A stretch of DNA of 30,928 bases, taken from a virus. Below the pieces are notes generated by a model, which had not been told where the DNA came from, did not search any database, and was given only the letters and a program-made list of their open reading frames with translations. The stretch lies in the IMG/VR virus record IMGVR_UViG_3300021964_007506, positions 1 to 30,928 of that record, one strand, 5' to 3'. Numbering within the stretch: the first letter of the stretch is position 1; the number at the start of each line of letters is the position of its first letter. Positions 1 to 30,928 of the stretch are shown piece after piece. A program made the translations under genes and the position numbers.

Positions 1-965
1 GCTACTGTTGGCCCTACGCAAGAAGCGACCGCAAAGATCATCGACCTACAGACTTATGCCTCAAAACAATAGATAGTATAAAGGAGCAAGCCCGTGGAAA
101 TGGCTTTAATAGTTTTCATTTTTCTCTTAGCGGTGGTGAGCCTACCTTTCACCCTGGTTACCTGGACATACTCAACCATCTCGCTAATGATGTTAGGAAT
201 ACTAATTACACTAGTGTTCACATGACATCAAACTGTAGTCGCAATATGAGATGGTTTAAAGAATATGTAGAAAAAGTTAAACCGTTTCATAGAGCAAGTA
301 TTACAGCAAGTTTACATACAGAACACTTAAACACAAAGGAGAAGATGCAGGATTTTGCAGATAAACTTATCCTGTGTCAAGAACATGATGTACAAGTTAC
401 AATTAATATGGTCATGGTGCCAGCCTGGTTTGAGCGTGATTGGGAGAATGCACTCTTCTTTCACGAACAAGGTATTAACGTTACTCTTAAACCACAATCA
501 GACCCTACTGCTTCTAAAATTGTTGAAGGATACAAACCGGAAGATTTAAAACGTTTATATAACGGAATGCCACAACGTGCCTACACTGAAAGTAAACGTA
601 TATGGTCAGATCGCCCCAAAGCAAAGTTTAAGGTTCCAATAGGAATGGACAAACCTGATGCAAGTGTGCCTTGGCATATGCAAGTTGAAATGAAAGACTC
701 AAAAGGCAATAAGTACTATATGGACCAAGCAGAACGCTTTAATGCCTTTAATTTCAACAATTTTGAAGGATGGGCTTGCAATGCCGGTTACAGCGGACTT
801 ATAATACGTGAGCCAGACGGTTCGATAAAAAGAAGTTATTCTTGTCATGATGCACCACTTGGCAACATCGAAACAGGCTTTACTTTGTTTAAGACACCTA
901 AGACATGTATTACAAAAAGTTGTGTTAGTAGTGCAGATAGTAAAATACCAAAAAGGAAAAATTAA
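1..965 (+). CDS. Radical SAM enzyme, 5'-truncated by window edge
   Basis: The reading frame is open from base 3 to the stop at 963-965 (320 codons visible), so the gene begins outside the window. An ATG at 222 is internal, because conserved radical SAM features lie before it. The first visible residues, YCWPY, carry what is probably the last Cys of the CxxxCxxC cluster motif, and SGGEPTFHPGY is the GGEP motif that contacts the SAM amino group. The C-terminal part has more cysteines (WACNAGY, YSCHD, TCITKSCV) that could bind an auxiliary Fe-S cluster, as in SPASM-type enzymes. Radical SAM enzymes cleave SAM to a 5'-deoxyadenosyl radical; the substrate here is unknown. The stop is followed at once by the nitroreductase-like gene (ATG at 965), so the two are probably co-translated. 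The family call is firm, the specific reaction is not. Confidence 0.85.
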   Translation, partial: YCWPYARSDRKDHRPTDLCLKTIDSIKEQARGNGFNSFHFSLSGGEPTFHPGYLDILNHLANDVRNTNYTSVHMTSNCSRNMRWFKEYVEKVKPFHRASITASLHTEHLNTKEKMQDFADKLILCQEHDVQVTINMVMVPAWFERDWENALFFHEQGINVTLKPQSDPTASKIVEGYKPEDLKRLYNGMPQRAYTESKRIWSDRPKAKFKVPIGMDKPDASVPWHMQVEMKDSKGNKYYMDQAERFNAFNFNNFEGWACNAGYSGLIIREPDGSIKRSYSCHDAPLGNIETGFTLFKTPKTCITKSCVSSADSKIPKRKN

Positions 966-1681
966 TGGAATGGTTAGAATTAATTGAACAAAGACACACA
1001 ACATTTGCCTGGGACAAAAGCAATATCCCTAGCAAAGAACTTATTGTAGAAACACTCGAAGAAGTATATACACATATTCCTAGTAAGAATTTACAGTTTC
1101 CTTATCAGGTAAGGTTATTTAAAAATGACGATCTTAATATACGAAAAGAAATAATGACAATTTGTCATAGAAACAAAGAAAAAAGTGCTGAAGAGGACTG
1201 GGGAAATCCGCAAGTACTTGCTCCTTGGTTGTTGGGATTTAACTCTAGATGGTGTTCAGATTTAGAAGTAAGGCACGAAACTACCTCTAAACGAGGTAAA
1301 TTAGATGGACTAGGAAAACATAAAAAAAGAACTAATGATACTGATGGAGGTCAAACACAAACAGAAAATATTGAAATAGGTATATTCAGTGCATACGTTA
1401 TGTTAGCATTAGCTAACAAAGGTATACAAACAGGAATGTGCCAAAACATTTGTAACAATTATGTAAGAGCAGAAGAAATTTTCAAAATACACGAAGATGA
1501 AAGAGCAATAGATTTTAGATTTATTATGGGTATTGGATATGCTAAAGATAGAAACTTAAGGCATGATTACTTCGATCCACGGATTAACAAAAACAAACCA
1601 ATTCCGTATGCTCCTATTGATGTACACAAGGTTTATCCTAGACCAGATATGAATGATATAGTCAAAATAATAAAGGAATAA
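965..1681 (+). CDS. Nitroreductase-like flavoprotein
   Basis: This 238-aa protein has the outline of the FMN-dependent nitroreductase fold. The N-terminus (LIEQRHTTFAWDKSNIPSKE) corresponds to the usual 'I..RRS.R.F....i..e' segment, followed by a PSKNLQFPYQVRLF segment like the family's 'PS..N.QPw.f.v'. A middle helix (IGIFSAYVMLALANKGIQTG) matches the helix that normally precedes the Gly-rich turn, and FRFIMGIGYAKD resembles the terminal 'iiGyp' strand. Members use NAD(P)H and FMN to reduce nitro groups, quinones or C=C bonds, and some act on peptide azolines. It overlaps the radical SAM gene by one base and sits in a cluster of redox enzymes, so it may act on the same substrate. The call rests on motif resemblance only. 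Confidence 0.6.
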   Translation: MEWLELIEQRHTTFAWDKSNIPSKELIVETLEEVYTHIPSKNLQFPYQVRLFKNDDLNIRKEIMTICHRNKEKSAEEDWGNPQVLAPWLLGFNSRWCSDLEVRHETTSKRGKLDGLGKHKKRTNDTDGGQTQTENIEIGIFSAYVMLALANKGIQTGMCQNICNNYVRAEEIFKIHEDERAIDFRFIMGIGYAKDRNLRHDYFDPRINKNKPIPYAPIDVHKVYPRPDMNDIVKIIKE

Positions 1682-1683
1682 TA

Positions 1684-1857
1684 ATGGCTATGAAATTAAT
1701 TTGTAAACACCTAGGCCCCTATTATGAAATACAAAAAAGGTTTCCTTGTAAAGCATTTGCAAATGAATTTATAGGAGAGCTTTGGATAGAAATAGATGAA
1801 AAATACGGTACTTTAATATATATGATGTTTGGAGATAGTGTTGTTAGACGTGATTGA
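1684..1857 (+). CDS. Small hypothetical protein (57 aa)
   Basis: A 57-aa frame starts at ATG 1684, two bases after the nitroreductase-like stop, and ends at TGA 1855-1857. The sequence begins MAMKLICKHL and is rich in aromatic residues and Met (ELWIEIDEKYG, LIYMMFGD). The upstream AAGGAAT at about 1675-1681 can act as a ribosome binding site. It has no signal peptide or clear membrane helix. It fills the only gap in the + strand cluster, which supports its being translated, but the family is not recognised. Confidence 0.5.
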   Translation: MAMKLICKHLGPYYEIQKRFPCKAFANEFIGELWIEIDEKYGTLIYMMFGDSVVRRD

Positions 1858-1877
1858 TATACTACAGGATACTACAT

Positions 1878-2432
1878 ATGAATAATTCGATACACCATAT
1901 AAATTTTGATATTGACAAAGGTATGCTAATTAAAGAAAGTAGCTATTGTCAGTTTGTACCAATTAATAGTGTTACACTGAGACATATACAGAGAGGTGGA
2001 AAAAGGTTTTCTGATTATTTAAAAAAAGAAGATAAAAATTGGTGGAGGCGACAAGATTCTTGGCAAGCAAGTACAAATGCTGATAATGAACTATTAGCTA
2101 AGATGCCAGAAACCGCCAGAATACTTTCTATATTTAAAGAGAGATTAAAAACAAACGAGATAGAAGCAAATTTCCTTACACAAAAAGTTGGCACAAATGT
2201 AAAAATGCATGCCGATGTTGGTACAGCGTGTGCTATAAATTTTTTACTAAAAGGAGATGAAACTCCGATAATGTTTGAAGAAGACGGTACATTTTATTAT
2301 AAGAATGCATTGTTAAACGTAAGTAAAAAACATATGGTTCCAGAACAAAGATCAACAGATAGAATGCTTTTTAAACTAAGGATTTTAAATATGCCCTTTG
2401 AAGAAGTAAGAGAGAAGATATATGTCAATTGA
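1878..2432 (+). CDS. Small H-x-D...H...R protein, 2OG/Fe(II) oxygenase-like
   Basis: 184 aa from ATG 1878, chosen because AGGA at 1866-1869 is well spaced; an in-frame TTG at 1854 would add eight residues. H111-x-D113, H152 and R162 have the spacing of a double-stranded beta-helix (cupin-type) Fe(II)/2-oxoglutarate site: HxD and distal His for iron, Arg for the 2OG carboxylate. The core between them (INFLLKGDETPIMFEEDG) looks like alternating beta strands. The N-terminal 100 residues are not recognised. Two more small proteins in this cluster (3005-3562, 4451-4936) carry the same signature. Hydroxylation of a peptide or small molecule is the most likely chemistry, but this is inference from metal-site spacing. 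Confidence 0.5.
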   Translation: MNNSIHHINFDIDKGMLIKESSYCQFVPINSVTLRHIQRGGKRFSDYLKKEDKNWWRRQDSWQASTNADNELLAKMPETARILSIFKERLKTNEIEANFLTQKVGTNVKMHADVGTACAINFLLKGDETPIMFEEDGTFYYKNALLNVSKKHMVPEQRSTDRMLFKLRILNMPFEEVREKIYVN

Positions 2433-3015
2433 GGTAATAGATATAATCCAAGAAGTTGAATACCAAGATATGCTATTAGATGCATTGAAGGGTATTGAAT
2501 CAGATCCTCACCATAACACTAAGAATTATAAGAACTTTGCTGAACGTTTACCTTCCTATGATGCTTTCCATATAGTATTAAAAGATGGCATCTTAGTAGC
2601 TTGTAGCGGTCTATACAACGGAGGAATATATCCTAATAGCACAGTTAGAGCTTTAGATAGAACCTACTACTTTAATTGGCGATCTAGCCACGTTTATAAA
2701 AGGAAAAGTTCAAATTCAAGATATGCAAGTGAATTTATGTGGCCTAAACAAGTTGAACTTGCAAAAAAACTAGGTTATAAATGTGTATTTTGGAGTACAC
2801 AGACACCTGAAAACCGTAGAGTAATTAAATGGATAGTAGATTATACGACTAAATACAAACCTATTTTATTGCCTAAATTATATAATACTTGTAGATTAGT
2901 CAATAATTGTGTTAACCAGGATAAAACTTGTTGGCAAAATATTGCAATGTATGCTTTTACAACAGGCTTTGAATTCCCATTACCAAGTATAGAGGTTTCT
3001 GATTATGAAAAATGA
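2422..3015 (+). CDS. GNAT-like acyltransferase, putative
   Basis: 197 aa, overlapping the previous gene by 11 nt, with a purine-rich site (AGAGAGAAG) before ATG 2422. The middle of the protein (FHIVLKDGILVACSGLY, then VRALDRTYYF and a conserved-looking WPKQVELAKKLGYKCVFWST) resembles the beta-strand, acyl-CoA loop and helix order of GNAT N-acetyltransferases, with TQTPENRRVIKW as the usual late 'N......y.k.GF'-type segment. The canonical Q/RxxGxG/A loop is not clear, so the assignment is tentative. Its place between oxidoreductase-like genes suggests it modifies the same target, possibly by N-acylation. Confidence 0.4.
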   Translation: MSIEVIDIIQEVEYQDMLLDALKGIESDPHHNTKNYKNFAERLPSYDAFHIVLKDGILVACSGLYNGGIYPNSTVRALDRTYYFNWRSSHVYKRKSSNSRYASEFMWPKQVELAKKLGYKCVFWSTQTPENRRVIKWIVDYTTKYKPILLPKLYNTCRLVNNCVNQDKTCWQNIAMYAFTTGFEFPLPSIEVSDYEK

Positions 3016-3562
3016 TATAAAAGCATTAAGGCAATACGCTAAATTAAAGAAACTGCCAGGAGTTATAAAACTCGGCACGATTAGTAACGAGCTATGTGAT
3101 CAACTTTGTAACTTGAGCAAACATTCAGAAATTACAAATGTAAAGGCTATAGCAAACAGAAAAGGAACATATGGAGTAGAACACGACGATACCAGCCCTG
3201 CTGGGAAAACATATAATCAAAAACATATAGACAATTGGACAATAGATATCGAGTGTTTAAATGATTTCGAAGGAAAATATGAATGGCGCTTTGCAGAATT
3301 AGAGCCACAAGGTATTATTCCAATGCATTTAGATGATCCTTATTCGTATAGATTTTTAGCAGTAGTAAATGGTAATCATACTTTTAATCTAGAAAGTCCT
3401 ACTGATCAAAAAATTATTATGAATACTGGAGATGTATATTTTGTAAATTCTGCACACAAACATAGTGTAGAAAATACTGCTAAAGACTTAAAAAGAATTG
3501 CACTATTAGGAAAGATGGAAATAAATGAACACAATACTAAATTATTACGAACAAGAGCCTGA
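3005..3562 (+). CDS. Aspartyl/asparaginyl hydroxylase-like protein
   Basis: 185 aa, overlapping its upstream neighbour by 11 nt. Residues H108-x-D110 (IIPMHLDDPYSYRF), H153 (SAHKHSVEN) and R164 (LKRIALL) fit the iron- and 2OG-binding triad plus Arg of a beta-helix dioxygenase. The segment WRFAELEPQGIIPMHLDDP and the later TGDVYFVNSAHKHSVEN resemble the aspartyl/asparaginyl beta-hydroxylase group, in which the distal His follows an 'N....H.v.N' strand. Expected role: oxidation of a peptide or small molecule. It ends inside the next radical SAM gene (38-nt overlap), so expression is tightly coupled. The substrate is unknown. Confidence 0.55.
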   Translation: MKNDIKALRQYAKLKKLPGVIKLGTISNELCDQLCNLSKHSEITNVKAIANRKGTYGVEHDDTSPAGKTYNQKHIDNWTIDIECLNDFEGKYEWRFAELEPQGIIPMHLDDPYSYRFLAVVNGNHTFNLESPTDQKIIMNTGDVYFVNSAHKHSVENTAKDLKRIALLGKMEINEHNTKLLRTRA

Positions 3563-4451
3563 AAATAATACATTTTCGGATGTTGTTATCGATGTTACTC
3601 ACAGATGTAACATGAATTGCAAAAACTGTTACATACCTAATAGAGATGTGCCTGACATGGATATGGAATTAATGCTAGAAGCAATTAGTAAGTTTCCTAA
3701 ACGCACAATGATACGTATAATAGGAGCAGAGCCTACTATGCGTAGTGATCTCGGCGAGATGATATCGCGTATTAAAAAAACAGGAAACCGTTGTACATTG
3801 CTTACAAACGGTCTAAGACTAGCAAGAGAAAGTTATGTACAACATCTAAAACATAGCGGCCTTAGACATTGCTATGTTAGTATGAATGGTGCTGATAACG
3901 ATGACTACTATGAACAAATAGACGAATTAAGATGTGCAAGAAAAAAAGTTGCGGCTTTACAGAACTTAGTTAATAATAAGTTTATTATCGATACTGGTAC
4001 TATTATTGTTAAAGGAATAAACGACGATGTTGTAGAGCGTATGTTATCTTTGTATAAACGCACCGGAGTTGAAAATGTTGTATGTAGAATTAAAAATGTT
4101 GGAGATTTAGGTCGCAGTATGGCAGATCAAGATAATTATACCTTAGAAGAACTTGTTACACTAGTATCGCAACAAACAGGCCTAAGTGAAGATTACATTT
4201 ATCATTGGCGTAACACACCGATATATCAAAATGACCAACCTGAAATAGATAGTTTTATGTTTCCAATGAATCCCGAAAGTAAAAATAAGTTTATGCACAA
4301 AAGTGGTGTATGGTTTAAGATTGCTAATTGGAAAGGCGAACCTGGTCAAAGTGTTCCGTTGCGTAATAATACACGTAGAGGAAGACTAACTCCGGACTTT
4401 AAAGTTGCACCGTTCTTTGAACATGTTAAATTAAATGAAGGAGGGTATTAG
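3525..4451 (+). CDS. Radical SAM domain enzyme
   Basis: 308 aa. C28-x3-C32-x2-C35 (THRCNMNCKNCYIPNR) is the canonical [4Fe-4S]/SAM motif and GAEPTMRSDL is the GGEP-equivalent. The following VSMNGAD and IVKGIND segments match later strands of the partial TIM barrel. It is shorter than SPASM-type maturases and has no visible C-terminal cysteine cluster, unlike the other radical SAM protein of this cluster. It overlaps the hydroxylase-like gene by 38 nt and ends one base into the next gene. The family is certain; the substrate is unknown. The neighbourhood suggests modification of a peptide, sugar or cofactor. Confidence 0.9.
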   Translation: MNTILNYYEQEPENNTFSDVVIDVTHRCNMNCKNCYIPNRDVPDMDMELMLEAISKFPKRTMIRIIGAEPTMRSDLGEMISRIKKTGNRCTLLTNGLRLARESYVQHLKHSGLRHCYVSMNGADNDDYYEQIDELRCARKKVAALQNLVNNKFIIDTGTIIVKGINDDVVERMLSLYKRTGVENVVCRIKNVGDLGRSMADQDNYTLEELVTLVSQQTGLSEDYIYHWRNTPIYQNDQPEIDSFMFPMNPESKNKFMHKSGVWFKIANWKGEPGQSVPLRNNTRRGRLTPDFKVAPFFEHVKLNEGGY

Positions 4452-4936
4452 TGTATATCTTAGAATTACCTAATTTTAATTTTCCAAAAAGAGAATTGTT
4501 TGAGTATCAAAATAATCACCGAGGCTATAAAGAAAATATTCATTTTAAAAAAGGTCATAACTTAGATACTGCAAAAACTTGTAAATTTTTTGATTTAACT
4601 AATATTGATAATCCTGTTGTAAAACAAGTATTGGATACTGCTGGAGCAGTTGACGGAAAATTTACTAAGGTGCTCGCTGGTGGTGTAATGCCTGCTCATA
4701 TAGATCCTCAAAGAACTGCTGTCCTTATGTTACCTTTGACAGACAACCCTAGTCCTATTGTATTTTATGAGGATGACAAGGAAATTTTTAAACATGTATA
4801 TACTATGCCCACAATAATTAACGCAAAAATTAAACATGGTGTACCTGAAGTAAAAACAGATAGAATTTTTTTACAAATAAATTTCTTTGAACCTTGGGAA
4901 AATGTTTTAAAATTAATGAGTATTTTTCAAAAGTAA
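4451..4936 (+). CDS. Small H-x-D...H...R oxygenase-like protein
   Basis: 161 aa starting at GTG 4451, supported by a strong GAAGGAGGG site at 4437-4445; the GTG shares its G with the upstream stop codon. H83-x-D85 (MPAHIDPQRTAVLMLPL), H129 (KIKHGVPE) and R138 (DRIFLQINF) form the same iron/2OG-type signature as in the two other small proteins of the cluster. The C-terminus (FFEPW) is typical of the last strand of short phage 2OG-like proteins. It is the last gene of the + strand cluster and converges on the tail-fibre-type gene with only two bases between stops. Function is inferred from motif spacing. Confidence 0.5.
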   Translation: MYILELPNFNFPKRELFEYQNNHRGYKENIHFKKGHNLDTAKTCKFFDLTNIDNPVVKQVLDTAGAVDGKFTKVLAGGVMPAHIDPQRTAVLMLPLTDNPSPIVFYEDDKEIFKHVYTMPTIINAKIKHGVPEVKTDRIFLQINFFEPWENVLKLMSIFQK

Positions 4937-4938
4937 TA

Positions 4939-6051
4939 TTAGTGTAGATTTACCCAAGAACTACCGTCGTATACTTGAAGTTTAGTATCTGTAGTATTAA
5001 ATACTACCATTCCTGCGGCTGCTGTCAGCGCATCTCTAACTGTAGTAGTTATTGGTTTGTATAAGACTGCGCCACCTACTTCTAGTTTTGCATCTCCAGG
5101 CGCATTACTTATTTCTCCTGCCATGCTTATCTGAACTGTACCAGTTTTGTAAAGTTTCATATAATTGTTATAGTCAGGGGTGCCGCCAGGCTGTGGAATA
5201 ATTGTCAGTTGATCGTTAGTAACACTCACAGAAGTAATTGTTACAGGTAGGGCAGTACCAACTTTGTAACCAAATATAAGTCTACCTACAGGTGTAGTAT
5301 CTCCTATTGCAGAATCTGAATTTCTTTGCATTATAAGTCTTGACGGTTCATCTGGTGTTTCAAAACTAATACCACCAGCGGCGTCAGTCGGAGCAATAAC
5401 TGGTACAGTAAGTTGTTCTGCAGTTAATTGATTATTAACACCATCTACTAAAGTAGTTGAATCATCACCAAAAACACTTCCAGTTAACTCTCCGTCAAGG
5501 GTTCCAGTAACATTTCCAGTTAAGTTACCAGTAACGTCACCTGTTAGATTACCTGTAATAATACCAGTTCCTGCATTTACAATTATTTGACTGTCATCAC
5601 CGATTACATCTGCTTGTATACTGTCTGCAGTCATATTCCCTGTAACAGTTAATTCATTGAAGAAACCGCCAGCATATCGAACTGCACTTGAGCCTATAGT
5701 GTAAGCATCTGCAGCATCAGCTATTAAATTACCTGATAATACACCTCCAATAGAAAGTACATCGCCACCAGCACCGTCGCCTAAGTTGATATTCCCTGTA
5801 GCTGTAATTGTACCGGTAATGTTTATGTTACCTGTACCTGTTATATTATTGCCGTTTAGGTCTAAATCACCTCCTAATTGTGGTGATCCATCATCTACAA
5901 TATCGTTTTGTCCGCTAACAATGTTACCACCTGTAGTGGTTCCATCACCAACGTATACCTTTTTGGTATCGGTTGTGTATACTAGTTCACCTGCTTCTGG
6001 TGTAATCGCAGTTCTTTCTGCGTTTGTACCTCTTCTTAGTCTTAGGGCCAT
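4939..6051 (-). CDS. Tail fibre-type structural protein with Mtd-like N-terminus
   Basis: 370 aa. The N-terminus (MALRLRRGTNAERTAITPEAG then ELVYTTDTKKVYVGDGTT) is the short domain that opens many phage fibre and baseplate proteins, related to the N-terminus of the Bordetella phage major tropism determinant. It is followed by Gly/Asn/Thr-rich repeats (NITGTGNINITGT; GNLTGDVTGNLTGNVTG near residue 170) that can form trimeric beta-structures. The C-terminus repeats the opening theme (VFNTTDTKLQVYDGSSWVN), a common fibre-end domain; no S74 chaperone/peptidase domain is seen. It is probably a virion fibre subunit, perhaps in receptor binding. An exact TATAAATA box lies 25 nt upstream, fitting late expression. 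Confidence 0.75.
   Translation of the reverse strand: MALRLRRGTNAERTAITPEAGELVYTTDTKKVYVGDGTTTGGNIVSGQNDIVDDGSPQLGGDLDLNGNNITGTGNINITGTITATGNINLGDGAGGDVLSIGGVLSGNLIADAADAYTIGSSAVRYAGGFFNELTVTGNMTADSIQADVIGDDSQIIVNAGTGIITGNLTGDVTGNLTGNVTGTLDGELTGSVFGDDSTTLVDGVNNQLTAEQLTVPVIAPTDAAGGISFETPDEPSRLIMQRNSDSAIGDTTPVGRLIFGYKVGTALPVTITSVSVTNDQLTIIPQPGGTPDYNNYMKLYKTGTVQISMAGEISNAPGDAKLEVGGAVLYKPITTTVRDALTAAAGMVVFNTTDTKLQVYDGSSWVNLH
5480..5566 (-). repeat. Short coding repeats (N-L/V-T-G) in fibre gene
   Basis: The DNA repeats a roughly 12-24-base theme that encodes GNLTG/DVTG/NVTG units. It is a protein-level repeat within the fibre gene, not an intergenic array. Such repeats can expand or contract by slippage or recombination and so vary fibre length. 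Confidence 0.6.
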
Positions 6052-6076
6052 ATTAAACTCCTGGAATATCTATATG

Positions 6077-6084
6077 TATTTATA
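6077..6084 (-). promoter_or_regulatory. T4-type late promoter box TATAAATA
   Basis: The - strand reads TATAAATA exactly, the late-promoter -10 element recognised by the T4 gp55 sigma factor. It lies in the short gap between the 106-aa gene and the fibre gene, 25 nt before the fibre start codon, a suitable leader length. No -35 box is needed for this class. Confidence 0.7.
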
Positions 6085-6100
6085 CAAATTCTCAAACAAA

Positions 6101-6421
6101 TTACTTTCTTCTTTTCATAAAATGTCTTGTTCGGCCTTGAATATCTGCCTTTACCCGTGCTGTATCAAGCCTAAAATCCACGTTATCTATACTGTCCTGA
6201 TAATTACTAAACAATTCTTCTAATGATTTTTCTATATCTTTAGCATCTTTTTTTTGTCTAGTTTTAGCAACATCTATATCCCAGACTTTACCGTCTGTAA
6301 AAAATACACGAACGCTGTGTAGATATTTAACAGGTACAACTTTAATATCTACATCTTGAAATACTTCAGGCCAATGATCTATAATGTCCTGAGGAAGTTT
6401 TTTGTTTTTTGCCTTAGGCAC
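6101..6421 (-). CDS. Conserved marine T4-like phage protein (106 aa)
   Basis: The frame opens further upstream, but that part lies inside the preceding gene. GTG 6421 gives a protein beginning M-PKAKNKKLPQDIIDHW, a natural N-terminus with only an 8-nt overlap; TTG 6430 is the alternative. Visible features are a hydrophobic core (VKYLHSVRVFFTDGKVWDIDV), an acidic helix (DIEKSLEELFSNYQ) and a basic tail (RTRHFMKRRK). I recall similar proteins near structural genes of marine T4-like phages; their role is unknown. Position before the fibre gene suggests a virion or assembly function. Confidence 0.6.
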   Translation of the reverse strand: MPKAKNKKLPQDIIDHWPEVFQDVDIKVVPVKYLHSVRVFFTDGKVWDIDVAKTRQKKDAKDIEKSLEELFSNYQDSIDNVDFRLDTARVKADIQGRTRHFMKRRK

Positions 6422-7019
6422 TTTCTGCAACAGACTTTTTCTTCTTAGTCGGAACAAGTTCTTCAGCTTGCTCACGTAGTCTCTTTGCTTCTTTAAACAT
6501 TGTATCTGCTTGCGAACGATATTGTGCTGCTAAAGTTGCATCATCAATAACTGCTTCATTTGTTGGAGCTGTATCTTCTGCTACAGGCATGTCACTAACA
6601 GTTGCCATATCTTTTACTTCAGTAGACTGACCTGCATCTAGTGTTGCTAAATCTTCAACTGCTACACCTTTTTGTTCAGCAATCATTCTATTTAATTCAT
6701 CTAATTGAATTACTGTGCTACGATCTGGAGTCATTTCTACTAGCTCAGTTGCAACTTTTTGCATTTTGCCTGTTACATGAAATCCAGCTAACATAATTCT
6801 ACCATCTGGCAGTCTAGTTCTAGCCATTGCATTTGCAAAAACATCTTCGTTTTGGCCAGCGTCGCTTTCGATAAGTTTCATCAAAGAATCGTGTTCTTCT
6901 GCCATTAGGTTTTCTGTAGTAACTACTACACAATTTTCAGGCTCACCGGGAACAGTTCTGTATGCTACAATAACTTTCCTTTGGTTAGTCTTAATACGTC
7001 CTACATGTTTATACATCAT
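6414..7019 (-). CDS. Probable virion-associated protein (201 aa)
   Basis: The N-terminal two thirds (KHVGRIKTNQRKVIVAYRT ... EEHDSLMKLIESDAGQNEDV ... ARTRLPDGRIMLAGFHVTG) form a compact domain resembling a family I associate with marine T4-like phage structural regions. It is followed by a Thr/Asp/Ala-rich linker (about residues 130-165) and a charged helix (SQADTMFKEAKRLREQAEEL) ending in a Lys cluster. It overlaps the 82-aa gene by four bases, so the two are translationally coupled. No enzymatic motif is visible. A structural or assembly role is inferred from context. Confidence 0.6.
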   Translation of the reverse strand: MMYKHVGRIKTNQRKVIVAYRTVPGEPENCVVVTTENLMAEEHDSLMKLIESDAGQNEDVFANAMARTRLPDGRIMLAGFHVTGKMQKVATELVEMTPDRSTVIQLDELNRMIAEQKGVAVEDLATLDAGQSTEVKDMATVSDMPVAEDTAPTNEAVIDDATLAAQYRSQADTMFKEAKRLREQAEELVPTKKKKSVAESA

Positions 7020-7264
7020 TTTTCTCCTTCAGTAGCACTATTTGTTGCTTGTTGCTGTTGTGCCACTGCTGCTAGGAATGTTTCTAGCTTTGTGTAAGTT
7101 GTACCAACTGTAGTCATTTCATTGGGCTTAAAAGCACCACGTTGACTTGCTACGTCGATAATTTGTTTGATATTACCCAAATCTTGAACTGTAAGTTCGA
7201 CTGGGGCTTCATTAGCCGGAGCAGGTTGCGCGGTAGCTTCAGCTGGTTTCTTTTCTTCTGTCAT
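7016..7264 (-). CDS. Conserved small phage protein (82 aa)
   Basis: It has a low-complexity N-terminus rich in Ala, Pro and Glu, then a conserved-looking core (ELTVQDLGNIKQIIDVASQ, RGAFKPNEMTTVGTTYTKL, ETFLAAVAQ) predicted to be helical. AAGGAG lies well spaced before the ATG at 7264. Similar small proteins are, as far as I recall, common in cyanophages next to structural genes. The function is unknown; the flexible acidic N-terminus and helical core would suit a binding adaptor. Confidence 0.6.
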   Translation of the reverse strand: MTEEKKPAEATAQPAPANEAPVELTVQDLGNIKQIIDVASQRGAFKPNEMTTVGTTYTKLETFLAAVAQQQQATNSATEGEK

Positions 7265-7304
7265 AGTTAGTTAACTCCTTATACTATTAATTATTCGAAA
7301 ATAT

Positions 7305-7604
7305 TTACTTGTATTTCAAAAGTGGACACGCCAAAGTGAAATATGATAGTTCTTTTGGTTCTTCAAAACCTACTTTTAACACAGTTGTAAACGTATTATC
7401 ACCTTGTTTATCAATACCAAGAGACTTTCCAACATAATATCTTCCTTTTAGATTTTCTGCAATCCATTTCGAAATACTATCTTGAAGATTGTAGGTCAAA
7501 GGAAGTTTTATATATTCAAAATGAATTGGTGCAACATTAGATTGTCTACACTTGAAAACTTCAAGTCTATTAGGTTGATTTGTTTTAAGCAGCGTTTTTG
7601 TCAT
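7305..7604 (-). CDS. Hypothetical phage protein (99 aa)
   Basis: ATG 7604 is preferred to an earlier in-frame start at 7622 because it reduces the overlap with the VWA gene to 20 nt. The sequence MTKTLLKTNQPNRLEVFKCR is followed by a beta-rich core (VAPIHFEYIKLPL, LKGRYYVGKSL) and a C-terminus (VGFEEPKELSYFTLACPLLKYK) that looks well conserved in its spacing of aromatic residues. No catalytic motif or membrane segment is visible. It is downstream of the MoxR/VWA pair but probably in the same transcript. Confidence 0.55.
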   Translation of the reverse strand: MTKTLLKTNQPNRLEVFKCRQSNVAPIHFEYIKLPLTYNLQDSISKWIAENLKGRYYVGKSLGIDKQGDNTFTTVLKVGFEEPKELSYFTLACPLLKYK

Positions 7605-8859
7605 AATGTACAGTAGTGCCAAATGGCGCCTGTAAGTCCTTATTTTGATTAGAATGAATTACAAATACTGTATCGCAGTAGTCTTCATCTCCCCAACTAC
7701 CCCAAGGATAGCCATCAGTAAACATAATGAACTTTTTAGGTACAAAATCTGTATCCTTCATGTAATTCCAATTACAATCGAATTCTGTACCTCCACCTCC
7801 AAAGATTTCGTAATCTGTAAGGTCTTCACCATTTTCTGCACTAAAGTCTTGTTCGTTATATACCTTAGTGTCAAAGCACCATAACTTTATATTATAGTCT
7901 TTATATTCTTCCATGATACCTTTTACTTCACTTAAAAAGTCTTTTGCTTGGTCATTTCCAATAGATCCACTCATGTCAATTGCAACAGCAACATCAATTG
8001 TAGTATCAAAATTCATTCCGGGTAGTACTGCACCGGTGTGCCAACCTTTACGTGAAGGGCGGCTAAATGTATAATCGTTTCTAATTGTGGATTGTATCTG
8101 CTGACGTAATATTTCACGCCAATTCATTTTAGGTTCAGTAAGATCTTTAATCATACGTGCAATCTCACCTGGAATATTCCCAGCGCCTGCAGCTTGTGCA
8201 GCACTCATCATACTTTCTTTAATTTCTTCTTTGATCTTACGCATTTCTTCTTTAGAATATTTAGGTGGTCCTTTTTTACCTTTGCCTGGATTGTCTGCAG
8301 GATTACCTTCACCGTCCCAATCAACATGTTCGTCTAGCATTTCGCCTAGTTGTTTTACAAACTCTTCACCATTCTTTTCTGCTTCTTTGAACAGTTCATC
8401 GTATACTTCTTCAGAAGTCCAACCATCATATTTAAAATCTTGATAACATTGTACTAGCTTAGGATTATCACCAATACGGTCACGTACTAACAAATTATTT
8501 ACAATATAATCTGCAGCAATATTATATAAAACCGGATTACGATCTCCTCTACGTGTTAAGTGATCAAATACGCAATGTAAAATTTCATGTGCAATAACAA
8601 ACTCAATTTCTTTATTAGTCATTGCGTTAAAAAACTGTGTGTTAAAATACAAATGACGTCCGTCTGTTGCGGCTGTAGGACACCAGTCGTCACATGCTTC
8701 TATCTTAAGACGTGTTGCCATATTACCGAAAAACGGATGTCTAAGGAGCAAACCTACTCTAGCAACAATAACATTGTCTAACACCTTTTTACGCATTTCT
8801 GTTAGTTCTGCAGGTGTAATATCTGGATTGGGTACAAACCCTTTAGTATCTATTGTCAT
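7585..8859 (-). CDS. VWA-like domain protein with zinc metallopeptidase motif
   Basis: 424 aa. HEILH at residues 91-95 (FVIAHEILHCVFDH) is a zinc-protease motif in the N-terminal domain. A charged, low-complexity linker follows (about 180-225). The C-terminal VWA-like domain has the MIDAS motif D295-x-S-x-S (AIDMSGSIG) and the later FTDGYPWG segment. This is the domain order of the family often paired with MoxR ATPases. The pair is thought to act as a chaperone or metal-insertion machine in which the VWA partner binds substrate. AAAGGAG precedes the ATG and a TTGACT-N17-TATAAT promoter lies just upstream, separating it from moxR. Confidence 0.85.
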   Translation of the reverse strand: MTIDTKGFVPNPDITPAELTEMRKKVLDNVIVARVGLLLRHPFFGNMATRLKIEACDDWCPTAATDGRHLYFNTQFFNAMTNKEIEFVIAHEILHCVFDHLTRRGDRNPVLYNIAADYIVNNLLVRDRIGDNPKLVQCYQDFKYDGWTSEEVYDELFKEAEKNGEEFVKQLGEMLDEHVDWDGEGNPADNPGKGKKGPPKYSKEEMRKIKEEIKESMMSAAQAAGAGNIPGEIARMIKDLTEPKMNWREILRQQIQSTIRNDYTFSRPSRKGWHTGAVLPGMNFDTTIDVAVAIDMSGSIGNDQAKDFLSEVKGIMEEYKDYNIKLWCFDTKVYNEQDFSAENGEDLTDYEIFGGGGTEFDCNWNYMKDTDFVPKKFIMFTDGYPWGSWGDEDYCDTVFVIHSNQNKDLQAPFGTTVHYDKNAA

Positions 8860-8882
8860 GCCATTGCTCCTTTATTTTACTT

Positions 8883-8911
8883 ATTATAGCGTAATTACTA
8901 TAAGAAGTCAA
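8883..8911 (-). promoter_or_regulatory. Sigma70-type promoter for the VWA gene
   Basis: The - strand shows TTGACT (8911-8906), a 17-nt spacer and TATAAT (8888-8883). It lies between moxR and the VWA gene, with the start codon about 24 nt after the -10 box, so the VWA gene can be transcribed apart from moxR. Confidence 0.8.
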
Positions 8912-8917
8912 GATAAA

Positions 8918-8952
8918 TTGGACGGTTTGTTTAGGAGACCGTCCAAACTCCT
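8918..8952 (-). other. Candidate H-type RNA pseudoknot after moxR
   Basis: In the - strand transcript, AGGAG (8952-8948) can pair with CUCCU (8937-8933), while UUGGACGGU (8946-8938) pairs with ACCGUCCAA (8926-8918). Stem 1 is 5 bp, stem 2 is 9 bp, loop 1 is one nucleotide, there is no spacer between stems, and loop 3 is AAACAA. This is the classic H-type geometry with an A-rich loop. The 9-bp hairpin alone is certain; the tertiary pairing is inferred. It begins five bases after the moxR stop and has only a poor U-tract, so it could be a weak terminator, an RNA-stabilising end or a binding site. Confidence 0.6.
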
Positions 8953-8956
8953 TGTA

Positions 8957-10045
8957 TTATGCCTCTTGTGCTTTGGTAATATACTTACCAAAACGTTCAT
9001 GAAACTCATCGAAACATTCAACTTCATCTGGATCAATTGGTAGAGCATACTGAGTGAGGGCTAACTTGATACCCATAACAACCAATTCAGTTTCGAAATT
9101 GTCCATCATAAAACGTAAGAAGTTATTAACTTTATCGTCAAACTTCTTATCGCCTTTGTCGGACGATTCTTTAAGTTCATAACAGAGCGAGACCGTCAAG
9201 GAATACATGGCACTGATTTCTTTGGTCTTAAGCTCTTTAACCTTTCCTGATAAAATATCAGTTGGGTTAGGCATTGAAGCTGCAACCTTTCGGTGTGCAA
9301 CAAACTTGATGCCTAGGCCTTCGCCTACTGCACCTGATACAAGATCAGTTGTAGTTTCTTCATCAAGTTCATCTTCTAACAATTCACTTACAAAAGACCA
9401 ACTACGTGGTGTTGCAAATGAACGGCTTGGAGATTTAGGATCAAAATCATAAAGGTCTTTTTTGCTAAAAGTCAAATAACCTACAACATCATTGTGTACA
9501 TTATTATTTACTGCCCAAGTAAACCAATCGTCGAAGTCGACAGCAAGTTCAATGTGGACAAATCTATTAGCAAGCGGAGCAGGCATTCTGTATGTAACAC
9601 CTTTGTCTGCTTCGCGGTTACCAGCGGCAACAATCAAAACGTTGTCTGGTAATACGTATTGACCAACCTTACGATTAAGAATTAGTTGGTATGCGGCTGC
9701 CTGTACTGCTGGAGCCGCAGAATTCATTTCATCCAAAAACAGTACTATGAAATCATATTTCTTAGCCATTTCTGCTGTGGGTAGTTCTTGTGGTGGTGCC
9801 CATGCCATAACATTGTCATTTGCGGCATAGTATGGGATACCTTTAATATCTGTAGGTTCCCATAATGACAAACGGATGTCAATTAATTTGGATTTAGGTA
9901 GTTCATTAGTTACTTGTCCAACAATATCAGACTTACCAATACCTGGAGGTCCCCACATAAAAATTGGACGTTTTTTCTTAAAAGCATGCCTAATACTTTT
10001 CTTTGCTCTATTAGGGCTTACGGTGCGTACTGCGACGTTTTCCAT
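8957..10045 (-). CDS. MoxR-family AAA+ ATPase
   Basis: 362 aa from ATG 10045, chosen for the strong GAGGAA six bases upstream; an in-frame ATG at 10078 would add 11 residues. Walker A is GPPGIGKS (32-39) and Walker B is LFLDEMNS (102-109), followed by a sensor-type segment (VLIVAAGNREADKG) and an Arg-containing MPAPLANRFVHIEL stretch. MoxR ATPases are hexameric chaperone-like motors that work with VWA-domain partners. The next gene encodes exactly such a partner. It has its own TTGACT-N17-TATAGT promoter. Similar pairs occur in marine T4-like phages; the client protein is unknown. Confidence 0.85.
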   Translation of the reverse strand: MENVAVRTVSPNRAKKSIRHAFKKKRPIFMWGPPGIGKSDIVGQVTNELPKSKLIDIRLSLWEPTDIKGIPYYAANDNVMAWAPPQELPTAEMAKKYDFIVLFLDEMNSAAPAVQAAAYQLILNRKVGQYVLPDNVLIVAAGNREADKGVTYRMPAPLANRFVHIELAVDFDDWFTWAVNNNVHNDVVGYLTFSKKDLYDFDPKSPSRSFATPRSWSFVSELLEDELDEETTTDLVSGAVGEGLGIKFVAHRKVAASMPNPTDILSGKVKELKTKEISAMYSLTVSLCYELKESSDKGDKKFDDKVNNFLRFMMDNFETELVVMGIKLALTQYALPIDPDEVECFDEFHERFGKYITKAQEA

Positions 10046-10101
10046 TTTGTATTCCTCTTCTTGTGTTAACAGTGCCATATCTAATTTCTTAGTATGTATA
10101 T

Positions 10102-10130
10102 ACTATAGCACCAAAGAGTCTAACAGTCAA
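10102..10130 (-). promoter_or_regulatory. Sigma70-type promoter for moxR
   Basis: The - strand reads TTGACT (10130-10125), 17 nt, TATAGT (10107-10102). It sits in the 70-nt gap before moxR. The predicted transcription start near 10095 leaves room for the ribosome binding site of the 10045 start. Confidence 0.75.
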
Positions 10131-10148
10131 CCTGTTTTTTGCCAAAAT

Positions 10149-10532
10149 CTAATCTTTTTGTCTTTTCATTGCTTTTATTAAGCCGTATTTTCTAACATCG
10201 CCACTAAAAAGATGCAATTCCATTGCCTTCTTTTCATTAGTAACAACTATTCCCTGCTTATCAAAATAGTAAGGACAGTCAATAAACTGGTCCATCCATA
10301 TTATAACGTTAGTTGTAAACTCAAAGTCTTTAGGATAAGGAACTTTATACATTTGTAAATCTAGTTCTTCGGTTACAAAATTGTATCCAGCTTCAGTAAG
10401 GCGCAATCCACCTGTATCTTTTGCTCTTGTATTTTGCCACCATAATGGCATTACTTCCGCTATACTTGCCTCGTGTACAGCCTTGCCTGAATTTTTTAAA
10501 AAAATCTTAGTATAGGTTTCTTTCCAGTTCAT
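10149..10532 (-). CDS. Hypothetical phage protein (127 aa)
   Basis: Soluble, with many aromatic residues: MNWKETYTKIFLKNSGKAVH, EVMPLWWQNTRAKDTGGLRLT, then NVIIWMDQFIDCPYYFDKQG and a basic C-terminus (YGLIKAMKRQKD). The LRLTEAGYNFV and DKQGIVVTNEKKAMELHLF segments resemble helix-turn-helix or winged-helix-like elements in style only. It overlaps the previous gene's stop by one base, implying co-translation. The family is not recognised. Confidence 0.6.
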   Translation of the reverse strand: MNWKETYTKIFLKNSGKAVHEASIAEVMPLWWQNTRAKDTGGLRLTEAGYNFVTEELDLQMYKVPYPKDFEFTTNVIIWMDQFIDCPYYFDKQGIVVTNEKKAMELHLFSGDVRKYGLIKAMKRQKD

Positions 10533-10825
10533 TAGTCTATCAATTGAACTGTTTCACCTGCAGAAAGTTTAACAACTGTAAATTCATTGCAGTTAAATAG
10601 GTCATTTAGTTTCTTTGCCAAATTAATTGCATGTCCTGGATTGCTAAAAGAAACTTTTTTGTATTTAGGACCAGGATAATTGCTTAAACTATGTGAGGAT
10701 TTTAGATTGAATGGTTTGTTGTTATAAAATACAGCCCATATAGCTTCAGCATCTAATATCTGTTCACTTTTATAGGTTTTTTTGTCTATAAATTCTAACA
10801 ACACTTTTGGTTTAGGTCTACTCAT
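10532..10825 (-). CDS. Hypothetical phage protein (97 aa)
   Basis: A small basic protein with alternating hydrophobic segments: KPKVLLEFIDKKTYKSEQIL, AIWAVFYNNKPFNLKS, YKKVSFSNPGHAINLAKKLN and EFTVVKLSAGETVQLID. The C-terminal half reads as helix then two strands. AAAGGAC precedes the ATG and a GATAAATA late-type box lies about 30 nt upstream, so it may be expressed late with the following gene. The function is unknown. Confidence 0.55.
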   Translation of the reverse strand: MSRPKPKVLLEFIDKKTYKSEQILDAEAIWAVFYNNKPFNLKSSHSLSNYPGPKYKKVSFSNPGHAINLAKKLNDLFNCNEFTVVKLSAGETVQLID

Positions 10826-10854
10826 ATACGTTGTCCTTTAATTAACTACGTATA

Positions 10855-10862
10855 TATTTATC
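10855..10862 (-). promoter_or_regulatory. Late-type promoter box GATAAATA
   Basis: The - strand reads GATAAATA, one base off the T4 late consensus TATAAATA, in the 42-nt gap between the 79-aa and 97-aa genes and 29 nt before the next start codon. Position and match are good, but the motif is short in an AT-rich genome. Confidence 0.45.
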
Positions 10863-10867
10863 TAATT

Positions 10868-11107
10868 TTACCAAGTATTTCCGCCGTCGAGCCTTACTTC
10901 AATTGTTTCTTCTTCGGCATTGTTCTGCTTAACAAGCAATGCTTCTAGGTCACCATTCATCCTAGTCATAACTTCCCCTAATGTAAAGGCAAGCCGTTTT
11001 GCTTGTTGTATATCAAGTGTAACATCTTTAGATCTACTAGCATCTGCACTTTTTACCTGGCTAATAAATTGTTGTATAGCTACAGTATTAAGAGGTTCAT
11101 TTGGCAT
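10868..11107 (-). CDS. Hypothetical helical phage protein (79 aa)
   Basis: A short, largely helical protein (AIQQFISQVKSADASRSKDV, LDIQQAKRLAFTLGEVMTRM, LEALLVKQNNAEEET) with an acidic C-terminal tail ending DGGNTW. The amphipathic helices suggest oligomerisation or partner binding. It overlaps the 154-aa gene by 11 nt. I recall proteins of this style in marine T4-like phages but cannot name a function. Confidence 0.55.
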   Translation of the reverse strand: MPNEPLNTVAIQQFISQVKSADASRSKDVTLDIQQAKRLAFTLGEVMTRMNGDLEALLVKQNNAEEETIEVRLDGGNTW

Positions 11108-11561
11108 TAGCTTTACTCAATTCTGTTCTCATTTCTAAAGAAGTTTTAAAAGGACCTTTGTAGTCATAACGTTCGATAGTAATTGCTTTAGGACAAAAAC
11201 TTTTAACCCAACCTTTATCAAATTTAATAATATAAAAGCCTGCACAATATAAACTTTTTGACTTTGAGCTTTTAGTAAATAATGGAAGTTTTTGTTTTAC
11301 GTCATATAAAGGATTGTGTGGTGTACAACTTGTAGGAAAGCCATGTACTTCATCAAGTGTTACTTCAGTAATATCTAAAGAACTCCAACTTAGTTTACCT
11401 AAATCTCTTTCAAGTTCTACTTTACTATTTACAAATCTTGATCCATTGACATCGGTAACCATATACTTTTCATCTGAATATGCTAAAGTAGCAACCTTGT
11501 TGCCTTGATTTTCTATAATCCAAAACTTACCGTCAATTATTTCTTTTGCATTTATTGTCAT
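11097..11561 (-). CDS. Hypothetical phage protein (154 aa)
   Basis: A beta-rich soluble protein. The N-terminal part (GKFWIIENQGNKVATLAYSD, KYMVTDVNGSRFVNS) looks like a small beta-barrel and the C-terminal part (FYIIKFDKGWVKSFCPKAIT, ERYDYKGPFKTSLEMRTEL) is basic and aromatic. The two halves are separated by a Ser/Lys-rich loop. It shares a 4-base overlap with the RNase H gene, so it is coupled to it; similar C-terminal segments recur in marine T4-like phages as I recall. The function is unknown. Confidence 0.6.
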   Translation of the reverse strand: MTINAKEIIDGKFWIIENQGNKVATLAYSDEKYMVTDVNGSRFVNSKVELERDLGKLSWSSLDITEVTLDEVHGFPTSCTPHNPLYDVKQKLPLFTKSSKSKSLYCAGFYIIKFDKGWVKSFCPKAITIERYDYKGPFKTSLEMRTELSKANAK

Positions 11562-12544
11562 ATTGTATACCTCGCTTGTAATGGCTCAGCATAACTCTGA
11601 GCTTGTTCACTTACTCTTTGAAGATCCCATAAGGCACAAAACTTCATTAAGCGTAAGCCAACTTGTGTTATTTGTTTAGGTTTGCTATTCTCTGCAATAG
11701 TTGCATTAATTATCTCTCTAATCTCTGCAGGTTGTGCTGTTAAATCACATAATGTAACATTACGATTGTAATCGTCAAGTACTCTATGCTCTTCACCATT
11801 ATGATCTACCCAGCGTTGCAACATCATATTGTTCCAATTGAAGCCTTTGTTGTCTTTATCTGCAAATGCTTCAACAAGACCAACTTTGTTTTTTGTGCCT
11901 TTAACACGTACACCTGGATACGCAGAGAACACATTATCACTTTTGTCACCACGCATACATTTTTCAAACAACATAAATTCAGGATTAGGTGCATCTTTAG
12001 CTAAGCCTGTTTTTTTGTTAATTACATGATTACCTTTCTTATCAAAGTAACCTTCATGTGTAATTGTAGTTTCAGTAATACCATTATACTGTTTACAGTT
12101 AGGAGCAATAAGTTGTGCAAAGTCACCATCAGTGCTAATAATAACATGATTATCATTAGGATGTGCTTGTACCCAACCTGCAATAAGATCATCAGCTTCT
12201 AATTGTTGGTTTTGTAGTACTGTACAGTTTGTCTTATTACCTACAAAGTCTTTAAATGTATCAAAGGCTTCCCAAAACAACTTATCTTCTTGTTCTTCTT
12301 TTTCTGTAAGAGCTGCACGAGCATCGCTTCTATTGCGTTTGTAAGGCTCATAAAAGTCCTTACGCCAACTGCGACCTTCTAAGCAGAATACAACATGATC
12401 AGCATCAAAGTCTTGCCATGCCTTTCGTACGCCTGCTAGAGTAATGTGAAATGCCATGCCGACTTTTGTATCTAAGTCGCCTCTAATAACGTGTCTAGCA
12501 CGAAAAAATGTATTTGCTGTATCTACTAGTACATAAGTTGCCAT
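11558..12544 (-). CDS. rnh: T4 RNase H-like 5'-3' exonuclease (FEN/PIN-like)
   Basis: 328 aa, close to the 305 aa of T4 RNase H. The acidic metal-binding residues are present: D8 (LVDTANTFF), E116-x-D118-D119 (LEADDLIAGW) and D139-x-D141 (STDGDFAQL). FCLEGRSWRKDFYEPYKRNR is the DNA-binding arch-type segment of this family, and YPGVRVKGTKNK stands where the helix-hairpin-helix usually begins. The enzyme removes RNA primers and 5' flaps from lagging-strand DNA. A consensus TTGACA-N17-TATAAT promoter lies just upstream. Confidence 0.88.
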   Translation of the reverse strand: MATYVLVDTANTFFRARHVIRGDLDTKVGMAFHITLAGVRKAWQDFDADHVVFCLEGRSWRKDFYEPYKRNRSDARAALTEKEEQEDKLFWEAFDTFKDFVGNKTNCTVLQNQQLEADDLIAGWVQAHPNDNHVIISTDGDFAQLIAPNCKQYNGITETTITHEGYFDKKGNHVINKKTGLAKDAPNPEFMLFEKCMRGDKSDNVFSAYPGVRVKGTKNKVGLVEAFADKDNKGFNWNNMMLQRWVDHNGEEHRVLDDYNRNVTLCDLTAQPAEIREIINATIAENSKPKQITQVGLRLMKFCALWDLQRVSEQAQSYAEPLQARYTI

Positions 12545-12573
12545 TAGTTTGCCTTTGTGTAAATTATAGTACT

Positions 12574-12602
12574 ATTATAACACCAGATCTGGCTTGTGTC
12601 AA
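12574..12602 (-). promoter_or_regulatory. Perfect sigma70 promoter for rnh
   Basis: The - strand reads TTGACA (12602-12597), 17 nt, TATAAT (12579-12574): both hexamers match the consensus. The -35 box directly follows the stop of the upstream gene within TAATGGTTGACA, a 12-base string repeated at the folE promoter. Confidence 0.9.
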
Positions 12603-12605
12603 CCA

Positions 12606-12998
12606 TTAAGATACTTCACTCTTATCGTCGCTTAGTGGTTTTACGTTTATATATCCTGCACCACGATCGGTATCCATACCTTCTTCTGATAACATGTTAT
12701 ATACAATATCCTTAAACCATCGATCTACAATCTCTTCTTCAGGATCTTGTTCGGTTCCATATCCGTTTTGAATTAATTCTTGGATAAAATATTTGTTCCA
12801 ATCAAGTTCAAAGAACCCGTTTCGAATATTATCTTCGTTAACTTTCATATCAAGCACATTTACCCAAGATTGTTTCTTGCGTGTATGATATTCTTTAGGA
12901 TTCTTTCTTCTTAGCAGTTCAAGTTTTTCTTCTTCGACTTTTACCTTTTCTGCTTCTATTTTATCTAAGCCTGTTAGTTTCTTTAACCATTGTTTCAT
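12606..12998 (-). CDS. Hypothetical phage protein (130 aa)
   Basis: A charged protein opening with a long helix (KIEAEKVKVEEEKLELLRRK) likely to form a coiled coil, followed by KKQSWVNVLDMKVNEDNIRN, FFELDWNKYFIQELIQNGYG and an acidic C-terminus. No enzymatic motif is seen. Its ATG overlaps the stop of a 19-codon mini-ORF as ATGA, so it is probably translated by coupling. I believe relatives occur in marine T4-like phages; the function is unknown. Confidence 0.6.
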   Translation of the reverse strand: MKQWLKKLTGLDKIEAEKVKVEEEKLELLRRKNPKEYHTRKKQSWVNVLDMKVNEDNIRNGFFELDWNKYFIQELIQNGYGTEQDPEEEIVDRWFKDIVYNMLSEEGMDTDRGAGYINVKPLSDDKSEVS

Positions 12999-13054
12999 AT
13001 CAGTCCTTTTTCTGTTAGTTCATTATCTAAGTTTTTATTTATTGGGTCTTTCAT
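12995..13054 (-). CDS. Mini-ORF, 19 codons
   Basis: The - strand encodes MKDPINKNLDNELTEKGLI. Its ATG follows the upstream stop by one base, a strong GGAAAGGA site lies before it, and its TGA overlaps the next ATG (ATGA). The exact fit between two genes suggests real translation, as a tiny protein or as a ribosome relay. No homologue is known to me. Confidence 0.4.
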   Translation of the reverse strand: MKDPINKNLDNELTEKGLI

Positions 13055-13055
13055 A

Positions 13056-13694
13056 TTAATCCTTTCCTATATAAATAGATTCTTTACTAATATGATTGTT
13101 TACGAACCAGTCAAACGAAAAACTTATTCGTGTATCGTGGGTATTATTAGGTCTTACTTTATGTTCCATCCATCCTGGAAACAAAATAATGCCACCTTCC
13201 TGAGGTGTAATATCTAAGTTTATTTGATACTTATCACCTATAGGAAACATGCCTCCACGCATTTGTACTCCGGGTTGCCTTAAACTAATTTGGCCATTAT
13301 CCTCTTTACCTGTACATTTATAATAGTATGTGCCTGATATAAAAGCATCACCGTGACTATGCCATTCTTGAGCTTCGTCATTGTCATAAATGTTTATCCA
13401 GCTTCTTGCTAATTCCATTCTTGCATCTTGTCTAAAAAATGCTTGTGTTTCTTTGAAATAATTATATGTATGCGTCTTTATATATCTACCCAAGTTAGAT
13501 AAATTATGATCTGTAATAGTATTCAAAAATAAATGCACGTTAGTTTTTAACTTTGCTTCTCTATCAGCAGGCAATCCGACTCCTTGTTCTATTATGTTGG
13601 GTAGTGCAGCTTTTATTTCGTGTTGGACTACGAAACTTTCTTCAAGTTTAGGTTGATATATATAAACTGGAACAGGAAAAACTTCTAATATCAT
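13056..13694 (-). CDS. 2OG-Fe(II) oxygenase
   Basis: 212 aa. The segment WHSHGDAFISGTYYYKC (residues 111-127) holds the iron-binding HxHxD-type cluster (H112, H114, D116) and the SGxYY signature of the putative 2OG-Fe(II) oxygenase family common in marine phages. H178 (GWMEHKVRPN) and R189 (DTRISFSFDW) complete the facial triad and 2OG-binding Arg. The N-terminus (LEVFPVPVYIY) is the usual opening 'lFp.pv'. Expected reaction: hydroxylation using O2 and 2-oxoglutarate, target unknown. The ATG overlaps the stop of a 13-codon mini-ORF. Confidence 0.85.
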   Translation of the reverse strand: MILEVFPVPVYIYQPKLEESFVVQHEIKAALPNIIEQGVGLPADREAKLKTNVHLFLNTITDHNLSNLGRYIKTHTYNYFKETQAFFRQDARMELARSWINIYDNDEAQEWHSHGDAFISGTYYYKCTGKEDNGQISLRQPGVQMRGGMFPIGDKYQINLDITPQEGGIILFPGWMEHKVRPNNTHDTRISFSFDWFVNNHISKESIYIGKD

Positions 13695-13732
13695 AGTCCT
13701 GCATCTCTTACTAGTTTATTCCACCACCCCAT
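13691..13732 (-). CDS. Mini-ORF, 13 codons
   Basis: The - strand encodes MGWWNKLVRDAGL, starting one base after the upstream stop (TAA-A-ATG) and ending in TGA that overlaps the oxygenase ATG. The two tryptophans and amphipathic pattern are compatible with a membrane-active peptide, or it may only relay ribosomes. Too short to judge by composition. Confidence 0.35.
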   Translation of the reverse strand: MGWWNKLVRDAGL

Positions 13733-13733
13733 T

Positions 13734-13922
13734 TTAGTACTCCACTTTTTGTTGTAGATACTGTATTTCAATATTCTTTGCACCAGTATCTTCATCATAG
13801 GTATCGTGCAGTCTATACGATACTCCATGTTTATATAACTTAACATTTAGTTTGTTTATACTATCTACATACAAACGTAACTCTTTAACTATATCTGCTA
13901 CTTTAGGATCTTTCATTACCAT
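13734..13922 (-). CDS. Small hypothetical protein (62 aa)
   Basis: Begins MVMKDPKVADIVKELRLYVD; the third codon (ATG 13916) is an equally good start and overlaps the upstream stop as TAATG. The N-terminal half is a helix, the C-terminal half (YRLHDTYDEDTGAKNIEIQY) reads as strands. An AAAGG site is available for both starts. The family is unknown. Confidence 0.5.
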   Translation of the reverse strand: MVMKDPKVADIVKELRLYVDSINKLNVKLYKHGVSYRLHDTYDEDTGAKNIEIQYLQQKVEY

Positions 13923-14041
13923 CCTGCCTTTCTAATCCTATCTTGATCAATAGGTGCCTTCATTGCTTTATCTAACTGTTCGTTAGTTTCTTTTTTTATA
14001 TCGTATAGTGCATCCATATCTCTACTATGTTCCCCAGGCAT
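13916..14041 (-). CDS. Small charged protein (41 aa)
   Basis: The open frame extends far upstream, but that part is the shadow of queE. The plausible gene starts at ATG 14041, overlapping the queE end by 17 nt; ATG 14017 is an alternative. It encodes a helical, charged peptide (MDALYDIKKETNEQLDKAMK ...) ending RIRKAGW. Neighbours on both sides overlap it, so it is likely translated. Unknown function. Confidence 0.45.
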   Translation of the reverse strand: MPGEHSRDMDALYDIKKETNEQLDKAMKAPIDQDRIRKAGW

Positions 14042-14918
14042 TTCCGAATAGGCTGATATGGAGTCTGGGGGTAAATCGCCATCCTTCTGCCATACATGCT
14101 TCGGCCACATCTTTAACGTTGAGAACGTATTCTTCACTGCGTCCACCCAACGGCATAAGATATACTGGACATTCCACCCCGGCACTTCTGTAAGCGTCCA
14201 CAGCCTTTTTAACTTCATCAAAGTCACTTTGAGTAGCGACAACAAACTTAAAATACATGTCGCTATCAGTAACAGTATTATACTCACTAGCCACATCAGG
14301 CTTAATAGCAGTATCCCAAGGTTCTCCGCTAACGCTAAGTTTTGGGGAACAAGACCAAGTGACTTGGATTCTGTCCTGATCGTTGAGATAGTTAAAAAGA
14401 TCTTCGTGTAAATGTTGTGTAGTATTTGTTTCAAAAGTAATATTCCTCAAGTCTTTCATACGTGGATGTTCGAATAACTCTACGTACAGTCGTTGCCACG
14501 CCAACAACGGTTCGCCACCTGTCATAATCAAATGAACGTCTTGACCATTATCTTGTACCCATTTACCATTAGGTGTAAGAGATAGTAAATGTTCAACTAC
14601 TTCGTCAACAGTTGCCTGCTTATTAAACTTTTTAAACTCAGGATAGATACTTGCATATGTATCGCAACCTGTATGTATAATAGGCAAGTCGTTAAACTCT
14701 TTTGTAGTTTCATGTACGCCAGCGTCAAGTAATGCCTGTACTTCAGCATTATGAATAATACCTTGCTTTTGTTTTTCGTCACGCATGGGTTCATTTTGTA
14801 AACCAAAGTTCATACAACGAAAGTTACAACCGAAGGTACGTAGAAATACACTAGGTACTCCTACAAACTTGCCTTCACCTTGTACACTATAAAATGCTTC
14901 TGAATATCTTAGTTTCAT
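14025..14918 (-). CDS. queE: QueE-like 7-carboxy-7-deazaguanine synthase
   Basis: 297 aa. The radical SAM enzyme QueE converts carboxytetrahydropterin into 7-carboxy-7-deazaguanine (CDG). The opening YSEAFYSVQGEGKFVGVPSV and LRTFGCNFRC are typical of QueE, as are MTGGEPLL (GGEP-type motif) and FETNTTQ. The cluster motif is unusual: C31-x3-C35 is followed by MNF instead of MNC, and the third cysteine seems to be C85 in HTGCDTYAS, which matches the normal 'WCDTxYS' after an insertion of about 46 residues. This form also occurs, to my knowledge, in cyanophage QueE. It lies nine bases after folE and shares its promoter. Confidence 0.85.
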   Translation of the reverse strand: MKLRYSEAFYSVQGEGKFVGVPSVFLRTFGCNFRCMNFGLQNEPMRDEKQKQGIIHNAEVQALLDAGVHETTKEFNDLPIIHTGCDTYASIYPEFKKFNKQATVDEVVEHLLSLTPNGKWVQDNGQDVHLIMTGGEPLLAWQRLYVELFEHPRMKDLRNITFETNTTQHLHEDLFNYLNDQDRIQVTWSCSPKLSVSGEPWDTAIKPDVASEYNTVTDSDMYFKFVVATQSDFDEVKKAVDAYRSAGVECPVYLMPLGGRSEEYVLNVKDVAEACMAEGWRFTPRLHISLFGNAWGT

Positions 14919-14927
14919 ATTTATATC

Positions 14928-15617
14928 CTATCTATCACAAGCATATGACTGTTGCAACTTAATATTGTCCATGAACTCTTTCTTAGTAGCTGCATCGTCT
15001 TTGAATGCACCTTTGAGTACAGTTGTTTGTGTAAGACTACTATGTGCCTTTACACCTCTGTTTTCAACACAACCGTGTGTTGCTTGTACATACACACCTA
15101 AGTGTTCTGCACCTGTTGCTTTTTGTATTTCACGAGTGATATCATTTGCAAGTTCTTCTTGTAATGTACCACGTTCAGCACACCATTGTGCAATACGTGT
15201 ATACTTAGATAATCCAATTAGTTTGTCTGCGGCAATGATGCCAATGTATGCTACGCCTCTTACAATCTGATGGTGATGTGAACACATACTTGTTAGTTCT
15301 GAACGCACTACTAACATACCTTCATAACGTGAAGCACTGTCATTTGGAAATGCTGTCGCACTTGGAATTGGATCATAACGTCCTGCCATCAGTTCGTTGA
15401 TATACATCTTTGCAAGACGTTTACCAGTTCCCATACTGTTAGGATCATTATGCCTATCAATTAGAAGTTTGTCTAATACATTTTCAAAAGCACTTGCAGC
15501 TTCTTCAATCAGTTCTTCTTTGTCGCCATCTTCTAAGACGCCTGAAATGTTATCGCCTGCCCAATAACGAATGTTCGCTTCCTCTAAGCGGGCTTTTATC
15601 TGTTCACTTTTACTCAT
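14928..15617 (-). CDS. folE: GTP cyclohydrolase I (FolE)
   Basis: 229 aa, the normal length. Zinc ligands C112 and H115 (SMCSHHHQIV) and C183 (THGCVENRGV) are present, together with LSKYTRIAQWCAERGTLQEE and the C-terminal SSLTQTTVLKGAF. It turns GTP into dihydroneopterin triphosphate, the first step of both folate and 7-deazaguanine synthesis. With queE directly downstream and queD and dpdA nearby, the deazaguanine role is more likely than folate supply. GGAG precedes the ATG, and a perfect sigma70 promoter with a leader of about 55 nt drives it. Confidence 0.93.
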   Translation of the reverse strand: MSKSEQIKARLEEANIRYWAGDNISGVLEDGDKEELIEEAASAFENVLDKLLIDRHNDPNSMGTGKRLAKMYINELMAGRYDPIPSATAFPNDSASRYEGMLVVRSELTSMCSHHHQIVRGVAYIGIIAADKLIGLSKYTRIAQWCAERGTLQEELANDITREIQKATGAEHLGVYVQATHGCVENRGVKAHSSLTQTTVLKGAFKDDAATKKEFMDNIKLQQSYACDR

Positions 15618-15679
15618 TTATTTCTCCGATGTTTAGGCAGTGGATTGCCGTTAATAATACAATGCACAATATAAGTTAT

Positions 15680-15708
15680 ATTATACATTGTATTTAGGTT
15701 TTTGTCAA
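15680..15708 (-). promoter_or_regulatory. Perfect sigma70 promoter for folE-queE
   Basis: The - strand reads TTGACA (15708-15703), 17 nt, TATAAT (15685-15680). The upstream sequence TAATGGTTGACA is identical to that at the rnh promoter. The leader holds a small GGCA/UGCC hairpin (15649-15636) before the ribosome binding site. Confidence 0.9.
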
Positions 15709-15711
15709 CCA

Positions 15712-15912
15712 TTAAAAGTATTTTTCTAACATTTCTAAACGATCATGAGCTGTAGCCATAGCATCTAACTCTTTTTGGATTGTTTCGATAATGTCAGAGT
15801 GTTCCCCAATGCCTACAACTGTTTGCATGTATACATCAACGTTTGTTTTGTGCAACTGTATTTCTGCTTCAGCATGTTGCTTTGCTGCTTTTATTAATTG
15901 ATCCTTCACCAT
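15712..15912 (-). CDS. Small helical phage protein (66 aa)
   Basis: A mostly helical protein (QLIKAAKQHAEAEIQLHKTN; IIETIQKELDAMATAHDRLE) ending LEKYF, probably coiled-coil. Strong AAAGGAG before ATG 15912 supports this start even though it overlaps the HIT gene by 44 nt. The function is unknown; small helical proteins of this sort are common in marine T4-like phages. Confidence 0.6.
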   Translation of the reverse strand: MVKDQLIKAAKQHAEAEIQLHKTNVDVYMQTVVGIGEHSDIIETIQKELDAMATAHDRLEMLEKYF

Positions 15913-16261
15913 AAATCTCCTTTCGGTAGTTACCTTTTTCAGGTATCACATGACGAATGCCGCCACGTGGATCTTCCATATCACCTTTTCTCCTAGGAAT
16001 GAGATGGATATGCGGATAATCTACAGTTTGTCCTGCAGCTTCTCCTACATTCTGTCCTATATTGAACGCATCACAATATCCGCGATCAACCCAATCGTAG
16101 CCCCACTTATATGCGGCTTCGAAACATTTACTCAAATCCTGCCATGTTTGTTCTTTGGGTACAAAAAGGAGATGTCCTTCTGTAACAGGATAACCGTCTT
16201 TGTAGACTGTAAAGTCTTTTGTATCTATCAGTACATCAGTCCATGGCTTATGTGGTTTCAT
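15869..16261 (-). CDS. HIT-family nucleotide hydrolase/transferase
   Basis: 130 aa from ATG 16261, with GAGGAAG seven bases upstream (an ATG at 16276 overlaps that site). The signature QTVDYPHIHLIPRR (residues 78-91) is the histidine-triad loop: H84 and the catalytic H86 are kept, but the first triad position is Tyr82. The earlier KDGYPVTEGHLLFVPK matches the HIT strand 'P...GH.LviPk'. HIT proteins hydrolyse nucleotide phosphoramidates or dinucleoside polyphosphates. Overlaps on both sides show a tightly packed operon. The in vivo substrate is unknown. Confidence 0.85.
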   Translation of the reverse strand: MKPHKPWTDVLIDTKDFTVYKDGYPVTEGHLLFVPKEQTWQDLSKCFEAAYKWGYDWVDRGYCDAFNIGQNVGEAAGQTVDYPHIHLIPRRKGDMEDPRGGIRHVIPEKGNYRKEIYGEGSINKSSKATC

Positions 16262-16646
16262 AAAATTCTTCCTCAATATATCTTTTTAATTCATGATCGC
16301 CTACATTCTCAGGTACTTCATTTTTATAAAAAAGTCTATAACTGTCACTACCGTACTTACCAATACCGTATAATTGTGTAGCATCTTCACCATCCCAATC
16401 TCGAAACTGTTCGCTCATTCTATAAAGTCGTTCTGCTCTAACATGTTTCATGCCTAAAGGTTCAATTACTTCTTCTATTTCTCTACGTGTTGCATGTACT
16501 AAACTATCGTGAGTACTCCACTTAGCAAAAAATTTAGGTAATACTGCTTTGACTTGTTTACGATTGGTCAGATTTAAACAAATAACACCAACCATATGTT
16601 GCCATATGTTTGCTACTTGTTGTTGTACCATTAGATCATCACGCAT
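16248..16646 (-). CDS. MBD4-like HhH-GPD DNA glycosylase
   Basis: 132 aa, about the size of the minimal catalytic core of MBD4. The segment LYGIGKYGSDSYRLFYKNE (92-110) closely resembles the helix-hairpin-helix of vertebrate MBD4 (HGIGKYGNDSYRIF), and GDHELKRYIEEEF follows where MBD4 has its PEDHKLNKY stretch, so D117 is the probable catalytic Asp. The N-terminal LNLTNRKQVKAVLPKFFAKW and IEPLGMKHVRAERLYRMSEQ match the early helices of the endonuclease III superfamily. MBD4 removes T or U from G mismatches. There is no methyl-CpG domain. In this phage it may repair deaminated bases or act on modified DNA. Confidence 0.75.
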   Translation of the reverse strand: MRDDLMVQQQVANIWQHMVGVICLNLTNRKQVKAVLPKFFAKWSTHDSLVHATRREIEEVIEPLGMKHVRAERLYRMSEQFRDWDGEDATQLYGIGKYGSDSYRLFYKNEVPENVGDHELKRYIEEEFYETT

Positions 16647-16794
16647 CTTTTTCCCTTATATGTTTATAATCTATATATTGTGAACACCATTCATAAAAAG
16701 CACGATCGTTATCTGGCCAACATTCTGCAAAAATTTTATCTTTACGATGTTCTTTAAATAGTTTTCTAACTTGGTTTTCAGTAAGCTCATTCAT
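16639..16794 (-). CDS. Small hypothetical protein (51 aa)
   Basis: A short frame beginning MNELTENQVRKLFKEHRKDK and ending IREKDA, with a Trp/Cys/Tyr-rich middle (FAECWPDNDRAFYEWCSQY). It starts inside the end of the phosphoribosyltransferase gene and ends inside the glycosylase start, bridging the only gap between them. The overlaps and non-random composition support a real gene; no family is recognised. Confidence 0.55.
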   Translation of the reverse strand: MNELTENQVRKLFKEHRKDKIFAECWPDNDRAFYEWCSQYIDYKHIREKDA

Positions 16795-17317
16795 AAGTTG
16801 CTACATTCTCCCAAGGATATACTAACCAAACATCTTCTTCTGCTTTGTTGATTTCGTGACAAGTATAACTAACTTTATCAAACTCACTTGCTAGGTTTTC
16901 TGTAAGTGTAGCAAAACGAACATTGTTACCCCAAACCTTTTCCCATTCAGGACTATTTGGTAAACAACCTGCAGGCCAGTCTTGCTTAATCCAATTAAAT
17001 GTAGCACCAGTATCGTTAATGTCATCTACAATAAGAATCTTTTTGCCTTCTTGTCCATGACCCTGTTGATGATATCCAAATGCATCTTCTGCCATCCAAC
17101 AGTTGCTTTCACTTTCACTATCGTCATCACGCAGACTTACTTTAATTGCTTCGCAACGTATGCCAGTCATGTTACTAATAATAGTAGCAGGCACATTACC
17201 ACCACGGGTAATACCTACAATGTAATCAGGACGCCAATTATCCTTGTACATTTGATTTACAATACTAACGCACATACGTTCTACGTCACTCCAACTGTAA
17301 TAATGTTTTTTAATCAT
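16787..17317 (-). CDS. Phosphoribosyltransferase (purine type)
   Basis: 176 aa. KILIVDDINDTGATF (93-107) is the PRPP-binding loop of type I phosphoribosyltransferases, and YIVGITRGGNVPATIISN matches the upstream 'D.vvgi.RGG..pa..la' of xanthine/hypoxanthine enzymes. These transfer a base to PRPP to make a nucleotide. The sequence shows no clear specificity. In a phage it may salvage purines during infection. It overlaps the 70-aa gene by 8 nt and is followed by the 51-aa gene. Confidence 0.82.
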   Translation of the reverse strand: MIKKHYYSWSDVERMCVSIVNQMYKDNWRPDYIVGITRGGNVPATIISNMTGIRCEAIKVSLRDDDSESESNCWMAEDAFGYHQQGHGQEGKKILIVDDINDTGATFNWIKQDWPAGCLPNSPEWEKVWGNNVRFATLTENLASEFDKVSYTCHEINKAEEDVWLVYPWENVATYE

Positions 17318-17522
17318 TTATTTTCTCTTTCAATTTAGGGTGAACTGTTCGGTCATTATATATGTCTCCTGCTAGTGCTTGTATTTGTTCTACAAGTATA
17401 GTAACTTCTTGCACATCATAAGGCTTGCCTTTTGCTTTTTTGTACTTTTCTCTGTGTGCTTTTATTGCCAATGTATGCATTGCACTTACTTTATCCATTA
17501 GTTGTTGTATTGTATGTTGCAC
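17310..17522 (-). CDS. Small helical protein (70 aa)
   Basis: Starts at GTG 17522, supported by a well-spaced AGGAGA just upstream. The sequence is helical and basic in the middle (HREKYKKAKGKPYDVQEV), with flanking amphipathic helices (IQQLMDKVSAMHTLAIKAHR; TILVEQIQALAGDIYN). No motif is recognised. It overlaps the phosphoribosyltransferase start by 8 nt. Confidence 0.55.
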   Translation of the reverse strand: MQHTIQQLMDKVSAMHTLAIKAHREKYKKAKGKPYDVQEVTILVEQIQALAGDIYNDRTVHPKLKEKIND

Positions 17523-17530
17523 TATATCTC

Positions 17531-18283
17531 CTATTTGTATGATAATAATCCATGTTTAAGAATATAATTTTTTACTTCATTTGCAAAATATGTTTGTCCT
17601 TCTAAACCAATATGTAGTTTTGGCATTAGATCAAACTTGTCTTTTAACATTTCATAATAATTAGACTCCATATTATGATAGGTTCTTAAATCCATTGTTT
17701 TTTCAAATAGCCATTTGTTATGCGGAACATTTTCTCTTCTCCATTTATGTACATCAAATATAGAAGACACAAAAAAATAAGGCACCTTGTGATCTTCAAG
17801 GAAGGTTTTAAGATAGTAAACTTCTTGCAAAAATCTTAGTTGCTGTTGTTCCCAGTCACCCCAATCTGTAAGTAACAAGCTCTTATACATATTATAATGC
17901 TCTTTTGTAAGTCTTTTATCTGCGATACTTGCATTACCAATTACTCCAGGAGTTAAAATAGCTCTTTGATATGGTTTGCAAGTTTCATATGCAGGATGTT
18001 TAATATACATTCTGTCTGTACCGGTAAATCCTACTATAACAAATAGGTCTTTGTTTAGATTGTTTAGTACATATTCTACTGTTCTTTGTATAATATAAGG
18101 GTTTGAATTTCCAGGTGCTGATTCGTTTACTATATTTTTTGCACCTAATAATTTTGCTACTTGATTAGGCCAAGACTTGTCATAAACAATGCCACGACCG
18201 TCGTCGTTATGTAATTCTGCTCCAGAACAATGACTACATCCGTTTATATAAAAATTCTTATTTTTCACTATTATATTTCTCAT
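17531..18283 (-). CDS. SGNH-hydrolase-like protein
   Basis: 250 aa. The opening FYINGCSHCSGAEL places a Ser (GCSHCSG) where SGNH/GDSL hydrolases have the block I nucleophile loop, followed by WPNQVAKLLGAKNIVNESAP and GNSNPYIIQRTVEYV, which match the block II-III pattern 'N.s..G.s...i.r'. LFVIVGFTGTDR fits the next strand, and KLHIGLEGQTYFANEV near the end contains the His of block V. The fold assignment is reasonable, catalysis unproven. Such proteins are seen in marine phages next to glycosyltransferases and could act on acyl or glycan groups. It overlaps the cupin gene by 26 nt. Confidence 0.55.
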   Translation of the reverse strand: MRNIIVKNKNFYINGCSHCSGAELHNDDGRGIVYDKSWPNQVAKLLGAKNIVNESAPGNSNPYIIQRTVEYVLNNLNKDLFVIVGFTGTDRMYIKHPAYETCKPYQRAILTPGVIGNASIADKRLTKEHYNMYKSLLLTDWGDWEQQQLRFLQEVYYLKTFLEDHKVPYFFVSSIFDVHKWRRENVPHNKWLFEKTMDLRTYHNMESNYYEMLKDKFDLMPKLHIGLEGQTYFANEVKNYILKHGLLSYK

Positions 18284-18755
18284 TTAAATAAGTTTCGTTA
18301 TGCACCCAACGGTATCCTGCTTCTGTCCAATTATTTGCAGTAGCATGTACAAAGCGAACAAAGCCCCATTCTTTTTTCTTACGACCCATAAAGAATAAAC
18401 TTGTACACGGTATCTCGTTACCGTTGTCGTCTTTGGCAAGTTCTAACCAATGTAAATCTTCTGCTTTCCTAAACCTTATGTGTCCAGGACCACGCCATTC
18501 TTTTGTAGCACCAACAACATTACCTTCACGCGAAATAATAGGAATATGTTCCCAGTAACCACCTTTGATAATAAATGCACCCCAGTTCCAAGGATGATCA
18601 TGCAGTGTAGGTTCGTCACTAACAAGAACCTTGTGTAACGTAATGTTAAAAGGAAAGTTCTTGCGTTCTTTTAGAAATAGATAGTAACGGATAAGATACG
18701 GAATCTTACCTGTTCTATCTGTGATAACTCTACGTCGACCTAATAGGTCCATCAT
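18258..18755 (-). CDS. Cupin-fold protein
   Basis: 165 aa from ATG 18755, one base after the upstream stop; ATG 18776 is an alternative. FNITLHKVLVSDEPTLHDHP and WNWGAFIIKGGYWEHI form the first cupin motif (possible metal ligands in HDHP and EH), and GHIRFRKAEDLHWLEL the second. The protein is common, as far as I recall, in marine T4-like phages. Cupins include isomerases, dioxygenases and sugar-binding proteins; the location between glycosyltransferase and SGNH-like genes hints at sugar metabolism, but no substrate can be read from the sequence. Confidence 0.65.
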   Translation of the reverse strand: MMDLLGRRRVITDRTGKIPYLIRYYLFLKERKNFPFNITLHKVLVSDEPTLHDHPWNWGAFIIKGGYWEHIPIISREGNVVGATKEWRGPGHIRFRKAEDLHWLELAKDDNGNEIPCTSLFFMGRKKKEWGFVRFVHATANNWTEAGYRWVHNETYLNEKYNSEK

Positions 18756-18756
18756 T

Positions 18757-19053
18757 TTAGAAAGGAAGTTTATCATCGTCTTCAAAGTTTCCTTTATAAT
18801 CTTGATCCACCATTCTGTAAATAGAGTAAAAGTTTTCCCATGCTTTTTTTAATGCAGGATATTCTTCGCACATTTTTATTACCCGGTCAGGATCTATTTT
18901 ATTTCCAAAATCCCAACTTAAATCAGCTGTATCAATTGTTGCAACTGTATCAGATATATTAAAAGTATATTCACTACCTGTATCATTAGTATATGATGTA
19001 TCTATTGTAATAGTTTCTGCTAAATCAAAACTAAGTTGTTCTTCGTCACCCAT
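18757..19053 (-). CDS. Hypothetical phage protein (98 aa)
   Basis: ATG 19053 is selected over earlier in-frame starts because AAGGAG lies seven bases upstream and the earlier part lies in the glycosyltransferase gene. The N-terminal half is acidic and Thr-rich (EQLSFDLAETITIDTSYTND), like a beta-structured or disordered arm. The C-terminal half is helical (RVIKMCEEYPALKKAWENFY, IYRMVDQDYKG) with an acidic end. Proteins with this helical tail occur beside phage replication genes in my memory, but no function is assigned. Confidence 0.6.
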   Translation of the reverse strand: MGDEEQLSFDLAETITIDTSYTNDTGSEYTFNISDTVATIDTADLSWDFGNKIDPDRVIKMCEEYPALKKAWENFYSIYRMVDQDYKGNFEDDDKLPF

Positions 19054-20101
19054 TGGATATCTCCTTATAAAGTTCCTTGCCACTAAAAAACTCTTTGTTA
19101 AGTTTAGTAACTTGCTTATTAATACTCGGTAGTAGATCATCATAGTTTTCCATATAGTTTACAATTTGTGCTACTACTTTATCTCTGTTGTGTAAATATG
19201 CATCAAAGTTTTCGGTCCATTCACTTGGATATTTAAACTCAGGCAACGCCATTTCACTGTAGCTGAGTCTATCAGGAACCATAGGAATAGCATTTACTAG
19301 AGCACCTTCATACCAACTAATGCCAAGTGTTTCTTGTAGGTTAGCACTAAACACTAGTTTAGCTTCGCCTAGCAAATTATGATATTCATTTTTGCTTAAT
19401 TCTTGTTCTTGGCACACAACAAATTCATATTGTGGTAAACGTTCTTTTAGATCTCTAAAAATATCTACTTGTTTTTCAGGAGCAACACGATGCGGAAAAA
19501 GTATAATATCTTTTTTATCCATTTGTGCATATGAATGTAGACTATCCTTTAGATACTCCATAGGCCAACCTACACGTTTAATTTTGTCCCATTCTAAAGA
19601 ATAGTCATAATCCATTTCACCTGTAAACATATCAATATGAAACTTACTTGCAAAGAAGTTGTCATCATAACATTCAAACATTGACATTTCAGCATGTCTT
19701 ACCCAAGGTTTATCACCGATTAGTCTGCCCAAGAAATCTTGTGGGTCATAACTACCAGCATGCCAGAGGCCACCAATGCTAACATCAACACCAAGTAACT
19801 CTGCCATGTAGCGTAGTTGTATAACTGTAGGATTCCAGGCATCGGTATAGAGAAAATAGTCACCATCCTCCACTTTCCCTTTACAGAAAAGTTCACCGAT
19901 TTGGGCAAGTTGATTAGATTTGTAAACATTTGTACCTCCAAAGTTAAGGAAAGCCCCGGGCGTAGTTGCCTGAGGTGTTTCCCCGCCACTTATAACAGTA
20001 ACGTTCTCGTTTGTTGATAGTTGCAGTTGCTTAGGAAGATACTCTTTCCATTGCTTAGTATACCTAGTGTCAACTGCTTCAATGTCTACAATATAAATCA
20101 A
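19046..20101 (-). CDS. Glycosyltransferase, GT4/GT-B type
   Basis: 351 aa. The C-terminal domain holds the family signature: DIILFPHRVAPEKQVDIFRD (strand plus donor-phosphate loop), then FSANLQETLGISWYEGALVN and AIPMVPDRLSYSEM, the 'E.fG....Ea...g.PvV.p....e' of GT-B enzymes. The N-terminal half (YFLYTDAWNPTVIQLRYMAE, GLWHAGSY) fits the acceptor domain. It transfers a sugar from a nucleotide donor. Acceptor could be phage DNA, a virion protein or host surface. Its ATG overlaps the 63-aa gene stop (ATGA). An activated-sugar cassette lies at 23734-25575. Confidence 0.8.
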   Translation of the reverse strand: MIYIVDIEAVDTRYTKQWKEYLPKQLQLSTNENVTVISGGETPQATTPGAFLNFGGTNVYKSNQLAQIGELFCKGKVEDGDYFLYTDAWNPTVIQLRYMAELLGVDVSIGGLWHAGSYDPQDFLGRLIGDKPWVRHAEMSMFECYDDNFFASKFHIDMFTGEMDYDYSLEWDKIKRVGWPMEYLKDSLHSYAQMDKKDIILFPHRVAPEKQVDIFRDLKERLPQYEFVVCQEQELSKNEYHNLLGEAKLVFSANLQETLGISWYEGALVNAIPMVPDRLSYSEMALPEFKYPSEWTENFDAYLHNRDKVVAQIVNYMENYDDLLPSINKQVTKLNKEFFSGKELYKEISNG

Positions 20102-20289
20102 CTTCTGTTCCTCCGACGTTTTCGGTCTTTATATTTCTGCCAGGAAAGATAACCTTCCCATACTCTGTCGCCTTTCTTGTAAAGGCTTTTTTCGTTAAAA
20201 GGTTTAGCTTCAAACCTACAGTAGTCTCGAAAAGATTCGAGGTCATTAAATACTTTATTATACGCTGCTCGATTGAATTCGATAGCCAT
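20098..20289 (-). CDS. Conserved small basic phage protein (63 aa)
   Basis: Begins MAIEFNRAAYNKVFNDLESF and ends in a run of Arg/Lys (YKDRKRRRNRS). The middle (RDYCRFEAKPFNEKSLYKKG) and WEGYLSWQKY look conserved; I recall similar proteins in cyanophages. AAGGAA precedes the ATG. The basic tail suggests nucleic acid binding. Four-base overlap with the glycosyltransferase. Confidence 0.6.
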   Translation of the reverse strand: MAIEFNRAAYNKVFNDLESFRDYCRFEAKPFNEKSLYKKGDRVWEGYLSWQKYKDRKRRRNRS

Positions 20290-20304
20290 TTTAGTAATTC
20301 CTTC

Positions 20305-20712
20305 TTACACATTCTTTGGATAATAGATTGTACAGCCGTTTTCATTATCTTCAGCTACGCTGATTTCTACAAATCGGCCTGGGTATTTTGTAGAAATTTC
20401 TTGATACAAGTCATCTGCAATCATTTCACAGCTCTTGTGGTTAAGTTCTAGTACACCTTCAACGTCATAGAGTCTTTGCATCCAGCGTTTAAACTGAATA
20501 AATTCAATGTCGCGATCGTTGTGGAATACTTGGATACGAACTTTAAAGTGGAAAATATGACGATGTGGAATACCAAGGAATGATACGTCATCCCAATCGC
20601 CAGTTGCTAGTTTAGGATCTGTGTCGGCACCTGGGTACATATGTACACCTTCTTTATTAAAGGTTACCCAAATACTTCGTTCTGCTTTATTCATTGCATT
20701 TTCTTTAGCCAT
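20305..20712 (-). CDS. queD: QueD-like 6-carboxytetrahydropterin synthase, diverged
   Basis: 135 aa from ATG 20712, which has an AGGAAG site and lies after the predicted transcription start; a longer frame from 20778 starts inside the promoter -10 box. Residues 44-60 (SFLGIPHRHIFHFKVRI) resemble the zinc-binding strand of the 6-pyruvoyl-tetrahydropterin synthase/QueD fold (H50, H52), FIQFKRWMQRL the 'DF..lk' segment, and VEISVAEDNENGC the terminal 'v.v.Et...g'. The usual catalytic Cys and the DH.LN motif are not in their normal forms (VLELNHKSCEM instead), so activity may be altered. QueD makes the carboxytetrahydropterin substrate of QueE. It is co-directional with dpdA. Confidence 0.7.
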   Translation of the reverse strand: MAKENAMNKAERSIWVTFNKEGVHMYPGADTDPKLATGDWDDVSFLGIPHRHIFHFKVRIQVFHNDRDIEFIQFKRWMQRLYDVEGVLELNHKSCEMIADDLYQEISTKYPGRFVEISVAEDNENGCTIYYPKNV

Positions 20713-20776
20713 TTTAGCATCTTCCTCTCTAGATCTACGAATCATATAATCGTAATATCTTTCATTTGTTGCATTC

Positions 20777-20805
20777 ATTATACTATCACTTTATCACTTT
20801 GTCAA
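20777..20805 (-). promoter_or_regulatory. Perfect sigma70 promoter for queD
   Basis: The - strand reads TTGACA (20805-20800), 17 nt, TATAAT (20782-20777). The -35 box overlaps the last codons of the 177-aa gene and the -10 box overlaps an ATG at 20778, which therefore cannot start translation from this promoter. Confidence 0.85.
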
Positions 20806-21319
20806 GGCCGTATTTTGTCCAATCTGTAAATTTCTCTCTATCTAACAGATCATGTAAACTATGACACCATACGCCGGGGTTAGATGCCTTAAAGTCTTTA
20901 TCATCAATCTTCAACATAGTGTTGTAGTTCCACTGTTTCACGTAAGGCAACGGAACGCGAAGTTGTGGGATAAAGTTGTCGTATTCGATTAATGGTGATT
21001 CTAAAAATGCTTCTGCAAGCGAAATAGGAATATCTAAACTACACAGTTTACCTGCTGTTAAAAACGCTTTGATCATATTATCCCAAGGTGTCCATTCGTC
21101 GGCATCTTCAGGAAAGTTTGCACCAGGATTAAAACTGTGATTAGCACCAAAGAAGATATGTTCGCATTGTTCTTCATCGTAATGCTTTTGAATAACATCA
21201 CAAGGTTGAACACCTGTAACAAATAGTGTCTTCATTCCGAACGCAGGAGTTTTTTCAACTTCTACACCTGTGAAGTATACGATATCTTCTTTTGCACTGT
21301 TTGCGTAATCACGTTTCAT
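20786..21319 (-). CDS. Unknown protein between queD and dpdA (177 aa)
   Basis: A soluble, compact protein with many motif-like stretches: VYFTGVEVEKTPAFGMKTLF, VTGVQPCDVIQKHY, HIFFGANHSFNPGANFP, WTPWDNMIKAFL, NFIPQLRVPLPYVKQWNYNT, MLKIDDKDFKASNPGVWCHS. The strand-loop alternation and retained Gly/Pro/Asn turns suggest an enzyme. There is no CxxxCxxC, QueC-type SGGxDS or QueF motif. Because it lies between queD and dpdA, with the coupled 55-aa gene, a role in making or finishing the deazaguanine base is likely but unproven. It could fill the step after QueE, such as decarboxylation of CDG, a step known in other phages (DpdL). Confidence 0.6.
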   Translation of the reverse strand: MKRDYANSAKEDIVYFTGVEVEKTPAFGMKTLFVTGVQPCDVIQKHYDEEQCEHIFFGANHSFNPGANFPEDADEWTPWDNMIKAFLTAGKLCSLDIPISLAEAFLESPLIEYDNFIPQLRVPLPYVKQWNYNTMLKIDDKDFKASNPGVWCHSLHDLLDREKFTDWTKYGLDKVIK

Positions 21320-21476
21320 TTTCTAACCTATGTATTTCATCTTTGATCCAAAGTTTTTGAGTTTTCAATCTGTTTATTAAATGATCATCCATAAACTTAT
21401 TATACATTATTTTTATCTCGTCGTCAAGTGCTCTATGCTTTTTATATAGGCTTTCAATATAAGTTTCAGTGGTCAT
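21309..21476 (-). CDS. DUF465-like small coiled-coil protein (55 aa)
   Basis: ATG 21476 overlaps the dpdA stop (ATGA) and the frame ends inside the start of the 177-aa gene. The sequence has the pattern of YdcH/DUF465 proteins: LYKKHRALDDEIKIMYNKF and, after a short turn, LKTQKLWIKDEIHRL. Two helices probably form a hairpin or dimer. The function of the family is not established. Overlaps on both sides imply co-translation with dpdA. Confidence 0.6.
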   Translation of the reverse strand: MTTETYIESLYKKHRALDDEIKIMYNKFMDDHLINRLKTQKLWIKDEIHRLENET

Positions 21477-22999
21477 TCAAATAATTCTCCGTACTTGGTT
21501 TGAGGATTGACAATACGTTTGCCAGTATTTCCTCTTGTACCTATGATAGTGTCCCAAAATCTACTAAATTCTTCAATTACCGCATTCGCTTCGTCTCTGC
21601 TTGATGTTGCAAATATTGCTTCCACAACATCTCTAAAAAATAACCTGTCAAAACGCTCTTCGACAAGCATTGCCGGAATGACGCCATTATCGTATTGTCT
21701 ATTTGCTTCTTGTACTGCATTGATGTGGCTCCACACATTGTGACCCATCTGGATCGCATAACTAAAACTATCCCAACTAGTTGAATCTCGGTTTCGTATA
21801 ACCTGGTTACCGTTATCATCTAGTATAGGATTACCATTTTTATCCCTATCAATATCACCTTTAAGTATTTTAGGTGTACCAATTAGATTCTTATCGCCTT
21901 CTGCATATATACAAACATCATTTACTTTGATATTTTTGGATAGCGGACTGTCTGTAAAGTTTTTAAAGATACCGTCTTGTAATACTGCATCTCTAAAGTT
22001 ACGTGTATCAGTTGCAAACTTTAATTCGTCAATACTAGGGACCATTCTATACACCCATTTACTTCTGTCTTCAGTTTCGGTTTGTATATAGATTTGTCCG
22101 TTCGCTGTAGCAAGGAAAGGACTTGCACAATCAAACGTAATAGTAAAATTTTCGTTGTGATGTTTACGAACTGCTCTTTGTACATCGGTTAACAATGTAG
22201 CCCATTCTAGTTTGCTTGTACCAAGAAAGTGCATGAAGTCATGTTTACCTTTTTCAAGTAGTCCGTCGAATCTTAGTGCAACCAAACGTTTAAGTAAAAG
22301 GTGTACATCGCACATGTTCTGTCCACCCATTGACCAACCGTTGAAGTGATCAGTGTATACCTTAGGATCACAGTAGTCTTTCATCTGTTGATACCAATCT
22401 TCAGCATCTGCATGGTTTTCACCTTGGAGAACATTCAAAAACTTACAGTTGCCGTTACGGTTCTTCATAAAGTAATCGTTGTTGATACGAGTAGCATTAA
22501 CAGCATCTTGATAATTGTCGATTCCTGTTGCTTTTGCACCAGCAGGTGAACGTGCTACCCAAGCCGGAATATCAAGTATCATACCATAGTCCATATAAGC
22601 ATCCATCCACGCAAGAACTTGCTCACGCTTCTTTTGTGCTTTAGGACAATTAGGATCTTTCCAATCGCCTTCCCAAACACCTTTACCAATTTGGAACCCA
22701 CCTGAGTCACCAAGTAACCAACTATTATTACGGTCTCTATTTCGGACCATATCTTCTTTAGCAGAGTCTTTATTGATGTCTAACTCAGCATGTCCTGCAG
22801 AGTAAAGTGTCCAATGGTAATTAAACAATCCTTCTTTTTTGTTTAACCAATTCATACTTTCCATACTTGGATAGGGAATACGTGCTGGATCTACATAATC
22901 TTCGGCACGTTGTTTTCCTATAAAAGTTGCATAGAAACCACTTAGTGCTGGAAGGAATACAGCATAATCTTTTTGTGCTTCTGTTAGGTCAGTGTTCAT
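21473..22999 (-). CDS. dpdA: DpdA-like DNA guanine transglycosylase (TGT superfamily)
   Basis: 508 aa. D98 in LGDSGGFQIGKG and D290 in ITFDCASPF correspond to the two catalytic aspartates of tRNA-guanine transglycosylase, and QGE (192-194), GWSMGG (221-226) and HFLGTSKLEW (257-266) match its base-binding loop and barrel strands. The CxCxxC zinc site of tRNA enzymes is not visible. About residues 390-420 contain a charged insertion with a repeating DKNGNP/DDNGNQ theme. DpdA enzymes swap guanine in DNA for a 7-deazaguanine base, protecting phage DNA from host restriction. FolE, QueE and QueD in the same window support DNA rather than tRNA as target. Confidence 0.82.
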   Translation of the reverse strand: MNTDLTEAQKDYAVFLPALSGFYATFIGKQRAEDYVDPARIPYPSMESMNWLNKKEGLFNYHWTLYSAGHAELDINKDSAKEDMVRNRDRNNSWLLGDSGGFQIGKGVWEGDWKDPNCPKAQKKREQVLAWMDAYMDYGMILDIPAWVARSPAGAKATGIDNYQDAVNATRINNDYFMKNRNGNCKFLNVLQGENHADAEDWYQQMKDYCDPKVYTDHFNGWSMGGQNMCDVHLLLKRLVALRFDGLLEKGKHDFMHFLGTSKLEWATLLTDVQRAVRKHHNENFTITFDCASPFLATANGQIYIQTETEDRSKWVYRMVPSIDELKFATDTRNFRDAVLQDGIFKNFTDSPLSKNIKVNDVCIYAEGDKNLIGTPKILKGDIDRDKNGNPILDDNGNQVIRNRDSTSWDSFSYAIQMGHNVWSHINAVQEANRQYDNGVIPAMLVEERFDRLFFRDVVEAIFATSSRDEANAVIEEFSRFWDTIIGTRGNTGKRIVNPQTKYGELFE

Positions 23000-23002
23000 G
23001 TA

Positions 23003-23737
23003 TTACTTACTTTGTGCTGGAAGAATGTAATTGTATGTTGCTAATCCACTGTCTACAGTAATTTGCATAGCACCTTGGTCACTTATACTCATTGTAATAT
23101 CACCGCCAAGACTTAGAATTGCTTGTGTTTGTGCTACAGGCCATGCCCATGTATGTTGTAACGAACCTTCAATATTATGTTGGAATACAAATTCACCTGC
23201 GTGTGTACTTGCATCACCAAAACTAAACACTAGATCAGTTGCATCACCTGTTTTTACAGTCTTTACATTAAACGTAGGCTCCTCTGAATGTGCCGCACTT
23301 TGTAACTTCATACGTGCAATACTAGCAATGCTTGGACTAAATTTTACGTCCCAGTTAGCACCTTTAAACTTTACACTTTTTAGTTTCTCTTCGATGATCT
23401 GCTGATTCATAAATCGATAATCATTCTGGAAGTCACCTGTGCTATTCTCGAAGTGAATGTGTGTTGGAATAGTTTCACCGTTACGATCTGCTTTTACAAC
23501 ATCAATCTTAGCATCTTTTTGATACTCTGGATTTTTTAAGTGTAGTGCTAACTTATCTAAGTTAGGCATACCAAATGTGCCTTCAGCAACAGCGGCATTT
23601 GTATCTGCTGTTAAGATCACTGATCTATCTTCGGCCATTGATTCAATTGTAGTAGTATCTGCACCAGTTACTTTTACTAGATTAAGAAAACCCAGTGCAT
23701 GTGTTTTTGCTACTACGTCTTGTAAGATATCTTTCAT
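23003..23737 (-). CDS. Candidate sliding clamp (gp45/PCNA-like)
   Basis: 244 aa, the size of T4 gp45. The sequence alternates short strands as in processivity clamps: an early domain with GTFGMPNLDKLALHLKNP resembling the 'f.v.dL...l..l' of clamps, a second domain after KFSPSIASIARMKLQ, and a C-terminus (DITMSISDQGAMQITVDSGL) followed by ATYNYILPA, the typical last strands. Low identity to gp45 is expected. Its place near the polymerase and its own consensus promoter support a replication role. The fold assignment needs structural confirmation. Confidence 0.5.
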   Translation of the reverse strand: MKDILQDVVAKTHALGFLNLVKVTGADTTTIESMAEDRSVILTADTNAAVAEGTFGMPNLDKLALHLKNPEYQKDAKIDVVKADRNGETIPTHIHFENSTGDFQNDYRFMNQQIIEEKLKSVKFKGANWDVKFSPSIASIARMKLQSAAHSEEPTFNVKTVKTGDATDLVFSFGDASTHAGEFVFQHNIEGSLQHTWAWPVAQTQAILSLGGDITMSISDQGAMQITVDSGLATYNYILPAQSK

Positions 23738-24483
23738 TTATATTCTCCTATGTTAAGTTTTATTATATTATCTTTGTCGGTGTTTGTCAAGTAGTTTTCT
23801 ATACTATATTTAGGTTTAAAGCCTAAGGTCTTAATTTTTTCTGTATTAGCACATGTCCAATTGCGTTCATATGGTGTATTTAGGCGGACAGGAAGATCTG
23901 GAGCAAATTCTGATACCTTAAACGGATGCCCAGTTCCAATATCAATTGTTCCTGTATACTTGCTATCCATGCATAGTTGTATCGCTTCACATATATCTTC
24001 AATGTGTATGAAGTCTCTATAATGAGTTGTTGTATATTCTAATTCATTATCCATTAGTTTTTGTAAAAACATACCCTGTCTTGGTTTGTTAGAATATACT
24101 GTATGGAAACGCATACCAAGGGTGTTTGGATAACGCTCAGCAGCTTCTTCAACACAATACTTTGATGCCGCATATGGGTTCAAATCGGGCTCATAGACGC
24201 TACTAGAGCTTGCGTAAAGCACTCTTGTGTCAGGATAGCGGGCAAACAAGCGTTTACTTACTTCCACATTATTACGCCAGTATCCTGCTGGATCGTTAAT
24301 ACTTTCACGTACTCCGCTTTTGCCTGCTAAGTGTATAATTAAATCAAATTCTTCTTTAAGATCAATATCATATAAGTCTTGTCCGTCCTGTAAATCAAAA
24401 CCAACTATACTATGTTCTTTTTTTAGCTTGTTTAATAGAGTACTTCCTATAAATCCTCTATGGCCTGTTAACATTATATGCAT
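23734..24483 (-). CDS. NAD-dependent epimerase/dehydratase (SDR)
   Basis: 249 aa, extended short-chain dehydrogenase family. GHRGFIG (7-13) is the NAD-binding GxxGxxG motif. SSSS (92-95) and YAASK (Y104, K108) form the catalytic Ser/Tyr/Lys set. RFHTVYSNKPRQGMFLQ and RDFIHIEDICEAI are typical nucleotide-sugar epimerase or dehydratase segments. It is shorter than full UDP-glucose epimerases (about 340 aa), as often in phages. It overlaps the phosphomannomutase gene by 10 nt and the clamp-like gene by 4. Likely converts an NDP-sugar; the exact sugar is unknown. Confidence 0.85.
   Translation of the reverse strand: MHIMLTGHRGFIGSTLLNKLKKEHSIVGFDLQDGQDLYDIDLKEEFDLIIHLAGKSGVRESINDPAGYWRNNVEVSKRLFARYPDTRVLYASSSSVYEPDLNPYAASKYCVEEAAERYPNTLGMRFHTVYSNKPRQGMFLQKLMDNELEYTTTHYRDFIHIEDICEAIQLCMDSKYTGTIDIGTGHPFKVSEFAPDLPVRLNTPYERNWTCANTEKIKTLGFKPKYSIENYLTNTDKDNIIKLNIGEYK
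23762..23790 (-). promoter_or_regulatory. Perfect sigma70 promoter for the clamp-like gene
   Basis: The - strand reads TTGACA (23790-23785), 17 nt, TATAAT (23767-23762), inside the last codons of the epimerase gene. It would start transcription about 20 nt before ATG 23737, and may also serve dpdA and queD downstream. Confidence 0.85.
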
Positions 24484-25175
24484 TTTAACTTACTCCATGT
24501 GTCTTTCCATCCGTCTACTTCAATGGCAAAACCTAGATCATTATCAATTATAACTTTCTTTAATGGATAATCGTTACCTGCTAGATCCATCCTATCTCCA
24601 TAAAAATGTAATACATCATTAGGATCAAAGTCGTTTACTATTTGACTCTTGTCTGCACCTTTAGGAGAAATATCAATTCCAGTTTCGCCTCCTGGTCTAG
24701 CAATTAGTTCAGAGAATTCATTATTAAATAGTGTAGCAATATTATTCCGTTCTCCATTTTCAGTATCATACTTTACATATAACTTTCGTTCGCCTAATGT
24801 TGCATTACGTCCTACAACACTAAAGTTAATCATGCCAGGACGTTCTTCTATATGCAGTCCTGTACGTAAAGGAAATTTACTTTCCTTAAGTTTAGATTCT
24901 AACCACGATCTTTCAAATAAAGATAATTTCCATTCATCTGATCTAATATGTGTTTCGCCTTCCCAAACATCACTACCTGAACAGTTGTAAACACGTTTTG
25001 CAAGGCTATATATTTCTTCGCCTATCTGTTCTATAGTTTTTTCTTTGTCACTTCCTGTAACAAGATATACATCGTTTTCGGCACAAAAATTGCTAAAGAA
25101 CACAGAAAAATCACTGTCAATTACTCGACGACTTGGCGTCAGTGTTCCGTCTACATCAAAAATAAATTTATTCAT
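24474..25175 (-). CDS. Eukaryotic-type phosphomannomutase-like HAD protein
   Basis: 233 aa, close to the roughly 245-aa eukaryotic PMM. FDVDGTLTPSR (6-16) holds the HAD nucleophile and acid (D7, D9). VTGSDKEKTIEQIG, NCSGSDVW, HIEERPGMINFSVVGRNA and ERKLYVKYD are PMM signatures that differ from bacterial alpha-phosphohexomutases. FYGDRMDLAGNDYP matches the final metal-binding GD...GND motif. It interconverts mannose-6-P and mannose-1-P, or a related phosphosugar. A GTG at 25178 is an alternative start. It overlaps the nucleotidyltransferase stop by 8 nt. The gene may derive from a eukaryote or another marine virus. Confidence 0.8.
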   Translation of the reverse strand: MNKFIFDVDGTLTPSRRVIDSDFSVFFSNFCAENDVYLVTGSDKEKTIEQIGEEIYSLAKRVYNCSGSDVWEGETHIRSDEWKLSLFERSWLESKLKESKFPLRTGLHIEERPGMINFSVVGRNATLGERKLYVKYDTENGERNNIATLFNNEFSELIARPGGETGIDISPKGADKSQIVNDFDPNDVLHFYGDRMDLAGNDYPLKKVIIDNDLGFAIEVDGWKDTWSKLKCI

Positions 25176-25575
25176 CACAAACTCTTTTACGTAAATCGCT
25201 TGAACTAAAACGATGCTCTCGTTTGTTGAAATAAAGATCTATATCTCGTTTGTTACAAATTGCTCTACCTGTGAACGTTTTGTCGCGATATTCTTCACCT
25301 AGTATACGCACATCAATAGGGTACATGCTAAGGATGTCTTCTAGATCTTCTTCATACTTGTATGGGATAATTTCATCTACATAACTAACTGCTTTTAATT
25401 GTGTATACCGTTCTACAATACTTTGCACTGGTCTGTTTTTTTCTGCTCGATCTACACTTGGATCAATTTGTAATCCGCATATTAGATAATCGCACTGTTC
25501 TTTTGCTTCACGCAACATAATAATATGTCCTGCGTGTAACAAATCAAACGTACTACAAGTAAATCCTACTTTCAT
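25168..25575 (-). CDS. TagD/GCT-like cytidylyltransferase
   Basis: 135 aa from ATG 25575, one base after the polymerase stop; the upstream part of the frame lies within the polymerase gene. GFTCSTFDLLHAGH (4-17) is the nucleotidyltransferase HxGH motif. HRFSSSDLRKRV stands for the usual 'R..giSTt.i...i' motif, and ILGEEYRDK matches 'vmGdDw..k' of glycerol-3-phosphate cytidylyltransferase. It transfers a nucleotide to a phosphorylated alcohol or sugar, giving an activated donor. With PMM and epimerase genes it forms an activated-sugar cassette. Confidence 0.85.
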   Translation of the reverse strand: MKVGFTCSTFDLLHAGHIIMLREAKEQCDYLICGLQIDPSVDRAEKNRPVQSIVERYTQLKAVSYVDEIIPYKYEEDLEDILSMYPIDVRILGEEYRDKTFTGRAICNKRDIDLYFNKREHRFSSSDLRKRVCDE

Positions 25576-25576
25576 A

Positions 25577-28249
25577 CTAATCACCGAATTCGAACAAACT
25601 GCCAAATGTAGTGTGCTGTTTTGTATCCTCTAGTGGATAGTTAAGCACACCAATCAAGTTGTCTAGTTTGTTGTCAATAATAGTTTCTGCCATTGCCGCA
25701 TCATCAAACGGAAGTTCTTTAAACCAATCCGGAATACGTAATTCATCTGTTGGATATGCAACACTTGTGTATCCTAATGGATTCTGTTTTAGTTTACAAA
25801 CAATAACCTTCATACCATCTACAATCTCTTGCGAATACTTGTCGCCGTTCATACGCTTGAGTGTGTTCCAGTTGATACTTGCTCTTACGTGTCCAGGCAT
25901 GTTTGCTTTGCCTTGCTTTTCTTCTAAACGCTGGTAGTGTCCAATTTTGTTTGCACGTTTTGGCGAACCTTTTTCCCAACCAGGACGTTCGCTAAACTCT
26001 TTTCGGAATTGTGTAATGCGTTCTAATATATCTGCTTGCGGAACATCAGTTAACACCATAAGCAATAGTTCACTTAAAAACTGTTGCATAAACACAGGCG
26101 TGTCTGATCTACGCAAGTCTAAGCCCATTGCTTTTACTTTGCCTGGCTTGCCATCTGTGTCACTTCTAAAACCTTCAACATCATACACAAGTGCTGCATA
26201 ACGTTTCTTAGTAATATACAATCCGCTTTCTGCAACAATTTCTCTAGCCGCCGCAATAACATCTGAACGTGACTTAGGACAATGAAATGCATCTAACATA
26301 AACTTTGGAAATGTTTCATTTGCAGCTTCACATACTTGATCATATAGTGTAATAACATTGTCTTTATCCCAAGGTATTTGCCCTGAATCAATTTGTTCTT
26401 TAAGAACAGGGTATCCACTAAAATAACAAGAGTCTGTATCACCATATATCATTGCTTCGCCAACATGATCATATGTGCCTGTAATAACTTTGTTAACTTC
26501 TGCACTCATGTGTTTAACAATAGTACGACCTGTAAGTGTTGTTGATTGGCCAATACGTTTATCAAAGAATCTACAACCAGGATTAAGAATAGCACCATAC
26601 AAACTATTCAAGTTAATCTTCTTAACCAACTGTCGTTTGTCCCAGTATTCAATCTCAGCATCGTTACCAGCATCTTTTGCTTTTTTCAACATCTTCTGCA
26701 TATCTTTACGTTCAGCATACCAACGTTTAAGTAGTCCAGGAATAACACCTTCGTGTTCAGTGGTAAAAATTGTGCCATTTGAACTAAGCATCCACGGCAT
26801 CTGGCTATCAAATATTGCTTGATACAACTCTGCTCCGCTCAAAACATCGCTTCGACCGTCTTCCCAGTCAACAGTTAATGCAATATCTTTGCGTCGGTCC
26901 ATAACTGCTTCATATTCTTCAGTACTAAAGCGACCTTCCCAACTACCTGCAAAGCTCTTCTTCTTTAATCCCATATCTTCAGTGACCCGAGCTTCACTAA
27001 TCTCTGGCCGAATTTGTCCTACAATAGTTGCAGGATCCATGTTCAACGCACGAATCACTGAAGGATACAGTGAATTCAAATCCATTGACCCAATCCATTT
27101 GTGCAAACCTTTTTTCGGAAACGCAACATAAGCACCAGCGGCTTGTGTATTCTCTGTGTCATCACGCTTGCGTCTATTAGGAACTTGTAATCCTCTATTG
27201 TGTGCTTCGTTAACAATACCTTGTTCAGTAACTGCTACTGCACCCATAGTGGTCTGTAGCATCACAGTATTCTCGTGAGCAACTGTGTTAGAAAGATCAA
27301 TAAATCTTAGTTTTTTGTCCAGCTTGTCCAGTAGTGCGGTATCTTGTATGTTGTATTCGATGAACTTTCTAAAGTCATTGTTGTACAACTGGTCCAAAGT
27401 GCCTTCATAAGGGATTTTGTTTTCACCAACTTCGATTTCGCCAATGGCATCAAGTCTATATGTATGTCTTTCTTCATATGTGTATTTACGATATAATTCC
27501 AAACTATCTAAATGCACTCTGCCTATGAGGTCAAAGGTGACAGCTGATTTAACATACTTCTCATATTCTCGTTTTTTTGGAAGTTGACCCCATAGACAGA
27601 ATCTACGTGTGTCGTCTTTGCTTAGTACACGACTTGTTCTATTTACAGTATAAGGAATATCATATCCTTCACTGTTCCAACCTGATAGTATATCAGCGTC
27701 TTCAATTAATGTTAAGAAAGTGTCAATCATATCACCTTCTTTTTCAAACAGCATCACATTTTCAATACCTTCAAGTTCTGCTTTTGCTTGCTCCATAGTC
27801 AGCGTCTTAGGCGGAACAGCCAAGCACACCATTGTTTCTAACCACTGTAGATATACAGATATGGATGTAATGGGCATAAACGGATCAGCAGGATCAGCAA
27901 AGCCACGCTCTGGATCAAAGTCAGTCTCAATATCAAAGAACGCAATGTTTAGTTTAGGAGCATCTTGATTGAGATAGTTTTCTGATAAGCATTGGAAGAT
28001 AGGATTAATGTCACTTTCAAAAAGCTCTTTGTCACGATTGATTGCAACTTCTTTGCGAAAGTCTTTTGTGTTCTTGCATACAATACGTGTAAGAGGATCA
28101 CCAAATATACTTTTATATTTGCCTCTTTCGTCTTTGTAATAGAATGTGTATTTTGCTTGGTATTCGTGGAAATGTCTTTTTCCATCTCTGCGCTCAACGA
28201 CTCTAATTATGTCAGAATCGCGATCAAATAGTGCGTCTACGTAACTCAT
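25577..28249 (-). CDS. 43: Family B DNA polymerase, gp43-like
   Basis: 890 aa, matching T4 gp43 (898 aa). Exonuclease motif I is FDIETD (105-110). Polymerase motif A is DLNSLYPS (starting at D390), motif B is KKINLNSLYGAIL, and motif C is YGDTDSCYF (D604, D606). The full set of catalytic acids is present, so both polymerase and proofreading activities are expected. AAGGAG precedes the ATG, and a small hairpin with an 8-nt loop abuts it. The enzyme would work with the clamp and RNase H genes of this window and must cope with deazaguanine-containing template if DpdA acts on this genome. Confidence 0.96.
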   Translation of the reverse strand: MSYVDALFDRDSDIIRVVERRDGKRHFHEYQAKYTFYYKDERGKYKSIFGDPLTRIVCKNTKDFRKEVAINRDKELFESDINPIFQCLSENYLNQDAPKLNIAFFDIETDFDPERGFADPADPFMPITSISVYLQWLETMVCLAVPPKTLTMEQAKAELEGIENVMLFEKEGDMIDTFLTLIEDADILSGWNSEGYDIPYTVNRTSRVLSKDDTRRFCLWGQLPKKREYEKYVKSAVTFDLIGRVHLDSLELYRKYTYEERHTYRLDAIGEIEVGENKIPYEGTLDQLYNNDFRKFIEYNIQDTALLDKLDKKLRFIDLSNTVAHENTVMLQTTMGAVAVTEQGIVNEAHNRGLQVPNRRKRDDTENTQAAGAYVAFPKKGLHKWIGSMDLNSLYPSVIRALNMDPATIVGQIRPEISEARVTEDMGLKKKSFAGSWEGRFSTEEYEAVMDRRKDIALTVDWEDGRSDVLSGAELYQAIFDSQMPWMLSSNGTIFTTEHEGVIPGLLKRWYAERKDMQKMLKKAKDAGNDAEIEYWDKRQLVKKINLNSLYGAILNPGCRFFDKRIGQSTTLTGRTIVKHMSAEVNKVITGTYDHVGEAMIYGDTDSCYFSGYPVLKEQIDSGQIPWDKDNVITLYDQVCEAANETFPKFMLDAFHCPKSRSDVIAAAREIVAESGLYITKKRYAALVYDVEGFRSDTDGKPGKVKAMGLDLRRSDTPVFMQQFLSELLLMVLTDVPQADILERITQFRKEFSERPGWEKGSPKRANKIGHYQRLEEKQGKANMPGHVRASINWNTLKRMNGDKYSQEIVDGMKVIVCKLKQNPLGYTSVAYPTDELRIPDWFKELPFDDAAMAETIIDNKLDNLIGVLNYPLEDTKQHTTFGSLFEFGD

Positions 28250-28260
28250 ATATCTCCTTC

Positions 28261-28276
28261 GTTGCTTATGGCCAAC
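28261..28276 (-). promoter_or_regulatory. Candidate translational operator before polymerase
   Basis: The transcript can fold as GUUG-GCCAUAAG-CAAC, a 4-bp stem with an 8-nt loop, ending two bases before AAGGAG. T4-type polymerases repress their own mRNA at a hairpin with an 8-nt loop next to the ribosome binding site; this has the same layout with a weaker stem. Confidence 0.35.
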
Positions 28277-28324
28277 TTAACCTTCTACATGCCTAGCTAT
28301 TGCTTTTGGCGTTATTATTACTTA

Positions 28325-28543
28325 TCAGAACAACAAACCCGCAACATAAATTACGGTTAGTCCTGCATTCAGGACTATTAAACTGTTCTCTTTCCAAAGG
28401 ATACCTATTAGTACCCAAAGACTGTTACTTACAATGAATGCCCATATATAAAAAGGATAAACATTAAAAGCGGCTAGAGTTGCGGCAACTAGCAAACATG
28501 CTGTGCTGACCCACGCTAACCATTGATAGGGTTTTACCACCAT
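28325..28543 (-). CDS. Small membrane protein (72 aa)
   Basis: Almost the whole chain is hydrophobic, with about three membrane helices: AWVSTACLLVAATLAAF, FYIWAFIVSNSLWVLIGIL, and LIVLNAGLTVIYVAGLLF. Positive residues before the first helix (MVVKPYQW) place the N-terminus inside. The NSLW and LNAGLTVIY pattern recalls the three-helix half-unit of SemiSWEET/PnuC-like transporters, but this is only resemblance. It overlaps the 93-aa membrane gene by 10 nt and probably works with it. Confidence 0.6.
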   Translation of the reverse strand: MVVKPYQWLAWVSTACLLVAATLAAFNVYPFYIWAFIVSNSLWVLIGILWKENSLIVLNAGLTVIYVAGLLF

Positions 28544-28815
28544 AGTGCCGCAACTCCAAATCCAAATACGTTAATAACAGCAAAGTAACCTGTTAGTAAC
28601 ATTACCCATGCCGCACCTCTGCGTACAGCTGCGTAGCACTGTGTAACCGATCCTACAAAGAAGAACGGATATATAATTAGCATATTAGGGTCTCTTGCAT
28701 TAAACGCTAATGTTAAACTTGCACATACAGTAAATATGAAACTTACAAGTTCAAATGCAAATGCAATTTTGTCGCTTTTATAACTATTAATCCAAAAGTC
28801 TTTAATTTTTTGCAT
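28534..28815 (-). CDS. Small membrane protein (93 aa)
   Basis: The start is ATG 28815, one base after the dsbA-like stop; a TTG at 28836 is unlikely. After a basic N-terminus (MQKIKDFWINSYKSDK) come three hydrophobic segments: FAFELVSFIFTVCASLTLAF, MLIIYPFFFVGSVTQCYAAV, and WVMLLTGYFAVINVFGFGVA. It resembles its smaller neighbour in helix number. Together they may form a two-part inner-membrane unit, perhaps transport or superinfection exclusion. No family could be assigned. Confidence 0.6.
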   Translation of the reverse strand: MQKIKDFWINSYKSDKIAFAFELVSFIFTVCASLTLAFNARDPNMLIIYPFFFVGSVTQCYAAVRRGAAWVMLLTGYFAVINVFGFGVAALWW

Positions 28816-28816
28816 A

Positions 28817-29080
28817 TTATAATTTGTCTTTGCCAACTGTTACAACTAGTGTTTCAAGATCATCAAACTCTTCCGAAACTTTTGTCCATTCGCCTTTTTG
28901 TGCAATCTTAATTGCTTTATTAATAAGACTTGGTTTAATATCAAGTTCTTCTGCTACTGCTTTTACTGTATCTTTTAATCCTGCATTTAGGTCTTCAATT
29001 TCTTGTAATACTGTAACACCTTCGTTTACTAGTCTTTCAAGTTTCGCTTTTTCTTCAGCACCATAGGTACGGTCACTCAT
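28817..29080 (-). CDS. dsbA: DsbA-like dsDNA-binding late transcription protein
   Basis: 87 aa, the size of T4 DsbA (89 aa). The middle (LNAGLKDTVKAVAEELDIKP, SLINKAIKIAQKGEW) fits the DsbA pattern of a helix-loop-helix ending with a conserved-looking L..A......, and the acidic C-terminus (VSEEFDDLETLVVTVG) matches T4's. DsbA binds double-stranded DNA near late promoters. AAGGAG is well spaced before the ATG, and a perfect sigma70 promoter lies upstream. The short length limits certainty. Confidence 0.6.
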   Translation of the reverse strand: MSDRTYGAEEKAKLERLVNEGVTVLQEIEDLNAGLKDTVKAVAEELDIKPSLINKAIKIAQKGEWTKVSEEFDDLETLVVTVGKDKL

Positions 29081-29104
29081 AAGTTTCTCCTTAGTTTAAG
29101 TTAT

Positions 29105-29133
29105 ATTATATAGGATTTATTGTTGCTTGTCAA
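29105..29133 (-). promoter_or_regulatory. Perfect sigma70 promoter for dsbA-like gene
   Basis: The - strand reads TTGACA (29133-29128), 17 nt, TATAAT (29110-29105). The -35 box lies within the last codons of the 63-aa gene. The start codon of the dsbA-like gene is 24 nt beyond the -10 box. Confidence 0.88.
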
Positions 29134-29308
29134 GTCTTTTTTTGTATGCTTCTTCAAAACCATCTTCTCGGTAAACCATTTCATGGTTACCCCACATACG
29201 TTTTAAATATCCATCGTAGGAATCTATAATGGTTTGATCGTTTGATGGAATATGTCCTTTTACTGCGTAGAATAGTTTGCATTTATCTTTGAAACTTACT
29301 AGGGACAT
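29117..29308 (-). CDS. Small hypothetical protein (63 aa)
   Basis: Begins MSLVSFKDKCKLFYAVKGHI and ends EAYKKRLDKQQ. Aromatic residues and charges are spread along the chain (IIDSYDGYLKRMWGNHEMVY), suggesting a small folded helical domain. It lies between the 326-aa gene and the dsbA-like promoter. The family is unknown. Confidence 0.5.
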   Translation of the reverse strand: MSLVSFKDKCKLFYAVKGHIPSNDQTIIDSYDGYLKRMWGNHEMVYREDGFEEAYKKRLDKQQ

Positions 29309-29314
29309 TTTTAC

Positions 29315-30295
29315 CTAACTATTTTTTTTATATTTTGCGAGTGCTTTATATAGTTCTTCTTTGATCGATTCTGTCTTTTTCTTAGGCTTACCATGTTTGT
29401 TATGTTGAGCCCAAGCAATAGCATAGGGTGCACCAGGATCGTCAAACTTTTTCTTTAGTTTTTTTACCTGCTTCTCTCTACCTGGAGGAGCATCTTCTTG
29501 TTTCTTGTTATTCGTTTTATCTAGTATTTTCTGCATAGCTATTAGATTGTTTCTAAATGCAGGATTACTCATTAATTCTGAAAACAAAGCAATATAAGGC
29601 TTGATAGCTTCTCTTTCCTTGTCATTAAGGACATCCCCTTCGCCGGCTTTTTTCAATCCTCTTGCAATTAAAGCACTTGGATCCATGTCAGGATCAATAG
29701 CTCCACCTAATGTCGTAGCTGCAGGGGTTAGAGCTGTTATATCTATATCGTCTTCTGAAACTGATTCTTCCATTTTCTTAACAGCCGCAAGTGCAGCTTG
29801 TTTAATTTTATCTTCAAGAGCATCTGGCATCACAGCTTTTATCGCTCTGATTAATGCTTTGTACACTTCACCTGTAGGACTATACCCAATTTCTTTTGCA
29901 AGACTGCTTTGACCAAGTGAATTGTCTACTGCAGCAATACTTGGATCATCTTGATCTTTTTCACCAACAAGTTTGTCTTTTAGCGGATGAGGTGTTTCGT
30001 TTCCTGATGTAGGCTTACTTAACTTAGGCATTGGATCTTTACCTTTTGCTTGTCCTGCACTGCCCATTTTTTGTTTTTCAGTGATTCCTGCTAGTTTTGC
30101 AAAGTCACTTATACTATCAATACCTAAAGGCATTGATCCTCGTGGAACTTCTACACTTTCCTGCACATAATCTTTTGTAGGAACAACACTTTCTTGCTGA
30201 TTGCCAGCCATTGCTTTAAGTGCTTGTTTATCCTGTTCAGGATTAGAAGGAAACAAGTCTTTCATCATTGAGCTCATTTTATAAAAGTCAGTCAT
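29315..30295 (-). CDS. Large hypothetical protein with basic C-terminus (326 aa)
   Basis: The N-terminal 150 residues are low-complexity and charged (KLSKPTSGNETPHPLKDKLV). Helices follow (EVYKALIRAIKAVMPDALED, KIKQAALAAVKKMEES), then a second helical region (IKPYIALFSELMSNPAFRNN) and a Lys-rich tail with PGAPYAIAWAQHNKHGKP and EELYKALAKYKK. The PYAIAWAQHNKHG motif recurs in marine T4-like phage proteins as I recall. The modular helical layout and Lys-rich end would suit a nucleic-acid or scaffold-binding role. AGAGG precedes the ATG. No enzymatic motif is seen. Confidence 0.6.
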   Translation of the reverse strand: MTDFYKMSSMMKDLFPSNPEQDKQALKAMAGNQQESVVPTKDYVQESVEVPRGSMPLGIDSISDFAKLAGITEKQKMGSAGQAKGKDPMPKLSKPTSGNETPHPLKDKLVGEKDQDDPSIAAVDNSLGQSSLAKEIGYSPTGEVYKALIRAIKAVMPDALEDKIKQAALAAVKKMEESVSEDDIDITALTPAATTLGGAIDPDMDPSALIARGLKKAGEGDVLNDKEREAIKPYIALFSELMSNPAFRNNLIAMQKILDKTNNKKQEDAPPGREKQVKKLKKKFDDPGAPYAIAWAQHNKHGKPKKKTESIKEELYKALAKYKKNS

Positions 30296-30296
30296 G

Positions 30297-30668
30297 TTAA
30301 CCTCTTTTCATTACAATACTAATGGCTTTGTCCACGTCGTACTTAGTAAAATGTTTTGAACCAAATTCTTTATTTACATTATTGTAAATCCACTGGGTTC
30401 CTTTTCTACGTAAGTTTTTATTTACCCATGTAACAAGATCATCCATATCTGCGGGCATTATAGAGTTAAATGCGCCCTTTACTTTATCTAAAAAATTTTC
30501 ATTAGTATTAGTTTGTTTGAAATATTGTAAAAACTTTTTATGATCCTTGTGCATTTCTGCAGCATCAGGATTCTTAAGATAAATTTTTAACCAGCCTTTA
30601 TATTGCGGACTATCTCCGATTGTTTTTTCTTTACCTTTGAAAATGTCAAATATTTCGTGGACACGCAT
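30297..30668 (-). CDS. Hypothetical phage protein (123 aa)
   Basis: A soluble basic protein: MRVHEIFDIFKGKEKTIGDS, WLKIYLKNPDAAEMHKDHKK, then a helical C-terminal half (DDLVTWVNKNLRRKGTQWIY, YDVDKAISIVMKRG). The opening MRVHEIFDIF resembles the short 'M.i.ei......' N-termini of many internal phage proteins. ATG overlaps the upstream stop as TAATG. The function is unknown. Confidence 0.55.
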   Translation of the reverse strand: MRVHEIFDIFKGKEKTIGDSPQYKGWLKIYLKNPDAAEMHKDHKKFLQYFKQTNTNENFLDKVKGAFNSIMPADMDDLVTWVNKNLRRKGTQWIYNNVNKEFGSKHFTKYDVDKAISIVMKRG

Positions 30669-30928
30669 TACATCTTCACACAGTTGTCTACTGTTTTGCC
30701 ACCTTTTTTCTTAGTGCCCATACGCTTGTAACCCTTCCAGCATACTTTGCCGTCAACACCTTTTTGCTTTTCTTCGTCTAGTGTTTTCCAACTAGGCTTA
30801 CCGCACTCTTTACAAAGTTCGTCTTTTGATTCAGTTTTCTTTCTAAACTTGTCTCTTAGTTTTGGTTTTCCTGATAGACTTTTTTTAATGTCTTTGTTTA
30901 CTTGATTTGGATCAATACCTGCTGCTCT
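30668..30928 (-). CDS. Cys-containing phage protein, 5'-truncated by window edge
   Basis: The frame is open from the right edge to TAA 30670-30668, giving the last 86 residues of a longer protein. CKECGKPSW carries a CxxC pair, and the C-terminal block VCWKGYKRMGTKKKGGKTVD ending NCVKM is a module I recall at the ends of several marine T4-like phage proteins. It is strongly basic overall. The four cysteines could bind zinc. No function can be given; the start lies outside the window. Confidence 0.6.
   Translation of the reverse strand, partial: RAAGIDPNQVNKDIKKSLSGKPKLRDKFRKKTESKDELCKECGKPSWKTLDEEKQKGVDGKVCWKGYKRMGTKKKGGKTVDNCVKM

Follow-up and report, generated by a model that had tools for sequence, protein, structure and literature searches.

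The window, a 30,928-nucleotide stretch of viral DNA (IMG/VR record IMGVR_UViG_3300021964_007506), contained eight closely packed + strand genes at positions 1–4936, converging on a gene for a tail fibre with an Mtd_N N-terminal domain (P0009, 4939..6051, − strand; PF18454, E 2.2e-13). The eight open reading frames (P0001–P0008) spanned positions 3–4936, and the last ended 2 bp, stop to stop and tail to tail, from the fibre gene. Most of them overlapped: by 1 bp at P0001/P0002 (965/965), 11 bp at P0004/P0005 (2432/2422) and at P0005/P0006 (3015/3005), 38 bp at P0006/P0007 (3562/3525), and 1 bp at P0007/P0008 (4451/4451). Gaps of 2 bp and 20 bp separated P0002 from P0003 (1681/1684) and P0003 from P0004 (1857/1878), and an alternative TTG start at 1854 would turn the latter into an overlap. 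These results agree with the preliminary description of a tight gene set facing the rest of the phage, and its account of the contents was also borne out by Pfam, AF2/Foldseek, and conserved residues: two radical SAM enzymes, an FMN-nitroreductase fold, a GNAT fold, three oxygenase-like proteins with an HxD...N....H...R pattern, and one small protein. Beyond the fibre gene, the families c64, c65, and c66 (6414..8859, − strand) form a syntenic flank that is kept beside related islands and marks the slot. The source is an uncultured T4-like jumbo phage of the ocean; the DNA polymerase of the window was nearest to those of alphaproteobacterial jumbo phages, and no close cultured relative was found by megablast or tblastn. 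Among the cultured phages found to carry several radical SAM genes, Vibrio phage K566 came nearest, with a distant radical SAM/GT8 group.

P0001 (3..965, + strand) encodes a radical SAM enzyme that has cysteines at its C-terminus (PF04055, 33.9 bits; Pfam cut-off, 29.5 bits). The gene is cut by the contig start, and the cluster is therefore incomplete. Its homologues, 67–91% identical to the reference homologue, begin approximately 50 residues upstream of the contig-limited start and have an N-terminal CNYRCSYC; the third cysteine of CxxxCxxC alone lies on the contig, the first two being off it. Of the island enzymes, P0001 was the most conserved, with one ortholog per contig where present. 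At least 517 relatives were found in uncultured viral contigs, the best 80 of these at 74–95% identity, and INPHARED (50,697 cultured-phage records) gave no match, or 26% identity at best.

P0002 (965..1681, + strand) is nitroreductase-like only: the predicted structure (AF2 pLDDT 83) matched the FMN nitroreductase fold in Foldseek (3pxv and others, probability 1.0) and a profile search returned 2b67 (E 1.3e-4), but PF00881 was not matched in Pfam, and the L010 homologue reached 16.9 bits against a cut-off of 23.5. Homologues of P0002 were present in 16 viral loci at 35–71% identity. Genes of the P0001 and P0002 types shared a contig in all 12 P0001-holding contigs (29 tested), lying far apart in G004 and G015. 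A search for P0002 in 385 alphaproteobacterial genomes returned nothing at E 1e-15 and, run without a positive control, shows little. P0003 (1684..1857, + strand) is a protein of 57 aa whose homologue in L185 (5847–6014, 84% identical over 55 aa) directly follows the P0001 homologue, which rules out a spurious call; it was absent from the other compared islands. The protein was conserved over its whole length, and no leader/core division was seen. Another small protein, of 66 aa, was conserved at 65–84% in seven islands.

The three oxygenase-like proteins share an HxD...H facial triad and a distal arginine, and are, to judge from these residues, putative AspH-like 2OG-Fe(II) oxygenases. P0006 (3005..3562, + strand) is assigned as an AspH/cupin-type 2OG oxygenase; it exceeded the Pfam cut-off for Cupin_2 only (29.5 bits; cut-off, 27.2), with AspH at 14.8 bits. 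In its family H108, D110, H153, and R164 were invariant, and the best PDB profile matches were proline oxidase 1e5r (E 1.2e-4) and beta-hydroxylase 7v4f (E 0.007). P0004 (1878..2432, + strand) and P0008 (4451..4936, + strand) are probably oxygenase-like by their conserved residues. In P0004, H111, D113, N147, H152, and R162 were conserved across 12 sequences, the profile match to the P0006 family was weak (hhalign E 0.002, probability 14%), and the relatives in L205–L210 adjoin a desaturase. The fibre-proximal P0008 conserved H83, D85, N124, H129, and R138, matched the P0006 family with hhalign E 4.7e-5 (probability 68%), and has homologues directly adjoining the same fibre in L203 and L204. 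P0005 (2422..3015, + strand) had no Pfam match, and its model (AF2 pLDDT 84.5) has a predicted GNAT fold (Foldseek 5jtf and other GNATs, probability 1.0), suggesting a putative acyltransferase.

P0007 (3525..4451, + strand) is a radical SAM enzyme (PF04055, 63.9 bits) with a MoaA/Tes-like core and no C-terminal cysteine cluster. It contains CNMNCKNC, the motif cysteines of which were invariant in the family, and its best PDB profile matches were Tes 7tol (E 4.5e-22) and MoaA 2fb2 (E 9.6e-16). The proteins of the window were also compared with known defence and RiPP families; their NCBIfam scores for viperin, MoaA, PqqE, TrsS, and Tes were far below the cut-offs, and no named family was accepted. 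We found 71 viral and 13 genome-collection loci of the P0007 type. A 2OG-type oxygenase lay within four genes of the radical SAM gene in 30 of 32 viral clusters (raw count) and a P0005-type GNAT in 12 of 32; fatty-acid desaturase genes stood beside it in 7 of 32. A P0006-type gene was immediately upstream in 12 of 32 clusters, and this broader scan overturned the idea that P0006 always adjoins P0007. In distinct phage groups, the P0006–P0007 pair, or the trio with P0005, was situated close to genes for fibres or their assembly, and it was also present in T4-like contigs without P0001 or P0002. The core of the system is GNAT-oxygenase-radical SAM (P0005–P0006–P0007).

At the same slot, L185 held homologues of P0001, P0002, P0003, P0005, and P0007 in a changed order. 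The fibre occupied this slot in G008, G010, G011, G012, L185, L203, and L204; c64–c66 lay beside the island in G002, G004, G008, G010, L185, L203, and L204, c64 and c66 in G011, and the fibre alone of the slot markers was seen in G012. Across nine related islands, radical SAM genes made up 111 of the 331 called genes; these enzymes and 2OG-Fe(II) oxygenases predominate in the island, which keeps to one slot next to the Mtd_N fibre. Gene order and strand varied between related contigs, some of which run on past the point where the window begins with further radical SAM and oxygenase genes. The islands also carried a tryptophan halogenase (E 1.4e-46), an AMP-binding enzyme, a carbamoyltransferase, a UDP-sugar dehydrogenase, an epimerase, a class IV aminotransferase, an FMN reductase, and an FkbM methyltransferase, and in L073 an acyl carrier protein and TauD lay beside P0006–P0007. 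PDB searches with two unassigned island proteins returned almost nothing. These results indicate that the eight genes are the fibre-proximal tip of a larger, modular island at a conserved slot and not one fixed operon: P0001 and P0002 are part of large islands in jumbo phages, and P0006–P0007(–P0005) is also found apart. The genes proposed earlier as a unit are real, and they recur together beside fibre genes in viral contigs, but the unit is cut at its first gene and none of the contigs found held all eight. Of the one joint pathway suggested for them, the GNAT-oxygenase-radical SAM partnership recurs, whereas a single fixed eight-gene pathway is not supported, the modules being found separately as well.

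The statement that no phage system of this make-up had been described proved nearly right in the literature searched. The exception is the host recognition cluster (HRC) of pelagimyophages, where radical SAM 'cassettes' are mentioned in passing with no function given (PMC7029224). Like the HRC, the island is a large hypervariable region of T4-like marine phages that adjoins tail fibres, and the window and related islands hold tail fibre genes and radical SAM cassettes in one variable region. The HRC lies between VrlC and the neck gene gp14; the window contig ends inside the island, and neck genes near P0006–P0007 were seen only in other contigs (e.g., L083). Unlike in the HRC, radical SAM enzymes predominate here, at one third of the genes in the islands, together with 2OG oxygenases, a nitroreductase, and a halogenase, and one enzyme is conserved across hundreds of contigs, whereas PMC7029224 contains no function or partner analysis. 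The halogenase of island G001 also matched cyanophage VirX1 (PDB 6qgm, E 4.4e-36), likewise a phage-borne tailoring enzyme; VirX1 differs as a lone enzyme from another class, with no counterpart in the window. The island is large, widespread, and essentially undescribed.

Related gene sets were also found in bacteria. In Roseibium/Labrenzia, GNAT, AspH, and radical SAM genes precede a gene for an RTX protein of 2000–2400 aa. As in the window, P0006- and P0007-type enzymes are adjacent, their order is unchanged, and a GNAT lies upstream, but homology of the bacterial GNAT (fam2) to P0005 was not detected, and the neighbour is a secreted calcium-binding protein instead of a fibre. In five alphaproteobacterial genomes, each of the six radical SAM loci examined had, within approximately 4 kb, a gene encoding the FrpC self-processing-module domain (match to 6sjw, E 2.4e-24), of which a genome contained only one to three copies. 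By sequence match, the FrpC module (PDB 6sjw, 6sjx) is present in secreted proteins beside the bacterial loci, in contrast to the scanned phage loci, whose proteins contained no FrpC-type motif; therefore, the substrate supposed for the bacteria cannot be applied directly to the phage. In Bdellovibrionota and Acidobacteria, the neighbours of the P0007-type enzyme were not a surface protein but a desaturase, a haem-oxygenase-like diiron enzyme, and, by sequence inspection, a probable acyltransferase. Homology of the Bdellovibrionota fam6 protein to P0005 was not detected.

Enzyme classes and gene linkages were observed, and target, chemistry, and benefit are inferred from them. We favour, at slightly less than an even chance, modification of the fibre or another exported surface protein over tailoring of a glycan or small molecule. 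The repeated fibre and c64–c66 slot beside radical SAM-rich islands, the partnership of oxygenase and GNAT with the P0007-type enzyme, and bacterial loci beside RTX or rare FrpC-module proteins argue for it, and P0009 would be the candidate substrate. Against it stand the lack of an FrpC-type motif in the phage proteins scanned, the bacterial GNAT, not detectably homologous to P0005, the Bdellovibrionota/Acidobacteria neighbourhoods, the free-amino-acid hydroxylases among the best PDB relatives of P0006, and the tendency of fibre loci to collect inserted genes in any case. The halogenase, AMP-binding enzyme, carbamoyltransferase, sugar dehydrogenase, and acyl carrier protein also suit a somewhat less probable explanation, in which the island produces or tailors either a small molecule or a glycan or lipid of the surface (an acylated amino acid, a specialised metabolite, or host O-chain), the eight genes serve as tailoring steps on that molecule, and the fibre is no more than a neighbour. 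The remaining tailoring genes of the islands, TauD in L073, the desaturases near P0007-type enzymes in viral clusters and Bdellovibrionota, the lipid enzyme Tes as best PDB match of P0007, and the glycosyltransferases beside radical SAM cassettes in pelagimyophage HRCs (PMC7029224) are consistent with that explanation. However, it leaves the constant proximity of a rare FrpC-module protein in the alphaproteobacteria unexplained, neither a complete sugar-nucleotide pathway nor a complete peptide-synthetase one was recognised, and the window part of the island has no glycosyltransferase.

It is unlikely that the fibre locus is simply an insertion hot spot where eight independent accessory genes came together by chance. 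Modules do separate and reshuffle, as with the distant P0001 and P0002, and the full set was not found elsewhere; nevertheless, the reading frames overlap, L185 has five of the eight genes again at the slot, and the oxygenase neighbourhood of the P0007-type enzyme is nearly constant in the viral clusters, with similar associations in bacteria. RiPP clusters can combine radical SAM enzymes, hydroxylases, and GNATs, and this enzyme mix would fit a peptide system in which they mature a precursor, either P0003 or some other small protein of the island. The conserved P0003 closely follows the P0001/P0002 end in the window and P0001 in L185, which agrees with this idea, as does the second conserved small protein, but P0003 shows neither a leader/core division nor, among the compared islands, a distribution beyond L185, and no protease or precursor-recognition domain was recognised, making a RiPP-like system the least probable of these explanations.

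If protein modification is the function, P0005–P0006–P0007, perhaps with P0004 and P0008, would modify residues of an exported surface protein, namely the neighbouring secreted FrpC-module or RTX protein in bacteria and the tail fibre in phages. The oxygenase might hydroxylate a side chain via Fe(II)/2OG, the radical SAM enzyme might remove hydrogen with a 5'-deoxyadenosyl radical to give a C-C, C-X, or epimerised product, and the GNAT might add an acyl group; P0001 and P0002 could contribute a further, separate radical SAM/flavin redox step within the island. The phage would gain a fibre with changed receptor binding or stability. A tentative and less probable proposal is that uncultured jumbo phages put unusual residues on their tail fibres or other surface proteins by a widespread, undescribed pathway of radical SAM enzymes, 2OG oxygenases, and a GNAT, and that this pathway shares ancestry with bacterial operons that modify secreted RTX/FrpC-module proteins.

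Radical SAM genes account for every third gene of the islands, and the signature enzyme, present in at least 517 contigs of uncultured viruses, is practically missing from cultured phages; this marks a large gap in the knowledge of phage biology. If fibres are modified, receptor-binding proteins of abundant ocean phages hold chemistry that is not predictable from sequence alone; if a molecule is made, large phages carry complex biosynthetic clusters. Since the radical SAM-oxygenase-GNAT core is present in Labrenzia/Roseibium, the question can be tested now without the phage. DNA hypermodification was considered and rejected: the window carries QueE-like and GTP cyclohydrolase genes, but these lie approximately 9 kb away on the other strand, without a link to the cluster.

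The window is a linear IMG/VR fragment of 30,928 bases. A T4-like DNA polymerase is encoded on its - strand; among cultured phages, its closest relatives come from jumbo phages of alphaproteobacteria (49% for Sinorhizobium phage Phosso and 45% for Agrobacterium phage Atu_ph07). Eight ORFs on the + strand (P0001 to P0008, positions 3-4936), overlapping or touching with two small gaps, converge with the gene for an Mtd_N fibre (4939-6051, - strand). Judged by sequence, P0001 and P0007 are predicted radical SAM (rSAM) enzymes, and the closest PDB entries to P0007 were Tes and MoaA. P0001 homologues start about 50 residues further upstream with the motif CNYRCSYC, of which only the last cysteine is present on the window contig, indicating that P0001 is cut by base 1. 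AF2 models built from shallow alignments suggest an FMN nitroreductase fold for P0002 and a GNAT fold for P0005. P0006 is a putative AspH/cupin-type oxygenase with invariant H108, D110, H153, and R164. Its HxD...N....H...R pattern is also kept within the P0004 and P0008 families, and P0008 aligns with the P0006 profile (hhalign E 4.7e-5). An 84% identical, 55-aa homologue of P0003 lies immediately downstream of the P0001 homologue in the viral contig L185, which marks P0003 as a genuine gene.

The eight-gene cluster is the tip of a larger island. Related viral contigs share its slot, which in the clearest cases consists of families c66, c65, and c64 and an Mtd_N-type fibre, and past this slot islands of ~20-45 kb extend on the opposite strand. 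A simple script, some of whose high-GC calls were poor, supplied the gene calls in related contigs; rSAM genes accounted for 111 of the 331 genes called in nine related islands, and a single contig held up to 18 PF04055 matches. The islands also contained genes for TauD, AspH, B12-type rSAM, PLP-enzyme-like, desaturase, carbamoyltransferase, UDP-sugar dehydrogenase, AMP-binding, class IV aminotransferase, and FMN reductase proteins, and, in contig G001, tryptophan halogenase. The P0001-type enzyme occurred as a single copy in 12 of 29 contigs tested, all 12 with a P0002-type gene. At least 517 relatives of P0001 were found in viral contigs (74-95% identity for the best 80), and none above 26% identity in INPHARED.

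An earlier study outlined 'host recognition clusters' of pelagimyophages that combine fibres, glycosyltransferases, and radical SAM cassettes (PMC7029224), and another reported an enrichment of radical SAM genes among viral contigs from the Tasman Sea (PMC7150976). Our claim of novelty is limited to the open-access papers that we searched, in which we found no account of islands this rSAM-dense, of the P0001-type signature enzyme, or of a bacterial GNAT-AspH-rSAM operon.

The preliminary description proposed an undescribed redox cluster, possibly forming one pathway, and raised the question of its recurrence in other genomes. Partial sets do recur at the same fibre; the complete set of eight was found only in the window. 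L185, an independent 32.7 kb contig, terminates at the same fibre. One of its strands encodes rSAM, oxygenase, rSAM, oxygenase, P0001-type, P0003-type, and P0005-type proteins, and its opposite strand encodes P0007-type, desaturase, and P0002-type proteins. A P0008 homologue adjoins the fibre in two further loci (L203 and L204). P0007 counts were taken over clusters at 85-90% identity, since IMG/VR contigs are redundant. By raw neighbour counts over the 32 viral clusters at 85% identity, a 2OG-type oxygenase lay within four genes of the P0007-type rSAM in 30, a P0006-type gene directly upstream in 12, a P0005-type GNAT nearby in 12, and a desaturase in seven. Fibre or fibre-assembly families were neighbours in several clusters. 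Some contigs of T4-like type, for example L083, have a tail-fibre assembly gene (phrog_3304) adjoining the P0006-P0007 pair, with head-closure, tail-sheath-stabiliser, and terminase genes nearby.

P0007-type rSAM was rare and patchy across bacteria, being detected in 1/297 genomes of the Labrenzia order, 3/14 of another alphaproteobacterial order, 7/369 of a Bdellovibrionota group, and 1/396 of an Acidobacteria group. In both Labrenzia and Roseibium, GNAT, AspH/cupin, and rSAM genes lie in that order, followed by one to three small genes and a gene for an RTX protein (2000-2400 aa). In the other alphaproteobacterial order, the rSAM (and GNAT where called) adjoins a protein whose start resembles a signal peptide and whose DLDGDG domain was identified as the FrpC self-processing module (6sjw, E 2.4e-24). 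This domain has just 1-3 copies per genome, yet it lies near all six rSAM loci (five genomes).

The analysis shows which enzyme classes are present and how their genes are ordered, together with a linkage to fibre genes in phage and to secreted FrpC-module/RTX genes in alphaproteobacteria. We infer that the GNAT-oxygenase-rSAM core would modify a neighbouring surface protein, in phage presumably the tail fibre. The main rival explanation, tailoring of a glycan or small molecule, is favoured by the wider island gene inventory and by the non-alphaproteobacterial neighbourhoods, in which the rSAM is grouped with AspH-like and desaturase genes (Bdellovibrionota) or with a haem-oxygenase-like diiron enzyme plus what sequence inspection suggests is an acyltransferase (Acidobacteria). 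One core may also serve different substrates by setting.

Elsewhere in the window, a QueE-like radical SAM gene (phrog_2076) adjoins a GTP cyclohydrolase gene (phrog_2197) at 14025-15617 (- strand); this likely 7-deazaguanine pathway pair is positionally unrelated to the cluster. At 7585-10078 (- strand), a phrog_1314 protein containing HEILH together with a VWA-like motif, DMSGS, adjoins an AAA ATPase (phrog_1297), which looks like a MoxR/VWA pair; the PHROG label of HNH endonuclease for phrog_1314 is doubtful, and the gene is kept at the slot in related islands sharing that flank.

Additional genes were observed in related contigs. The phage-borne, flavin-dependent halogenase of G001 (L034:1866-3233; E 1.4e-46 against solved Trp halogenases) neighbours GMP reductase and AMP-binding enzyme genes at the contig end. 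A TctA tripartite tricarboxylate transporter subunit (L037:15449-16885, contig G002; E 5.6e-96) lies in a phage island with a carbamoyltransferase gene nearby. A small protein of ~66 aa (MRELQTESARALSTMQ...; L042:9633-9830 and six other islands) is 65-84% conserved across the seven islands, often with an adjacent methyltransferase-like gene (MT14). Stand-alone cysteine-rich SPASM-like fragments (c22; L002:5284-5553, L031:11713-12027, and G004:163281-163607) are perhaps split auxiliary-cluster domains, and those of L031 and G004 directly adjoin a radical SAM gene. In the viral contig L073, an acyl carrier protein gene (PF00550; 10533-10772) adjoins TauD and desaturase genes beside P0006-P0007. 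In Vibrio phage K566, a cultured phage and possible laboratory model, a single region (L054, 144847-185776) combines several radical SAM genes with a GT8 gene and another that is annotated as PagP.
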